Assembly (NCBI GenBank): GCA_903896045.1
Contig: CAITWD010000003.1
Coordinates: 1 to 56,356, forward strand
Origin: an uncultured Actinomycetes bacterium
GTDB taxonomy: Bacteria; Actinomycetota; Thermoleophilia; Miltoncostaeales; Miltoncostaeaceae
DNA: 56,356 nt
Direction of reading: 5' to 3'
How positions within the stretch are numbered: position 1 is the first letter of the stretch; each line of letters starts with the position of its first letter. Positions 1 to 56,356 of this stretch are shown here, piece after piece. The notes beneath the pieces are model-generated. The model worked only from the letters and a program-made list of their open reading frames with translations, was not told the DNA's origin and did not search any database. The position numbers were made by a program, and so were the translations under genes.

Positions 1-61
1 CCGAGTCTGCGCCGTTGCAAGCCCAGCGCACTCCACGGGCTCCGATCATTGATGCTCGATC

Positions 62-829
62 ATGAGCCTTTCACTCCTCCAACTCGCAGCAGTCGGTGGC
101 GCCGGGTTACTTGCGGGGGCGATCAATGCCATCGCCGGCGGCGGGACACTGCTCACGTTTCCGATGTTGATGGGCGCGGGGCTCTCACCCATATCGGCAA
201 ATGTCACCAATACCGTTGCCTTGACGCCCGGGTATCTCGGTGGCACCTACGCCCAGCGACATGACCTTGAGGGACAGCGCAACCGCGCACGCAATCTTGC
301 GATCCCCGCCATCTTGGGTGGAGTTGCCGGCGGTGCCGTGCTGCTTCTTGTCGGCAACGACGTGTTTCGCGCGCTTGTTCCGTGGCTCATTCTCATCGCG
401 ACCGTGCTCTTTGCCGCACGACCCTACCTGCGCCGTTGGGAACTTGGCTTTGTGGCACATCACCACATCACCCGGCATCCCGTCCTCACGCCGATCGTCG
501 CATTCATCGGTGCCGTATACGGAGGATTTTTTGGCGCAGCCCTCGGCATTATTTTGATGGCCCTCTATGGGCTCGTGATTCCCGACACACTGCTGCGCAT
601 CAATGTCCTCAAACAACTCACTGAGGTGCTCGCCAATGGATGCGCCGCCGTGCTCTTTGCCTTTACCGGTCTGGTGGCGTGGGATGCAGCACTCGTCCTA
701 GGAATTGGTGCGCTGGTCGGAGGGGTCTTTGCCTCCCGCCATGTCCACCTCTTCCCCCAAAAACTCCTACATCGCATCGTTGTCGGGTTTGGATCTGCAA
801 TTACCGTGTGGTATTTCATCGCAGGCTAG
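62..829 (+). CDS. TauE/SafE-family membrane permease
   Basis: This 255-residue integral membrane protein resembles the TauE/SafE (DUF81) family of presumed anion permeases, some members of which export sulfite or sulfonates. The N-terminus carries the family-typical glycine-rich stretch LAGAINAIAGGGTLLTFP followed by an N-x-T segment (SANVTNTVAL, about residues 45-54). A second half starting near residue 150 repeats the pattern (FIGAVYGGFFGAALGI), as expected for the two-fold internal repeat. About seven or eight hydrophobic segments are visible. The ATG start directly precedes the first membrane segment. It stands alone, with 181 bases to the next gene and no sulfur-metabolism neighbour, so the substrate cannot be deduced. 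Confidence 0.85.
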   Translation: MSLSLLQLAAVGGAGLLAGAINAIAGGGTLLTFPMLMGAGLSPISANVTNTVALTPGYLGGTYAQRHDLEGQRNRARNLAIPAILGGVAGGAVLLLVGNDVFRALVPWLILIATVLFAARPYLRRWELGFVAHHHITRHPVLTPIVAFIGAVYGGFFGAALGIILMALYGLVIPDTLLRINVLKQLTEVLANGCAAVLFAFTGLVAWDAALVLGIGALVGGVFASRHVHLFPQKLLHRIVVGFGSAITVWYFIAG

Positions 830-1010
830 GTCCGATTGGGTGGACGCTCGCACTGCCGACTCCGTGGAAACGTCATTTCTTGATCGTTCGACACACCAAA
901 CATCAGCGATACGAATGCAGGCGCGATAGCCTGTACTCACGAGACGCGCATGTGTCGCACCATGTCACGGGCCACATGCACCCACAGTCCCGATCGAGGG
1001 GAGATCACTG

Positions 1011-2423
1011 GTGATCGAGGTCGATGTCGCAGTTCTTGGCGGTGGACCCGGCGGCTATCCCGCCGCAATTCGCGCAGCGCAGATGGGCATGCGTGTCGCC
1101 GTCATCGAGCAGGGCCGCTTGGGTGGCACGTGCCTAAATGTCGGCTGCATCCCCACAAAAGCATGGGTGCAAAGCGCCCACGCAATGAAGGATGCGCACG
1201 AGACCTTTGCCAAGCTCGGGGTAAATGTGTCATCGGTGGAACTCGATTTCACTCAGGTGCAAGCCAATAAGACCGACATCGTCGACCGCATGGTCTCAGG
1301 GGTCGGAGGGCTCTTGAAGGCCAACGGAGTGACCGTCGTCGAAGGACGCGGGACATTCACCGACCCGCACACGATCACTACCGACACCGGTGAAACGATC
1401 ACCTTCGCCCATGCCGTCATCGCGACAGGATCAAGCCCTGCACGTCCGCCGGTCGAGGGGATTGACAGCGCGCGCTGTGTCGACTCAACCGGCCTCCTCG
1501 CAATCGATGCGGTACCGCCGCGTTTGATCGTGTTGGGAGGAGGGGTCATCGGTGTTGAATTCGCATCGGCGTTCTCCCACTTCGGCAGTGATGTCGTCAT
1601 TGTCGAGATGCTCGACCACCTGGTCGCCGCCGAGGACATCGACGCCTGTGTCGAGCTCGAGCGTGCCTTCAAAAAGCAAAAGATTGCCCAACACCTCGGT
1701 GCAGTCGCCACAAAGATTGAGGAGGCCGCCAATGGCGTGATCCTGCACTTCACCGATGCAACCGGCGCCGCCCAATCGGTCGAAGGCGATCTGGTCCTCG
1801 TCGCCACCGGTCGTCGCGCCAATGTCGAGGGGCTTGGCCTCGAGGCAGCCGGTGTGACCGCGGAGCGCAACCGGATTCCGGCCGATGAGTACCGACGCAC
1901 GAATGTGCCCCACATCTACGCCGTCGGTGATGTCGCCGGCTACTGGCAGCTTGCCCACACCGCATTTCGTGAAGGCGAGGTTGCTGCAGAAAACATCGCC
2001 GGCCACGCCATTACCGTGCAGGGCGCCGTGCCACGGTGCATCTACACCGACCCGGAAATTGCCGCAGTTGGCCTCACCGAAGCCCAGGCGCGCGCACAGT
2101 ATGGCGATGACAAGATTCGCGTCGGCAAGTTTCCCTTCTCAGCTCTCGCGCGCGCAGCGATGTTCGCGGACCGTACCGGCTTTGTGAAGACCATCCACGA
2201 GACCTCGCTCGATGAGCTCTTAGGGGTTGTGGTCGTGGGAATCTCGGCGACCGAGATCATCAATGCCGGTGTCGTGGGAATTGATTCTGAAGCACGGATC
2301 GACACCATCGCTGACTCGATTGCGGCGCACCCGACCCTTGCAGAAGCGCTCAAAGAGGCTGCCTTGGTGAGCCTCGATCGCCCGATCCACTGGCCGCCGA
2401 AAAAGCCCACCGGGACCGCCTAA
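1011..2423 (+). CDS. lpdA: Dihydrolipoyl dehydrogenase (E3)
   Basis: This 470-residue FAD-dependent pyridine nucleotide-disulfide oxidoreductase reoxidises dihydrolipoamide in 2-oxoacid dehydrogenase or glycine cleavage complexes and passes electrons to NAD. An N-terminal FAD site (GGGPGGYPAAI, residues 10-20), the redox disulfide GGTCLNVGCIPTK (C41 and C46), a central NAD-binding motif (GGGVIGVEFAS), the second FAD motif (YAVGDVAG) and the C-terminal AHPTLAEAL segment with the catalytic His are all present. The GTG start follows a GAGGGGAG Shine-Dalgarno. Length is normal for E3. No E1 or E2 genes lie next to it, so the complex it serves is unknown. Confidence 0.95.
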   Translation: MIEVDVAVLGGGPGGYPAAIRAAQMGMRVAVIEQGRLGGTCLNVGCIPTKAWVQSAHAMKDAHETFAKLGVNVSSVELDFTQVQANKTDIVDRMVSGVGGLLKANGVTVVEGRGTFTDPHTITTDTGETITFAHAVIATGSSPARPPVEGIDSARCVDSTGLLAIDAVPPRLIVLGGGVIGVEFASAFSHFGSDVVIVEMLDHLVAAEDIDACVELERAFKKQKIAQHLGAVATKIEEAANGVILHFTDATGAAQSVEGDLVLVATGRRANVEGLGLEAAGVTAERNRIPADEYRRTNVPHIYAVGDVAGYWQLAHTAFREGEVAAENIAGHAITVQGAVPRCIYTDPEIAAVGLTEAQARAQYGDDKIRVGKFPFSALARAAMFADRTGFVKTIHETSLDELLGVVVVGISATEIINAGVVGIDSEARIDTIADSIAAHPTLAEALKEAALVSLDRPIHWPPKKPTGTA

Positions 2424-2437
2424 CGTGTTCGGTGGGC
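2405..2437 (+). terminator. Hairpin spanning the lpdA stop codon
   Basis: An 8-bp perfect stem (GCCCACCG at 2405-2412 with CGGTGGGC at 2430-2437) encloses the lpdA stop codon. A 12-base palindrome GCCCTGCAGGGC follows at once. There is no T-run, so a terminator role is inferred only from position. Confidence 0.3.
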
Positions 2438-2525
2438 CCTGCAGGGCGTTCGCCCGCGCGCTGTCCTGACAACCGAGGAGGGGACGCCACCGGGCGCACC
2501 CCTGGGAGAGAGGAACACACCGGGC

Positions 2526-3659
2526 ATGCATGAGACACATCTGCGGCGCAACATCATGATGGGCTGCATCATCTGTGCTGGGGTTTCGACCGGTGCGTTC
2601 GCGTCACCTACCAACACCACCGGTGGTGGCGCGGCCTTTACCGCCGCAACCGGAGCTCTTGCCACCTTCCCGCACGTCGACGGCAATGTCAGTGCGATCA
2701 TCCCCGATGGATCGGGCGGGAGCTATGTCGGCGGCCACTTCGTGGCGATCGGCGGCATCGCGCGTCAAAACCTTGCCCACATCACCGCCAACGGCACGGT
2801 GAGCGCATGGGACCCTCGGCCGAATGGACCCGTCGAGGCGCTCCATCTCTTTGGCCAGACGCTCTATGTGGGTGGCGACTACACCCGTATCGGTGCGGGT
2901 GCGCTCGCACGTCAGAGCCTTGCGGCGATCAATATCACCACAGAGGCAGTGAGCCTGTGGAACCCGCACGTAACCGGTCATGTCCGCACGATTCTGCGGA
3001 TTGGCACGACCGTCTATGCAGGCGGCATTTTCACCACTCATGCTGTCGGCCGTCCTCAGCAGCGGAACCTCGCCGCATTTTCCTCCATTGGTGCCGGTGC
3101 ACCGACCGCGTGGACTCCCAATCCCAACAACACCGTCTCGGCGCTCGTCCGGGTGAACCAGACGCTCTATGTCGGCGGCTGTTTTCGTCGCATCGGCCCG
3201 GCACAACAAATTCGCACCCATCTCGCCGCACTGCCACTCACCGGGATCGGCAACCCCACCGCCTGGACCGCCAATGCCAACGGCACGGTCTGGGCGATGA
3301 CACGGGTCGGCGGAACGCTCTATGTCGGTGGCCAATTCACCCGCATCGGCCGCAACCATGCCGCCCGCGCGCGCCTTGCCGCGATCCAACTCGCCACGGG
3401 GAATGCGAGTGCGTGGGATCCCAGCGCCAACAACGACGTCAACACACTGACCCGCGTGGGATCGAAGATCTACGTCGGTGGAGCGTTTACCCGAATAGGG
3501 CGAGACCACCAGCGCCACGTACGACTCGCTGCGCTGTCCCTGCGCTCAGGCAAAGCGTTGGGCTGGAGTCCGGCGGCGAATGGCCTTGTCAAGCAGGTCG
3601 TGACGTCCGGAGTGCAACTCCAGGTCGGTGGGCTCTTCACGATTCTCACCGGGCCCTAA
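2526..3659 (+). CDS. Secreted repeat protein, propeller-like (YVGGxFTRIG repeats)
   Basis: This 377-residue protein has a signal peptide (basic HLRRN, hydrophobic core, probable cleavage after GAFA near residue 26). The mature part is built of about seven repeats of roughly 50 residues, each carrying a core such as LYVGGxFTRIG followed by an LAA(I/L) strand and a W-(D/N/T)-P segment. This resembles delta-60/Rax2-type beta-propeller domains. A seven-bladed secreted propeller is the simplest reading, but no catalytic motif is visible and the function is unknown. The stop codon overlaps that of the convergent phosphatase gene by four bases (CTAA). Confidence 0.75.
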   Translation: MHETHLRRNIMMGCIICAGVSTGAFASPTNTTGGGAAFTAATGALATFPHVDGNVSAIIPDGSGGSYVGGHFVAIGGIARQNLAHITANGTVSAWDPRPNGPVEALHLFGQTLYVGGDYTRIGAGALARQSLAAINITTEAVSLWNPHVTGHVRTILRIGTTVYAGGIFTTHAVGRPQQRNLAAFSSIGAGAPTAWTPNPNNTVSALVRVNQTLYVGGCFRRIGPAQQIRTHLAALPLTGIGNPTAWTANANGTVWAMTRVGGTLYVGGQFTRIGRNHAARARLAAIQLATGNASAWDPSANNDVNTLTRVGSKIYVGGAFTRIGRDHQRHVRLAALSLRSGKALGWSPAANGLVKQVVTSGVQLQVGGLFTILTGP

Positions 3660-4435
3660 CGCTCCCCACACAGCACCAGCAAATCATCAAGCAGCCCCGA
3701 GTGGCCGGCAGAGATCCCCTCAGGGCGCTCATCGGTTGCCTCGAGCACCCTGACCACACCACCGGCTTCGGTGACCAGCAACCTACCGGCCGCCCAATCC
3801 CAGATATTTACTCCGCGCTCAAAAAATGCATCCAGGCGGCCCGCGGCAACCCAGGCCAGATCGATTGCTGCAGCCCCCGCCCTGCGAATATCGCCCACTC
3901 CGGGGAGCACGTGCACCAAGACCTCTGCCTGGCGGGCACGCTCGGCGGATGAATAGTGAAAGCCGGTCCCCACAAGTGCCTGATCCAGCGGTGACGGATC
4001 ACCCATCAGCAAACGTGTCGTCCCGCACCAGGCCCCGCCACCGCGCACTGCGACAAACGTCTCATCGCGCGAGGGATCGATAACGACCCCCACAATTGGC
4101 CCGGCGTCGTCACACGCCGCCACGCTCACCGCCCAATGTGGCACTCCCGACAGGTAATTTGTCGTCCCATCGAGTGGGTCAATCGCCCACCAGACCCCTG
4201 ATGTCCCTCGGCGTTCGCCGCCCTCTTCGGCGATGCGCCCATCATGGGGGCGGGCGCGATCGAGCACCTTGGTGATCGCGGCTTCAGCGGCATGGTCGGT
4301 ATCACTGACCAGATCCGTGCGAGAGCTCTTGTGCTGTACGCCGCTCGAGGGATGCCCCGCGCGCGCAATCAATTCGACCGCCCCAGCCCGGGCGGCGGCA
4401 AGCGCAATCTCACAGAGCTCGACGGGATCGATCAT
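3656..4435 (-). CDS. Inositol monophosphatase family protein
   Basis: This 259-residue member of the Li-sensitive, Mg-dependent phosphatase superfamily would hydrolyse inositol phosphate, histidinol phosphate, fructose-1,6-bisphosphate or PAP. The metal-binding motif WAIDPLDGTTNY is present near residues 83-95, an upstream EEGG supplies the first acidic ligand, and the C-terminal motif NIWDWAAGRLLVTEAGG is intact. A GTG one codon upstream is an alternative start. Actinobacteria use such proteins as inositol monophosphatase (SuhB) or histidinol phosphatase (HisN); the sequence alone does not separate these. It is divergent from ispH with 85 bases between starts. Confidence 0.85.
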   Translation of the reverse strand: MIDPVELCEIALAAARAGAVELIARAGHPSSGVQHKSSRTDLVSDTDHAAEAAITKVLDRARPHDGRIAEEGGERRGTSGVWWAIDPLDGTTNYLSGVPHWAVSVAACDDAGPIVGVVIDPSRDETFVAVRGGGAWCGTTRLLMGDPSPLDQALVGTGFHYSSAERARQAEVLVHVLPGVGDIRRAGAAAIDLAWVAAGRLDAFFERGVNIWDWAAGRLLVTEAGGVVRVLEATDERPEGISAGHSGLLDDLLVLCGER

Positions 4436-4520
4436 CACCTACATCCTGCCCGATTTCTCTCGCTGCGATGCCCCAATCCACCGACCAGCACCATCGTGGT
4501 GCGATAACGTCCATACAGCG

Positions 4521-5468
4521 ATGAGTGATGCATCAACACGGACGATCGATTTGGTTGCCCCACGTGGCTATTGCGCCGGCGTCGATCGGGCAATTGAAAC
4601 CGTTGAGCGCGCGCTTCAAGAGCTCGGCGCACCGGTCTATGTCCGCGGTGAAATCGTGCACAACCGTCACGTCGTCGAAACCCTCGCCCAAAAGGGCGCC
4701 ATCTTCGTCGCCACCGAACACGATGTGCCCACAGGCGCAACGATCATTCTCTCCGCGCACGGGGTCTCGCCCGAGGTGCATGCCAACTGCCGCGCGCGCA
4801 ATTTGAACGTTATTGATGCGACATGCCCATTGGTGTCAAAGGTGCACGCCGAAGTTCGTCGGTACGCAGGCCGTGGGGCAACGGTCCTCCTCGTCGGTCA
4901 TAACGACCACGATGAGGTCATTGGCACCTCTGGTGAAGCACCGGAATATGTGATCGTCGTCGAAGATGTGGCCCAAGCGCATGCGGTCGTGGTTGCGGAT
5001 CCGGAAAATGTCGCGCTGACGACACAGACAACACTTTCGATCGATGACACCGCAGAGATTGTGCGGGTGCTTCGGGAGCGCTTCCCCGCAATTGCGATGG
5101 CGCCCAATGGGGATATTTGTTACGCGACTCAAAACCGCCAGGATGCAGTCAAGCAAGCGGTTGCTGCAGGTGCAGATCTCTTGCTCGTTGTGGGCTCAGA
5201 GAACTCATCAAACTCCAACCGCATGGTGGAGGTCGGTCGTGCCGCCGGAACCGATGCGTACCTGATCGAAAATGCATCGAGCATTGACACACAGTGGTTC
5301 ACCGGCAAAACACGTATCGCCCTGACCGCGGGCGCATCTGCCCCCGAGGTCCTGGTACGCGAGGTTGCTGAACTCTTGCAAGGTCACGGCTACGGCCGTA
5401 CCGGCTCGGATGCGCCGAGCGCCGAAGGGGTCGTCTTTGCCCTTCCTCGCGAGTTGCGCACCAGCTAG
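4521..5468 (+). CDS. ispH: 4-hydroxy-3-methylbut-2-enyl diphosphate reductase
   Basis: This is the last enzyme of the MEP isoprenoid pathway. It reduces HMBPP to IPP and DMAPP with an iron-sulfur cluster. At 315 residues it has normal length, and the three cluster-ligating cysteines are visible at C18 (GYCAGV), C102 (DATCPLVSK) and C200 (GDICYATQNRQ). The substrate-binding segment SENSSNSNRMVE follows. The frame stays open 96 codons upstream, but the ATG at 4521 puts the conserved LVAPRGYCAGVDRAI at the usual position, so I chose that start. No other MEP gene is nearby. Confidence 0.96.
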   Translation: MSDASTRTIDLVAPRGYCAGVDRAIETVERALQELGAPVYVRGEIVHNRHVVETLAQKGAIFVATEHDVPTGATIILSAHGVSPEVHANCRARNLNVIDATCPLVSKVHAEVRRYAGRGATVLLVGHNDHDEVIGTSGEAPEYVIVVEDVAQAHAVVVADPENVALTTQTTLSIDDTAEIVRVLRERFPAIAMAPNGDICYATQNRQDAVKQAVAAGADLLLVVGSENSSNSNRMVEVGRAAGTDAYLIENASSIDTQWFTGKTRIALTAGASAPEVLVREVAELLQGHGYGRTGSDAPSAEGVVFALPRELRTS

Positions 5469-5495
5469 TACCGCGCGTCGCCGAAGAGTGTGTCG

Positions 5496-6911
5496 CTACG
5501 ACGGAGCGAGCAGAGTCGGGGTGTGGATCGGCCCAAGATGGGCGAGGCGTGCGGCAACATCGTTGGCATCGAGTGCACAACGTGGATCGATCTCGAGGTC
5601 GACGGGCTCACCGTCATCGGTCGTGGCAACCTCGACCCCTGCCGCGCGTAACCAGCTGGCATAGAGCCGGTTCACATCGCGGCGACAGGTCGCTGGTGAG
5701 TCCGGGCCTTCAGCATTTTTAATCGGGCTGAATTGTTCCTCACGGGCGACTTCAACCGTGATGGTGGCGCGCGCCATTGGCAGCGCATCAAAGAGAAAGG
5801 TCTCGAACTTGATCGCATTTGGCGCGATCGGCGTCACCTGTAGACCTGCATCATCAAGATAGGGAACGACTTTTACGGCGCGATGATAGGGGAGCGCAAA
5901 ACCATTGGCAGTGAGGGCGTCAGCGAATGACAGCTCGATGTAGTGCGTTGCGACATTCCCCGCCCACAATACGAGGTGCCCATCATCGTCACGCGCCCCA
6001 GCAAGGTCGGCGGGCAGATCGGAATACTCGACCACCACGGTCGCTGCATCTCGCGTGGCAATCACACCGACCGGCTCATCTGCGGTGCGCTTACGTACCG
6101 CAAGATTGGACATTTCTGCGCCCGCCGCGATGTGATGACCCAAAAACACCGGGTCCGCGATGCTGGTTAAGGGATTGTCCACCTGGAAGGTAAACAGGGT
6201 CGTGATTCCATGTGCACGCAGGCGTGCAAAGGTCCCCGCACGGGCAAGGGCCAGCAGCACCCCGCCATGGCCATCAGGCGAGCGTGCAATCTCTCCTGAC
6301 GCTTCGCGCAATATCTCGCCCGTCAGCGCATCGACTGCGGGAAGGGTGCCCTGGACCACAAACTCAATCGAGTCACGATCGAGCCCGAACCAATTGGCCT
6401 CTGCAAATGCGGTTCGGGTCGCATCATCATTGACCGGGGAGGTCAACACGATCCACGGCAATGCGCACTCGTAGCGGGAACGCAGTGCGACGATCTTGGC
6501 TGCATGATGGGCAAACAAGGTGCGGCCGGTAATCGCTCCAAACGGGAAATTGCCCTTGGGGCCGTCAAAGCCCAGTCGTGTCCCCTGGCCTCCCGCAAGC
6601 AGGATGGCCGCGACACGACCGGCGCGCAGCGCATCCTCACCAGATGATCGTGCCCTATCGCGGGCTGCGTATTCCTCGTCGGTGCGTGGAAGGGGAATCG
6701 CCTCGCATGGACTCAAGCTGCCACCGACCGCATCCATATACGCACCGCCGACAAAGCGATCAATCAATTCGCGAATCAGCGCAAAATCGATCTCTGCGAT
6801 CTGCGCGCCGAGCGACGCCGCATCTTCGGGAGTGGCAGTGGCAAGCACCCCAACAAGGTGTTCTTGTCCTGCACCGATGAGTTGCTCCCGAAGCGCGGCA
6901 CGTATCTCCAT
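5496..6911 (-). CDS. UTP-sugar-1-phosphate uridylyltransferase, UAP1-like
   Basis: This 471-residue protein resembles the large eukaryotic-type UDPGP family (UDP-N-acetylhexosamine or UDP-sugar pyrophosphorylase) rather than the short bacterial GalU or GlmU. The nucleotide-binding signature LLAGGQGTRLGF lies near residues 104-115, followed by the PKG motif; a QVDNPL segment near residue 250 and an APNAIKFETFLFDALP segment near 375 match the family pattern. The exact sugar is not determined. It starts three bases after the alcohol dehydrogenase stop and is probably the last gene of a minus-strand transcript. Its end faces that of ispH across 27 bases. Confidence 0.8.
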   Translation of the reverse strand: MEIRAALREQLIGAGQEHLVGVLATATPEDAASLGAQIAEIDFALIRELIDRFVGGAYMDAVGGSLSPCEAIPLPRTDEEYAARDRARSSGEDALRAGRVAAILLAGGQGTRLGFDGPKGNFPFGAITGRTLFAHHAAKIVALRSRYECALPWIVLTSPVNDDATRTAFAEANWFGLDRDSIEFVVQGTLPAVDALTGEILREASGEIARSPDGHGGVLLALARAGTFARLRAHGITTLFTFQVDNPLTSIADPVFLGHHIAAGAEMSNLAVRKRTADEPVGVIATRDAATVVVEYSDLPADLAGARDDDGHLVLWAGNVATHYIELSFADALTANGFALPYHRAVKVVPYLDDAGLQVTPIAPNAIKFETFLFDALPMARATITVEVAREEQFSPIKNAEGPDSPATCRRDVNRLYASWLRAAGVEVATTDDGEPVDLEIDPRCALDANDVAARLAHLGPIHTPTLLAPS

Positions 6912-6914
6912 GAG

Positions 6915-8003
6915 CTAGGCGACCTTGAGTGCGACCTTCAATGCCCCTTCGCGCCGCTCTGCCATCCGCGCATATCCGTCGACGGCCTGGTCAAGCGGCA
7001 CGACATCGGTGAGCAAGGGGCTGGGATCAATTGCCCCTGCCGCCAAGAGCTCAAGCAAACGAGGAATGTACAAACCGGTCGGCAGGAGGCCTCCGCTAAT
7101 GGTGATGTTACGAACGAACTGGTCATACCAATTCACCGCGGGGGTCTTGCCCATAAAGTGGTCCATCCCCAGGCACGAAATTGTCCCACCGGCCCGCACC
7201 GACCCGTGGGCCGCCTCCATCGAATCAGTGTTGGAGACCGAATCCACCACGACCCTGGCACCTTGGCCACGTGTTGCGCCACGTGTCGCTTCGGCAATTT
7301 CTTGTGCGTCGCGTACCTCGCTGGTCATCGTGGCACCGAGTGTTTTGGCAATTGCCAAGCGGTCTGCATGATGGCCATAACAGATGATGTTCTCTGCACC
7401 CATTGCCCGTGCGCAGTGCACCGCGGAGAGCGCAACCGCGCCGTCCCCGATCACCACAACATCATCACCTGGGTGCAAGCGCCCTGTCACCAGACCGTGC
7501 ATCGCCGTTGACATCACATCGATGATCGGGAGCAACTTGGTCTCGTGCTCTCGGGAGGCAAGCGCATCTGGAATCTTGACCAGCGTTGATTGGGCAAACG
7601 GGATGCGCGCATATTGCGACTGGCCGCCCTCAACCGGCCCGCCGTGCTTCCACAGACGTGGGGCCCATCCGAAGATCGACATCTTCTCGCAACTCGCTCG
7701 CAAACCCTCTTGACACCACACACACACCCCGCAGCTCACCCCGACGGCGACCATGGCGCGATCCCCTGGAGCAAACCCGGTGACCTCGCTACCGACGGCC
7801 TGAATGGTTCCCAGAAATTCATGCCCAAGGCGTCCGCCGGGCTCGAAACCAAATGCTGCCCCGGCGTGCAAGATGTGGAGATCGGATCCACAGATGCCGG
7901 CCATCGTGACCTCGAGAAGCGCATCGGTTGGCGCCAGAATTTCTGGATCTGGCAGATCCTCGACCGCAACGCTGCCATTGCCCTGAAAGGTCACACCACG
8001 CAT
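6915..8003 (-). CDS. Zinc-dependent alcohol dehydrogenase
   Basis: This is a 362-residue medium-chain dehydrogenase. Catalytic zinc ligands appear in GICGSDLH and GHEFLG. The four-cysteine structural zinc lobe is seen in CGVCVWCQEGLRASC, and a nucleotide-binding glycine motif in VVVIGDGAVALSAV. The length and layout fit threonine dehydrogenase- or glutathione-independent formaldehyde dehydrogenase-like members; the substrate cannot be read from sequence. The start is supported by an AGAGGAG Shine-Dalgarno. It sits 15 bases after hemQ and three bases before the UAP1-like gene, suggesting one transcript although the pathways seem unrelated. Confidence 0.88.
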   Translation of the reverse strand: MRGVTFQGNGSVAVEDLPDPEILAPTDALLEVTMAGICGSDLHILHAGAAFGFEPGGRLGHEFLGTIQAVGSEVTGFAPGDRAMVAVGVSCGVCVWCQEGLRASCEKMSIFGWAPRLWKHGGPVEGGQSQYARIPFAQSTLVKIPDALASREHETKLLPIIDVMSTAMHGLVTGRLHPGDDVVVIGDGAVALSAVHCARAMGAENIICYGHHADRLAIAKTLGATMTSEVRDAQEIAEATRGATRGQGARVVVDSVSNTDSMEAAHGSVRAGGTISCLGMDHFMGKTPAVNWYDQFVRNITISGGLLPTGLYIPRLLELLAAGAIDPSPLLTDVVPLDQAVDGYARMAERREGALKVALKVA

Positions 8004-8018
8004 TGAAGCTCCTCTGTC

Positions 8019-8801
8019 TTAGCTGGGACGATCTGCGTCGAAACCGACGCGGGTACATACCTCATCGATGTTCATCACGAGTCCTGTCCAAAAGGGCCCA
8101 AAGACACCGTAGACCGCACTGACCTCGTCAAACCGCATCTCATAGACAATCTCTTTGATAACGGTGACGTCATTTGCAAAAAGGGTGACGCCCCACTCCC
8201 AATCGTCGAGTCCAGTGGCACCGGTGATCAGTTGAGTGACCCGCCCGGCGTATGTGCGACCCACCCGCCCATGCCCGAGCATCAAACGCTTGCGTGCATC
8301 AAAATCCAATGCGAACCAGTTTGCGCCGACATCGCGGGTTTTGGACATCGGATAAAAGGCAATGACCGACCGCTCCGGGAGGGCCGGATACAGGCGATCG
8401 TGGTGATATTTGGCCATCCGCTCGCGCCAGACCTCAAGCGCCGCCTCGATGTCATCATTGCCTTCGGCCACAAGGCGCGCACGCTCATCATCTTCGGTGG
8501 TGGAGTACTCCGAGAGTTCGGTCACCGAGAAAAATGAGCTCACGCACTCCACAGGGCCAGCGAGGATCGACTTGGTTGCCTGGTCAAGCGCATCGAGGTC
8601 AGGGCTGGTCAGCATGACCCCAAAATCTGCGCGCCCACCGAGCACGCTAAACGTGACCACCTGCTGCGGGGCAACTGCCGCAAAAGTCCGAAGAGTGTCG
8701 CGAATGATCTGCGCGTCACCGCCGCGGACCGCGCGCAACATGAGATGCACGACGCCCCAACCCGTGGGCACGGGAACTGGTGTCGGTGAGCTCGTGTGCA
8801 T
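8019..8801 (-). CDS. hemQ: Coproheme decarboxylase
   Basis: This chlorite-dismutase-family protein of 260 residues is HemQ (ChdC), which decarboxylates coproheme to heme b in the coproporphyrin-dependent pathway of Gram-positive bacteria. Key residues align with the listerial enzyme: Tyr150 and Met152 in YPMSK, the proximal His177 in GHGRVGR, Arg182 and Gln190. The strongly conserved stretch DDWEWGVTLFAND and the YEMRFDEVSA segment follow. The longer open frame reaches 8855, but the ATG at 8801 has a clear GGAGG about seven bases upstream. No other heme genes are adjacent. Confidence 0.93.
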   Translation of the reverse strand: MHTSSPTPVPVPTGWGVVHLMLRAVRGGDAQIIRDTLRTFAAVAPQQVVTFSVLGGRADFGVMLTSPDLDALDQATKSILAGPVECVSSFFSVTELSEYSTTEDDERARLVAEGNDDIEAALEVWRERMAKYHHDRLYPALPERSVIAFYPMSKTRDVGANWFALDFDARKRLMLGHGRVGRTYAGRVTQLITGATGLDDWEWGVTLFANDVTVIKEIVYEMRFDEVSAVYGVFGPFWTGLVMNIDEVCTRVGFDADRPS

Positions 8802-8832
8802 CACAGGACCTCCGCCCGACGCTCCGGGCGAG

Positions 8833-9084
8833 TTAGCCCTCGAGAATGTGCTCAAGCGCCGGTTGCACCGCGCGACTGACCGTCACGGGAAGCAAACGCA
8901 CAAACGCGTTGAGCTCGGCGGAGCTTGCACCACCCACGATGCCATTGGCCAGCCGCTCAAGGACGGCTTGTTCACGGTCACCCAATTCTGGTGCAACCGG
9001 CTCAAGCGCCTCAAGAATGCTTGCCTTCAGTTCGGGATCCAGAACCTTGAGTGAATCAATCAGCTTTTGTGGAATATCCGCCAT
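8833..9084 (-). CDS. Small hypothetical protein upstream of hemQ
   Basis: This 83-residue protein has predicted helices (IPQKLIDSLKVLDPELKASILEALEPV), no cysteine, no signal peptide and no motif I recognise. Its stop lies 31 bases before the hemQ start, so it is probably the first gene of the hemQ-adh-uridylyltransferase transcript. A GATAAT hexamer eight bases upstream of the ATG suggests a leaderless message. No function is proposed. Confidence 0.6.
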   Translation of the reverse strand: MADIPQKLIDSLKVLDPELKASILEALEPVAPELGDREQAVLERLANGIVGGASSAELNAFVRLLPVTVSRAVQPALEHILEG

Positions 9085-9092
9085 TGAGTGTG

Positions 9093-9098
9093 ATTATC
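9093..9098 (-). promoter_or_regulatory. Candidate -10 element, leaderless start
   Basis: On the minus strand GATAAT is followed by eight bases and then the ATG of the 83-residue protein. No Shine-Dalgarno is visible, so transcription starting at the ATG is plausible. No convincing -35 is seen. Confidence 0.4.
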
Positions 9099-9139
9099 GC
9101 ACACTGGGGCACGCCATGCGCTCGCGGGGCGCGAAACCA

Positions 9140-9159
9140 CTGACCCTAACTGGGGTCAG
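9140..9159 (-). terminator. Hairpin at the end of the 582-residue gene
   Basis: CTGACCC (9140-9146) and GGGTCAG (9153-9159) form a perfect 7-bp stem covering the last codons and stop of the minus-strand gene. No T-tract follows. Its placement before the promoter of the next transcript supports termination. Confidence 0.35.
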
Positions 9160-10894
9160 GGGGTGGCTGCGTCGTACTGATGTGTGACTCTGGCACCACC
9201 ATGCGCGCAATCCGTGCAAGTACCGGCTGATATTCGAGTGCGGGCAATTTCCAGCCCCGCGCGGTCGTCATGGCAAGCGCCTCGATGAGTCTGGTCGTCG
9301 CCTGCTCGACAGAAATCTGTCGCACTGGGAGGCCCAATTCAGTGATGGGACGCAACAGCTCTCGCTGAAAGCGCGCCTGTGTCACATCATTCAAAAAGAA
9401 CGCATCGCGGGCAGCCCCATCCAGGTCATTTTGATCGATGACCACCACTAACGGCGACCATCGACCCTGCTCCTTCTCAATTGCGAAAATCAGATGCTGC
9501 TGTGCTGCAGGACCCCCTGCCGATGCGATCCAGGCACTGGCCACCGACGCCGTACGCAAGCCCTCGATCCATGGCCGCACTGCGGTTTGTGTCCCCTTGG
9601 CCGCCTGCAGCGCCGCGTCACGACGCGGGCCCTCCAAGACCGCGGCGCAGGCAAGGCAGACATCCCGTCCGTCGCTCCCGCAATGACCAATGCTCTCAAG
9701 GAGCTCCCGGGATCGCGGTTCATCGAGATCGCGAAAGACCTGCTCAATAAGTGCGCCGACCAGATACGAACGATGTGGCGACAGGATCTGCGCGACAAGG
9801 CGCTCGGCAACACCAACCCGATTCGAGATCTCGGGAATCCACTCCTGTGCTTCGCGATAGGCGGCCTGGGCATCAAGGTCGCCGGCCAAATCCTCAAGGC
9901 ATGCAGCGACCTCCGCATCCGCACGGCCGCTCGTTCGGGCCAAACCCTCCTCTGCCCATCGCCGTGCCGAGACGACGTCACCGAGCCGAATTGCCAACAG
10001 ACATGCCTCATAGCGATCCTCGGGATCATCAAATCCAAACGCACCGGTGAGCACCGCCAAACCATCACGCGTCCGACCGGCACGCGCCAAGACCCGTGCA
10101 AGGCGACGGCGGGCCTCTGGAACGCGTTCTGGTAAGTGACGACGCAGCAGTGAGACAACCCGATCCTGTAACTCTGCTGCCCGACTGGGTTGATCGGCGG
10201 CGAGAAAATCGGCCACCCCACTCTCAAGCGCATCGATCTCGAGCTCGGTGAGCGGATCCCAGCGTGCCCCCGTTGATGCGACCCAGCCCAAGTGCATCTC
10301 AAGGCCTGCATCGGCGAGTGCTTCGCTCAACGGACGATTCGCGCGACGGAATGCCGTCGATGACTCTGCAGTCACTGCGCAGAATGCATCCACCAAACGC
10401 ACGCGAATAAGTCCGTGGGCATCGGGTGCGGTGTCGGCGAGGCGTTGCCCAATGCGCGCCACAAGCAGCTGCTCTGCCTCGCTGCCGATACGCCAACTCG
10501 GTGCACGCTCGACCACAATCCGACCGGAATTGACATCGTCGATGCGCACCGCGACATACTCACCCGATTTGATGTCGGCTGGAATGGCCACGCGATCAAT
10601 CCCAACCACACCCAGAGGGGCAAGATCCCCATCGATCTCTACGGCGCCGCGCAGATGTGCCTGCTCGGTCACCAGAGTGGTGACAACCACCCCATCCAGA
10701 GCCTCGGCACGACCGGCATATCGCCCATCTGCCAGATCAATGATCCGCGCGTCGCGTCGCAGTGCGGTGCGTACCGAGGCGATCGGATCCTTTGCCCGCG
10801 TCATGCCCTGATCGACAAGCGCGTGCGCAATCTCAACGAGTGCAGCGGGGCCATCGTGAAGGTAATCAACAGCGGCATCGGCAATGCGACCCAT
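9146..10894 (-). CDS. Unrecognised protein: N-terminal winged-helix-like region plus helical repeats
   Basis: This 582-residue soluble protein has no assigned function. Residues 1-65 read like a HARE/HB1-type winged helix, the fold of the RNA polymerase delta subunit (an ADAAVDYL helix, IAHALVDQG, then SVRTALRRD and an ADGRYA wing). Residues 240-370 are Ala/Arg-rich helix pairs resembling tetratricopeptide repeats. A cluster HCGSDGRDVCLAC lies near residue 428. The C-terminal 110 residues form an alpha/beta segment with LVVVIDQNDLDGAARDAFFLND and RELLRPITELGLPVRQIS. A nucleic-acid-binding regulatory role is only a guess. It is divergent from the thioredoxin-like gene with 85 bases between starts. 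Confidence 0.75.
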   Translation of the reverse strand: MGRIADAAVDYLHDGPAALVEIAHALVDQGMTRAKDPIASVRTALRRDARIIDLADGRYAGRAEALDGVVVTTLVTEQAHLRGAVEIDGDLAPLGVVGIDRVAIPADIKSGEYVAVRIDDVNSGRIVVERAPSWRIGSEAEQLLVARIGQRLADTAPDAHGLIRVRLVDAFCAVTAESSTAFRRANRPLSEALADAGLEMHLGWVASTGARWDPLTELEIDALESGVADFLAADQPSRAAELQDRVVSLLRRHLPERVPEARRRLARVLARAGRTRDGLAVLTGAFGFDDPEDRYEACLLAIRLGDVVSARRWAEEGLARTSGRADAEVAACLEDLAGDLDAQAAYREAQEWIPEISNRVGVAERLVAQILSPHRSYLVGALIEQVFRDLDEPRSRELLESIGHCGSDGRDVCLACAAVLEGPRRDAALQAAKGTQTAVRPWIEGLRTASVASAWIASAGGPAAQQHLIFAIEKEQGRWSPLVVVIDQNDLDGAARDAFFLNDVTQARFQRELLRPITELGLPVRQISVEQATTRLIEALAMTTARGWKLPALEYQPVLARIARMVVPESHISTTQPPPDPS

Positions 10895-10979
10895 AGATGC
10901 ACCTTACCAGCGCTCGGCAACGAATCTGGCGACCCTGGATGAGGTTTGCAGGACCCCATATTTCTGCTCTGATGTGCAC

Positions 10980-11474
10980 ATGCACGAGAGCAAAGCATCC
11001 CCAATGCGCATCATCCCCACCACCGTTGAAGATGCGCTCAGTCGCGTCGTTGACGCGCCTGTTGGCATACTGGCGCTTGGTATCCCGCGGTGCCCGGCAA
11101 CAATTTTGCTTGCACCAAGCCTGGAGGTCATCGCTGCTGCACGCCCTGGCCTGCCCATTACCCTTGGGATTCTGGCAACTGCGACCGACTGGGCATCGCG
11201 CGACGAGCTGCTCTGGCCCCGTGGCATCCACATCAGTCGATCGATTGTGCCGGTCGTGGCGTTGCTTCGCGATGGCCATGCGGTGGCGACCCGACGCGGC
11301 GGGGCACCCGCATACGTGATTGATGAATGGTTGACATCGCTGATCGGGAGTGGGCAAACACCTCTCGCAGGCGCACTCTCCGATGATGAATCCGCACAGC
11401 TGGCACTACTGGCCAGACGCCGGGCCCAACACGCGGCCGTCAAGGGTCGGGGATCTGCGGATTCCGGTGCGTAA
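10980..11474 (+). CDS. Thioredoxin-fold protein with a CxxT active site
   Basis: This protein of about 164 residues aligns by eye to thioredoxin: a beta strand (PVGILALGI), then R-C38-P-A-T41-ILLAPSLEVI in place of WCGPCKMLAPILEEI, then ITLGILATA, and SIVPVVALLRDGHAVATRRGG with the cis-proline. The second active-site cysteine is replaced by threonine, giving CPAT, so a classical dithiol reaction is not possible. Alternative starts are GTG at 10974 and ATG at 11004. It precedes the rpsF operon by about 117 bases. Function is unknown; a monothiol or non-redox binding role is inferred. Confidence 0.65.
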   Translation: MHESKASPMRIIPTTVEDALSRVVDAPVGILALGIPRCPATILLAPSLEVIAAARPGLPITLGILATATDWASRDELLWPRGIHISRSIVPVVALLRDGHAVATRRGGAPAYVIDEWLTSLIGSGQTPLAGALSDDESAQLALLARRRAQHAAVKGRGSADSGA

Positions 11475-11518
11475 TCACCAATTGCGCCAAAGGCTCGCGC
11501 GAAGCCCTGTGAACCCGC

Positions 11519-11524
11519 TATAGT
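11519..11524 (+). promoter_or_regulatory. Candidate -10 element of the rpsF operon
   Basis: TATAGT lies 66 bases upstream of the rpsF start in the gap after the thioredoxin-like gene. It is the best -10 match in the gap. No clear -35 at normal spacing is seen. Confidence 0.4.
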
Positions 11525-11542
11525 GCCCTGCTTGCCGGAACA

Positions 11543-11562
11543 GGGCCGCTGACACGTGGCCC
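11543..11562 (+). promoter_or_regulatory. Stem-loop in the rpsF leader
   Basis: GGGCCGC (11543-11549) pairs with GTGGCCC (11556-11562), including one G-U pair, around a six-base loop in the rpsF 5' leader. S6-S18 complexes are known to bind leader RNAs containing CCG. The stem contains CCG, but rpsR is not in this operon, so the regulatory role is speculative. Confidence 0.35.
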
Positions 11563-11590
11563 GATATGTATGACGTGAACGGAGACGGAA

Positions 11591-12001
11591 ATTAGCCCTT
11601 ACGAAATCATGATCATCCTTGATCCTGACGCGGACGAGGAGCGCCAGCAAGAAATGCTGGAGCGCGTCCAGCAGATCATTCGGGACGCTGGCGGGGTCAT
11701 TGACCACGTCAACGATTGGGGTCGTCGTAAGCTCGGCTACGCCATGGACAAGAAGGCAGATGGCCGCTACGTCATCGTGACCTGTTCGGCCACCGTCGAA
11801 GGTCTGCGTGAAGCTGAGCGCGTCATGACGATCAACAAAGAGGTCGTCATTCGCCACATGTCGATCGTGCTCAACAGCGTGCAGGCCCAACACGCCAAGG
11901 CAAATGGTGCACCGCTCCCCGCCGATGACCGCCCTGACCGCGAAGAGCGGCCTGCGCGTGCCGGCCGCGGCTCCGGTGGACCCCGGCGGCGAGAGCGCTA
12001 A
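11591..12001 (+). CDS. rpsF: 30S ribosomal protein S6, probable ATT start
   Basis: This is the ribosomal protein of the platform of the small subunit, which pairs with S18. The first in-frame ATG (11609) would begin at MIILDPDAD and remove the conserved first strand (YEIM) of S6. The codons before it read Ser-Pro-Tyr-Glu-Ile, and an in-frame TGA at 11576 leaves no ATG/GTG/TTG upstream. ATT at 11591 is preceded by GGAG with six bases of spacing, and would give 136 residues starting (M)SPYEIMIILDPD. The C-terminus is extended by an Arg/Pro-rich tail (RPARAGRGSGGPRRRER). First gene of rpsF-ssb-rplI-dnaB-purA. Confidence 0.9.
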   Translation: MSPYEIMIILDPDADEERQQEMLERVQQIIRDAGGVIDHVNDWGRRKLGYAMDKKADGRYVIVTCSATVEGLREAERVMTINKEVVIRHMSIVLNSVQAQHAKANGAPLPADDRPDREERPARAGRGSGGPRRRER

Positions 12002-12004
12002 ACG

Positions 12005-12484
12005 ATGCCTGCGGATCTCAATCGCGTCACGCTTGTTGGTCGCCTCACCCGCGATCCCGAACTGCGGCACACCGCAGGCGGACAAGCTGTGTGCTCGATT
12101 CGTTTGGCAGTCAGTAGTCGTGGTCGTGATGACAGCGGCAACTGGTCAGACCGCGCCAATTATTTCGACGTGACGGTATTCGGGCGTACAGCCGAAACCG
12201 CATCAAACTATCTCGCCAAGGGGCGACGCATCGGTGTCGATGGTCGTCTTTCTTGGCGCGAGTGGGAAGCCCAAGACGGCGGCAAGCGCCAGTCGGTTGA
12301 AGTCGTTGCCAACGACATCTTTTTCCTTGATTCACGGGGAGAGGGTGGCGAGGGTGGTGGGTATTCCAGCCAAGGGGCGTCACAGGGAGGCTGGAGTAGT
12401 CCAGCTCCTGTCAGCGACCTGCCAGTAGACACGTCTGATCTTCAGCCAATTGCACCGGCTGACGACGACGACATCCCGTTCTAA
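12005..12484 (+). CDS. ssb: Single-stranded DNA-binding protein
   Basis: This 159-residue protein has an N-terminal OB fold of about 110 residues (NRVTLVGRLTRDPELRHT; NYFDVTVFGRTAE; KGRRIGVDGRLSWREWE). A Gly/Ser-rich linker follows, then the acidic tail DDDDIPF, which recruits replication and repair partners. It starts four bases after rpsF and ends 33 bases before rplI, with no rpsR between them, although rpsR usually occupies that position. Confidence 0.97.
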   Translation: MPADLNRVTLVGRLTRDPELRHTAGGQAVCSIRLAVSSRGRDDSGNWSDRANYFDVTVFGRTAETASNYLAKGRRIGVDGRLSWREWEAQDGGKRQSVEVVANDIFFLDSRGEGGEGGGYSSQGASQGGWSSPAPVSDLPVDTSDLQPIAPADDDDIPF

Positions 12485-12504
12485 GCACCAACACCGCAAG
12501 CGGA

Positions 12505-12516
12505 GGCGCAAGCGCC
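12505..12516 (+). promoter_or_regulatory. Mini-hairpin between Shine-Dalgarno and rplI start
   Basis: GGCGC-AA-GCGCC forms a tight 5-bp hairpin directly between the GGAGG (12502-12506) and the rplI ATG at 12518. Folding would shorten an otherwise long 11-base spacer and partly hide the ribosome site. A translational control role is inferred. Confidence 0.35.
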
Positions 12517-12517
12517 A

Positions 12518-12970
12518 ATGGACGCCATCCTTCTAGAGGACATTAAAGGGCTGGGCAGCGCGGGAACTGTGGTTTCCGTCGCGCGCGGCTACATGCGTAA
12601 CTACCTTCAGCCCCGTGGACTTGCAGAGGTTGCAACGCCCGCAAAGATAGCTGAGGTCCAACGCAATGAATCAAAGCGCAAGGCCGCCGAGGAGCGCGCC
12701 TACGCCGAGGCTGTTGCACAGACCGACATTCTGAACCGCACGATCTTGACCTTGAAGGCCAAGGCGGGCGATGACGGCCGTCTGTTCGGATCAATCACCT
12801 CAGGCGACGTTGCCGATGCAATCAACGAAGCTCGTGGCATCGCAATTGATCGACGTCGTATTAGCGTCGACCCGCCCATCCGCGCCGTTGGTACCTACAA
12901 CGTGCCGGTTGACCTCGGTCACGACTTGATCGCAGAGGTCAAGACGATCGTTAGCCCAGTGCTCGACTAG
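12518..12970 (+). CDS. rplI: 50S ribosomal protein L9
   Basis: This is a 150-residue L9. The N-terminal rRNA-binding domain reads AILLEDIKGLGSAGTVVSVARGYMRNYLQPRGLA, a long connecting helix is rich in Ala/Glu/Lys (EVQRNESKRKAAEERAYAE), and the C-terminal domain contains GDDGRLFGSITSGDVADAI and DPPIRAVGTY. Length and domain order are typical. It lies between ssb and dnaB in the conserved operon. Confidence 0.97.
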   Translation: MDAILLEDIKGLGSAGTVVSVARGYMRNYLQPRGLAEVATPAKIAEVQRNESKRKAAEERAYAEAVAQTDILNRTILTLKAKAGDDGRLFGSITSGDVADAINEARGIAIDRRRISVDPPIRAVGTYNVPVDLGHDLIAEVKTIVSPVLD

Positions 12971-12973
12971 GCG

Positions 12974-13005
12974 GCGAGTGCGTGGCGCCTGCGCCACGCA
13001 CTCGC
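12974..13005 (+). terminator. 15-bp perfect hairpin between rplI and dnaB
   Basis: GCGAGTGCGTGGCGC (12974-12988) is exactly complementary to GCGCCACGCACTCGC (12991-13005), with a two-base centre. It begins four bases after the rplI stop and ends six bases before the first plausible dnaB start. No T-run follows. It may attenuate or process the transcript rather than end it, because dnaB has no separate promoter that I can see. Confidence 0.55.
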
Positions 13006-13010
13006 ACGCT

Positions 13011-14360
13011 GTGCGGACAATTCACGTGCCTGAGAGCGTCCCACCGCCCCAAAACATCGAAGCCGAAGAGCTCCTTCTGGCGGCATTGATGGAAAGCCCC
13101 GGTAACGTCGCGGAAACACTCGCGATGATCGGTGCCGATGACTTCTACAAAGAGGGCCATCGCCGCATCTTTCTGGCAATCAACGACCTGTTTATGGTCG
13201 GTGAGCCCATCGAACCATTGCTTGTCGTGGAACAACTCACCAAGCAGGGTGATCTCGATGTCGCCGGCGGACGTGGCGCCGTGCTCGACATCATGGCGAC
13301 CCCGTTTATCGCAGCAAGCTTTCGCAGCTACGCCGAAATCATCCGCGAAACCGCCACCCAGCGGCGTCTCTTGCAGGTGGCACAGCGCATCGAAAAGATG
13401 GTTGCCGAGCGCGAGGGCGAGACCAGTGGAATGGTGCAGTCGGCAGAAGACCTGATCTTTGAGCTCTCACAAAAACGGGTACGCGGTGATTTCACCTCCT
13501 CCAGAGATTTGGTCACCCAAAGTTTTGAACGCCTGACTGCGGCAAGCGCGCTCGGGTCGGAGGTCACGGGCCTTGCAACGGGATTCCACGATCTCGATCG
13601 ACTGACCGGCGGACTCCGCCCGGCAAACCTGGTGGTCGTCGCAGCACGTCCAAGTATGGGAAAAACCGCATTGGCGCTGTGTATGGCCGAGCATGTGGCG
13701 CTGCACAAAGAGGGAACGGTTGCGGTCTTCTCACTGGAAATGAGCGGCGAGGAACTCGTGCAGCGCATGCTGGGATCCGCGGCAATGGTGGATATGACCC
13801 GCCTTCGCAGCGGTCGCCTCGCACCTGAGGACTGGCCACGAGTCACCCGTGCCGCCGATCAAATCGCGAAGGCGCGCCTGTTTATCGATGATTCTGAAGG
13901 CATCACTGTCGGTGAAATGCGCACCAAGGCGCGGCGACTCAAAAGCCGTGAAGGGCTCGATTTGGTCATCGTTGACTACATCCAACTGATGGAGGGATCC
14001 TCCTCGGGTCGTCGCGATGAAAACCGCGTTCAGGAGTTGTCGACAATCTCACGTGGGCTCAAGATGCTTGCCCGCGATCTCGATGTGCCGTTGATCTGCA
14101 TCTCACAGCTCAACCGTTCCCCAGATAGCCGCCCGGACAAGCGACCGATGCTCTCCGATCTTCGTGAATCGGGAGCCATCGAGCAGGATGCCGACATGGT
14201 GATGCTGATTTACCGCGATGACTACTACAACCCCGACTCCGAAGAGAAGGGAATTGCCGAGGTGAACCTCGCGAAACACCGAAGTGGTCCGACCGACCGT
14301 GTGAAACTGACATTTATGGGTACGTATGCAAAGTTTGGCAACCTCAAGCGGGATAACTAA
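13011..14360 (+). CDS. dnaB: Replicative DNA helicase
   Basis: This hexameric helicase unwinds DNA at the replication fork. The N-terminal domain (PPQNIEAEELLLAALMESP) and the RecA-like C-terminal domain with Walker A (ARPSMGKTALAL), Walker B (LDLVIVDYIQLM) and the DnaB motif SQLNRSPDSRPDKRPMLSDL are all intact. The frame is open from a GTG at 12978, but that codon lies inside the hairpin. I chose GTG at 13011 (449 residues); GTG at 13026 is an alternative, and neither has a clear Shine-Dalgarno. purA starts three bases after its stop. Confidence 0.95.
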   Translation: MRTIHVPESVPPPQNIEAEELLLAALMESPGNVAETLAMIGADDFYKEGHRRIFLAINDLFMVGEPIEPLLVVEQLTKQGDLDVAGGRGAVLDIMATPFIAASFRSYAEIIRETATQRRLLQVAQRIEKMVAEREGETSGMVQSAEDLIFELSQKRVRGDFTSSRDLVTQSFERLTAASALGSEVTGLATGFHDLDRLTGGLRPANLVVVAARPSMGKTALALCMAEHVALHKEGTVAVFSLEMSGEELVQRMLGSAAMVDMTRLRSGRLAPEDWPRVTRAADQIAKARLFIDDSEGITVGEMRTKARRLKSREGLDLVIVDYIQLMEGSSSGRRDENRVQELSTISRGLKMLARDLDVPLICISQLNRSPDSRPDKRPMLSDLRESGAIEQDADMVMLIYRDDYYNPDSEEKGIAEVNLAKHRSGPTDRVKLTFMGTYAKFGNLKRDN

Positions 14361-14363
14361 CTC

Positions 14364-15647
14364 ATGCCGGCAACCGTCGTCGTAGGCGCTCAGTGGGGCG
14401 ATGAAGGAAAGGGCAAGGTCGTTGACCTGCTCGCAGAAAACAGTGACCTCGTTGCGCGCTATCAAGGCGGCAACAACGCAGGCCACACGATCGTCGCGGG
14501 CGATGAGACGTACAAGCTGCATCTCGTGCCATCTGGGGTGCTCTACCCCGGAACGCTGTGCGTGATCGGTACCGGCACCGTGGTTGATCCTGGCGCGTTG
14601 GTGACCGAAATTAACGCGCTTGAGTCCCGTGGAATCTCACTTGATGGCTTACGCCTGTCCGGGAACGCCCATCTGATCATGCCGTACCACGTCGCCCTCG
14701 ATGGGGCATCAGAGATGCGCTTGGGCAAGTTTTCGATCGGCACAACTCGGCGCGGGATCGGCCCTTGCTACCAAGACAAAGCGTCGCGTATCGGCATCCG
14801 TGCGCAAGACCTCTTGGATCCCAAGATTCTGGTGCGCAAACTCGAGGTTGCACTTGAGCTCAAAAACGACATCATGGAAAAGATCTACGGCTTGCCGCGC
14901 ATGTCGGCCCAGGAAATCGCAGATGGGCTCATTCCCTATGCGACGCGCCTCGCCCCCTTTATCTCCGACACCTCCCTGCTCGTCGATACGGCTCTGCGCA
15001 ACGGACAAAATGTGTTGCTCGAAGGTGCACAAGGCACGATGCTCGATCTCGATCACGGGACCTACCCCTTCGTTACCTCATCGAACCCAATCGCCGGCGC
15101 AGCATCTGTGGGCATCGGCATTGGACCGACCCGGATCACTCGGGTCCTCGGAGTAAGCAAGGCCTACACCACCCGCGTGGGCGAAGGACCATTCCCGACT
15201 GAGCTCGATGATGCAGACGGGCAGCGCATGCTCGAGCGCGGGAATGAGTTCGGAACGACCACCGGACGTCAGCGCCGCTGTGGATGGATCGATCTTGTCG
15301 CTCTGCGCTATGCATCTCGTTTGTCGGGATTCACCGAACTCGCACTCACCAAACTCGATGTGCTGTCGGGGTTTGCGCGCGTGCGCATTTGCGATGCCTA
15401 TCGCACTCGCGAGGGCGAGCTCCTTCGTGACTTTCCCTACCACCAGACGGTGTTTCACGGCTGCACGCCGGTCTACCACGATCTCCCTGGCTGGGACGAC
15501 GACATCACCGAGTGCCGTGATCTCAAATCACTGCCGACCGCAGCACGGACATATGTCGAAACGATTGCCGAGGCGGTTGAGGTTCCGATCACCTTGATTG
15601 GAACTGGGCAAGGTCGCCACCAGGTCATCGACACCGTCGAGGTCTAG
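14364..15647 (+). CDS. purA: Adenylosuccinate synthetase
   Basis: This enzyme makes adenylosuccinate from IMP, aspartate and GTP, the first step from IMP to AMP. At 427 residues it has normal length, with the GTP-binding P-loop GAQWGDEGKGKVVD at residues 8-21, GGNNAGHTI near 35, the GTTRRGIGPCYQDKASR segment, and the C-terminal TKLDVLSGF base-recognition loop. It follows dnaB by three bases and ends the replication/translation operon. The purD operon follows after 250 bases. Confidence 0.97.
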   Translation: MPATVVVGAQWGDEGKGKVVDLLAENSDLVARYQGGNNAGHTIVAGDETYKLHLVPSGVLYPGTLCVIGTGTVVDPGALVTEINALESRGISLDGLRLSGNAHLIMPYHVALDGASEMRLGKFSIGTTRRGIGPCYQDKASRIGIRAQDLLDPKILVRKLEVALELKNDIMEKIYGLPRMSAQEIADGLIPYATRLAPFISDTSLLVDTALRNGQNVLLEGAQGTMLDLDHGTYPFVTSSNPIAGAASVGIGIGPTRITRVLGVSKAYTTRVGEGPFPTELDDADGQRMLERGNEFGTTTGRQRRCGWIDLVALRYASRLSGFTELALTKLDVLSGFARVRICDAYRTREGELLRDFPYHQTVFHGCTPVYHDLPGWDDDITECRDLKSLPTAARTYVETIAEAVEVPITLIGTGQGRHQVIDTVEV

Positions 15648-15675
15648 GCACTCACGCCACGCAGTTGCAGCACGA

Positions 15676-15711
15676 CAGCCCCCCATGGCGCAGACCCGCC
15701 AACGGGGGCTG
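15676..15711 (+). terminator. Hairpin after purA
   Basis: CAGCCCCC (15676-15683) pairs with GGGGGCTG (15704-15711) across a 20-base loop, 28 bases after the purA stop. A second small hairpin, CACCGA-TATT-TCGGTG, lies at 15731-15746. Neither is followed by a T-tract. They divide the purA transcript from the purD operon, whose promoter should lie in 15747-15897 but is not obvious. Confidence 0.4.
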
Positions 15712-15897
15712 CCCTCCGGGGTGGAGAGAACACCGATATTTCGGTGCCCACAAGACCAGCCCGGCAATGGCACTGATCGATGGAACACGTCCGCGCCCTG
15801 AATCTCCCCGAACCTCACGTGGGTCGACCCCGCTCAGCGCGGAAAAAGCCTCGCCGAAACCTGCTCCGGCGGCAGCGCAATATGCCATCATGCCGAG

Positions 15898-17166
15898 GTG
15901 CAGCAGACGGTGCTGGTAGTGGGCAGTGGCGGTCGCGAACACGCTCTTGTACGGGCGCTCGCGCGCGCTGAGGGCAACCCTAAAATCGTTTGTGCCCCAG
16001 GGAATGCCGGAATCGCCCGCGATGTCGAGGTCCGGCCACTCGATGTGAGTCGCCCCGACGCCGTTGCCACACTCGCACGCGAGCTGAATGCGGGCTTTGT
16101 GGTGCTTGGTCCCGAGGTCCCATTGGTCGCAGGAGCTGCTGATGCCCTGCGAGCCATTGGCATCCCCGTACTCGGTCCATCCGCCAGCGCCGCCCGCCTC
16201 GAAGGCAGCAAGGCGTTTGCAAAAGAGATCATGCAGGCGGCGGGAGTCCCAACCGCGCGTGCCGCAACGGTGACCAGCGTTGCCGATGGACTCGCCGCGA
16301 TTGCACGCTTCGGGCTTCCGGTTGCCATTAAGGCCGATGGTCTTGCCGCCGGGAAAGGCGTCGTCGTCGCCCAGACCCTCGCAGAGGCAACCGATGCGCT
16401 CACCGACGCCATCGAGCATCGCGTCTTCGGTGCGGCCGGCGACATCGTGCTGATCGAGGAGGGCCTTGTCGGCCCTGAGGTCTCACTGCTTGCCATTTGT
16501 GCCGGTACCAGCGTCGCCCGATTCCCCGCCGCGCGTGACTACAAGCCAATCGGCGATGGCAACACGGGTCCCAATACCGGCGGCATGGGATCGGTCTCGC
16601 CCATCCCCGATATCTCCGATGCGGACGCAGATCGTCTCGTGGATCTCGTTCATCGCCCAGTCGTCGCGGAGATGGCCCGTCGGGGTGTGCCATTTTCCGG
16701 GGTGCTGTACGCCGGGCTCATGATGACCCCTGATGGCCCGCGGTGTTTGGAATTCAATGTCCGCTTCGGTGATCCCGAAACGCAAGCACTGATGCCACGC
16801 CTGGCAGAGGATGCCGTGGAGTTCTTAGGTGGCGCCGCACGCGGGGAACTCGCCGACCGTCCGGTCCGGGTCCACGCAGATCCCTGCGTGGCGATTGTGC
16901 TGACTGCAGGCGGATACCCCGGCACTCCCCGACAGGGAGATGTGATTCATGGTCTTGAAGCCGCAGAGGCAACGGGCGCAGAGATCTATCACGCCGGAAC
17001 CGCACGCAATGATCAGGGACAACTCATCACTGCAGGCGGGCGAATTCTCGCCGTCGCCCAGCGGGGAATCACTCTTACTGACGCCCGCGCCAAGGCATAT
17101 GCCGCCGCGGATCTCATCTCTTGGGAGGGTATGCACATGCGCCGCGATATCGCTGGTTCCCTTTGA
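15898..17166 (+). CDS. purD: Phosphoribosylamine-glycine ligase
   Basis: This ATP-grasp enzyme joins glycine to phosphoribosylamine, the second step of purine synthesis. At 422 residues it begins VLVVGSGGREHALVRAL after a GTG start. It carries KADGLAAGKGVVVA near residue 143 and FNVRFGDPETQ near 285, the family signature. It is the first gene of the ten-gene purine operon; its TGA overlaps the TTG start of purB. Confidence 0.97.
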   Translation: MQQTVLVVGSGGREHALVRALARAEGNPKIVCAPGNAGIARDVEVRPLDVSRPDAVATLARELNAGFVVLGPEVPLVAGAADALRAIGIPVLGPSASAARLEGSKAFAKEIMQAAGVPTARAATVTSVADGLAAIARFGLPVAIKADGLAAGKGVVVAQTLAEATDALTDAIEHRVFGAAGDIVLIEEGLVGPEVSLLAICAGTSVARFPAARDYKPIGDGNTGPNTGGMGSVSPIPDISDADADRLVDLVHRPVVAEMARRGVPFSGVLYAGLMMTPDGPRCLEFNVRFGDPETQALMPRLAEDAVEFLGGAARGELADRPVRVHADPCVAIVLTAGGYPGTPRQGDVIHGLEAAEATGAEIYHAGTARNDQGQLITAGGRILAVAQRGITLTDARAKAYAAADLISWEGMHMRRDIAGSL

Positions 17167-18458
17167 TCGCCCGCTATTCCCGACCGGCAATGTCGGCGAT
17201 CTGGGTCGAGGAGGCCAAGTTTGGTCGCTGGCTCGAGGTCGAGCTTGCGGTGTGTCGTGCATGGGCACGCCGCGGAATCATTCCGCCTGAGGATCTGGCA
17301 GAGATCGAAGCAAAGGCCGACTTCACGGTCGAGCGTTCCCAAGAGCTTGAGAAAACCACCAACCATGACGTCGTCGCATTCTTGACCGATGTCGCCGAGC
17401 ACGTTGGCCCGGCATCTCGTTGGATCCATTATGGAATGACCTCCTCAGATGTGCTCGACACCGGGATGGGACTCGCGATCGCCCGCGCCGGAGCACTCTT
17501 GATCGAAGAGCAAGCGGCATTGACCCAGACCCTGCGCCAGCTGGCACTCACCCACCGCGACACTGTCTCGGTGGGCCGCACCCATGGGGTCCACGCAGAG
17601 CCCACCAGCTTCGGACTCAAAATGTCCGGGTTTGCCTTTGAGAGTCGACGCAATGAGGAGCGCCTGCGCACCGCAGTCGCTCAGTGCGCGGTCGGCAAGC
17701 TTTCGGGTGCGGTCGGTACCTACGCCACCCTGCCACCCGATCTTGAATTAGAGGTGCTTGACGAGATAGGGCTCGGTGCCGAAACGGTGTCCACCCAAGT
17801 GGTCGCCCGCGACCGCCACGCCGAATTAATCACCGCGATTGCCATCGCGGCAAGCTCACTTGATCGCCTTGCCACAGAATTGCGCCACCTGCAGCGCACC
17901 GAGGTGCGCGAAGCCGAAGAGGCATTTACCGTCGGCCAAAAGGGCAGCTCGGCAATGCCGCACAAGCGCAACCCTATTACCGCCGAGCGCATCTCAGGGC
18001 TTGCGCGCGTCATTCGCGGCAATGCGGTTGCCGCACTCGAGGATGTTGCCCTCTGGCATGAGCGCGATATCTCCCACTCCTCGGTTGAGCGGGTCATCCT
18101 GCCGGATGCGTTCCTCGGCTTGGATTACATGCTCGCCAAATCGCGCCAGCTCATCGATGGCCTTGTGGTCTACCCCGAGCGAATGCAAGAGATTCTCGAG
18201 AGCTCTGGTGGACTGGTGTTCTCGCAGCGTGTGCTGTTGGCGCTTGTGGCACGCGGCCTGACCCGTGAGGACGCCTACGTCGTCGTCCAACGCAACGCGA
18301 TGGAATGCTGGAACACCAAGGTCCCGCTTCGTGAATTGCTCGCCCGCGATGCAGATGCCAGCGCACACCTGGATGCGGCGGCGCTCGATGAAATCTTTGA
18401 CCCCTCCTGGTACCTGCGCCATGTCGATGTGGTGATGCAGCGTGTCGAGGCCTTGTGA
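17163..18458 (+). CDS. purB: Adenylosuccinate lyase
   Basis: This lyase releases fumarate from SAICAR and from adenylosuccinate, so it serves both the IMP pathway and AMP formation. The fumarase-superfamily signature GQKGSSAMPHKRNPI is near residue 257, and catalytic segments TSSDVLDT and GRTHGVHAEPTSFG are intact. The frame is open 14 codons further upstream, but TTG at 17163 gives the typical N-terminus (M)IARYSRPAMSAIW and forms a TTGA overlap with purD. Length is 431 residues. Confidence 0.96.
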   Translation: MIARYSRPAMSAIWVEEAKFGRWLEVELAVCRAWARRGIIPPEDLAEIEAKADFTVERSQELEKTTNHDVVAFLTDVAEHVGPASRWIHYGMTSSDVLDTGMGLAIARAGALLIEEQAALTQTLRQLALTHRDTVSVGRTHGVHAEPTSFGLKMSGFAFESRRNEERLRTAVAQCAVGKLSGAVGTYATLPPDLELEVLDEIGLGAETVSTQVVARDRHAELITAIAIAASSLDRLATELRHLQRTEVREAEEAFTVGQKGSSAMPHKRNPITAERISGLARVIRGNAVAALEDVALWHERDISHSSVERVILPDAFLGLDYMLAKSRQLIDGLVVYPERMQEILESSGGLVFSQRVLLALVARGLTREDAYVVVQRNAMECWNTKVPLRELLARDADASAHLDAAALDEIFDPSWYLRHVDVVMQRVEAL

Positions 18459-19351
18459 TGCAAAAGCCCATTGCACATGGCAAGGTCCGGGAGATCTACG
18501 CCAATGGTGAGGATGAGCTGATCCTCGTCGCCAGCGACCGCATCTCGGCCTATGACGTGATCATGCCTACCGCCATTCCCGACAAGGGGCGTGTGCTGAC
18601 TGCCATGTCGCGGTTTTGGTTCTCGGTGACTCGTGATCTCGTTGCCAACCATGTCCTGGGTCTGACCCGTGATGAGCTGCCGGAGGCATTCCGCACAGAC
18701 GAATTCGCAGGGCGCACTATGCGCGTACGACGCCTCGAGATGATCAACCTCGAATGCGTTGCCCGTGGATATCTGGCCGGCTCGGGCTGGCGGGAATATC
18801 AGGAGACCGGAATGGTCGTGGGTCACCGTTTGCCCGAAGGGTTACGTCTCGGAGATCGCCTGCCAGAACCAATTTTTACCCCCGCCACCAAGGCAACCAG
18901 CGGGCACGATGAAAACATCACGATCGAGGATGCGGCCGCACAATTTGGCACCGAGTTGGTCGCCGAACTTGAGGCGCTCACCCTTGCCATCTACGCCCGC
19001 GCACATGCCACCAGTGCGGAGGCCGGCATCATTTTGGCTGACACCAAGTTTGAGTTCGGCCATGACACCAGCGGCACCATCGTGCTGGCAGATGAAGTGC
19101 TGACCCCTGATAGCTCGCGCTTTTGGCCACATGACACATGGACGCCCGGAATCAATCCGGCCTCATATGACAAGCAGTATGTCCGTGACTGGCTCGATGC
19201 GTCTGGCTGGGATCACACCCCACCCGGACCCGAGCTTCCCGATGCAGTCGTCACCGGCACACGGGAGCGCTACGTCCAGGCATACGAACGCATTACCGGA
19301 CACACATTTGATGACTACCTCGAGGAGATGCACGTGGGGGCCCAGCTATGA
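18455..19351 (+). CDS. purC: SAICAR synthase
   Basis: This ligase condenses CAIR with aspartate. At 298 residues it is of the longer actinobacterial/fungal type. It shows GKVREIYANGEDELILVASDRISAYD at the start (nucleotide binding), RRLEMINLECVARGYLAGSGW in the middle and ILADTKFEFGHD near residue 196. GTG at 18455 overlaps the purB stop (GTGA); the ATG at 18458 is one codon later. The substrate CAIR requires PurE and usually PurK, which are not in the window. Confidence 0.96.
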   Translation: MMQKPIAHGKVREIYANGEDELILVASDRISAYDVIMPTAIPDKGRVLTAMSRFWFSVTRDLVANHVLGLTRDELPEAFRTDEFAGRTMRVRRLEMINLECVARGYLAGSGWREYQETGMVVGHRLPEGLRLGDRLPEPIFTPATKATSGHDENITIEDAAAQFGTELVAELEALTLAIYARAHATSAEAGIILADTKFEFGHDTSGTIVLADEVLTPDSSRFWPHDTWTPGINPASYDKQYVRDWLDASGWDHTPPGPELPDAVVTGTRERYVQAYERITGHTFDDYLEEMHVGAQL

Positions 19352-19584
19352 CCCGAGTTGTCGTGACCGTCATGCCGCGCGAAGGGGTGCTTGATCCACA
19401 GGGCCAGGCGGTCCAGGGGGCACTCGGCCGTCTCGGATTTGCGGGTGTCACCGATGTCCGTCTCGGTCGTCGTATCGAGCTTGAACTCGACGGCCCCGAC
19501 CCGCGTGCGGCTGCGCAGGAGATGTGTGAGCGCCTGTTGGCCAATGCGCTCATCGAAGACTTTTCCATCGATCTCGAGGATTGA
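19348..19584 (+). CDS. purS: FGAM synthase subunit PurS
   Basis: This 78-residue subunit bridges PurL and PurQ in the FGAM synthase complex. Its ferredoxin-like pattern VVVTVMPREGVLDPQGQAVQ and the later GFAGVTDVRLGRRIELEL are characteristic. It overlaps purC by ATGA and its TGA overlaps the purQ ATG (TGATG). Confidence 0.95.
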   Translation: MTRVVVTVMPREGVLDPQGQAVQGALGRLGFAGVTDVRLGRRIELELDGPDPRAAAQEMCERLLANALIEDFSIDLED

Positions 19585-20219
19585 TGTCCATGGTTGCCGT
19601 TGTGCGATTCCCGGGTACCCTCGATCACGACAGTGCCGCGCGCGCCATTCATGCCGCCGGTGGCACTGCGATTGCTGCATGGCATCAAGACACAGAACTC
19701 CCGGCAGGCACCACGGCGGTCGTCATCCCCGGCGGCTTTAGTTACGGCGACCACTTGCGTCCCGGAGCGATCGCCTCACGCTCTCCGATTATGGATGCGG
19801 TCCGTCGTCACGCAGATGCCGGTGGCCTGGTGCTCGGAATCTGCAACGGCTTTCAGGTGCTCTGTGAAGCAGGGCTCCTGCCTGGGGTACTGCGAACCAA
19901 CGCAACCACCTCATTTGTGTGCCGCCAGATGACCCTTGAGGTCATTGACCACGACACACCCTTCACCCGTGGACTCACCGACACCCTCTCTATCCCGATC
20001 AAAAACCATGATGGGGCGTGGTTCGGTGATCCTGCAACGGCCCGAATTGTGTTGGGCTATGGCCCAGACAACCCACTGGGATCGGTCGCATCGGCCGCTG
20101 GTGTCGCCAATCACGCCGGGAACGTCTTAGGACTGATGCCCCACCCCGAGGAGGCGGTTGATCCGCTCCTTGGCTCGGTCGATGGTCTTGGCCTCTTTGC
20201 GGCGTTGGTGCGCGCATGA
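19584..20219 (+). CDS. purQ: FGAM synthase glutaminase subunit PurQ
   Basis: This class I glutamine amidotransferase supplies ammonia to PurL. It shows GGFSYGDHLRPGAIA near residue 50, the nucleophilic cysteine in LGICNGFQVL near residue 87, and the His-Glu pair in MPHPEEAVD near the C-terminus. The length of about 211 residues is slightly below the usual 220-230 but all catalytic residues are kept. TTG at 19581 and ATG at 19590 are other possible starts. Confidence 0.95.
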   Translation: MSMVAVVRFPGTLDHDSAARAIHAAGGTAIAAWHQDTELPAGTTAVVIPGGFSYGDHLRPGAIASRSPIMDAVRRHADAGGLVLGICNGFQVLCEAGLLPGVLRTNATTSFVCRQMTLEVIDHDTPFTRGLTDTLSIPIKNHDGAWFGDPATARIVLGYGPDNPLGSVASAAGVANHAGNVLGLMPHPEEAVDPLLGSVDGLGLFAALVRA

Positions 20220-22390
20220 CCACGACTCCGTTACACCGTCAACTCGGTTTGACCGATGACGAATTCGTACGAATCCCAGAACTCATAGGGCGTGCGCCCA
20301 GCGATGCTGAGCTGGTGATGTTCAGTTTGATGTGGAGCGAGCACTGCTCCTACAAACATTCGCGTCGACTCTTGCGCCGTTTCCCCACCACTGCGCCACA
20401 GGTGCTCCAAGGCCCAGGGGAAAATGCCGGTGCGGTCGATGTCGGTGATGGATGGGCGGTCGCGCTCAAGATCGAAAGCCACAATCACCCATCCGCGGTG
20501 GAACCATTCGAGGGCGCAGCCACTGGCGTCGGCGGCATTGTCCGCGACATTCTGGCGCTCGGCGCACGACCAATTGCCCTCCTTGATTCATTGCGGTTCG
20601 GCACCCTCGAGAGCGCGCGGAGTCGACATCTGTTCACCCGTGCCGTCGCAGGCATTGGCCATTACGGCAACTGCATCGGTGTACCGACCGTCGGCGGCGA
20701 GGTTGCCTTCGATGATCGTTATGAAGATTCATGTCTGGTGAATGCCATGTGCGTCGGGCTCGTGCGCAGCGACGGGATGCTCAAGTCAGCCGCCTTTGGC
20801 GATGGGAATCTGTTGGTCTTGATCGGCAACCGCACCGGCAAAGATGGCATCGGTGGGGCAAGCGTCTTGGCATCGGCCGAGCTCAGTGAAGATGACGCCG
20901 ACAAGCGACCGTCAGTCCAGGTCGGCGATCCATTTACCGAACGCAAGCTCATGGACTGCTGCCTTGAGCTCGCAGGCGCCGACCTCTTCTTGGCGCTCCA
21001 AGACTTCGGCGCTGCCGGACTCACGAGTGCAGCAAGTGAGATGGCAGCAAAGGGTGGCGTTGGGCTCGATATCGATCTCAACCAAATCCCATTGCGGGAA
21101 GCAGGAATGACACCTGCGGAAATTTTGGTGTCCGAATCTCAGGAGCGGATGCTTGGGCTGGTCGCCCCCAGCCAGCTTGACGCCGTCATTGCGGTCTGCA
21201 CGCGGTGGGAGCTCGATGCAAATGTGATCGGCGTCGTGACCTCGACGGGGAATTTCACCGCGCGTCACAACGGCGAAATTGTCGTTGACATTCCCGCGCT
21301 CGCATTGACCGATGACGCCCCGGCCTACGATGTGCCACAGATCCCCGCTGACGCACCGAGCCCCCTGAACTTGGATGACATCGCTGCCCCAGATGATCTT
21401 GCCGATGCCTGGCGCGCATTGCTTGCCCGACCGAATGTGGCGAGCAAGCGATGGATCTATGAGCAGTACGACCACCTCGTTGGCGCAAATACCATTCGCC
21501 GGCCTGGAGGAGATGCCGCAGTCGTCCGTATTCCGGGGATGCAACGCGCCCTTGCGCTGACCACTGACTGTGCCGAGCGCCATTGTGAGATTGATCCACG
21601 CGGGGGTGGTCGGGCAACGGTGTTTGAGGCTGCCCGCAACATCGCGTGTACCGGCGCCCGCCCATATGCCGCAAGTGACTGCCTGAATTTTGCCAACCCC
21701 GAAAAGGGCAACACCGGGTGGCGACTCGCCGAAGTGATCGAAGGGTTGAGCGAAGCACTTGAGTCAATTGGCGTGCCAATTGTCTCGGGCAATGTCTCGC
21801 TCTATAACGAAAGCCCGGCACGGGCGATCTACCCGACCCCGGTCGTCGGGATGGTGGGACTCCTTGAGGACGCACGCACCAGCGTTGGCCATGGCTTTGT
21901 GGCAGACGGAGACGTGGTCATCCTGCTCGGCGGAGGGCGCGCGCGCTTTGATGCAAGCGAATGGGTCGGTGACGCAATTGGTGCACCGGAACGTCCAGAC
22001 CTTGATGACGAGGCCCGTCTGATTGCCGCGACGCTGCGCATCACCGCCACCGGTCGGGTCCATTCCGCCCACGATGTCTCCGACGGCGGCATTGCGATTG
22101 CACTCACCGAATCAGCCCTTGCGGGGAACGTAGGTTGCCACGTACAACTCGCCGAGGATCGTCGAAATGACGAGGTGCTCTTTGGCGAATCGGGCGGGCG
22201 GATTCTTGTCACCTGTGCGCCAGACGCGCTCGATGCAATTCGCGAGGCGGCCGCAGATGCCCCGTGTGCGATCATCGGGACTGTCGGGGGCGATACAGTG
22301 AGTGTGGAGATCGGCTCCGAGATCATTTCCCTCGATCTCACCGATGCACGTGCCGTGTACGAACTCACGCTGCCAAAGGCCATTGCATGA
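20216..22390 (+). CDS. purL: FGAM synthase subunit PurL (small type)
   Basis: This is the ATP-dependent synthetase subunit, 724 residues, the short form that needs PurS and PurQ. It begins with ELVMFSLMWSEHCSYKHSRRLL (catalytic His), then KIESHNHPSAVEPFEGAATGVGG, and has the duplicated AIRS-like second half with SGNVSLYNES near residue 522 and SAHDVSDGGIAIALTE. ATGA overlaps exist at both ends (with purQ and purF). Confidence 0.97.
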   Translation: MTTTPLHRQLGLTDDEFVRIPELIGRAPSDAELVMFSLMWSEHCSYKHSRRLLRRFPTTAPQVLQGPGENAGAVDVGDGWAVALKIESHNHPSAVEPFEGAATGVGGIVRDILALGARPIALLDSLRFGTLESARSRHLFTRAVAGIGHYGNCIGVPTVGGEVAFDDRYEDSCLVNAMCVGLVRSDGMLKSAAFGDGNLLVLIGNRTGKDGIGGASVLASAELSEDDADKRPSVQVGDPFTERKLMDCCLELAGADLFLALQDFGAAGLTSAASEMAAKGGVGLDIDLNQIPLREAGMTPAEILVSESQERMLGLVAPSQLDAVIAVCTRWELDANVIGVVTSTGNFTARHNGEIVVDIPALALTDDAPAYDVPQIPADAPSPLNLDDIAAPDDLADAWRALLARPNVASKRWIYEQYDHLVGANTIRRPGGDAAVVRIPGMQRALALTTDCAERHCEIDPRGGGRATVFEAARNIACTGARPYAASDCLNFANPEKGNTGWRLAEVIEGLSEALESIGVPIVSGNVSLYNESPARAIYPTPVVGMVGLLEDARTSVGHGFVADGDVVILLGGGRARFDASEWVGDAIGAPERPDLDDEARLIAATLRITATGRVHSAHDVSDGGIAIALTESALAGNVGCHVQLAEDRRNDEVLFGESGGRILVTCAPDALDAIREAAADAPCAIIGTVGGDTVSVEIGSEIISLDLTDARAVYELTLPKAIA

Positions 22391-23817
22391 GCATCTGGAT
22401 CGACGATGATTCTCCGCACGATGAATGTGGGGTCGTCGGGATCGTGGCGCCCGGGCGTGACATTGCGCGCCTGGCCTTTTTTGCGCTGCATGCGCTGCAA
22501 CATCGAGGTCAAGAGAGCGCGGGTATCGCCGTTGCCGATGATGGGCATGTTCTGGTGCAGCGGGATCTCGGGCTTGTGGGAGCGGTCTTCGATGAAGCAT
22601 CGCTGCGCAGTCTCGGGGGCCATTCAGCAATTGGGCATGTGCGCTACTCGACCACCGGATCGAATAAGTGGGAGAACGCCCAACCTGTGACCCGCAACCG
22701 CGGCGACGGACTCGTTGCGCTTGGACACAACGGCAATCTCACCAACACCGATGACCTGCGTCGTATTGTCGCCGATGATCCGCAGCCGCTCCAGGCCACC
22801 ACCGACTCAGAAATTATCGCCGCGCTTTTGGCACGCACTCCCGGGTCGCTCTTTGACGCGGTCGCCGCAAATATTCATCTGCTCGTCGGTGCATTTTCTG
22901 CCGTGGCGCTCTCGAGTGATGAATTGATCGCCTTCCGTGATGCCCACGGGGTCCGTCCACTGGTGATTGGCGCACTCGATGGTGGATATTGCGTCGCCTC
23001 CGAGACCTGCGCGCTCGATCAAATCGGCGCGAAGCTTGTGCGCGAAGTGCGCCCAGGGGAAGTCATCCGATTGACGGCAGATGGCATCGAATCACGTCAG
23101 GCACTCGCACCTGCGGTCTCGCGAATGTGTGTCTTTGAACACATCTATTTCGCCCGCCCCGACAGCCTGCTTGATGGTCGTAATGTCTGGGAGCAGCGTC
23201 GGGCGATGGGCATTGAACTTGCCGGGGAAGCGCCGGTTGACGCGGATATGGTGGTCGGCCTGCCGGACTCCGGGACTCCTGCGGCAATCGGCTATGCATT
23301 TGCCTCTGGGATCCCGTATTCCGAAGCGGTGGTGCGCAATCGGTATGTGGGACGCAGCTTTATTCAGCCCGATCAGGAATTGCGGAAAAACGGGGTGAAA
23401 CTCAAATTCAATCCCTTGCGCGAAATCATTGACGGCAAACGACTGATCGTGGTGGACGATTCGATTGTGCGTGGCACGACCACGCAACAGGTGGTCGCAA
23501 TGCTCCGTGAAGCCGGAGCCGCAGAGGTCCACATGCGCATCTCGAGTCCCCCAATCTCCTGGCCATGTTTTTATGGAATCGATATGCCCTCGCGCCAGGA
23601 ACTGATCGCCTCATCGCACTCCATTGAGCAAGTCGCGGCGATGACCGGGGCAACAAGTCTTGCCCATCTTTCCCTCGATGGGCTCGAGCGCGCCATCGGA
23701 TCACCAGCGAATCGCTTTTGCCGGGCGTGCTTCACGGGTGAATATGCAATTCCCGTTCCTGACTCGACCACCAAGTTACGGTTTGAAGACCTGACCGCAG
23801 GGGCATCATCACAGTGA
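22387..23817 (+). CDS. purF: Amidophosphoribosyltransferase
   Basis: This is the committed enzyme of the pathway, making phosphoribosylamine from PRPP and glutamine. At 476 residues, the N-terminal nucleophile is Cys14 (DECGVVGIV), so the first 13 residues form a short propeptide to be removed, as in the Bacillus type. HRGQESAGIAV and the PRPP loop VVDDSIVRGTTTQQVV (near residue 356) are intact. The frame is open 41 codons further upstream inside purL, but ATG at 22387 forms the ATGA overlap. Confidence 0.97.
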   Translation: MSIWIDDDSPHDECGVVGIVAPGRDIARLAFFALHALQHRGQESAGIAVADDGHVLVQRDLGLVGAVFDEASLRSLGGHSAIGHVRYSTTGSNKWENAQPVTRNRGDGLVALGHNGNLTNTDDLRRIVADDPQPLQATTDSEIIAALLARTPGSLFDAVAANIHLLVGAFSAVALSSDELIAFRDAHGVRPLVIGALDGGYCVASETCALDQIGAKLVREVRPGEVIRLTADGIESRQALAPAVSRMCVFEHIYFARPDSLLDGRNVWEQRRAMGIELAGEAPVDADMVVGLPDSGTPAAIGYAFASGIPYSEAVVRNRYVGRSFIQPDQELRKNGVKLKFNPLREIIDGKRLIVVDDSIVRGTTTQQVVAMLREAGAAEVHMRISSPPISWPCFYGIDMPSRQELIASSHSIEQVAAMTGATSLAHLSLDGLERAIGSPANRFCRACFTGEYAIPVPDSTTKLRFEDLTAGASSQ

Positions 23818-24779
23818 GTGCACGTGACATCTCCTACCGCGATTCCGGGGTTGACCTCGACGCGGCCCGAACCCACACCAGCAATATTGCAGGGTTTGTT
23901 CATGGCGGAATCACCGGTTTTGCCGGCGCCCTCCCAATTCCTGCGATGCGCGATGGGCTTATGGTTGCCTGCACCGATGGGGTTGGCACCAAGTTGCTCC
24001 TGGCCCGCGAGGCGGGCATCCTCGATGGACTCGGCCAAGATCTCGTCGCCATGTGCGTCAACGATCTCATCTGTTGCGGCGCGCGCCCGACCGGATTTCT
24101 TGACTACCTGGCCGTCGGTGCGCTCGACCCGGAGGAAGCCGGCATCTTGGTCGCGGCGATTGCCGCGGCATGTGCGAGTGTGAATTGCGCCCTTCTCGGC
24201 GGAGAGACCGCTGAGCTTCCGGGCCTCTATCAGCCCGGCCACTTTGATCTGGCCGGATTCGCAGTGGGCCTTGTCGAGCGCGATGAGCTCCTCGGCCCTG
24301 ATCGTGTCGTCGCAGGGGATCTGGTCATTGGCATCCCCTCTTCGGGAGTGCATTCAAATGGATTTTCCCTGGTGCGCGCACTCCGCGATGAAGGGGCACT
24401 CGACTGCCCGGTCGAGGTCTTACTCGCACCGACGCGTCTGTACGTCAATGAGGTTCTCGCCCTCCTTGCGGCGGGTGTTGAACTCCACGCAGTCGCACAC
24501 ATCACTGGCGGCGGGTTGCCGGAAAATCTCCCGCGCGCATTGCCGACCAACTGCGAAGCGATCCTCAACGAGGGCAGCTGGCCCTTGCCGCAGGCAATCC
24601 AAGCAATCGTCGATTCAGGCCGCGTGAGTGACCATGACGCATGGGAGACCTTCAACATGGGGATCGGGCTTTGTGTGATCGCTCCGGCGAGCGCGCAGGA
24701 GGCAATCCTCGCGCAGGTCCCAGATGCGCTCGTCATTGGCAATGTCGCACACGGTCCACATGGAATCCGCCGTGCCTAG
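23814..24779 (+). CDS. purM: AIR synthetase
   Basis: This enzyme closes FGAM to aminoimidazole ribonucleotide using ATP. It has 321 residues with DGVGTKLLLA near residue 57, the loop VNDLICCGARPTGFLDY, GGETAELPGLY near 131, and GIPSSGVHSNGFSLVR. The last 40 or so residues are shorter than in some PurM proteins but the conserved core is complete. GTG start overlaps the purF stop (GTGA). Confidence 0.96.
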   Translation: MSARDISYRDSGVDLDAARTHTSNIAGFVHGGITGFAGALPIPAMRDGLMVACTDGVGTKLLLAREAGILDGLGQDLVAMCVNDLICCGARPTGFLDYLAVGALDPEEAGILVAAIAAACASVNCALLGGETAELPGLYQPGHFDLAGFAVGLVERDELLGPDRVVAGDLVIGIPSSGVHSNGFSLVRALRDEGALDCPVEVLLAPTRLYVNEVLALLAAGVELHAVAHITGGGLPENLPRALPTNCEAILNEGSWPLPQAIQAIVDSGRVSDHDAWETFNMGIGLCVIAPASAQEAILAQVPDALVIGNVAHGPHGIRRA

Positions 24780-25407
24780 GCCGTATCGCGTCGTTGTCCT
24801 GATCTCGGGATCGGGGACCAACCTCCAACGACTCATCGACACTGTGCATGTGCCAAATGGCGAGATCGAGATCGTCCTCGTACTCAGCTCCCGGGAAGAT
24901 GCCTACGGGCTCGAACGCGCACAGATGGCCGGGATTGCGACCGACGTGATGACGCGTCATCGCGACGATGATCGGATCGCACGCGATCGTGCGCTCGCCG
25001 ACCGCGTCGCCCTGGCGGAACCAGATCTCGTCGTGCTTGCGGGATGGATGAGCATTCTCACCGGTGCATTTCTCGATCGATTTCCCGACCGCGTCATCAA
25101 TCTGCATCCATCCCTCCTTCCCGCATTCATCGGCATGCATGCAATTGAAGATGCGCTTGCGTGGGGGGTGCGTTGGACCGGCGTGACCGTCCACTACGCC
25201 GAAGAAGAGGTCGACGGAGGTCCGCCGATTCTCCAGGAAACGGTGCCAGTTCTGTACGGTGATACCGTCGATTCATTGCGTGAACGTGTCCGGGACGCAG
25301 AGCACCGTGTGCTTCCCGCCGCAGTACGACTCTTTGCCCAAGATCGGGTCCATCGCGACCCACAACAACGCCGCCGAGTCCAGATCCTCGAGGAGGAACC
25401 ATCGTGA
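24760..25407 (+). CDS. purN: GAR transformylase
   Basis: This enzyme transfers a formyl group from 10-formyl-tetrahydrofolate to GAR. The N-terminal VVVLISGSGTNLQRLID, the catalytic INLHPSLLPAFIGMHAIEDAL (Asn-His) and GVTVHYAEEEVDGGPPI (His and Asp) are visible. With ATG at 24760 it overlaps purM by 20 bases; GTG at 24772 would give an 8-base overlap and an equally good N-terminus. Length is 215 residues with the ATG. Confidence 0.95.
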   Translation: MESAVPRPYRVVVLISGSGTNLQRLIDTVHVPNGEIEIVLVLSSREDAYGLERAQMAGIATDVMTRHRDDDRIARDRALADRVALAEPDLVVLAGWMSILTGAFLDRFPDRVINLHPSLLPAFIGMHAIEDALAWGVRWTGVTVHYAEEEVDGGPPILQETVPVLYGDTVDSLRERVRDAEHRVLPAAVRLFAQDRVHRDPQQRRRVQILEEEPS

Positions 25408-26945
25408 AGATCCGCCGCGCCCTAATCTCGGTCTCGGACAAAACCGGCCTTGAGCCACTGGTGCGTGGGCTCCATGACATGGGCGTGCAGATCCTGTCGA
25501 CCGGTGGGACCGCCAGCGCCATCGAAGGCTATGGAGTCCCGGTCACACGGGTCGAAGAGGTCACCGGCCAACCCGAGATCTTGGGTGGGCGCGTCAAGAC
25601 CCTGCACCCCAAGATCCACGGTGGCATCCTTGCGCGTGAGCACCTCCCCGAAGATGTGGCCGAGATGGCAACATCGGGGATCGAGGGGATCGACTTGGTC
25701 TGCGTGAATCTCTATCCCTTCGAGCACTACGTCACTCAGCGCGAGATGTCGCATGAGGACCTGGTCGAGCAGATCGATATCGGCGGACCCGCAATGGTGC
25801 GCGCGTCGGCCAAAAATCATGACCGCGTGAGCATCCTCACCGCGCCCGACCAATACGACATGGTGCTCACCGAGCTCCGCGCAGGCCACGGCGAGGTCTC
25901 GCGTGCCACACGTCGCCTGCTTGCCGCACGCGCCTTCCAGCTGACCGCCTCATATGACGCTGCGATTGCCAATTGGATGAGCGAGCTCGATGGCGATTTT
26001 CCATCGCGCATCATCATGGCCTTTGAGCGTGAGTTCACCGTCAGTTACGGAGAGAACCCACATCAACGCGGTGCCTACTACACCGAGCGCGGAAGCCGCA
26101 CGCATCTTCTGGGCCGCGTCGAAAAGCTCCATGGCAAGGATCTTTCGTTTAATAACCTGCTTGATCTCGACGGAGGACGAAACCTCCTGGCCGAATTTGA
26201 ACTCCCGGCATGCGTGATTATCAAGCACAACAATCCCTGCGGTGTTGCGGTGGGACCGGATGTGCGCTCTGCCTATATCAAGGCACGCGATTGCGACCCG
26301 GTCTCGGCATATGGCGGGGTCATCGTGGTCAACCGGCCCGTCGACGCGGAACTCGGCGAGATGTTGGCATCGACATTTGTCGAAGTGCTCTTGGCGCCAG
26401 GATATGACGCTGCCGCGCTCGAGGCGCTCACGCGCAAACCCAACACCCGCATCATGCGTAATGACGAGCGGCGGCGCGCAAACCCCGGCGAGCGCGACCT
26501 GCGCCGTGTGGCGGGAGGCGTGCTCGTCCAGGATCGTGACACCGAGTCCGAGGACCGTGAGTCAATGCAGGTCGTCTCTGAGCGTCCGCCTACCGAACAA
26601 GAGTGGGGCGATCTCCTCTTTGCCTGGCGTGTGGCAAAGCACGTGAAATCCAATGCCATTGTCCTTGCGCGGGATCTTGTAACGGTGGGTATCGGCGCAG
26701 GCCAGATGAGCCGCGTCGACTCTGTTCGTCTCTCAATTGAAAAGGCGACGGTCCCAATCCCTGATGCCGTGCTTGCAAGCGATGCCTTCTTCCCATTTGC
26801 CGATGGGCCAGAGGCAGCCGTCAAAGCTGGGGTCCGGGCAATCGTCCAACCTGGTGGGTCAATACGCGATGACGAAGTCATCGCCGCGGCGAACGACGCC
26901 GGACTTGCAATGGTCTTCACGGGGCGCCGCCACTTCCGCCACTAG
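25404..26945 (+). CDS. purH: Bifunctional AICAR transformylase/IMP cyclohydrolase
   Basis: These are the last two steps to IMP. The N-terminal MGS-like cyclohydrolase domain starts KIRRALISVSDKTGLEPLV and includes GGRVKTLHPKIHGGILA (residues 62-78). The AICAR transformylase domain follows from about residue 200, with the catalytic Lys-His in IIKHNNPCGVAVG near 272. At 513 residues it is full-length. It is the last gene of the operon; a strong hairpin follows its stop. Confidence 0.97.
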   Translation: MKIRRALISVSDKTGLEPLVRGLHDMGVQILSTGGTASAIEGYGVPVTRVEEVTGQPEILGGRVKTLHPKIHGGILAREHLPEDVAEMATSGIEGIDLVCVNLYPFEHYVTQREMSHEDLVEQIDIGGPAMVRASAKNHDRVSILTAPDQYDMVLTELRAGHGEVSRATRRLLAARAFQLTASYDAAIANWMSELDGDFPSRIIMAFEREFTVSYGENPHQRGAYYTERGSRTHLLGRVEKLHGKDLSFNNLLDLDGGRNLLAEFELPACVIIKHNNPCGVAVGPDVRSAYIKARDCDPVSAYGGVIVVNRPVDAELGEMLASTFVEVLLAPGYDAAALEALTRKPNTRIMRNDERRRANPGERDLRRVAGGVLVQDRDTESEDRESMQVVSERPPTEQEWGDLLFAWRVAKHVKSNAIVLARDLVTVGIGAGQMSRVDSVRLSIEKATVPIPDAVLASDAFFPFADGPEAAVKAGVRAIVQPGGSIRDDEVIAAANDAGLAMVFTGRRHFRH

Positions 26946-26953
26946 TGCGTTTC

Positions 26954-26986
26954 CCCGCCATCGCGCGCACGGTGCGCGATGGCGGG
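26954..26986 (+). terminator. Hairpin ending the purine operon
   Basis: CCCGCCATCGCGC (26954-26966) pairs perfectly over 13 bp with GCGCGATGGCGGG (26974-26986) around a seven-base loop, nine bases after the purH stop. No T-run follows. Position at the end of a ten-gene operon supports termination. Confidence 0.65.
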
Positions 26987-27031
26987 ACGACCGACCCGCC
27001 CAACCCAACCAGGACACCTGCAGAATTGGGC

Positions 27032-27037
27032 TAGGGT
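27032..27037 (+). promoter_or_regulatory. Candidate -10 element of the protease gene
   Basis: TAGGGT ends seven bases before the GTG at 27045. No Shine-Dalgarno sits at proper distance, so a leaderless transcript is possible. No clear -35 is visible. Confidence 0.3.
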
Positions 27038-27044
27038 AGTGAGG

Positions 27045-28238
27045 GTGCGTGGCTATCACATCCGATGCTGCATCGCGATCGCCTGTGGGTTGGTAGTCCC
27101 CGCAACGGCCTTCGCTACGGTGCCGAGTGGCACGACAACTGTGCCGCTCGAGCAAGGAGCGCTGCTCGGATTCGGCGCGATCTATCGGGTGCAAACCACG
27201 ATCGATGTCCCGGCCCTCAGGACGCGAAGCGGTAAGCTTTTCCCGCTCGGGCGCCTGCAGACCGTCACTGAGCTCGGTACCGCATTTGTGGTCGCTCCGA
27301 ACGGCGTCCTTGTCACTGACGCCCATGTTGCCGCGCCCCAGGGTGTCCAGCTTGCATTTGCCGCAGCACCACTCGCCCTCGCACAGCAGGGCATCTTTGG
27401 GAGCTCTGCTGCCTACAACCAGTGGGTGACGACCAATGGCGTGCTCCCCGTAGGCGCACGGGTCACCTCGATCACCGTCTGGCGCGCCTCTGCGGACCCA
27501 CACCAGACGACTCCCGCAATGACGGCGACGGTCATCCCCGCGAGCGTCGAACGGGCAAATGATCTCGCACTGCTCTCTATTCCCGCACACAATCTTCCCT
27601 CGTTGCTCCTTGAAGAGGATGAAACCATCGGGACCCCCGTCGCGACGGTTGGATATGGGGTTGCCACCACGACAACGCTTGGACTGCCGGCAACACATGT
27701 CCCGGCAATCAAAACCGGGACATTGGGTGGCAACGGCACCTCATCATCTCTGCCAGGCCAACAACTGACCCTGGTCAATATTCCGATTACCCAAGGCGAT
27801 TCTGGTGGCCCCGTGCTTGATGCCCATGGGTCCACCCGGGGCATCGTGCGCTTTTTGTATTCCGATGCCCGCGGCCTCGTTGATCAGTCCGCGACAATCA
27901 CCCACCTCTTGATGCGGATGCATATTGCCAATACGCAAGGGGCCACGAGCATCGCATTTTCGACTGGCATGCACGCGCTGTGGGCGCACCACTACGCAGC
28001 CGCGATAACCGCACTCACCGCGGCCCTGCGACTCGACCCCCAGCATCCTCTCGCAGCCACTGAGCTCACCCTGGCCCGCACGTTGGCAGCGACACCGCAA
28101 CCAGGCCGCCACTCACGTTGGTGGCGGGTCGGCTTTTTGGCACTCGCGGGAATTGCATTCCTTGCAGGGGGTTGGTGCCTGCGACGGTTGCGACCCACGG
28201 CGCCGGATCACCCTGATCTCGCGCCACCCATCGAGTAG
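27045..28238 (+). CDS. Membrane-anchored trypsin-like serine protease
   Basis: This protein of about 397 residues has a signal peptide (RGYHIRCCIAIACGLVVPATAFA). A chymotrypsin-fold domain carries the triad His in VTDAHVAAP, Asp in RANDLALLS and Ser in QGDSGGPVLD. A helical stretch HHYAAAITALTAALRLDPQHPLAATELTLA resembles one or two TPR units. A C-terminal membrane segment (VGFLALAGIAFLAGGW) ends in a basic tail. It probably faces the outside and is held at the membrane. GTG at 27039 is an alternative start. No PDZ domain is seen. Substrates are unknown. Confidence 0.8.
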   Translation: MRGYHIRCCIAIACGLVVPATAFATVPSGTTTVPLEQGALLGFGAIYRVQTTIDVPALRTRSGKLFPLGRLQTVTELGTAFVVAPNGVLVTDAHVAAPQGVQLAFAAAPLALAQQGIFGSSAAYNQWVTTNGVLPVGARVTSITVWRASADPHQTTPAMTATVIPASVERANDLALLSIPAHNLPSLLLEEDETIGTPVATVGYGVATTTTLGLPATHVPAIKTGTLGGNGTSSSLPGQQLTLVNIPITQGDSGGPVLDAHGSTRGIVRFLYSDARGLVDQSATITHLLMRMHIANTQGATSIAFSTGMHALWAHHYAAAITALTAALRLDPQHPLAATELTLARTLAATPQPGRHSRWWRVGFLALAGIAFLAGGWCLRRLRPTAPDHPDLAPPIE

Positions 28239-28281
28239 CTCGCGCGCTCCGCAGACGAATACCGACGACCGCCGCGCGCCG

Positions 28282-28383
28282 GATGCGCAGATCACTCACT
28301 CACCACGACTACGCTCAAAGAGATGTGCGCAGTCGAATACGCCGCTCCCTCGCGTGATGACATATCGGGTTGTACTGCGCATC
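28282..28383 (+). promoter_or_regulatory. Three TGCGCAG copies before the response regulator
   Basis: In the 176-base gap upstream of the response regulator, TGCGCAG occurs at 28284-28290 (within GATGCGCAG), at 28326-28332, and inverted as CTGCGCATC at 28375-28383. The first and third form a 9-bp inverted pair. They could be operator sites, perhaps for autoregulation. This rests on pattern only. Confidence 0.3.
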
Positions 28384-28414
28384 TGCATTACGTCGCTGGT
28401 TTCCCGAGGCTGTC

Positions 28415-29062
28415 GTGACACCACCAATCCGCATCATGCTCATCGATGATCACCCCTTACTGCGTCGTGGACTCGCGCTGCTCTTTGACCGTGAGACGGA
28501 TCTCGAGGTGGTCGGAGAAGCGGGCACTCCCGCAGAGGCGCTCGCGTTGCTCGACACCTGTGCTCCGGATGTGGTGCTGCTCGATATCAACCTGTCTGGG
28601 GCAAGCGGCATTGCACTCATTCACGAACTTCGCGCGGTCCGCCGGCAGATCCGCATCCTGATTATCTCGATGTATGACGATCTGACCCATGTGGGTGCCG
28701 CATATGCCGCAGGTGTTGACGGCTATGTCACCAAATCTGCATCCCATATCGAACTCATGACAGCAATCCGGACAGTGGCCAGGGGTATGCCATATCGCAA
28801 TCCCGCGCTGGCCCCACGTGAGAATCCCAATACGACCGAAACAACACTCTCCCCACGCGAGGGCCAAGTGCTTCAGCAGCTCGCGCTTGGGTTTACGAAC
28901 CACGATATTGCCACCGCGCTGCACGTCAGCGTGAAAACAATTGAGACGCATCGCGCACGCGTGATGGGCAAACTCAATGCCCATTCGCGCGCTGATTTGG
29001 TCCGACATGCCATTGCACGCGGACTCCTTGATCCCGATGTCGCGTCGACGAAGGCGAACTAG
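28415..29062 (+). CDS. NarL/FixJ-family response regulator
   Basis: This 215-residue DNA-binding regulator has a receiver domain (residues 1-120) with IMLIDDHPLLRRGL, the phosphoacceptor Asp in DVVLLDINLSG near residue 55 and the conserved Lys in GYVTKSAS near 105. The LuxR-type HTH lies near residues 145-210 (LSPREGQVLQQLALGFTNHDIATALHVSVKTIETHRARVMGKL). The GTG at 28415 was chosen because it precedes the first receiver strand. No histidine kinase is adjacent, so it is an orphan here. Its stop overlaps that of the convergent VKOR gene by CTAG. Confidence 0.9.
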   Translation: MTPPIRIMLIDDHPLLRRGLALLFDRETDLEVVGEAGTPAEALALLDTCAPDVVLLDINLSGASGIALIHELRAVRRQIRILIISMYDDLTHVGAAYAAGVDGYVTKSASHIELMTAIRTVARGMPYRNPALAPRENPNTTETTLSPREGQVLQQLALGFTNHDIATALHVSVKTIETHRARVMGKLNAHSRADLVRHAIARGLLDPDVASTKAN

Positions 29063-29517
29063 GAGGCGGCGGGTGGCCTTTGGGATGCCTCGCGCTGGAA
29101 GATCACCAGTCGGGCAATGCTGAACCCAAATGCCACCACAACGACCAACGCGCTCGAGACGCACCATTCACAAATCGCATGGATCTGAAAGAGCTCAAGT
29201 GCCGTCAGCCAGGACGATAAGAGCACGCCCAATAACGACACAAAAAACGCGCCGAGTACAGAGATCTGCCACGGCGTCAGTGCACATACAAGCAGCGCGA
29301 TGTAGGCCAGCAATCCCATAAGAGCAACGGGAACACCCGCAACCGTTGACCATTCACTCTTTTGCACGGTGGAACATCCGCCGCCAATCACACAGGTCGG
29401 CAAACCACCCGAGAAGCGCTCATAGACCAGGTAGGTCGTGATGCCAATTCCCACGACCGCCAAGATCGCACTCGCAATCCGAATCCAAAAATCCTTGCGA
29501 GTGCGATCGAAGCCCAT
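29059..29517 (-). CDS. Vitamin K epoxide reductase family protein
   Basis: This 152-residue protein has four or five membrane helices and works like DsbB: it reoxidises a DsbA-like partner and passes electrons to menaquinone. The active-site CEWC is C116/C119 in the last helical hairpin; the shuttle cysteines are C42 and C48 in the first extracytoplasmic loop (LPTCVIGGGCS). The gene starts two bases after the DsbA-like gene stop, a functional pair common in actinobacteria that lack DsbB. Confidence 0.92.
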   Translation of the reverse strand: MGFDRTRKDFWIRIASAILAVVGIGITTYLVYERFSGGLPTCVIGGGCSTVQKSEWSTVAGVPVALMGLLAYIALLVCALTPWQISVLGAFFVSLLGVLLSSWLTALELFQIHAICEWCVSSALVVVVAFGFSIARLVIFQREASQRPPAAS

Positions 29518-29519
29518 CC

Positions 29520-30224
29520 CTAGGCCTTAATTCCAGCCACGGTCAAGAATGCTTGCGAGAAGCGGGAAATCGGCACGAGACCTGAAAAGCTGTCGGTGCC
29601 CTTTGGGCCGTGGACAACGAAAGTCGGGGTGCCAGACACTGCATCTGTTTGCGCTTGGTTCTGAATCGTGAAGAAGCTATTGACGGCCTCTTGCCCCTTG
29701 AAGGCATCGTTCCATGCGGCCATGTTGCATCCGGCAGCCTGTGCAATCTCCGCAGCAACAGCAGGGGTCAGCCATTTTTCTTTTTCCGAGCCCTGGTTAC
29801 GCAGGTCGAGTTCGCTGTAGTACCACATCCGGTTTTGCTGGCCGGCGGCGAGTCCACCGAGCGCACCCGTTTGCGAATCCGGGCCGATAAATGCGAGCGG
29901 GCGAATCTCGATTTTGGCGAGCCCGGTGCGGACATATCGCGTGATCACCGGCGGGACGACGGTCTTGCTGGCCTGCCCACAAATTGGGCACTTGTAATCG
30001 ATGTACTCATCAATCGTGATCTTGGCATTCGGCTTCCCCAGGACCTGCCCCGATTGCGGGATTCCCTTCAGCAGTGCGTTGACCGCAGGCACATCCGCAG
30101 TGAAGTGGCTCAATGGCAACGATTGGCCACTACTACTGTTGTTGCTGACCTGAATTCCGATCACAACGCCAATGACGACCACTGCCGCCGCGACGATCGC
30201 GATGATCATGTTCCTCGACACCAC
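29520..30224 (-). CDS. Membrane-anchored DsbA-like thiol oxidoreductase
   Basis: This 234-residue protein has an N-terminal membrane anchor (MIIAIVAAAVVVIGVVIGI) and an extracytoplasmic thioredoxin-fold domain. The active site is CPIC (C79-C82) after IDEYIDYK, and the cis-Pro lies in SGTPTFVV. It belongs to the DSBA-like thioredoxin_4 group and likely introduces disulfides into exported proteins, with VKOR downstream as its reoxidant. GTG at 30221 has the best spacing to GGGAGG and is nearly equivalent; ATG at 30209 is another option. Confidence 0.9.
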   Translation of the reverse strand: MVSRNMIIAIVAAAVVVIGVVIGIQVSNNSSSGQSLPLSHFTADVPAVNALLKGIPQSGQVLGKPNAKITIDEYIDYKCPICGQASKTVVPPVITRYVRTGLAKIEIRPLAFIGPDSQTGALGGLAAGQQNRMWYYSELDLRNQGSEKEKWLTPAVAAEIAQAAGCNMAAWNDAFKGQEAVNSFFTIQNQAQTDAVSGTPTFVVHGPKGTDSFSGLVPISRFSQAFLTVAGIKA

Positions 30225-30429
30225 ACCCTCCCGAAGATTGCCTCACGCCGCAATTGCACCGCGTGGGTACGCGCATGCACCCAACACAATGACACTACCC
30301 CGCTGAATTATTCGACACCTTGGTGTCTGCAGACCCCACGCCCCGCACCCACTGCATGTAGCGGCCTGTAGTGCACATTTCGCCACCCATGATCGCGCCC
30401 CTGCGCGCGGGACACCCATTGCCAGAGGA

Positions 30430-32295
30430 TCAGTCCGTCGCTGCCGGTGCTGCCGCGAGGGTGCGGCCGCCAAGATGTGTGCCAAAAAATTGCTCGATCG
30501 CCGCATATGCCTCCATGCGGTTTTCGGGCTTCACAAAACCATGGCCCTCGCCCTCTTTGCAGATGTAGTCGACCGGCACACCGCGGGCGCGCAAGGCCGC
30601 CACGATTTGATCGCTTTCCTGTTGGGTTACTCGAGGATCATTCGCCCCCTGAATGACCAACAGGGGCGTGCGGATGTCATCGACCCGGTTCAAGGGAGAT
30701 CGTCGCTCCATATCGGCGAGGTCGTCGGGATTCTCTGGATCACCGACATACCGAAACCATGTGCTGGCAAGCATTGGACGCCAATATGCCGGAAAGGAGC
30801 GGGTAAGCGTCACCAGACTCGACGGGCCCACATAGCTCACTGCACACGCGAAGACATCCGGGGTAAAGGTCACCCCCACGAGGGCCGCATATCCCCCATA
30901 CGAACCACCGTAAATGCCAATGCGGGCAGGGTCGGCAATTCCACGGGCAATGGCCCAGTTGACCCCATCAATCAGATCGTCGTGCATCTTGCCCGCGAAC
31001 TCCCGCTCGGCTGCATGCATGTGATGCTTGCCGAATCCCGTCGAGCCCCGATAGTTCACCTGCAAGACGGCGTACCCGCGATTGGCCAAAAACTGCACGG
31101 TGGGGTCATAGCCCCATGCATCCCGGGCCCACGGGCCACCATGCACATACAGCACCATCGGCAGCCCCTGCCCATCACTTCCGACCGGCAAGGTGAGGTA
31201 ACTCGGGAGTCGTAGGCCATCTCGGGCAGGAATCGACTCCGGGGTCATCGCCGCCAAGTGCTCTGGAACCAGCCACGGCCGCGAGCGATAGAGCAGCTGC
31301 GCGTCATGCGTCGCACGATCGACGACATAGGTCGCGCCGGGATCACGGTCATCATCAAAACTGACGATCCACGTCGACTCTTGGGCATCTTGGCTCGCAA
31401 TTCCCGGATCGCCGGGGTGGATCTTGGACAATGCGGCGACATCCTCGCCAAAACGCGCATCGAAGGCATGTACGACCAGACGGTCACGCAAATAGGCTGC
31501 CCCAAGTAGCTCCCCAGTGCGATCCGAGATGATCGGTCCAGAGAGGTCTGCGAACTCATCCTCATCGAGGATCTCTTCATCACCTGTCGCAAGATCGAGC
31601 GCGACCAGACGCATGAGATCCGCCCCGCGGGCACTTCCCACCCACAGCTTTGCCTGGTCGGGGACATAGCCAAGGACATAGCCACCATCCTCATTTGCAT
31701 ACTCTGCCACCACTGTAAATGCATCATTCACGCTCGCACGGGCGAGGATTTCAAAGTCCCCAGCAGGGGTTTGTGCGCGGGCGGCGCGAATGGCACCGGT
31801 GCGATCCGCATGCCAGCTGACGATGTTGCCTGGATTCTCCGCAACCCGCACCACGCGGCCGGTCGCGAGGGTGAGTGCATAGACATCAAACACACTGCGC
31901 TCGCGCAGGTTCATCGACACCAAAACACGACGCGGGGTAGCACGCGGCGCGGCCACGATCCCTGCCCGCACCCCGGCGAATGGGGTCAGATCACGTATCT
32001 GATCGGGCAGATGAGGGTCAACTGCATACACATGGAAGTTCTCATCGCCGCCGGCGTCTTGCAAAAAGAGAATGTAGCGCCCATCCCGCGACCAGAAAAA
32101 GCTCCGCACACCACGATCGCGGTCATTGGTCAGTGGCCGTTCCGGACCGCCTTCACGTGGGCGAACCCACACGTTGAGCACGCCATCACGCGGTGCAACC
32201 AGGGCAATCAGGCTGCCGTCAGGTGACAGGCGTGCACCGACACGTTCGGGATTGTCGAAAAAGTGGGCAAGTGGCAACAACGGAGCAGTGGTCAT
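30430..32295 (-). CDS. S9-family prolyl oligopeptidase-like peptidase
   Basis: This 621-residue protein has an N-terminal beta-propeller-like region built of WD40/TolB-like strands (LSPDGSLIALVAPRDG; FWSRDGRYILFLQD) over about residues 10-330. A C-terminal alpha/beta-hydrolase carries Ser in YGGSYGGYAAL, Asp in GANDPRVTQ and His in GEGHGFVKP. This is the acylaminoacyl-peptidase/DPP layout of family S9C. No signal peptide is seen, so it is likely cytoplasmic. The frame is open further up to 32394, but ATG at 32295 starts at the usual distance and has GAGG just upstream. Confidence 0.92.
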   Translation of the reverse strand: MTTAPLLPLAHFFDNPERVGARLSPDGSLIALVAPRDGVLNVWVRPREGGPERPLTNDRDRGVRSFFWSRDGRYILFLQDAGGDENFHVYAVDPHLPDQIRDLTPFAGVRAGIVAAPRATPRRVLVSMNLRERSVFDVYALTLATGRVVRVAENPGNIVSWHADRTGAIRAARAQTPAGDFEILARASVNDAFTVVAEYANEDGGYVLGYVPDQAKLWVGSARGADLMRLVALDLATGDEEILDEDEFADLSGPIISDRTGELLGAAYLRDRLVVHAFDARFGEDVAALSKIHPGDPGIASQDAQESTWIVSFDDDRDPGATYVVDRATHDAQLLYRSRPWLVPEHLAAMTPESIPARDGLRLPSYLTLPVGSDGQGLPMVLYVHGGPWARDAWGYDPTVQFLANRGYAVLQVNYRGSTGFGKHHMHAAEREFAGKMHDDLIDGVNWAIARGIADPARIGIYGGSYGGYAALVGVTFTPDVFACAVSYVGPSSLVTLTRSFPAYWRPMLASTWFRYVGDPENPDDLADMERRSPLNRVDDIRTPLLVIQGANDPRVTQQESDQIVAALRARGVPVDYICKEGEGHGFVKPENRMEAYAAIEQFFGTHLGGRTLAAAPAATD

Positions 32296-32516
32296 CGTCC
32301 TCAATGGTAGTGATTGTCGGGGGATGAGAAGGGGGTCTGTTCTCTGGCGCGAACTCACCATCACAGAGGGCGCACACCCCTGAAATTCACGCATCCTGTG
32401 CCTCTTCCTGATACAACGTGTGTGGTCGACATTGAGTTGACCGCATGACCACCCAACCCCTAGGCTTCACAGAACGCATGTGGGTGTGTCAGCGTGGGAT
32501 ACAGATCGCGGGAGCC

Positions 32517-33500
32517 GTGGCGGAAACAGAGCACACATCGAGCGGCAAAATCGCACTGATGTTCCCCGGCCAGGGATCGCAACAAGTCGGCATGGGTGCA
32601 GGGCTGCATCAGGCCTACCCCAGTGCGCGGGCGACCTTTGAAGAAGCGAATGATGTGCTGGGCTACGACCTTTCCACGCTGTGCTTCGATGGCCCTCATG
32701 ATCAGTTGATGCGGACCGACTTCTGTCAGCCCGCCGTACTGACGACATCGGTTGCCGCATGGCGGGTCGCCAATGATCACGGCCTGATTGCCGACATGGC
32801 GATGGGCCACTCGCTGGGTGAGTACGCGGCGCTGGTGGCCTCGGGCAACCTCGATTTTGCCACTGCACTCCGTCTGGTCGTCGAGCGCGGTCGTGCCACA
32901 GAAGAGGTCGCAACCCGCGTCCCCGGGCAAATGGCAGCATTACTTGGCGCAAGCGACGAAGAGGCAGAGGCCCTCTGTCGCGAAGCCGGTGACGATGTCT
33001 GGCCAGCCAACTACAACTGCCCCGGGCAAATTGTCGCCTCAGGTGGCCGTCGAGGGATTGACCGCCTCGTCGAGATCGCGCGTACACACGGGTTTAAAAC
33101 CCGCATCCTCGATATCGAAGGTGCATTTCACTCGTCGGTGATGGCACCTGCCGCAGATCGCCTGCGTGAGACCTTGGCAGGAGTGGGATTTACCACCCCA
33201 TCGATGCCATTTTTGTCGGCAACCACCGCTGCCATTGAAGCAGGGGCCGAACGCGTCCGCACCCTGCTGGCACAACAGCTCACTGCACCGGTGCGCTTTA
33301 CGCAATCGGTGCGCACCGCGATGGATTTAGGCGTCGATCAATTTGTCGAGTGCGGGCCGCGCAAGGTACTTGTCGGCCTCGTGCGCCGCATCCGAAGTGA
33401 CGCGGACGTCTGTCACATCGGTGCACCCGATGACATTCCAACAATTGTGGCCCTCGCTCAAGCACGTGCCAATGCCCGTGGCATTAGTGACCGGCGCTAG
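32517..33500 (+). CDS. fabD: Malonyl-CoA-ACP transacylase
   Basis: This enzyme loads malonyl groups on acyl carrier protein. IALMFPGQGSQQVGMG marks the N-terminus; the active Ser99 is in GHSLGEYAAL and His205 in EGAFHSSVM. The GTG at 32517 gives 327 residues, close to the family length; the frame is open to ATG at 32445 (351 residues) and that start cannot be excluded. The 3' end overlaps fabG by 29 bases. It opens a fabD-fabG-fabF-fabF cluster. Confidence 0.93.
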   Translation: MAETEHTSSGKIALMFPGQGSQQVGMGAGLHQAYPSARATFEEANDVLGYDLSTLCFDGPHDQLMRTDFCQPAVLTTSVAAWRVANDHGLIADMAMGHSLGEYAALVASGNLDFATALRLVVERGRATEEVATRVPGQMAALLGASDEEAEALCREAGDDVWPANYNCPGQIVASGGRRGIDRLVEIARTHGFKTRILDIEGAFHSSVMAPAADRLRETLAGVGFTTPSMPFLSATTAAIEAGAERVRTLLAQQLTAPVRFTQSVRTAMDLGVDQFVECGPRKVLVGLVRRIRSDADVCHIGAPDDIPTIVALAQARANARGISDRR

Positions 33501-34203
33501 CCGGGGGATTGGCGCAGCCTGCGCGACGCGGCTTGCCGCACAGGGATGGGAACTTGGGCTGACCTTCGCCCAGGATCAGGTGGCATGCCAAGAAACGGCA
33601 GCGGCGGTTCGCGCCCTTGGACGCCAGGCGATCACCACGCGTCTTGAGGCGCGAGAGCCCGCATCGATTACTGCTGCGATCCACGAGGTCGAAGCACAAC
33701 TCGGCCCCCTTGATGCGCTCATCGTCAATGCCGGAACCACCCGAGACGGGTTGGCGATGCGAATGAGTGGCGAGGATTGGCGTGCGCCAATTGACATCAA
33801 CTTAAGCGGCACCGCCGCAACCATCCGGGCCGCTGCCGCAGGGATGCTCGAACGTGGGATCGGTAGCATCGTCGCGATCACCTCAATTGTTGGCGACCAT
33901 GGCAACGCGGGCCAAGCAAACTATGCGGCCTCAAAAGCGGGCATCATGGGACTCGTGGCAACATTGGCAAAAGAATTTGGTCCCCAGGGAGTTCGTATTA
34001 ACGCGCTTGCACCAGGTTTTATCCGCACACGGCTGACCGATGTCCTCGACGAGGACCACGTCAATGCCCTGCGCGCACACACCGCGCTCGGTCGCTTGGG
34101 TGAGCCCGACGACATCGCAGGACCTGTGAGCTTTCTCGTGTCACCTGCGGCCCAATTTGTGACGGGCACACTGCTGTGCGTCGACGGCGGGCTCGCGCTG
34201 TGA
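33472..34203 (+). CDS. fabG: 3-oxoacyl-ACP reductase
   Basis: This 243-residue short-chain dehydrogenase has the NADPH motif TGASRGIG at residues 7-14, NAG near 85, and the Ser-Tyr-Lys triad in ITSIVGDHGNAGQANYAASKAG. The C-terminal FLVSPAAQFVTGTLLCVDGG is typical. The ATG at 33472 lies within the end of fabD and gives a standard N-terminus (MPVALVTGASRGIG). The fatty-acid context supports the FabG assignment over other SDRs. Confidence 0.92.
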   Translation: MPVALVTGASRGIGAACATRLAAQGWELGLTFAQDQVACQETAAAVRALGRQAITTRLEAREPASITAAIHEVEAQLGPLDALIVNAGTTRDGLAMRMSGEDWRAPIDINLSGTAATIRAAAAGMLERGIGSIVAITSIVGDHGNAGQANYAASKAGIMGLVATLAKEFGPQGVRINALAPGFIRTRLTDVLDEDHVNALRAHTALGRLGEPDDIAGPVSFLVSPAAQFVTGTLLCVDGGLAL

Positions 34204-35456
34204 CGTCGCGACCACTCAACGAGCGTGTCGTGATCACCGGGATCGGGCTGGTCAGCCCATTGGGGATCGGAAAAGCCGAGGTGTGGGAGGCCGCACGCCA
34301 GGGTCGTTCGGGGGCCGGGCCGGTCACACTGTTTGATGCGTCGGCGCATGGGGCGAAAATCGCATTTGAGGTCAAAGGCTTTGACCCGCTGACTTTTATC
34401 GACAAGCGTGCTGCACGTCGCATGGATCGCTCCTCGCAACTTGCTGTTGCCGCTGCGGGGCTCGCGATCGAGGATGCGGGTCTGGTGATTGGTGCAGATG
34501 GAGAGCGCATTGGTGCCGTGATCTCGACCGGTAATGGCGGAAACGCCACCTACGAGGATGCCCACACGACGCTCCTTACCCGAGGGCCAGATCGCGTCTC
34601 GCCGGTCGCCCTCCCAATGCTTATCTGCAATATGGCCGCCGGCCACGTCTCAATGACCTACGGCCTCCAGGGGCCCCTGAGCTGCATTTTGACGGCGTGT
34701 GCGAGTAGCTTGCATGCGATTGGCGAGGCCGCAGACATCATCCGGCGTGGTGCGGCAGACGTCATGCTCGCAGGGGGATCAGAGGCCGCAGTCACCCCAT
34801 ATGCAATGGGCGCACTCGACGCATCGCGGGCGATGTCGCATCGCAATGATGACCCAACCGGGGCAAGCCGCCCCTTCGATCTCAATCGCGATGGATTTGT
34901 TCTTGGGGAAGCCGGTGCGATCCTGGTACTCGAGCGCATGGACCTCGCGCTGGCCCGGAATGCATCGATCATCGCCGAGATGTCGGGCTACGGTGCAACC
35001 TCTGACGCACACCACATTACCGAGCCACATCCTGAAGGGTCAGAGCAGGCGCGAGCGATGGTGCGGGCACTCGCAAGCGGTCAGATTGACCCCGGAAGCG
35101 TCGATCACGTCAATGCGCACGCGACCTCGACGGTCGCCGGAGACGCGTCAGAGGTGCATGGGATCATCGCCGCCTTGGGTGCCGACCATGCCGCATCGGT
35201 TGCCGTGAGCGCCACCAAGTCCATGCATGGACATTGTCTCGGTGCCACTGGCGCACTCGAGGCGGCCCTGACGACGCTTGCCATCGCGCACCAGATGGTG
35301 CCACCGACCATTAATCTCACCGATCTTGACCCCGCCTGCGACGGGGTGGATCACGTGCGCAGTGCACGCGCGCACACGATCCGTACTGCGCTGTGTTCGG
35401 GATTTGGATTTGGTGGTCACAATGCGGTCATCGCACTTGAGGCGGTCACCGTATGA
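34200..35456 (+). CDS. fabF: Beta-ketoacyl-ACP synthase II, first copy
   Basis: This 418-residue condensing enzyme has an intact Cys-His-His triad: C167 in LTACASS, H306 in NAHATSTVAGD and H344 in KSMHGHCLGATG. The C-terminal GFGFGGHNA loop is present. The GTG at 34200 overlaps the fabG TGA (GTGA). Its 3' end overlaps a second KAS gene by ATGA. The gap where acpP normally lies in fab clusters (between fabG and fabF) is absent. Confidence 0.93.
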   Translation: MTSRPLNERVVITGIGLVSPLGIGKAEVWEAARQGRSGAGPVTLFDASAHGAKIAFEVKGFDPLTFIDKRAARRMDRSSQLAVAAAGLAIEDAGLVIGADGERIGAVISTGNGGNATYEDAHTTLLTRGPDRVSPVALPMLICNMAAGHVSMTYGLQGPLSCILTACASSLHAIGEAADIIRRGAADVMLAGGSEAAVTPYAMGALDASRAMSHRNDDPTGASRPFDLNRDGFVLGEAGAILVLERMDLALARNASIIAEMSGYGATSDAHHITEPHPEGSEQARAMVRALASGQIDPGSVDHVNAHATSTVAGDASEVHGIIAALGADHAASVAVSATKSMHGHCLGATGALEAALTTLAIAHQMVPPTINLTDLDPACDGVDHVRSARAHTIRTALCSGFGFGGHNAVIALEAVTV

Positions 35457-36703
35457 GCACGCGGCGGCGGGTGGTCATCACGGGGATCGGTATCATCTCC
35501 GGGCATGGTGTGGGCCGGGAAGATGTCTGGCGTAATGCCTGCAACGGGATGCCCTGCACTGCGCCAATCACCAATATGGATCTCGGCACATCCGCTGTCA
35601 CGATTGCCGCGCAGGCGCGTGACTTTGTTGTCGACGATTTCGTTGAACGCCGGCTCGCGCGACGCGCCGATCGGGTCACCCATTTCGCGCTTGCCGCCGC
35701 ACAGATGGCAACGGCTGATGCGGGGCTCACCATCTCGGCCGATGGACGCGACACCGGCATCATCTTGGGAACGGGTACCGGCGGAAACCATGTCCGCGAC
35801 GAGAACCACCAGATCATGCGTGAGCGCGGGGTGGACCGTATCTCGCCCTTCGCGATCCCCTACAGCATGTGCAATCACCCACCAGCGGAAGTCGCGATGC
35901 TGCTGGGGCTCCGCGGACCCACGATGGCAATCGTGACCGCGTGCGCCGCAGGAACCGACGCCATCGGGACCGCAACGGCAATTATTCGCCGCGGTGACGC
36001 CGACGTCATGCTCTCAGGCGGCACCGACGCAATGATCACGCCACTCTGGATTGCCGGGTTTGATGCGATGCGCGTGCTCTCGCACCACCAGGACGATCCC
36101 GCGACGGCACCGCGCCCATTTGATACCTCGCGCGATGGCTTTGTCATCGGTGAAGGCGCTGCAATTTTGGTGCTCGAGGAGCTCGAACATGCAGTTCGGC
36201 GCGGTGCATCGATTCTGTGTGAGGTTGCAGGATATGGCGCAAGTGCCGATGCACATCACATCACTGACCCCGATCCATCGGGCCGCAGCCAATCCCGCGC
36301 GATGCGCGCCGCAATTGCCGACGCACGGATCCCCGCGGAAGAGATCGATTATGTCAACGCCCATGGTGGCGCCAGCCGCCCCGGCGACCCATCCGAGATT
36401 GCCGCGATTCGGGCGGCCCTCGGTGAGGAACATGCCGCCCGTACCGCGGTGTCGGCAACAAAGTCGATGCACGGCCATTGCATGGGGGCGACAGGGGCAA
36501 TCGAAGGTGCATTCACTGCGCTTGCAGTCGCCAACGGCATTATTCCGCCGACCATTAACCTCACCGAACTCGATCCTGGGTGTGAAGGGGTTGACCATGT
36601 CATTGGGCAGGCGCGCACCCGGACGCTGCGCGCGGCAATGTCCTCCAACAACGGGCTTGGCGGACACAACGCTGCCATCGTGCTCGTGCCATGGGGCGGA
36701 TAA
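35453..36703 (+). CDS. Beta-ketoacyl-ACP synthase II, second copy, divergent motif
   Basis: This 416-residue KAS is adjacent to and related to the first copy. Active-site Cys164 (VTACAAGTDAIG), His304 and His342 (KSMHGHCMGATG) are kept, so it is not a decarboxylase-only chain-length-factor type. However, the usual HGTST loop reads HGGASRPGD, and the gatekeeper end reads NGLGGHNA. Different chain-length or substrate choice is plausible. Translation is coupled to the first copy by ATGA. Confidence 0.9.
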   Translation: MSTRRRVVITGIGIISGHGVGREDVWRNACNGMPCTAPITNMDLGTSAVTIAAQARDFVVDDFVERRLARRADRVTHFALAAAQMATADAGLTISADGRDTGIILGTGTGGNHVRDENHQIMRERGVDRISPFAIPYSMCNHPPAEVAMLLGLRGPTMAIVTACAAGTDAIGTATAIIRRGDADVMLSGGTDAMITPLWIAGFDAMRVLSHHQDDPATAPRPFDTSRDGFVIGEGAAILVLEELEHAVRRGASILCEVAGYGASADAHHITDPDPSGRSQSRAMRAAIADARIPAEEIDYVNAHGGASRPGDPSEIAAIRAALGEEHAARTAVSATKSMHGHCMGATGAIEGAFTALAVANGIIPPTINLTELDPGCEGVDHVIGQARTRTLRAAMSSNNGLGGHNAAIVLVPWGG

Positions 36704-36882
36704 TGACCGCGCGTGCGGAAAAATCCATCCGGCTCTCGATTGCGGGCGCACTGTGCGCCATCCCCGGGCTTTGGGGCATTGCGACTCATACCGTGTGGCT
36801 GGGGTATCTCTCTGCGGCAATATTGCTTGCGGGCATCCTTATCGGCCCCATCTCAGAGCGTCACTTCACCCGCTCGCGCTAA
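36703..36882 (+). CDS. Small two-helix membrane protein
   Basis: This 59-residue protein has two hydrophobic segments (LSIAGALCAIPGLWGIA and LGYLSAAILLAGILIG) and basic ends. Its ATG overlaps the stop of the second KAS gene (TAATG), so it is probably the last gene of the fab transcript. It has no recognised family. Its TAA overlaps the stop of the convergent thioesterase. Confidence 0.6.
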   Translation: MTARAEKSIRLSIAGALCAIPGLWGIATHTVWLGYLSAAILLAGILIGPISERHFTRSR

Positions 36883-37307
36883 CCGGCTGACGGGTCTGCG
36901 GTGACCTGCGGCACGGCCACAGGGCGGTCATTGGGCCCAATCGCAACGAAGGTAAAGGACCCCGTGCCGCACAGACGACGCTCGCCCGTCACCAGCACCT
37001 CGGCCACCATCGTCACGCGAATCTTCATCGAGGTCCGGCCCGTGCTGATGATCTCGGCAACAATTTCCACAATCTCACCGAGCCCGACCGGGGCAACATA
37101 GTCGACATCATTCACCCCAACCGTCACAACCGTCTGGCGTGAGTGGCGCGTCGCAGCGACAAATGCCGCCCGGTCCATCATGCTCAGCGCGACACCTCCA
37201 AACATCGTGCCGCGATGGTTGAGTTGCTCGGGCATCACAATGTCGGTCATACGCGTCAGCGTTGGGGCCGCAAGCGCCTCCCGTGTGGTCGCATCAATTG
37301 AGGACAT
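36879..37307 (-). CDS. Acyl-CoA thioesterase, hotdog fold
   Basis: This 142-residue protein of the YciA/BFIT acyl-CoA hydrolase group shows the typical start of the hotdog domain, MPEQLNHRGTMFGGVALSMMDRAAFVAATRH, and the strands TVGVNDVDYVAPVGLGEIVEIVAEI. It hydrolyses acyl-CoA to free acid and CoA. ATG at 37307 has AAGGAGA upstream. Its start overlaps the stop of the glycosylase gene (TGATG), so the two genes are co-transcribed. Confidence 0.88.
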   Translation of the reverse strand: MSSIDATTREALAAPTLTRMTDIVMPEQLNHRGTMFGGVALSMMDRAAFVAATRHSRQTVVTVGVNDVDYVAPVGLGEIVEIVAEIISTGRTSMKIRVTMVAEVLVTGERRLCGTGSFTFVAIGPNDRPVAVPQVTADPSAG

Positions 37308-37873
37308 CACTTCTCCTTTGTGGAACGAGGCGGCGCGGATACGACCAACCACGGGGGTGATCGTCGTGCAATTTCCTGTCCTACCGGACACTCCTGTGCA
37401 TGCGCACCGGGCAAATATCCAATTCCCATCAAAAACTCATTGGTGATCTCCGGTCCGGTAAAGCGATAGGTCCGACGAAACAGACGCACCCACTCATCGA
37501 GCGTCGCGGGATGGTGCATATCAAGCCACGCTGCCATACCGCCATGTGCTTCTCGTTGACGACAGATGATCTCGGCATTCGCGATGATCGCATCAACCTT
37601 TTTTGCGTTGCGAATAATGCGCGCATCGGCGAGAAGCCTCGCCCGCTGATCATCGCCATAGGCGGCAACGATCTCAGGGAGAAAACCGTCAAATGCAGCA
37701 ACAATCCCGTCGCGACGACGCATGATCAAATCCCACGACAAACCTGCTTGAAAAATCTCGAGGGCCAGGCGCGCAAAGAGCACGGCATCATCCCGCGTCG
37801 GAAACCCGTATTCGGTGCGGTGGTACGCGTCATGCACGGGATCGCCCGTGGCAATGGCGCAGTAGGCACTCAT
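37307..37873 (-). CDS. tag: DNA-3-methyladenine glycosylase I
   Basis: This 188-residue base-excision enzyme removes 3-methyladenine. The zinc ligands match those of the E. coli enzyme: C5 and H18 near the start (YC...AYHRTEYG) and the HxxxC pair in GAHAQEC. The ALEIFQAGLSWDLIMRRRDG segment contains the base-recognition Glu and Trp. The frame is open to a GTG at 37945, but ATG at 37873 gives the family N-terminus. It is divergent from metH with 73 bases between starts. Confidence 0.92.
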   Translation of the reverse strand: MSAYCAIATGDPVHDAYHRTEYGFPTRDDAVLFARLALEIFQAGLSWDLIMRRRDGIVAAFDGFLPEIVAAYGDDQRARLLADARIIRNAKKVDAIIANAEIICRQREAHGGMAAWLDMHHPATLDEWVRLFRRTYRFTGPEITNEFLMGIGYLPGAHAQECPVGQEIARRSPPWLVVSAPPRSTKEK

Positions 37874-37946
37874 CGTGATTGCCAGCTGACACTCGCCTGC
37901 ATAGAACGGGTCCTTCTCGGGGATTTGTCCGGTACGCTCGTCCACT

Positions 37947-40900
37947 ATGGCGCAACGACCCGATGCTCACAGTGTGCTCGACGCTACCCTTGCGGCGCGC
38001 GTTGTCGTACTCGACGGCGCCATGGGCACGATGATCCAGCAGTACGGCCTGACCGAAGATGATTTTCGGGGCACCCGCTTCGCGGACCACAGCCATTCGT
38101 TGGCCGGCAATAACGACCTCTTGGTGCTCACTCGGCCCGATGTGATTGGCGCAATCCACAGCGCATTTCTTGAGGCCGGCGCCGACATCATCGAGACCAA
38201 CACCTTTAGTTCGACACGCATCGCACAGGCGGACTACGCCACAGAGGATGCGGTCACCGACATGAACATCGCCGCTGCGGCTATTGCGCGCGAGGTCGCC
38301 GATGAATGGACCGCCCGCACCCCCGATCGGCCGCGATTCGTCGCAGGTGCCATCGGGCCGACCAACCGCACGCTCTCGATGTCACCAGATGTCAATGACC
38401 CCGGCTACCGGGCCGTCAGCTTCGATGAGATGGTCGACGCCTACGCCGAACAGGTCCGTGCGCTCATTGCCGGTGGCGTCGATCTGATCTTGGTTGAGAC
38501 AATCTTCGACACGCTGAACGCAAAAGCGGCGCTCGCGGCAATTGACGATGTCGCCGATGAGACCGGCGTGCGGCTCCCGCTGATGATCTCGGTTACGATC
38601 ACCGATGCCTCAGGGCGGACCCTTTCGGGGCAGACGATTGAAGCATTTTGGGCATCCATCGCCTATGCACAGCCCTGGTCGGTGGGAGTGAACTGCGCAC
38701 TTGGCGCGCAAGCGATGCGACCGCATGTCGAGGCACTCTCACGTATCAGCGGTTGTTGGGTGAGCTGTTATCCAAATGCCGGCCTTCCCAATGCATTCGG
38801 CGAGTACGACGAGCTTCCCGAAGACACCGCAGAGGTCCTGCGCGAGATGGTCAGCGACGGACTGATCAATATCGTCGGTGGCTGCTGTGGCACGACCCCT
38901 GCGCACATCGCAGCGATTGCCCGCGCAGTGGAACCGATCCCTGTTCCTGCGCGTACCCCCCGTGCGCCATCACACATCACCGAGCTCTCGGGACTTGAAC
39001 CGTATGGGGTTGATGGTGCCCGAACATTCACCATGGTCGGAGAGCGCACCAATGTCACCGGATCACGCAGGTTCGCAAAATTAATTCTGGAGGGCGACTA
39101 CACCACCGCCCTCGAGGTCGCGATGGATCAAGTGCGCAATGGCGCCAACGTGATCGACGTCAACATGGATGAGGGCATGCTGGACTCGGTTGCCGCCATG
39201 TCGCGATTCCTGCACCTGATCGCCTCCGAGCCGGAGATCGCCCGCGTGCCGATCATGATCGATTCCTCGCGCTGGGATGTCATCGAGGCGGGACTCAAGT
39301 GCTGCCAGGGCAAATGCATCGTCAACTCCATCAGCATGAAAGAAGGCGAGGAAAGCTTCCTGGCTGCGGCCCGTGCAGCCAGGAGATATGGCGCCGCCGT
39401 GGTCGTGATGGCATTCGATGAGCAGGGCCAAGCCGACAGCATTGAACGCAAGGTGTCAATTTGCCAGCGCGCCTTTGCACTGCTGACAACCGTTGCCATG
39501 ATTCCGCCGACCGACATCATCTTTGACCCCAATATTTTCGCGATTGGGACCGGGATTGAGGCGCATGCCAAGTACGCCATTGACTTCATTGAGGCGACGA
39601 GACAGATCAAAGCCACCTGCCCTGGCGCGAAGATCTCAGGCGGGGTATCGAACTTAAGCTTTAGTTTCCGCGGCAATGATCTTGTCCGCGAGGCGATCCA
39701 CACCGCATTTCTGTTTCACGCCATTACCGCAGGGCTCGATATGGCAATCGTCAATGCCGGGCAACTCGGCGTCTATGAACAACTCGACCCGCACCTGCGC
39801 GACCTGGTTGAGGACCTCATCTTTGATCGTCGTGAGGATGCCACTGAGCGTCTGCTGGAATTCGCATCATCGGTGTCGGGCGAAACCGCCACGCGCGGGC
39901 CCGATCTGTCATGGCGCGAACAACCCGTCGAGGGGCGCCTTGCACATGCCCTCATCAATGGCATTGTCGACTTCATTGAGGCCGATACCGAAGAGGCACG
40001 CGTCGCCTATGGGCGCCCGTTGGAGGTCATTGAGGGCCCGCTGATGGCCGGTATGAGCACCGTCGGCGATCTCTTTGGGCAAGGGAAGATGTTTTTGCCC
40101 CAGGTGGTGAAAAGCGCACGGGTCATGAAGCGTGCGGTCGCGCACCTGGAACCCTTTATGGATGCCGAACGCGCGGCAGGCACCGAAACCCGTCATAACG
40201 GGCGCATTGTGTTGGCAACGGTCAAGGGTGATGTCCATGACATCGGCAAGAACATCGTGGGTGTCGTCCTTGGGTGCAATAACTACGAGGTCATCGACCT
40301 CGGGGTGATGGTGCCCACCCAGACAATTATTGACACCGCAATTGCCGAGAAGGCCGACATGATCGGCCTCTCTGGCCTGATTACCCCATCGCTTGAAGAG
40401 ATGTCGGGGGTCGCGGCGGAGCTCCAACGTCGCGGTCTCACGTTCCCGCTACTCATCGGCGGCGCCACCACCTCCAAACAGCACACCGCGGTCAAAATTG
40501 CGCCGCGCTATGACGGGGCGGTCGTGCACGTCCTCGATGCGTCACGTGCGGTTGGCGTGGTGTCATCCCTGCTTGACGATGCCCAGCGCCCGGCATTTGT
40601 GACCGATGTCCACGCCGATCAAGAACGTCTTCGCGAGGTCTATCAAGGGCGAACAGAGCGCGCCCTCTTGACTCTCGTTGATGCGCAGCGACAGGCGCCC
40701 CAGATTGCATGGGAGACCGCCCCGCCAACACCTGAATTCACCGGTCTGCGCCACATCGAGGTGGGCCTGGATGCATTGGTGCCATTCATTGATTGGACCT
40801 TCTTTTTCCATGCGTGGGAGCTGCGAGGCAAATTCCCAGGGGTTCTGAATCACCCCGAATATGGAGCTGCGGCACGCGAGCTGTACGCACATGCAACCGC

Positions 40901-41645
40901 AATGCTCGATCACATGATCGCCGATGGACGCATCCGCGCACGCGGCGCCTACGGATTTTGGCCCGCCGCCTCTGACGGGGATGATCTGGTCCTGTTCGAG
41001 GATGTCGCCCGTACCAACGAGCGTCTGCGTCTACCGATGTTGCGACAGCAGCGGGTCAAGCCCGACAGTAAGCCGATGTATTGCCTGGCCGACTTTGTCG
41101 CGCCACACACATCAGCGCATCCCGACTATGTCGGTGCATTTGCCGTCACATCAGGGATCGGCGTCGACGAGATCGCGACTGCCTACGCCGAGGGCGGAGA
41201 CGACTACTCGTCCATCATGGTCAAGGCGCTGGCGGATCGGCTCGCGGAGGCATTTGCAGAAATGCTCCATGCCCGGGTACGTCGTGAGTGGGGATATGAA
41301 CGTGAGGGCGAGATCTCTCCTGGCGACCTGATCGCGGAGAACTACCGGGGAATTCGCCCAGCGTTTGGGTACCCGGCATGCCCAGATCACACGCCCAAGC
41401 GGGACCTGTTTTCGCTGCTCGATGCGCCATCGATTGGAATGTCGCTGTCCGAGTCACTGGCAATGTTGCCCGCGGCATCGGTGAGTGGGATCTACCTCTC
41501 GCACCCCGAGGCACGCTACTTCGCAGTTGGTCCGATCAGCCCAGACCAAGTCATCGACTATGCACGGCGTTCGGGTCGCTCACGCGCCGATGTGGAGCGT
41601 TGGCTCGCGCCAAATTTGGCCTACACCCCGGACGCAGCAAACTAA
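37947..41645 (+). CDS. metH: Cobalamin-dependent methionine synthase
   Basis: This 1232-residue enzyme transfers the methyl group of methyltetrahydrofolate to homocysteine. Four modules are complete: a homocysteine-binding barrel with zinc cysteines (NCALG near 250 and GGCCGT near 311-316), a pterin-binding barrel (about 355-640), a B12 cap and Rossmann module with the cobalt-ligating His in GDVHDIGKN near residue 764, and a C-terminal reactivation domain ([20 protein letters not shown]). It stands alone without metF, and I see no cobalamin riboswitch in the short 5' gap. Confidence 0.97.
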
Positions 41646-41646
41646 G

Positions 41647-41668
41647 CCACCGGCCTCACATGCCGTGG
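41647..41668. terminator. Bulged hairpin between metH and a convergent gene
   Basis: CCAC-c-GGC (41647-41654) pairs with GCCGTGG (41662-41668), with one bulged C, in the 24-base space between convergent stops. It could terminate in both directions. There is no T-tract. Confidence 0.3.
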
Positions 41669-41669
41669 A

Positions 41670-42212
41670 TCAGTCGAACTGTTCCTTGGCAAATACCAAG
41701 CGGGCGCGGTAGGCGCACTCACACAGTGCGCGCAGTTTTTGCTCCGCTACTTCGTCAGACAACTGATCGAGCCCGGGACTCGAGACCACCCACAGCGCTG
41801 AAGGCGCGGTCTCAAGTGCGGCATTCACAATTGTGCGCGCGACCACATTCGCATCTTCAATTTCCGGATTCGCACCATCCACCACCACAATCATCGCCTC
41901 GTCGGGGCTGAGCCGATAGACCCCATTCGGCAGCACGCGCGTCGTCTCAATCAGACGCGCTCCGGCGGCGATGACACCCTCCACGTCGCTGGGATCGGTC
42001 GCCTTGACCGGTCGATACTCCACCGCCGCACGGGCAGCAGCATAGGTCTCGGGAGTGTCGTGGGCGGCCCCTGAGCTGATGACATCAAGCCCAATTGAAA
42101 ACAGACGCGATGCCCACTCAGCAGGACCGGGGAGTCCCCCTAAGGCAACCGTTGCAAGGACCGGCAGTTGGATGGAAAGTTGCTCTAATTCCGCGCGTCG
42201 CACGCCCTGCAT
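41670..42212 (-). CDS. Unrecognised 180-residue protein
   Basis: This soluble protein has no signal peptide or membrane segment. It contains alternating hydrophobic strands and helices (LPVLATVALGG; MIVVVDGANPEIEDANVVARTIVNAAL; ALWVVSSPGLDQLSDEVAEQKLRAL), consistent with an alpha/beta fold. I do not recognise the family. Its start precedes the 203-base pckA upstream region, from which it diverges. Confidence 0.65.
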   Translation of the reverse strand: MQGVRRAELEQLSIQLPVLATVALGGLPGPAEWASRLFSIGLDVISSGAAHDTPETYAAARAAVEYRPVKATDPSDVEGVIAAGARLIETTRVLPNGVYRLSPDEAMIVVVDGANPEIEDANVVARTIVNAALETAPSALWVVSSPGLDQLSDEVAEQKLRALCECAYRARLVFAKEQFD

Positions 42213-42310
42213 GCTGACAGACCACGGTCGCTCATGAGTGAGATCTGTCGACTCGCGAGTCCAAAAACGGGGCCTGAGGTGGACGACCGGATGCCGAGTT
42301 GAGTATTTTT

Positions 42311-42353
42311 CCCGTAAAACGTCCTTTTCTGTGGCAATTTAACCCCGAAAACG
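42311..42353 (+). promoter_or_regulatory. Paired CCCG(T)AAAACG motifs upstream of pckA
   Basis: CCCGTAAAACG (42311-42321) and CCCGAAAACG (42344-42353) start 33 bases apart, about three helical turns, in an unusually A/T-rich patch (about 42300-42370). This looks like a paired regulator site on one face of the helix. The factor is unknown. Confidence 0.35.
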
Positions 42354-42394
42354 CTTGCGGGTTCTTTCCACAATGGTGCAAACTGTCGCGTTCG

Positions 42395-42400
42395 CATAAT
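42395..42400 (+). promoter_or_regulatory. Candidate pckA -10 element
   Basis: CATAAT lies 16 bases before the pckA ATG, just upstream of its CGGAGG ribosome site, implying a very short leader. No clear -35 is present, so an activator may be required. Confidence 0.35.
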
Positions 42401-42415
42401 TCGCACGGAGGACGC

Positions 42416-43984
42416 ATGGGAACTAAGGTAAATGAACGCGCTGCCGCGTTGCTCGGGGCAAACGGCTTGGCCCCGACGGGCACAGTGTGGTGGGACCTGT
42501 CAACCGAGGTCCTCTACGAACACGCGATCCAAAATGGATCTGCCCGCCTCGCGCATGGCGGTGCGTTGGTCGTCACGACTGGCCAGCACACCGGTCGCTC
42601 CCCCAAGGACAAGTTCATTGTCAAAGAGCCCGGGAGCGAAGGGCGCGTCGGCTGGGGAAACGTCAACCAACCAATTGACGCCGCATCGGCAGATCGCATT
42701 GCCAACGACCTCCGCGCGCACCTGAACGCGGCACCGCAGCTCTACGTCCTCAATGCACGCGTTGGGGCAGACGCCACCCACGGCATCATCTTGCGCTTGG
42801 TGACCGAGAGCGCCTGGCATGCCTTGTTCACCAAGAGCCTGTTTATTGACCTCACCGACGACGAGCGTGCGGCCCTTGAGACCACCGATGGCCTCATCCT
42901 GCATGCGCCGAGCTTTCAAGGAAACCCAGAAGTTCACGGCACACGCCAGAGCAACTTCGTGGTGATGAACCTTTCCGAGGGTTTGGTGTTGATTGGTGGG
43001 ACCCAGTACGCCGGCGAGATCAAGAAGTCCGCCTTCACCATGATGAATGACCGCCTGCCACTCGAGGGCGTTTTGCCGATGCACTGCTCGGCAAACGTTG
43101 GGCCACACGGTGATGTCGCGGTCTTCTTCGGATTGTCCGGCACGGGCAAGACCACACTCTCGACCGACTCAACCCGTCCACTGATTGGCGACGACGAGCA
43201 CGGCTGGTCGGACAAGGGTGTCTTTAACTTTGAAGGTGGCTGCTACGCAAAGGTCATCGGCCTGTCTGCTGAGGCAGAGCCAGAGATTTACGCCACCACC
43301 CAGATGTTTGGCACGGTGCTCGAGAACGTCGTCATGGATGACGACACACGCATCCTCGACCTCGACGACGCGTCGCTGACCGAGAACACCCGTGGCGCCT
43401 ATCCGCTCGAGTCGGTGCCAAATGCGGTTCCTGAAAAGGCCGCTGGACAGCCCACCAACATCGTCATGCTGACCTGTGACGCGTTTGGTGTGTTGCCTCC
43501 CATCGCAAAGCTCTCTCCGGAGCAGGCAATGCAGATGTTTCTGGCCGGGTACACCGCAAAGGTTGCCGGAACCGAGGTCGGCGTCACCGAGCCGCAGGCC
43601 ACATTTAGCTCCTGCTTCGGTGCACCGTTCCTTCCGCAACCACCAAAGGTCTACGCAGCGCTCTTAAAGGACCGCATCGAGCGCTATGAGGTCAACGTCT
43701 GGTTAATCAACACCGGTTGGACGGGTGGAGGCGCAGGCGTGGGAAGCCGCATGCCAATCCGCGTGAGCCGGTCGGTGGTGCGTGCCGCAGTTTCTGGTGA
43801 GCTTGCCAGCGCCGCAACCCGCACTGATCCGATCTTCGGATTCGAAGTTCCGGTCGCCATTGATGGCGTGGAGCCCTCGTTGCTCGACCCCAAGAGCACG
43901 TGGCCAGACGCTGCTGCCTACGATGACATTGCCAGCAAGCTGGCCCAGGACATCGCCGCACACGCCCAAAAGGCCGGCGAGTAA
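42416..43984 (+). CDS. pckA: Phosphoenolpyruvate carboxykinase (ATP)
   Basis: This enzyme converts oxaloacetate to PEP, the entry step of gluconeogenesis. At 522 residues it is of the ATP-dependent type. Key features are TGQHTGRSPKDKF near residue 55 (substrate arginine), the P-loop GLSGTGKTTLSTD at 239-251, and the following GDDEHGW. ATG at 42416 has a CGGAGG site; the frame stays open 39 codons above it. Many actinobacteria use the GTP-type enzyme instead, so the ATP-type is notable. Confidence 0.97.
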   Translation: MGTKVNERAAALLGANGLAPTGTVWWDLSTEVLYEHAIQNGSARLAHGGALVVTTGQHTGRSPKDKFIVKEPGSEGRVGWGNVNQPIDAASADRIANDLRAHLNAAPQLYVLNARVGADATHGIILRLVTESAWHALFTKSLFIDLTDDERAALETTDGLILHAPSFQGNPEVHGTRQSNFVVMNLSEGLVLIGGTQYAGEIKKSAFTMMNDRLPLEGVLPMHCSANVGPHGDVAVFFGLSGTGKTTLSTDSTRPLIGDDEHGWSDKGVFNFEGGCYAKVIGLSAEAEPEIYATTQMFGTVLENVVMDDDTRILDLDDASLTENTRGAYPLESVPNAVPEKAAGQPTNIVMLTCDAFGVLPPIAKLSPEQAMQMFLAGYTAKVAGTEVGVTEPQATFSSCFGAPFLPQPPKVYAALLKDRIERYEVNVWLINTGWTGGGAGVGSRMPIRVSRSVVRAAVSGELASAATRTDPIFGFEVPVAIDGVEPSLLDPKSTWPDAAAYDDIASKLAQDIAAHAQKAGE

Positions 43985-43995
43985 CGACGTACTCA

Positions 43996-44030
43996 TCCCC
44001 ACCGACTGCCAGCTGTGGAGTCGGTGGGGA
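43996..44030. terminator. 12-bp hairpin between pckA and a convergent gene
   Basis: TCCCCACCGACT (43996-44007) pairs perfectly with AGTCGGTGGGGA (44019-44030) around an 11-base loop. It lies between the stops of pckA and the crotonase gene, which converge, so it can serve both directions. There is no T-tract. Confidence 0.6.
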
Positions 44031-44063
44031 ATGCGTGACATGGCGGTGACCCGGTGCGGTCGA

Positions 44064-44867
44064 TCAGTCCGTGGTTTGCGTTGACCACCGAGGTGCACGG
44101 CGCTCACGAAATGCCGTCAGACCTTCCATAAATTCAGGTGATGCGTACGCCGCCTGACGAATGCCCTCAATCTCATTCGTGACCGATGCATCGAGGGCGC
44201 CGTCAATTGCCCGAAGGGCAGTCCGCATGCCTGCGACGGCACCCGGGGCAGCACGCACAATCTGCGCGCACTCATCATCAATGACGCTGCCCATCTTTGC
44301 CGCCGGGATGACCTGGTCAATAAGACCGATCTCATATGCCCGCGTCGCGTCGATGGTGCGTCCGGTCAGAAAGAGCTGACGTACGCGGCCGGGTCCGAGC
44401 ACTGCGGCAAACCGACGAAGCCCACTCGGGGCGTACACCACGCCAAGTCGTGCAGCGGGCATCCCGAATTGTGCGGTGTCGCATCCAATACGCCAATCGC
44501 ACGCCAGCGCTAATTCAAGTGCTCCACCAAATGCCGCACCGTTGATCGCCGCAATCACCGGGACCGAACACTCTGCAATTGCCTGGGCAGCACGGCCAAG
44601 CATGGACTCACCCTGACGCAAACGATCGGCGAGCGGTTGCCCGGTCAGCGTCCCTAGATCCAGGCCAGCAGAGAAATGGCGATCACCGGCACCGGTGAGC
44701 ACCGCGACCCGAGTCCCTTCTGGCGGGCTGGTCATCGCATCGACCAGGGCCTCGAGCATGTCATCATTGAGCGCATTCGCGCGGGCGGGGTGGTGGAGTT
44801 CCACCGTCATGGTTGCCGCGGTCTGTGTGATCTGGATACTGGGCACGGAGGGATCCAAGGGTGGCAT
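44064..44867 (-). CDS. Enoyl-CoA hydratase/isomerase family protein
   Basis: This 267-residue crotonase-fold protein has oxyanion-hole segments HFSAGLDLG and NGAAFGGALELALACD. The second catalytic Glu of true hydratases, normally in a PExxLG motif, is missing: here it reads MPAARLGV. An isomerase, dehalogenase-like or other crotonase reaction is therefore possible. The ATG at 44867 follows a TTG at 44870. Its start overlaps that of the divergent panE-like gene by seven bases. Confidence 0.85.
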   Translation of the reverse strand: MPPLDPSVPSIQITQTAATMTVELHHPARANALNDDMLEALVDAMTSPPEGTRVAVLTGAGDRHFSAGLDLGTLTGQPLADRLRQGESMLGRAAQAIAECSVPVIAAINGAAFGGALELALACDWRIGCDTAQFGMPAARLGVVYAPSGLRRFAAVLGPGRVRQLFLTGRTIDATRAYEIGLIDQVIPAAKMGSVIDDECAQIVRAAPGAVAGMRTALRAIDGALDASVTNEIEGIRQAAYASPEFMEGLTAFRERRAPRWSTQTTD

Positions 44868-45826
44868 CAATTCTCATCATGGGTGCAGGGGCAGTCGGGT
44901 CGTACTACGGCGGGTTACTCGCGCGTGATGGACATGATGTCGCACTCGTGACCCGCGGTGCCCACTTCGAGGCGCTCCGACAGACAGGTGTGATCACCAT
45001 TCGCGAGCCCGATGGAACAGTCTGGACGGCACCAGTCAGCGCAAGCGATCACCCCCAACCGGGCGAATTTGATCTTGCAATCGTCACCACCAAGTCCCAT
45101 CACACCATCGAGGCGGCGCATGTACTTCGACCAATCCTTGGACCGCAGACCGTGGTGTGCACATTGCAAAATGGCGTGGAAAATATCGCGCGCCTGACCG
45201 CCGCGCTCCCCGACAACCCCATCCTCGGCGGGCTCGTATTTGTCGGGCTGACCATCGACCAACCCGGAACCGTGACCCACCTCGCCGAAGGGCGTGCAAC
45301 GATTGGCGATCCCACCGGTGCCATGCCCGAGGCGCTCTCACGAGCAGTCGACATTATTGGTCAGTCATGGGAGCTGTCGGTCAGTTCCGATATCGCGCAT
45401 GCCCAATGGACGAAGCTCCTCTGGAATGTCGGTTTCAACACCATCTGCGCGATTACTGGCGCGAGCGCGGGCGACGTCCTTATGACCCATGAGAGCGCCG
45501 CGCTGGTGATGAGGTCAATGCGTGAAGCGGTCGCACTGGCCCATGCGCATGGCATCACCATTCCGGATTCCGCCATCGAAGAGATGGCCGCGTTTCGACC
45601 CGCCCTGCAGCACTTCCTCCCATCGACGGCACAAGATATCGCCGCATCAAAAGAGCCTGAACGCGACACCATCTCGGGCTTTATCGTCCGCGAGGGGCGG
45701 CGGTTGGGGATCCCCACGCCCATCAATGATGTCCTTGATGGGCTTCTGGCGCTCCAATCCGATCGTGCAACTGGTCGCAGCGCCCGCGCGCCCCTGATGA
45801 CAGGGGCCGCGGGCGGGGCAGACTAG
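44861..45826 (+). CDS. panE: 2-dehydropantoate 2-reductase family protein
   Basis: This 321-residue NADPH-dependent reductase of the ketopantoate type has the N-terminal ILIMGAGAVGSYYGGLL nucleotide motif. The catalytic Lys and Asn lie in QWTKLLWNVGFNTICAITG near residue 187. The C-terminal helical domain ends in RRLGIPTPINDVLDGLLAL, as in PanE. It would make pantoate for CoA synthesis, but paralogues with other substrates exist. GTG at 44861 is required for the complete glycine motif. The stop overlaps that of ddl (CTAG). Confidence 0.85.
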   Translation: MASILIMGAGAVGSYYGGLLARDGHDVALVTRGAHFEALRQTGVITIREPDGTVWTAPVSASDHPQPGEFDLAIVTTKSHHTIEAAHVLRPILGPQTVVCTLQNGVENIARLTAALPDNPILGGLVFVGLTIDQPGTVTHLAEGRATIGDPTGAMPEALSRAVDIIGQSWELSVSSDIAHAQWTKLLWNVGFNTICAITGASAGDVLMTHESAALVMRSMREAVALAHAHGITIPDSAIEEMAAFRPALQHFLPSTAQDIAASKEPERDTISGFIVREGRRLGIPTPINDVLDGLLALQSDRATGRSARAPLMTGAAGGAD

Positions 45827-46770
45827 ATCCCGAGCGCCGCTTCCCCTAAGACGCGCTCGATCACGTCATCAAAGCTCAAACCCGCTGCCTGCGCTGCTTT
45901 CGGGAGCAGGCTGGTATCGGTCATCCCGGGGATCGGATTGATCTCAAGTACCCACACCTGATCATCGGCGTCAATGATCATATCGATGCGACCAAATCCA
46001 CGAAAACCCATCACCTGGTAGCACTGGAGCGCAACACGCGACACCTCGGCGGCCAGGGCATCGGAAAGATCCGCAGGCGCCACAAGTTCGGTCATTCCCG
46101 GCGTATACCGCGATTCAAAGTCATAAAAGTCACCGCTAAAGACTGCCTCGACCGCAGGCAATGCCACTGGATCCGCAGTTCCGATGACCGAAACAGCGAT
46201 TTCACGCCCAGGAATGAACTGCTCGAGCATGACGTGGTTGTCATAGCTCAATGCACTCATGATCCCCCTGGGCACATCCTCAGGCGAACGAGCAATCGTG
46301 ATACCGATTGCAGACCCTTGTTTTGCGGGTTTGACGACCAACGGCAGACCCAAGCGCAGTTGCACCTCACCCAGCGCATCTGCGGCACCGAGTTCGCGAA
46401 AGGCATCCTCGCCAAACGCACAAGCCGGCGGCGTGGGGATCCCAGCATCAGTGAAGATCGCCTTCGTGACGACCTTGTCCATCGAACGCACACATGCCAG
46501 CACACCCGAGCCGGTGTACGGAATATTCAAAATTTCCAAGATCTCTTGGACGGTGCCGTCTTCGCCGCCCTTCCCGTGAATCGCCACGAACACGACATCC
46601 GGGCGTTCTGTGCGCAGGGTGCGCACCAACGAGGAATCTGCATCGACGGAGATCACCTGGTGTCCGAGTCGCCGCAGGGCGGCCTCAACATTTGCCGCCG
46701 AGCGCAAACTCACCTCACGCTCAAGTGATTGTCCGCCCTTCAGTACCGCGACCCGCTGCGGACTACTCAT
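45823..46770 (-). CDS. ddl: D-alanine-D-alanine ligase
   Basis: This 315-residue ATP-grasp ligase makes the D-Ala-D-Ala end of peptidoglycan precursors. It begins VAVLKGGQSLEREVSLRSA, has HGKGGEDGTVQEILE near residue 64, KPAKQGSAIGI near 145 and the metal site NPIPGMTDTSLLPKAA near 280. A GAGGTGGG site precedes the ATG. It overlaps the upstream aminotransferase gene by ATGA, implying coupled translation. Confidence 0.95.
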   Translation of the reverse strand: MSSPQRVAVLKGGQSLEREVSLRSAANVEAALRRLGHQVISVDADSSLVRTLRTERPDVVFVAIHGKGGEDGTVQEILEILNIPYTGSGVLACVRSMDKVVTKAIFTDAGIPTPPACAFGEDAFRELGAADALGEVQLRLGLPLVVKPAKQGSAIGITIARSPEDVPRGIMSALSYDNHVMLEQFIPGREIAVSVIGTADPVALPAVEAVFSGDFYDFESRYTPGMTELVAPADLSDALAAEVSRVALQCYQVMGFRGFGRIDMIIDADDQVWVLEINPIPGMTDTSLLPKAAQAAGLSFDDVIERVLGEAALGI

Positions 46771-48056
46771 ACCCCACCTCCGAATGCGCGCTGAAGCGCC
46801 GTCATAGCCTCAATAGCGGCACCGATTCGGTGCACGCCTTCTGTGATTTTCTCTTCCGAAGAACTCGAAAAGTTCAATCGCATGCTGTGCTGCCCCTGCC
46901 CATCGAGAAATGCTGCGCCTCCAGGTACAAAGGCCACCTGATGGCGATCGATTGCGCGGGCGAGAAGTTCGCTGGTTTGCAGATACTCGGGCAGCGTCGC
47001 CCAGACGAACAGCCCGCCCCGCGGATGCGACCACGTCGCCTCCGCCGGAAACTCATTGGAGAGTGCCGCGAGCATCGCGTCTCGACGAGAGGAATAGATG
47101 ATGTTGAGTCGACCAACGTGCTGACGCCAATCGTGTCGACGCAAGTATTCGATGATGAAGCGCTGCCCAAGTGTTGAGCTGCACAAATCAATTGCCTGCT
47201 TACCCAGATTCATCTTGCGCAAAATGAGGGCAGGTGCCGCGACCCAACCAATGCGCACTCCAGGAGAAAGAATCTTTGAAAAGGTCGAGAGATAGACGAC
47301 CCCGCCCGCACCGGCATCAAGTTCATACAGGCTTGGAAGGGCGTCACCCTCAAAGCGAATTGCCCCATAGGGGTTGTCTTCCACAATCAAGATATCGCGC
47401 TCTGCAGCAAGAGCGACCAGCTGGTGCCGGCGCTCAAGCGACATCGTGACACCACCCGGATTATGAAAATTGGGGATCGTATAAATCAGCTTCGGCTGGC
47501 GCCCTTGGCTGTCCAGTCGATCGAGATGTTCCTCAAGTGAATCGATCGACATCCCGTTCGCATCGAGCGGAATGTGAATCACTTGTGCCTGATTGGTCGT
47601 CAGCGTCGGCACCGCACCCGGATAGGTCGGCCCTTCGGCAATGACGATGTCACCCGGATCGATGAACGCGCCGATCGCAAGTGCGATTGCCTGTTGTCCA
47701 CCCGCAGTCACGAGGATCTCATCCGGTTGTGCGATCGCGCCTTCGGAGCGCATGATTTCGCAGATGTATTGACGAAGCTCCAGGAGGCCTTCGGTGGGCC
47801 CGTATTGCAAGGAGGATGCCTTGTACTTCGTCGCGACCGCTTCCCATACCTCGCAAAAGATCTCATCTGGGAAGCAATCGGTGTCGGGCAGACCACCTGC
47901 AAGGGAGATGATTTCCGGCCGTTCGGTCAGCGACATCAAATCGCGCATCGCCGAAGACTTGATCCCGGTCGCGCGAGCGGCGAATCGGTCCTCAAACCGC
48001 GATGGATCGCGTGCTGTGGTGCGATCAGCCGTAGGAGCTCCCTGTCCGTCGTTCAT
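46767..48056 (-). CDS. PLP-dependent aminotransferase, 2-aminoadipate/LysN-like
   Basis: This 429-residue fold-type I enzyme starts with the family pattern SRFEDRFAARATGIKSSAMRDLMSL and contains LAGGLPDTDCFP, TAGGQQAIAL, the IPNFHNPGG segment, the DNPY motif, and the PLP lysine in TFSKILSPGVRIGW. The substrate is uncertain: 2-aminoadipate, valine or aromatic amino acids are possible. ATG at 48056 has GAGGG six bases upstream; the frame is open to 48119. It is the first gene of a pair with ddl. Confidence 0.9.
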   Translation of the reverse strand: MNDGQGAPTADRTTARDPSRFEDRFAARATGIKSSAMRDLMSLTERPEIISLAGGLPDTDCFPDEIFCEVWEAVATKYKASSLQYGPTEGLLELRQYICEIMRSEGAIAQPDEILVTAGGQQAIALAIGAFIDPGDIVIAEGPTYPGAVPTLTTNQAQVIHIPLDANGMSIDSLEEHLDRLDSQGRQPKLIYTIPNFHNPGGVTMSLERRHQLVALAAERDILIVEDNPYGAIRFEGDALPSLYELDAGAGGVVYLSTFSKILSPGVRIGWVAAPALILRKMNLGKQAIDLCSSTLGQRFIIEYLRRHDWRQHVGRLNIIYSSRRDAMLAALSNEFPAEATWSHPRGGLFVWATLPEYLQTSELLARAIDRHQVAFVPGGAAFLDGQGQHSMRLNFSSSSEEKITEGVHRIGAAIEAMTALQRAFGGGV

Positions 48057-48206
48057 CGCATCCCTCATCATGCCGCAAACCGGCCGCATCTGGGGGCACA
48101 AGAGTCGGATCGCCTCCACCCCGACTGCCCAGAATCAACCCTGGTAAGTTTGCTCAGCGATGACATGCTCACACCTTGTTGCACATGATCCCGATCGGTC
48201 GCGCGC

Positions 48207-48611
48207 GTGACTGCTGCCCGACTTCGCACTGTGGCGCTCGGTGAATGGCGCCATATCATCAAATTTTGCATCGTCGGCGGTATGGGATACATCGTCAATC
48301 TGGCGGTGTTTTATGTGCTCGAGCACTGGGGCGGCCTGCACTACTTGGTGGCATCCACCATCTCGTATTTTGGGGCGTGGGTATTTAACTTCGTCCTGAA
48401 TCGCCAATGGACCTTCCAAAAGCACAAAGATGCGATTGCACCACAGGCGGCGAAATACTTCATCGCCAGCGCCCTTGGCTGGTGCGTCAACGAGATCGTT
48501 CTCGTGGCATTCGTGCATGGTGGCGTTGCTCACGTTCTCGCACAGGCGATCGGGATTGCGGCCTCGACGCCGGTGACATTCCTGATCACACGGGGTTGGG
48601 CGTTCCGATAA
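48207..48611 (+). CDS. GtrA-family membrane protein
   Basis: This 134-residue protein has four membrane helices (KFCIVGGMGYIVNLAVFYVL and later segments) and the conserved WVFNFVLNRQWTFQ. GtrA-like proteins flip polyprenyl-phosphate-linked sugars, giving donors to GT-C enzymes outside the cytoplasm. Two membrane glycosyltransferase genes follow immediately, which supports that role. A GTG start is used. Confidence 0.9.
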   Translation: MTAARLRTVALGEWRHIIKFCIVGGMGYIVNLAVFYVLEHWGGLHYLVASTISYFGAWVFNFVLNRQWTFQKHKDAIAPQAAKYFIASALGWCVNEIVLVAFVHGGVAHVLAQAIGIAASTPVTFLITRGWAFR

Positions 48612-48628
48612 CCGCTCGCCGTTGGCGA

Positions 48629-50329
48629 GTGGGACTTCTCGTCATCGGCCTCTGGCTTGCCAGCATGGGCACCGTGCTCGCAATAGGCCTCCCACCGAGG
48701 ACGGGGTTGACGCCTCCGGATGGGTACCTCCACGCCGCAAATCTGCCCCAGCTGTCGCTCACGCACGTCACTGAGATCGCCAACAGCTCACAGGCGGTAC
48801 GCGATTGGCGCTCGGGGCATCCAAAAAGTCATCCTACCCCGGCCTATAACCCCACGACCCATCAGTGGACGGTGAGCTACATCTCCGGCGGGCCCACCAC
48901 TCCCACCACGACCCAGGCCCAGGTCATCATCAATGACCGCACCGCGCAGATCCACGAGACGCGCACAGGGCCCCAGGTCGCATGGATGATGGCCCGTGGC
49001 TACTGGGGGGCATTTGGTCGCCACATCAATGATCCCTGGATCTGGTCGGGGCTCTGCACATTGTTTCTCGTGCCGCTGCTCGACATCCGCAGGATCGTGA
49101 GTTCGCGCACACTCGATTTGTGTGTCCTATTGAGTTTTTCGCTCTCACTGATCTGGTTTAACAACGGCCAGATTTTCACCTCGGTACCACTGGTCTATCC
49201 ACCACTCGTGTATCTCGGATGTCGACTCATCTGGATCGCGCATCGTCGATCACAGGCGCTCGGTGCCGCGCAGGCACCGATCGTCGGTGCGCAGGAGTTA
49301 CCCGCGCCGAGCTTTCGCGGGTGGGCACCCGATTGGCTTATGGCGGCGATTGTGATGTTGGGGCTCGGGCTTCGCTATAGCCTGAATGCATTCGACGCCA
49401 ATGTCATCGATGTGGGATATGCCGGGGTGATTGGCGCTCACAAGATCGTCGCGGGCGCTGCCCTGTACGGCCACTTTCCGAGTGACTGCGCGCAATGCGA
49501 CACCTACGGGCCTGCTGCCTACCTCGCAGATATTCCGTTCGAGATTTTTGCACCATGGAGTGGCCATTGGGATTCGCTCCCGGCAGCGCATGCGGCAGCC
49601 TCGGCGTTCGACATGCTCTGCGTCCTCGGGCTCTTTGTACTTGGTTGGCGCCTTGCTGGGCAGCGCCTCGGTCTGGCGTTTGCGGCAGCCTGGGTGACCT
49701 TCCCATTCACGGCCTATGCGCTCGAGAGCAACTCAAATGATGAGCTTGTGGCCGCATTGTTGATCTGGGGAATGGTGTTCTTTTCACGCCCTGCGGGGCG
49801 CGGGATTCTTTTGGGACTTGCCATCGCCGCCAAATTCGCGCCGGCACTCCTGGTGTTGGCGTGGTGGCGCGCTCCATCCCGCGGGCGCCGAAATCCGTGG
49901 TGGTATGTGAGTGGCCTTGGTATCGCGGCACTCACCACAGGGTGGGTGATCGTGCTGGGAGGGCTCAGTGCGATACGACTGTTCTGGGACCGAACCATCG
50001 CCTACCAAGTTGGGCGGAGTTCTCCCTTTTCGCTCTGGGGCCAATACCCGACGCTTCACCCACTCCAGATACTGATTATGGGCATCGTCGCTGCCGGAGC
50101 CCTCGCTGCCTGGCGTTGGCCACGCAGACGCGATCTGCTGGGTGTTGTCGCACTCTCGGGGGCGCTGATCATCGGATTGCAGCTGACCATGTCGTATTGG
50201 TTCTATCTCTATATCCCATGGTTTTTGCCATTCGTTTTCGTCGCCATCATCCCCCATTGGCCAACACCCACACCCGCGTTGGCGGCGGCGGCGATCGAAG
50301 GCTCCGCGGTTGAGAGCGACACTGGATGA
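48629..50329 (+). CDS. PepSY-like domain fused to a GT-C membrane glycosyltransferase
   Basis: This protein of about 566 residues starts with one membrane helix, then an extracytoplasmic region of about 110 residues. Its part TTHQWTVSYISGG...QAQVIINDRTAQIHETRTG reads like a PepSY-type fold. About ten membrane helices follow. In the middle, FDANVIDVGYAGVIGAHKIVAG plus TYGPAAYLADIPFEIFAPW matches the acidic first loop and membrane pattern of GT39/GT87 enzymes. It probably transfers a polyprenyl-linked sugar to an envelope acceptor. The frame extends upstream into gtrA, but GTG at 48629 suits the spacing; ATG at 48665 is the next choice. Confidence 0.75.
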   Translation: MGLLVIGLWLASMGTVLAIGLPPRTGLTPPDGYLHAANLPQLSLTHVTEIANSSQAVRDWRSGHPKSHPTPAYNPTTHQWTVSYISGGPTTPTTTQAQVIINDRTAQIHETRTGPQVAWMMARGYWGAFGRHINDPWIWSGLCTLFLVPLLDIRRIVSSRTLDLCVLLSFSLSLIWFNNGQIFTSVPLVYPPLVYLGCRLIWIAHRRSQALGAAQAPIVGAQELPAPSFRGWAPDWLMAAIVMLGLGLRYSLNAFDANVIDVGYAGVIGAHKIVAGAALYGHFPSDCAQCDTYGPAAYLADIPFEIFAPWSGHWDSLPAAHAAASAFDMLCVLGLFVLGWRLAGQRLGLAFAAAWVTFPFTAYALESNSNDELVAALLIWGMVFFSRPAGRGILLGLAIAAKFAPALLVLAWWRAPSRGRRNPWWYVSGLGIAALTTGWVIVLGGLSAIRLFWDRTIAYQVGRSSPFSLWGQYPTLHPLQILIMGIVAAGALAAWRWPRRRDLLGVVALSGALIIGLQLTMSYWFYLYIPWFLPFVFVAIIPHWPTPTPALAAAAIEGSAVESDTG

Positions 50330-51603
50330 GGACATTCTTGGCAACCGCGTGGGCGACATCTGCCCGCCTTCCCGTCCTGTGCATTGCCCTTGCCACATTT
50401 GTCTGGACGATTCCGTTGCAGTGGATCGATCTGTGGACGCGTCATCAAATCAACGGCGATGTCGCGCTCTATGAGAGCTATGCGGGCCTCATTGCGCTCG
50501 GAGACATCCCCTATCGCGACTTCGCAATCGAATATCCACCTGGTGCCGCGGGGCTCTTTTGGGCAACCTGGTGGATACCGGGCGACTACTTCACTGCATT
50601 CAGCGCGCTCATGTTGGTGTCGCTGTGTCTTTGCATCCTTGGGGCGATCTGTAGCGCTCGGCACCTGGGATTCTCGCCTCGACGCCAAGCGGTTATCGGG
50701 TGTGTGATCGCCTGCACCCCACTCCTGCTCGGCAGCCTCGTACAAGCACGGTTTGATCTTGCCATCGCGGCGATCCTGTCATGGATGTTTTATGCCGCAC
50801 TTACGGAGCGGTGGAAGTGGATGTGGAGCCTTGCCGCCGTAGGAATTCTCATCAAACTCATCCCTCTCGCACTGATTCCGTTGCTCGTGGTGTGGCAGTT
50901 GCGTCGACGAGATCTCCGATCTGCGCTCATCGGGGCGGGATCGGCAATCAGCGTTGCCATACTCGCGGTCGTTCCCTTCATCTTGCTGTCGCCCTCGGGC
51001 ATGTGGTACATGATCAATTACAACGCCCGTCGCCCACCACAGCTCGAAACCGTGATCGCCACGGTCATGTTGGTTGCACATACTGTTGCCAATACTCCGG
51101 TCGAAATTCTCGGTTCGTTCGGAAGCGTGAATGTCGTTGGCACAGGACCAGAACTTGCCGCAAAAGCCCTCTTTGCAGTACTCGTGGTGCTCACTCTGGG
51201 ATGCGCCCTCCAGGCAGCCCGCCTCTTGCGCACGGCGACCGCAACGCATGCCCCTGACATTTTGGTGTGCGCGGGCGCGGCAAGCGTGATCGGCTTCACC
51301 CTCACGGGAAAATCATTGTCACCGCAGTACATGGTGTGGTTACTGCCACTGACATTCTTGATCGCAGGACGACGCGGGATCGTCGCGATTGGCTGTGCCA
51401 TTGCCGCACAGATACTGACCCAGACCTATTTCCCCATTCACTACTGGGGCTTGGTCAATGCACACTCACGTGAGATTACGCTGCTCGCAGCGCGGAATCT
51501 CATACTCATTGTGTTGTTGGTGGTGTGCTGGCCGCGGGCCAACCGCGTCGCCGGGGCGGGTCTGTTGGCACCCCCAGACACGGCACAACCGACCAGCACC
51601 TGA
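50326..51603 (+). CDS. GT87-like polyprenol-phosphate mannosyltransferase-type membrane protein
   Basis: This 425-residue protein has about ten membrane helices. The first loop HQINGDVALYESYAGLIALGDIPYRDFAIEYPPGA carries the catalytic Asp and Y-x-P-G pattern of GT87 (DUF2029, PimE-like) enzymes. It likely attaches mannose or another sugar from a polyprenyl donor to envelope glycolipids. ATGA overlap with the preceding GT-C gene implies a shared complex or pathway with it and GtrA. Confidence 0.8.
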   Translation: MRTFLATAWATSARLPVLCIALATFVWTIPLQWIDLWTRHQINGDVALYESYAGLIALGDIPYRDFAIEYPPGAAGLFWATWWIPGDYFTAFSALMLVSLCLCILGAICSARHLGFSPRRQAVIGCVIACTPLLLGSLVQARFDLAIAAILSWMFYAALTERWKWMWSLAAVGILIKLIPLALIPLLVVWQLRRRDLRSALIGAGSAISVAILAVVPFILLSPSGMWYMINYNARRPPQLETVIATVMLVAHTVANTPVEILGSFGSVNVVGTGPELAAKALFAVLVVLTLGCALQAARLLRTATATHAPDILVCAGAASVIGFTLTGKSLSPQYMVWLLPLTFLIAGRRGIVAIGCAIAAQILTQTYFPIHYWGLVNAHSREITLLAARNLILIVLLVVCWPRANRVAGAGLLAPPDTAQPTST

Positions 51604-51729
51604 TGCCCATCGCACATCTGTCTGGGTCGAAAATCCACACATTTGGACACAAAAACCGGTGTAATCGCCGGTGGCTGGGCTAATCTCAACCAACGCACGA
51701 CCTGTGTGACGAACTATGGAGGCTTCTGG

Positions 51730-52815
51730 ATGGGGACGCAGGACACTTCCGGCATCGACGCAATCGCAGCTCTTTTAGGAGATCAGGCATCCCGACTGCT
51801 TGATCATGAGTGCACAACGATCTCCGCCGACCGTCTGTCGACGCCAGGTCCTGACTACGTCGATCGTGTCCTGATCAACTCAGATCGCTCGATTCCGGTG
51901 CTCCGGTCGGTCCAAAACCTCTTTGGCCACGGGCGCCTCGCGAACACCGGATACCTCTCCATCCTTCCCGTCGATCAAGGCATTGAACACTCAGGTGGGG
52001 CATCGTTTGCCAAGAATCCCGACTACTTTGATCCGCTCAATATCATTGAGCTTGCGATCGAAGGTGGCTGTAACGCGGTCGCCACGACCTTGGGCGCACT
52101 TGGACTCGGGGCGCGCAAATACGCCCACCGCATTCCGTTTTTGCTCAAGTTCAACCACAATGAATTTCTGTCGTATCCCAACAGTTACGATCAGATCATC
52201 TTCGCCTCGGTCCGGCAGGCACGCGAGATGGGCTGTGTCGCCATTGGGGCAACGATTTACTTCGGATCACCCGAGAGCAAGCGGCAGATTCAAGAGGTCT
52301 CGGCAGCGTTTGCTGCAGCACATGAGCTGGGAATGGCCACGGTGTTGTGGTGCTACCTGCGCAATGGCGCGTTCAGCCCGAGTACTCCTGGAGGCCCGGA
52401 CTATCACGTGGCAGCAGACCTGACGGGTCAGGCAAACCACCTCGGCGTCACCCTTGAGGCAGACATCATCAAGCAAAAGCTTCCGGAAACCGCAGCTCCT
52501 GGATTTGTCGATCTCAAGTTCGGAAAGTCCGATCCACGGATGTACTCGGAACTCATGAGCGACCATCCGATCGATATGACCCGTTACCAAATTGCAAATT
52601 GCTACATGGGTCGTATTCCGCTGATCAACTCAGGCGGTGCATCGGGCGCACACGACCTCCAGGACGCGGTCACCACTGCGGTGATCAACAAGCGGGCCGG
52701 CGGTGCCGGACTTATCTCTGGACGAAAGGCCTTTCAAAAGCCGCTCGCAGAGGGTGTTGCGCTTTTGCATGCCATTCAAGATGTCTACTTGTGCCCAGAA
52801 ATCGGGCTGGCCTAA
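51730..52815 (+). CDS. Fructose-bisphosphate aldolase, class I (FbaB/DhnA type)
   Basis: This 361-residue Schiff-base aldolase acts in glycolysis and gluconeogenesis. It shows [19 protein letters not shown] near residue 80, [12 protein letters not shown] with the catalytic-region lysine, and the phosphate-binding end [12 protein letters not shown] and [13 protein letters not shown]. The frame is open 29 codons above the ATG at 51730, but that start has GGAGG at good distance. With pckA it suggests active gluconeogenesis. The organism may have a class II enzyme elsewhere. Confidence 0.92.
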
Positions 52816-52900
52816 CCACCGTCCACTTGGGTCCCGGCAAACGCCGAAACCCATATTTCGCCTTCAGGTGTGATGCACTTGTGCCGATGGCATCCCCAAC

Positions 52901-52934
52901 CTCACCACGCGATGGCATGTCATCGCGAGGTGAG
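52901..52934 (+). terminator. 13-bp hairpin after the aldolase gene
   Basis: CTCACC-A-CGCGATG (52901-52914) pairs with CATCGCG-A-GGTGAG (52921-52934), with one A-A mismatch and a six-base loop. It lies 85 bases after the aldolase stop and before the protease gene. There is no T-tract. Another short inverted pair, GATGC/GCATC, precedes it. Confidence 0.5.
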
Positions 52935-53013
52935 CTCATAGGACACACCCTTGATCGCACGTGGGAGCCCATTGTCTGAACGCACTCCATTGATTGGGCC
53001 CCACGCGAATCAC

Positions 53014-54342
53014 GTGCCGGACGGACGGGCAGGTTCCCCGCGCCGTCGTGGACGTCGCCTGGCGATCATGATGGTATCCGCACTTCTCGTTGCCTCGGGA
53101 GGTGCGCGTGCGGCGAACGCGGGTTCCACGCGCCCACATGTCCGCATTACGGCAGTTCCATCAATCGCCCACCGCACACAGGCAATTGGCGTGCTTGCAA
53201 CGACACCCGTCGGATGGTGGTGCCAGCTCAGTGCAACCACTGGGGTCACCACCCTGCCGATATCCCGCATTGTGCGCACCCCCCACGGGCGCTTTTCCTC
53301 TATCTGGCTGATTTCACAACGGGCCACGATTGGCCGTTGGTCGGTGCAGGTTCGATGTGCCCCCACCGCATCCGGTGTGCGCGCCGGGACAACAATCACG
53401 GGGCGCCGAACCGTACGCATCCTGGTTCCGGTACCCGCATCACACGTCATGCCTGCCCTGGTGGACATCACCTCACAAATTGGCGTTGATCAGACGGGGG
53501 TGTCGGCAGGCACCGGAATTGTCCTGAACGCATCCGGATTAATTGTCACCAATAATCACGTTGTTGCGGGCGCAACATCGATTTCCATCCGTGATATCGG
53601 TAATCGGCGCACCTACACAGACGTCACCGTCGTCGGCGTCGATCCACGAGACGACATCGCCGTCTTGCAAATCAATGGCGCACGCGGGCTCAGCTACACC
53701 CGCCTTGCAGATTCACGCACGATCATCCCTGGCTCGGGGGTGCAAACGATTGGTAACGCAGGCGGCGTGGGCGGTACCCCAACGGTGAGCGTCGGATTTG
53801 TGACTGCTCTTGGACAACGCATCATTGCCCAAGACCCCGGTCCACCGGTCATTCAGGAAACACTCACCGGACTGATCCGCATGAATGCGATCCTTCGGCC
53901 AGGCGACTCAGGTGGCGCGTTAATTGATGCCGCAGGGAATGTCGTCGGTATCAATACCGCAGCGCTGCAATATGCCAACCCGCCAATCGGATATGCGATT
54001 CCTGCACGTCATGCGCTCTCGATCGTCAAGGCCATCCTTTCGGGAACGACTGCGCCGAATCTGCAGATTGGACCCGCCGCCTGGACCGCGTATCTCGGTG
54101 TCGCCGTCAACAACTCAGGACAAATTCAAAGGGTCGTTGTCGGTGGGCCGGCATGGACCGCAGGAATCAGCGCCCCTGGGCAATCGATTGTGAGCGTGAA
54201 TGGTCAACCGATCGCATCTGCGACAGATCTGCACAATATCCTCGCCCAACTGAGCCCCGAAACCACGATCTCTCTCGGCCTGTCCAGCGGTGGCCCGCCG
54301 ACTCTTGTCCCAGTCGTCCTGGGCTACGGCACGGTGCGGTGA
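53014..54342 (+). CDS. Secreted HtrA-like serine protease with a PDZ domain
   Basis: This protein of about 442 residues has a strongly basic n-region and signal peptide (SPRRRGRRLAIMMVSALLVASGGARA). A less conserved 110-residue domain follows, then a trypsin-like domain with His in TNNHVVAGA, Asp in DPRDDIAVLQ and Ser in RPGDSGGALID, and a C-terminal PDZ-like domain (AWTAGISAPGQSIVSVNGQPIASATDL). This is the HtrA/DegP layout for envelope quality control. The start is uncertain: TTG at 52951 and 52972 or ATG at 53068 are also in frame, and none has a clear ribosome site. Confidence 0.85.
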   Translation: MPDGRAGSPRRRGRRLAIMMVSALLVASGGARAANAGSTRPHVRITAVPSIAHRTQAIGVLATTPVGWWCQLSATTGVTTLPISRIVRTPHGRFSSIWLISQRATIGRWSVQVRCAPTASGVRAGTTITGRRTVRILVPVPASHVMPALVDITSQIGVDQTGVSAGTGIVLNASGLIVTNNHVVAGATSISIRDIGNRRTYTDVTVVGVDPRDDIAVLQINGARGLSYTRLADSRTIIPGSGVQTIGNAGGVGGTPTVSVGFVTALGQRIIAQDPGPPVIQETLTGLIRMNAILRPGDSGGALIDAAGNVVGINTAALQYANPPIGYAIPARHALSIVKAILSGTTAPNLQIGPAAWTAYLGVAVNNSGQIQRVVVGGPAWTAGISAPGQSIVSVNGQPIASATDLHNILAQLSPETTISLGLSSGGPPTLVPVVLGYGTVR

Positions 54343-54349
54343 GCAACTT

Positions 54350-55012
54350 ATGACCTTGCGCCGTGTGTCCTCACACGTCAGTCTCGCGGTCTGCGCTGTC
54401 GCCTATCTGATGGCACTGCGGCCACGCCTTCTGCGCTGGGGTGCCACTGCCCAGGAATGCGACGAACCCTTTGCCGGTGCCGAGATTATTCCGCAGGGAG
54501 TTCGATCGGCGACAATGGCCACGACGCTCCCCGTCCCGCCCACCGAGGTGTGGCCATGGGTCGCTCAAATGGGATGTGGGCGAGCAGGATGGTACAGCTG
54601 GGATCTCATCGATAACGCGGGGCGGCCGAGCGCACGGGTGATTCATCCCGAATGGCAACACATTGCGGTCGGTGATCGCATTGCAATGACCCCATCGGGG
54701 CGCACCTCATTTGTCGTCGCACACTGCGACGCACCGCATGCCCTTGTCTTGCGGGCACGTCTGGATGGACGCGGACGCGCATGCGATCCAGACACCTCAT
54801 TGCCCGCCGTTGGGCTCGATTACCTTTGGGCGGTGGAACTTCGCGATGCACCCGACGGCGCGACCCGCATGGTGGTCAGTGGGTACCGCGTCATCAGGCC
54901 GTTGTGGCTGGGTCGGCTTGGTGAGCTACTGGTTGGCGAGGTCGGTCATTGGGTCATGCAACAACGCCAATTCGCGAATCTCACTCGCCGGGTACGCCAG
55001 AACCAGAGCTGA
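54350..55012 (+). CDS. SRPBCC-like protein with an N-terminal hydrophobic segment
   Basis: This 220-residue protein begins with a hydrophobic stretch (SHVSLAVCAVAYLMAL). The remainder resembles the START/Bet v1-like SRPBCC superfamily: ATTLPVPPTEVWPWVAQMGCGRAGWYSWDLIDN, a HIAVGDRIAM strand, and GATRMVVSGYRVI. Such proteins bind hydrophobic ligands; no function is assigned. It starts seven bases after the protease stop. Its 3' end overlaps that of the convergent arsC gene by 32 bases. Confidence 0.75.
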   Translation: MTLRRVSSHVSLAVCAVAYLMALRPRLLRWGATAQECDEPFAGAEIIPQGVRSATMATTLPVPPTEVWPWVAQMGCGRAGWYSWDLIDNAGRPSARVIHPEWQHIAVGDRIAMTPSGRTSFVVAHCDAPHALVLRARLDGRGRACDPDTSLPAVGLDYLWAVELRDAPDGATRMVVSGYRVIRPLWLGRLGELLVGEVGHWVMQQRQFANLTRRVRQNQS

Positions 55013-55415
55013 GTCGACCCTCGGCACGCAGTTGTGCCACAAGATCTGTGACGAGCCCTGCGATCTCATCGCGAACTCTGCGCACACCTTCGATGGATTG
55101 CCCTGAGGGGTCGGCAAGGTTCCAGGCACGCACCGGAGCCCGCACCAGTGGGCAGGCATCACCACAGCCCATCGTCACGGCAAGATCAGCTTCGCGCTGC
55201 AACTCATCGGTGAGCAGCGTCGGCACCTGTGCTGTCAGGTCGATTCCCACTTCACGCATCGCCGTGATGACTTCCGGATGCACATGCGCAGCCGGTGCTG
55301 TTCCCGCAGATCGCACGACAACCGCATCACCTGCCATCTCGCGCAGGAAGGCTGCAGCCATCTGCGAACGACCCGCGTTCTGAATACAGACAAACATCAC
55401 GGTGTAGTGCGTCAT
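54981..55415 (-). CDS. arsC: Arsenate reductase, low-molecular-weight phosphatase type
   Basis: This 144-residue protein has the CX5R loop CIQNAGRS (Cys10) after VMFVC. A second cysteine pair occurs in GCGDACPLV, and the later WNLADPSGQSIEGVRRVRDEI supplies the catalytic Asp. This is the thioredoxin- or mycothiol-coupled ArsC family, which reduces arsenate to arsenite. ATGA overlap with the aquaporin gene supports a two-gene arsenic operon. Confidence 0.92.
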   Translation of the reverse strand: MTHYTVMFVCIQNAGRSQMAAAFLREMAGDAVVVRSAGTAPAAHVHPEVITAMREVGIDLTAQVPTLLTDELQREADLAVTMGCGDACPLVRAPVRAWNLADPSGQSIEGVRRVRDEIAGLVTDLVAQLRAEGRLSSGSGVPGE

Positions 55416-56128
55416 GGCATCGCATCCGGGTGGGGAACAGCGTCATCGAGACCTGATGGACGAGCACTTGCGCCGCCGCGCAGATAACCATAAAGCCCAA
55501 CGGCGACCAGTGCGCCGACAATCGGCCCAACGACATAGATCCAAAAGTTGCGCCAGTCGCCTGCGACAAGCGCGGGACCAAATGAGCGCGCCGGATTCAT
55601 CGACGCGCCCGTTACTGGTCCGAGGATGAGCACATTAATGATGACCACCGCGCCGATCGCGACCGCTGCCAGCGCGCCAACGGCACGCGTATCAGTGGCG
55701 ACTGCTAACACAACAGTCATCAACACCGCGGTCAGGCCAATCTCCAACCACAATGCCGATATTTGACCAACAAAATGAGGGTGCGTCACCGCAGCGTCGA
55801 GACTTGCGCCAAAGACCCCGCGGAGCGCCACACTCGCGAGGACCGCCCCAACCAGTTGTGCGATGCAGTAGGGCACAACGTCGCGTACCGGAAAATGCCG
55901 TCCTGCGGCAAACGCAATCGTCACCGCTGGGTTCATGTGCGCACCGGAGATATGCCCGACGCAAAAAATCATCACCGCAACAGCAAGACCCGATGCTGTG
56001 GCAATACCACCGATGCCATACCCGCTCCCCACAGCCTTCGCGATCACCGCAGCGCCCGGGCCGCCAAACACCAAGCAAAAGGTCGAGAACACTTCAGCGG
56101 TGAGCCGACGTCCTAGATCCGGCTGCAT
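55412..56128 (-). CDS. MIP-family channel, likely arsenite-conducting (AqpS-like)
   Basis: This 238-residue channel has six membrane helices and two NPA loops (SGAHMNPAVT near residue 68 and TGASMNPARS near 178). Its coupling to arsC suggests it lets arsenite leave the cell, as AqpS does in rhizobia. The frame stays open upstream to a GTG at 56284, giving a 52-residue N-terminal extension with a RCDTCDWEC cysteine cluster. Whether this extension is translated is unclear; ATG at 56128 matches the usual family start. Confidence 0.88.
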   Translation of the reverse strand: MQPDLGRRLTAEVFSTFCLVFGGPGAAVIAKAVGSGYGIGGIATASGLAVAVMIFCVGHISGAHMNPAVTIAFAAGRHFPVRDVVPYCIAQLVGAVLASVALRGVFGASLDAAVTHPHFVGQISALWLEIGLTAVLMTVVLAVATDTRAVGALAAVAIGAVVIINVLILGPVTGASMNPARSFGPALVAGDWRNFWIYVVGPIVGALVAVGLYGYLRGGASARPSGLDDAVPHPDAMP

Positions 56129-56356
56129 CTCAACCTTCGATTCGTCGGAACTCTCGCTTACGGATACTCCTGGTGCTCCTGCCGAACATTCCCAATCACA
56201 CGTATCGCAGCGTACCCGAACCATGAGATGCATTTCGGTGCCGATTGCGTCGGCGTCTGTCACATAAGGCCACACAGCAGCCACTGTGTCGACTGCCCGA
56301 GCATCTGTGACACCCGCACCATCACATGCAGCGGGGGTTTGAAGATGGGCCGTGTA
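56129..56356 (-). promoter_or_regulatory. Upstream region of the arsenic operon
   Basis: These 228 bases hold no complete gene on the plus strand and no recognisable ArsR reading frame. On the minus strand a frame in phase with the channel runs from 56284. Two similar stretches, GCATGTGATGGTGCGGGT and GCATCTCATGGTTCGGGT, occur about 100 bases apart. The promoter was not identified. Confidence 0.3.

Follow-up and report, generated by a model that had tools for sequence, protein, structure and literature searches.

The rpsF gene examined here, which encodes ribosomal protein bS6 in an uncultured member of the class Thermoleophilia, almost certainly begins with an ATT codon, and its order carries ATC, ATT or ATA at the same column nearly throughout. 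Near-cognate starts (AUU, AUC) are regarded as rare and as limited to a handful of regulated genes. Comparison of sequences among relatives suggests, with a probability of roughly 0.7, that this weak start is maintained and throttles S6 synthesis, a known kind of control in a new gene and clade. The window, i.e. the whole stretch of 56,356 nucleotides that was analyzed (Table 1), belongs to a genome of 1.67 Mb in 41 contigs with 99.85% completeness; its order consists of a single family, represented by 42 genomes in which 39 rpsF loci were read. Families are denoted by the anonymous codes of the genome comparison (f1, f2, etc.), f1 being the window's order.

Table 1. Features surrounding the rpsF start in the window
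Feature	Coordinates	Strand	Remarks
TATAGT, -10-like promoter element	11519..11524	+	Consensus match only; similar place upstream in most members of the order
Short 5' leader of rpsF	11530..11590	+	No significant match to rpsF_leader (S6:S18)
In-frame TGA bounding the rpsF start region	11576..11578	+	Read from the sequence
Shine-Dalgarno (SD) GGAG	11581..11584	+	Six bases ahead of ATT
Probable ATT initiation codon of rpsF	11591..11593	+	ATC/ATT/ATA in 37/39 loci of the order
rpsF, ribosomal protein bS6	11591..12001	+	136 aa read from ATT; stop codon within coordinates
Internal Met codon ATG	11609..11611	+	Rejected as rpsF start: no SD, conserved residues lost
ssb	12005..12484	+	Ordinary ATG start; internal control
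rplI (bL9)	12518..12970	+	Ordinary ATG start; no rpsR between it and ssb, its usual place

The start region of rpsF and its conservation within the order

The frame that opens with the bounding TGA reads TGA ACG GAG ACG GAA ATT AGC CCT TAC GAA ATC ATG, with no ATG, GTG or TTG between that stop and the ATG at 11609. A start region free of these three codons, normal SD spacing and a conserved non-AUG codon are all found in the window's rpsF, as expected of a near-cognate start. A preliminary description of this DNA had given the positions of TGA, ATT and ATG, and the six bases between GGAG and ATT, correctly. Its proposal that rpsF starts at ATT is borne out by agreement in 37 of 39 loci, the preserved SD spacing, stop codons in frame shortly before it, and the occurrence of other start codons in the same column.

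Within the order, the codon three positions before the conserved tyrosine (Tyr-3) is ATC in 27 loci, ATT in 9 and ATA in 1, each preceded at 4-8 bases by an SD-like word. The near-cognate codon persists down to 56% DNA identity, and an unambiguous ATG occupies this column in none of the 39 loci. The SD words range from AGGA or GGAG up to GGAGGT and are of ordinary length; the extended S. aureus type (AGGAGGTG or longer) was not found in the order. Two loci depart from the pattern. In L026, ATC has moved to Tyr-4 and an in-frame ATG two codons further up abuts AAGGGA, making the start ambiguous; L069, from a genome with 7% contamination, has GTC at the column. Copies from the window's own genus, at 84-90% DNA identity, also carry ATT or ATC, and the codons directly after it vary synonymously (AGC/AGT and CCT/CCC), which matches expectation for translated sequence. 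The third base of the start codon has changed only about three times inside the order, so much of this conservation reflects shared descent. Base composition does not explain the missing ATG, since fourfold sites of the order's rpsF genes contain 31% G.

Start codons in sister families and across the phylum

Several families carry other weak codons at the same column: ATC (7) and ATA (1) in f2, where all 8 loci are near-cognate, ATC in f11 (1/1), CTG (11/13) or TTG (2/13) in f4, and ACG in f6 (6/6). GTG is found in f3 (7/8) and f8 (2/2). Outside the class, f22, which we presume to be Rubrobacteraceae, has ATA, ATC or ATT in 9 of 13 loci; ATG, GTG and TTG prevail in the other families. Five loci of f5 and f7 without a clear SD stand outside these assignments. 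The best evidence that translation starts at this column, three codons ahead of Tyr, is that many different start codons occupy it. In f2, f4, f6 and f11, the SD ahead of rpsF takes an extended form of 8-9 bases. Also outside the class, three f18 loci (L249, L159 and L247) show CTG twice and TTA once behind an S6:S18-type leader.

The most durable alternative, which we consider unlikely though the strongest of those weighed, is that the weak start arose by accident long ago and has been tolerated: strong transcription would meet the need for S6, and the codon would drift among near-cognates without regulatory value. In favor of this view, the third base has changed only about three times inside the order, and codon identity varies by family (ATH, CTG, ACG). 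Against it, AUG is normally restored by selection (PMC5622118), yet no unambiguous return to AUG is seen across the 80 loci of f1, f2, f4, f6, f11 and f22, although AUG lies one substitution away from every ATH, CTG and ACG codon. A quick S6 tree of about 90 residues, a weak tree, requires at least seven changes between near-cognate and standard rpsF starts. Reconstructed switches elsewhere are 1 of 61,358 for AUG to AUU, 1 of 5,080 for GUG to AUU and 202 of 5,080 for GUG to AUG (PMC5622118); by these rates, it is unusual for a near-cognate start to persist throughout an order and to vary in the sister families without being lost.

Alternative positions for the start

A shorter S6 starting at the ATG at 11609 is improbable. 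In its favor, standard ORF finding selects this codon as the first canonical one (the mechanical ORF list gives rpsF only in this shortened form of 130 aa), and its Met is conserved in the order. However, no SD precedes it; the conserved SD lies instead 4-8 bases ahead of ATH. Read from the residue after ATT, the protein scores 86.4 bits against PF01250 (profile positions 2-89; curated cut-off 27), and read from the ATG it scores 77.1 bits (positions 5-89), so that the downstream start removes 9 bits of conserved S6 profile. The preliminary description was right that no ATG, GTG or TTG lies between the TGA and the conserved Tyr-Glu-Ile strand, and that the later ATG would cost conserved N-terminal positions. 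Furthermore, several relatives with a CTG start lack Met at this place (YELVLIL), and within the genus most of the variation in the codons that separate ATH from Tyr falls at wobble positions.

A start at another codon, such as the GTG inside the SD, is still less probable. Most f2 and all f6 sequences have that GTG in frame, and in these two families it keeps a slight chance on sequence alone; but no SD lies ahead of it, and most f4 loci, L050 of f2 and the window have an in-frame stop within the SD or immediately 5' of it. Loss of a normal start through sequencing or assembly error, conceivable in that the data are MAG-like and one base would suffice, is refuted by ATH at the same codon in separate assemblies, including a single-contig genome, and in the same-genus copies: comparison with relatives, which the preliminary description had named as the way to expose such an error, gave the opposite result, a near-cognate codon shared across the order.

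Control genes

A genome-wide shift in start rules is ruled out by three controls. Among motif-anchorable S10/spc ribosomal-protein genes from ten genomes of f1, f2, f4, f6 and f11, all 115 have an in-frame ATG, GTG or TTG at the expected N-terminus, 99 of them with an SD-like word. At 29 of 30 rpsF loci tested, the neighboring ssb opens with ATG or GTG. The 16S rRNA in the window's genome ends in GGATCACCTCCTTTCT with an intact anti-SD, and the end GGCTGGATCACCTCCTTTCT is present in that genome. The low-completeness genome of L021, from the window's order, has CTG at ssb.

The starts of infC differ by family. The order of the window uses TTG or GTG. In five f4 loci (L081, L082, L084, L085, L086) infC begins with ATA, the classical weak IF3 start, after an SD of the GGAGGTG type. 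In three f6 loci (L087, L097, L099) infC apparently starts with GTC after AGGTGT; an in-frame TAG two codons upstream of it in L087 makes a very unusual start codon likely.

The S6:S18 leader and the linkage of rpsR

The rpsF leaders of f2, f4, f6 and many other actinobacterial families share a fold, YCCUGC-hairpin-GCCG-...-AGGAGGUG, with the SD paired in the outer stem. Its covariation is clear: 95.5% of cells are paired, 32 cells are double changes against 7.6 after shuffling, and the score is 0.384 against 0.183 shuffled. A covariance model (R1) matches the held-out rpsF loci of f3, f11 and f22 with 16-45 bits, and matches in the sister families lie at 18-68 bits. The SD-holding stem, the hairpin and the CCG bulge are present in leaders of f2, f3, f4, f6, f11 and f22, and the sister-family leader agrees with the published rpsF_leader bound by S6:S18 (PMC4647458; PMC10931766). 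Although the rpsF_leader family is clear in many Actinomycetota, a search with Rfam 15 returned no matching family, and nothing else of relevance, for the leaders tried.

The leader was not detected in the window's order. On the rpsF strand, the covariance model matches 0 of 21 loci of the order, and in the window it finds only a 3.2-bit partial match at 11526-11550. RNAalifold applied to the window's genus and to genus g12 gave no covariation support for a leader structure, and a regular-expression search found the motif in 22 of 39 loci of the order against a shuffle rate of 43%, no better than chance. Neither the SD stem, hairpin and CCG bulge nor an operon uniting rpsF and rpsR was found in the window.

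The genes run rpsF, ssb, rplI, dnaB in the window, and rpsR lies elsewhere in the genome (G000:C22:20626-20775, L269), a departure shared by relatives in the order; in f2, f3, f4, f6, f11 and f22, rpsR is still part of the rpsF-ssb-rplI operon. A TA[TC]A-N-[TA] element recurs in the rpsF leaders of the order. Just 5' of rpsF lies a 196-aa ORF (10884-11474, plus strand) without a Pfam match.

Proposed mechanism

The ordinary initiator tRNA would start rpsF at the AUU on a 30S subunit positioned by the SD. The SD would recruit the subunit, the near-cognate codon would slow commitment, and S6 output would be set by the proofreading of initiation factors, with IF3 the presumed discriminator; where an S6:S18 operator exists, output would also depend on competition between repressor and ribosome. 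The weak codon would be maintained in that it keeps S6 synthesis low and controllable, and we infer that the low initiation rate is what is selected. A maintained limiting role of the rpsF start at the commitment step is probable. In the window's order, with the leader undetectable and rpsR unlinked, the weak codon may be what is chiefly left to restrain translation. Because each ribosome requires about one copy of S6, a weak start would have to be compensated by a strong promoter or abundant mRNA.

The preliminary description had suggested that S6 translation may be sensitive to initiation factors, and a dependence on IF3 is plausible by analogy. Higher IF3 lowers the use of AUU with the CAU anticodon in a reconstituted in vitro system (PMC10158994), and non-canonical starts in S. 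aureus, which carry extended SDs, yield in poor medium about 10% of what AUG gives (PMC13009471).

Comparison with known systems

The preliminary description had likened rpsF to infC. The parallel is apt, but incomplete, since the weak start of the sister families sits behind an S6:S18-type operator. Like infC of E. coli and S. aureus (AUU/AUA), rpsF here has an AUH codon after a clear SD in a gene of the translation apparatus, with conserved low efficiency. Unlike infC, it encodes S6 rather than the discriminating factor, so that a direct IF3 feedback loop is absent, and its codon turns into CUG or ACG in sister families.

Because of that operator, rpsT of E. coli (bS20) may be the nearer analogue. 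It too encodes a ribosomal protein and has a weak start restricted to a clade, in this case UUG, which is believed to enable competition of S20 with ribosomes, although a review finds compelling arguments lacking (PMC10931766). UUG is a standard minor start, whereas the AUU, AUC and ACG of rpsF are far rarer, and relatives possess a known RNA operator for S6. The sister families resemble the rpsF_leader systems of E. coli and B. subtilis in their SD stem, hairpin and CCG bulge; the window's order differs from these in its undetectable leader and unlinked rpsR. The S. aureus genes cvfC1 (AUU) and ccpN (AUA) likewise combine a conserved near-cognate start with an SD, and their reporters gave about 10% of the AUG level in poor medium, but they encode a small protein and a metabolic repressor rather than a core ribosomal protein, and they belong to Firmicutes. 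No report of a non-AUG rpsF start was found in the literature searched, subscription papers being mostly beyond reach.

Implications

A bolder and tentative extension, which we hold to be possible rather than probable, is that selection acts against AUG in the rpsF genes of Thermoleophilia and of a second deep actinobacterial family (f22). Control would then reside in the start codon itself, through which S6 output would follow the capacity for initiation (IF3, free 30S), and the codon would have outlived or replaced the S6:S18 leader in the order of the window.

For annotation, ORF callers restricted to ATG, GTG and TTG will call S6 too short or too long in these genomes. The rpsF case joins RNA operators and start-codon strength, which are usually studied separately. 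A core ribosomal-protein gene that keeps a near-cognate start order-wide, with CUG or ACG in its relatives, provides a natural series on the purpose of weak starts.

Follow-up and report, generated by a model that had tools for sequence, protein, structure and literature searches.

The window analyzed here, a stretch of 56,356 nucleotides, belongs to an uncultured bacterium of the class Thermoleophilia (contig CAITWD010000003.1, assembly GCA_903896045.1). At 48207-51603, it carries three genes, all in the same direction: gtrA, a gene joining a PepSY-type domain to a GT-C glycosyltransferase (the fusion), and a GT87 gene (the partner). Pfam and the sequence place these genes on the forward strand at the positions originally predicted. 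The observation itself, a PepSY-like domain fused to a GT-C-like protein beside GtrA and a second GT87 enzyme, is confirmed. The ATG of the partner overlaps the TGA of the fusion, so that the layout described as translationally coupled is indeed present in the sequence. Three in-frame codons are candidate starts of the fusion gene: TTG 48596, which overlaps the end of gtrA, GTG 48629 and ATG 48665. This uncertainty, and the fact that the related records are MAGs, would fit a fusion created by gene calling or assembly. Such an artefact is extremely improbable and was rejected: in the window, the fusion gene forms one uninterrupted frame, and the PepSY domain is kept, in one frame with the core, in 68 of the 70 fetched homologues, across ten families and including single-contig genomes. 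A plasmid search gave no match.

Table 1. Features of the GtrA, PepSY-GT-C and GT87 locus, with coordinates in the window.
Feature	Coordinates	Strand	Basis
gtrA (GtrA/DPMS-type membrane protein, 134 aa)	48207..48611	+	PF04138 match
PepSY-GT-C fusion gene, at most 577 codons	48596..50329 (start uncertain)	+	Single open frame; PF09594 match at residues 303-524
N-terminal membrane anchor helix, residues 5-29	48608..48682	+	AlphaFold2 model helix, low model confidence; hydropathy peak 12-30
PepSY-type ectodomain, residues 51-124 (about)	48746..48967	+	Model; PF03413 in relatives; profile-profile
Junction motif, residues 125-146, consensus GPQVAWxMARGYxGAFGRxxN	48968..49033	+	Alignment consensus
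Predicted membrane helices between PepSY and GT-C core, residues 147-224	49034..49267	+	Model helices
GT-C (GT87-like) catalytic core, residues 246-563	49331..50284	+	PF09594; Foldseek; VIA
Asp272 codon, candidate catalytic base, first outside loop of core	49409..49411	+	Asp in 62/62 rows
Lys413 codon, candidate donor-phosphate ligand	49832..49834	+	Lys in 62/62 rows
ATGA stop-start overlap of fusion and partner genes	50326..50329	+	Sequence
Partner GT87 gene, 425 aa	50326..51603	+	PF09594 match
Partner Asp45 codon	50458-50460	+	Alignment
Partner Lys177 codon	50854-50856	+	Alignment

The predicted GT-C core of the fusion is well supported by sequence and model. It matches PF09594 (GT87) with an E-value of 1.3e-7 and 32.0 bits (cut-off 25), and the AlphaFold2 model has a pLDDT of 90.1 and a pTM of 0.89. 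PimE is the top Foldseek match of this model, and the fold scores (VIA Z) are 20.7 for GPI mannosyltransferase 1, 20.2 for ALG3, 18.5 for ArnT and 17.2 for PimE. In a profile search against the PDB, GPI mannosyltransferase 1 was matched (E 3.9e-5). The acidic loop residue, on whose presence the original prediction depended, is found on alignment as the invariant Asp272. This residue aligns with Asp45 of the partner, and Lys413 with its Lys177. The available part of the PimE study names Asp58, Tyr62 and Lys195 as required (PMC12041525); the equivalence to these residues is indirect, via alignments with the partner and with GPI mannosyltransferase 1. A tyrosine follows the aspartate at +3 in 57 of 62 rows of the fusion, versus +4 in PimE and the partner.

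The partner also matches PF09594 (E 3e-8, 34.1 bits against the same cut-off of 25), and its profile finds GPI mannosyltransferase 1 in the PDB with an E-value of 1.5e-7. Asp45, Tyr49 and Lys177 are kept in all 37 rows. Fusion and partner align over 280 columns (E 2.4e-14) and, judged by their sequences, are two distantly related GT-C enzymes; the GT-C fold was established by model for the fusion only.

For the N-terminal domain, the Pfam matches come from relatives. The fusion protein of the window has no PF03413 match even at E 1 and does not reach the curated Pfam cut-off, a scan of its whole genome with PF03413 at E 1 gave no match, and Pfam and NCBIfam scans of the window alone found nothing for PepSY. 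Among 60 aligned homologous domains, the one of the window included, 15 match PF03413 at E<=1, the best at 3e-6. One domain (L071) lies above the curated cut-off (27.9 bits against 24), and another (G101) reaches 25.3 bits in a whole-genome scan; most of ten rescanned domains lie below the cut-off. In whole-genome scans, nine genomes have a PF03413 match that falls on the fusion's N terminus. A profile-profile comparison with 12 PepSY stretches of the same class gave a probability of 90 and an E-value of 1.6e-6 over 55 columns. Ten N-terminal stretches of relatives, searched together with the anchor region, gave nothing above chance level and nothing for PepSY at E<=5; the domain set trimmed of this region did match PF03413. 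The PepSY identity of the ectodomain is supported at the family level by these profiles and by the models, which bears out the PepSY-like N terminus of the original prediction.

The domain is modeled as two short helices and a four-stranded meander. A helix with a four-stranded antiparallel meander, as in YpeB, is seen in the models, a likeness that says little by itself because cystatin-like folds score nearly as well: the VIA Z is 7.6 for YpeB (5boi) and 6.5 for YpmB (2gu3), next to 6.8 for the cystatin-like domains of copper amine oxidases, and values up to 7.6 lie in a range that can mean merely a shared arrangement. The domain profile had no meaningful match among PDB sequences, and Foldseek with the domain alone returned nothing at E<=0.001, the top rows being XisI-like (E 0.06). 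The domain might be a small cystatin/BLIP-like fold with no more than a resemblance to PepSY, functioning in acceptor binding or packing much like the carbohydrate-binding modules of Emb and AftD. Acceptor-binding modules are described for other GT-C enzymes in the available part of PMC11127046, and no folded part of the fusion is less conserved than this segment. We regard this reading as unlikely, given the PepSY-specific sequence evidence: the 15 PF03413 matches with the best above the curated cut-off, the nine genomes and the profile-profile match.

Conservation within the fusion peaks at the junction, where its mean is 0.77; the GT-C core averages 0.62 and the PepSY segment 0.44. Loops 161-170 and 222-245 carry a net positive charge (+1.79 and +1.42 per sequence), and the PepSY segment and the Asp272 loop a net negative one (-1.84 and -3.92). 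This distribution places both the PepSY domain and the active site outside. Anchored on the active-site face and followed by a near-invariant junction, the domain probably docks on the core rather than hanging on a loose tether.

The fusion was found in 236 of 299 genomes of the class and, outside it, in one other family of the phylum. In the gene tree, eight of the ten family groups tested each form one side of a branch. The survey proposed with the original prediction thus shows a class-wide fusion; the trio, complete here, is not constant. Of 61 class loci, 49 have GtrA next to the fusion; the GT87 partner is adjacent to it in 37 and missing there in 24. These counts exclude L112 (a second locus in G194 that runs off the end of its contig), L140 (a 2 kb stretch) and short duplicate loci. 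Neighborhoods were called by conservation, by which the fusion at L042 was missed; a profile search recovered it. Seventeen loci lacking the partner were checked just downstream for a multi-membrane frame. The one at L108 has 11 helices and is of another type; at the other loci, no clear replacement was recognized. A gene read as a D-Ala-D-Ala ligase (cluster 4) is a common neighbor of the fusion.

GtrA matches PF04138 with an E-value of 5e-27 (94.9 bits, cut-off 26.1) and is the sole match to this family in its genome. It was first described as flippase-type; the family assignment stands, but the protein need not be a flippase only, as it matches the membrane domain of the Pyrococcus DPMS (5mlz, residues 251-369, E 4.5e-5). 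The catalytic part of the same enzyme (residues 24-248) is matched by a protein encoded on contig C28 of the genome (E 3.8e-28). A GtrB-type synthase is also present (E 2.2e-73 to sll0501). Both synthase genes are unlinked to the locus (contigs C28 and C2). A GT-A synthase, a GtrA-type protein and a GT-C enzyme occur together in one genome. In family f23, where nine fetched loci lack GtrA beside the fusion, all nine genomes tested carry matches to GT2 and GtrA on one strand, separated by 70-80 bp and lying in open frames that are equal in length; judging from these sequences, the two halves of DPMS probably form one chain there. Relatives of GtrA and of the Dpm1-like protein are present as well in genomes from families f2 and f4 that yielded no fusion, so a donor synthase dedicated to the fusion was rejected. 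The GtrB-type synthase is a second possible donor maker, and the sugar may therefore not be mannose.

With the nearest folds and sequence profiles being mannosyltransferases, and a DPMS-like donor enzyme in the genome, the two GT87 enzymes could be ordinary mannosyltransferases, comparable to PimE/MptA, that make a phosphatidylinositol mannoside or lipomannan, with PepSY as a lineage decoration and no regulation. This is possible, though on the doubtful side: a domain so widely retained, behind the best conserved junction, is not what is expected of a decoration.

The locus likely supplies one half of a multi-component transmembrane glycosylation pathway, that of the outer face, for which three steps, PepSY control included, can be proposed. 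From homology, the Dpm1-like enzyme encoded elsewhere would attach a hexose (mannose being the most likely) to polyprenyl phosphate, and GtrA would be the membrane partner of this enzyme and/or the carrier of the charged lipid to the outer leaflet. The fusion and its partner would then glycosylate an acceptor in the envelope, for which a glycolipid or lipoglycan is the most likely candidate; in each enzyme, the outside-facing Asp would act as the base and the conserved Lys would contact the donor phosphate. Finally, the PepSY domain on the active-site face, probably docked on the core, may control acceptor access or activity. The best reading is, hence, an envelope glycosylation dependent on a polyprenyl-phosphate-hexose (probably mannose), with a putative role of the PepSY domain on the acceptor side. 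The original interpretation of the locus as a whole, an envelope glycosylation module with an acceptor-sensing or acceptor-binding PepSY-like domain, is partly supported.

The acceptor could also be a secreted protein or a wall polymer rather than a lipid. The protein O-mannosyltransferases Pmt4 and Pmt1-Pmt2 and oligosaccharyltransferases are among the fold matches, the ligase-like gene is a common neighbor, and GtrA-GT-C systems of Gram-positives decorate teichoic acids and other wall polymers, according to the available part of PMC8035078. However, the Z scores of these matches are lower (<=15.4) than those of GPI mannosyltransferase 1, ALG3, ArnT and PimE (20.7-17.2), and a shared fold shows no acceptor; glycosylation of proteins or wall polymers seems rather unlikely.

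Within the pathway favored here, the domain may be a built-in regulator that the junction keeps in a rigid position on the catalytic face. It would sense the state of the envelope (the acceptor, a protease or an intermediate of the wall) and switch a step of glycan assembly characteristic of the Thermoleophilia and one other actinobacterial family. This extension is speculative and somewhat unlikely. If true, it would be, as far as the searches go, the first intramolecular PepSY control of a glycosyltransferase. In the literature searched, no paper joins PepSY with GT87 or with DUF2029, in line with the original remark that PepSY domains are not known as part of glycosyltransferases, and PepSY with glycosyltransferase and GtrA returned only work on the C. 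difficile S-layer, going by the part of it available. PepSY domains were first described as protease inhibitors and are now also seen as partners of wall enzymes, their action being poorly understood (PMC10653890, in the part available). A conserved covalent fusion makes it possible to measure within a single chain how the domain affects catalysis. The locus is also a pointer to an envelope glycan, made by relatives of the mycobacterial PimE, in an entire class that has been little studied.

PimE, a mycobacterial mannosyltransferase and a member of GT87 (PDB 9dm5, 9dm7), shares with the fusion the GT-C fold, the invariant outside Asp and the conserved Lys, and the donor is presumably a polyprenyl-phosphate sugar in both. 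Identity in fold alignments is 14-20%, and the solved chains of 367-383 residues, with no PepSY domain in their rows, are shorter than the fusion (at most 577). GPI mannosyltransferase 1 (9wno, 23gf, 23gx) is a eukaryotic enzyme acting on GPI precursors. It has the best fold score for the fusion and is the only PDB sequence-profile match of both GT-C proteins. In the fusion, it is matched by the GT-C core alone (243-560).

Like the GtrA-GtrB-GT-C systems, the locus combines GtrA and GT-C proteins and lies in a genome that encodes GtrB-type and Dpm1-type synthases, following the scheme in the available part of PMC8035078. It differs in a synthase gene outside the operon, in two GT-C proteins and in the PepSY domain; the word PepSY is absent from the main text of this review of multi-component glycosylation. 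The two halves of the Pyrococcus DPMS (5mlz), to which GtrA and the C28 protein correspond, are encoded here by separate genes that are not linked; in f23, they are probably one chain. Finally, YpeB, YpmB/TseB and CopD of Firmicutes, like the fusion, expose PepSY domains outside on a membrane anchor, and TseB and CopD work with wall synthases, according to the available part of PMC10653890. In those systems, the PepSY protein is a separate partner, whereas here the domain lies within the glycosyltransferase chain.

The original prediction of a PepSY/GT-C fusion beside genes for a GtrA protein and a GT87 enzyme was correct, and the window's fusion is a member of a family that spans the class Thermoleophilia, with homologues in 236 of its 299 genomes. 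The fusion gene and the GT87 partner gene are joined by an ATGA overlap. A gtrA gene lies directly 5' of the fusion gene on the same strand in 49 of 61 class loci, adjacency being defined as less than 600 bp separating the profile matches. By family group, this arrangement was found in f1 (21/21), f6 (4/4), f9 (4/4), f3 (5/5), f11 (2/2), f12 (1/1), f7 (8/12), f8 (2/3), f5 (2/7) and f10 (0/2). The GT87 partner follows the fusion in 37 of the 61: f1 21/21, f6 4/4, f9 3/4, f3 4/5 and f7 5/12, with none in the other 15 class loci. In f23, a family of another class, gtrA adjoins the fusion in none of nine loci, and a GT87 gene lies upstream in seven.

Positions of the three genes and of neighbouring or comparable features
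Feature	Position	Strand	Basis or reading
gtrA	48207-48611	+	window sequence
Fusion gene	stop 50329	+	window sequence
Partner GT87 gene	50326-51603	+	window sequence
Divergent pair 5' of gtrA	45823-48119	-	recognised by eye
GT2 and GtrA side by side, f23	e.g. G348:C4:711693-712778		probable one-chain DPMS-type synthase
Phosphodiesterase gene 5' of gtrA	e.g. L068:11322-12809
Tandem GT87 partners	L035 10870-13523

By eye, the divergent pair is read as genes for a D-Ala-D-Ala ligase (cluster 4) and for a PLP-type aminotransferase (cluster 3); both clusters recur adjoining the unit in many loci. The frame 3' of the trio is presumably class I aldolase-like, as recognized from its sequence. A YmdB-like phosphoesterase (40/70 loci) and a type I phosphodiesterase/nucleotide pyrophosphatase cluster (23/70) are recurrent neighbours; outside f1, the latter gene is often found just 5' of gtrA. 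In G003, a genome of the window's genus, the GT87 partner is present in two tandem copies behind the fusion.

Homologues occur in 38 of the 42 genomes of the window's family. A phylum sample gave 48 of 296 genomes, 24 in the class and 24 in a single other family, f23. Of the 63 class genomes that lack a homologue, at least eight belong to f2, seven to f4, four to f1 and one to f3. The tree, built on 68 proteins, has eight of the ten tested groups (f1, f7, f23, f6, f3, f8, f11 and f10) each forming one side of a branch, and f5 and f9 do not; the tree fits mainly vertical descent. Of 70 fetched fusion frames, 68 gave a detectable N-terminal domain. Both exceptions are divergent f10 proteins (L110 and L111), in which Asp272 and Lys413 are kept and no PepSY domain is detectable, possibly a natural loss. 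Record CAMAVU010000064.1 (L004), titled Bifidobacterium breve, also carries the fusion; its organism label is probably wrong, the window's own family being the likely source.

At the family level, there is good support for the PepSY assignment. Pfam PepSY (PF03413) gave no match on the window's own domain, which is too divergent, but 15 of 60 aligned domains, the window's among the 60, match at E<=1; the best, in L071 (3e-6), is above the curated cut-off. Ten of the 60 were rescanned with PF03413. When 149 class genomes were independently scanned in full with PF03413 (E<=0.01), 49 of them gave matches. Nine matches, assigned by comparing positions with the class-wide fusion search, lie on fusion N termini (G101, G114, G091, G149, G056, G076, G119, G133 and G060), one of them exceeding the cut-off. 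The domain profile aligned with one built from 12 further PepSY stretches of these genomes at a probability of 90 (E 1.6e-6). Folded alone (pLDDT 80.7), the domain resembles YpeB (Z 7.6), a C. difficile lipoprotein (7.5), a designed cystatin fold (7.1), vibriolysin propeptide (7.0), cystatin-like amine oxidase domains (6.8) and YpmB (6.5). As the tool cautions that Z values of this size may reflect merely a common arrangement, the fold backs the sequence evidence and is insufficient alone.

In the AlphaFold2 model, one anchor helix is followed by the PepSY domain, the junction, helices 147-224 and the GT-C core. By loop net charge, readable from residue 12 onward since the alignment is too gapped over the first 11, the Asp272 loop, like the PepSY segment, is placed outside, and loops 161-170 and 222-245 are placed inside. 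Mean conservation is 0.77 in the junction (125-146), 0.62 in both the GT-C core and region 147-224, and 0.44 in the PepSY domain. Because the most conserved part is the junction, unexpected for a tether, we infer that the PepSY domain is docked on the enzyme.

Our search found no paper joining PepSY with GT87 or DUF2029, a weak absence since most subscription journals lay outside it. The combination of PepSY, glycosyltransferase and GtrA appeared, in the portions of the literature available, only in C. difficile S-layer work, and the word PepSY is absent from the main text of a review of GtrA-type systems (PMC8035078). For PepSY domains together with glycosyltransferases and fusions, three papers came up, among them one on CopD (PMC10653890). 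The domain's biological role, the sugar and the acceptor are points on which we infer.

The window's own genome (1.67 Mb, 99.85% complete) has one GtrA, three GT87 and seven GT2 matches. The two halves of Pyrococcus dolichol-phosphate-mannose synthase (DPMS) are matched by separate proteins: its catalytic part by a 251-residue frame on contig C28 (E 3.8e-28) and its membrane part by the window's GtrA (E 4.5e-5). Another GT2 frame, located on C2, has GtrB sll0501 as a match (E 2.2e-73), so the sugar may instead be glucose or another one. In all nine f23 genomes tested, a GT2 match and a GtrA match share a strand with 70-80 bp between them, in equal-length open frames, which fits a DPMS that is one chain in f23 and split in the window's genome. 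GtrA is present in 28 of 30 chosen genomes and some relative of the C28 protein in 29, at E 1e-77 or better in all eight f2 genomes and mostly weakly in f4. Despite these relatives, the class-wide search found no fusion in those f2 and f4 genomes, which disfavours a dedicated role of GtrA and the C28 protein.

The enzyme class of the GT-C part is also well supported. Both large proteins, fusion and partner, exceed the Pfam GT87 cut-off, and the sequence profile of each retrieved GPI mannosyltransferase 1 from the PDB. With the fusion model (62-sequence alignment; mean pLDDT 90.1, pTM 0.89), Foldseek ranked PimE first (E 7.5e-4); the VIA-align Z scores were 20.7 (GPI mannosyltransferase 1), 20.2 (ALG3), 18.5 (ArnT) and 17.2 (PimE), most of these alignments spanning residues about 240-563. 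Asp272 and Lys413 are kept in 62/62 fusion rows, and Asp45, Tyr49 and Lys177 in 37/37 partner rows; hhalign pairs Asp272 with Asp45 and Lys413 with Lys177. For PimE, a published study describes Asp58 as the proposed base, Tyr62 as binding Asp58 and Lys195 as binding the donor phosphate, activity being lost in alanine mutants of all three (PMC12041525). Judged by alignment position rather than by an inspected superposition, the Asp and Lys of the fusion and its partner would correspond to these active-site residues of PimE.
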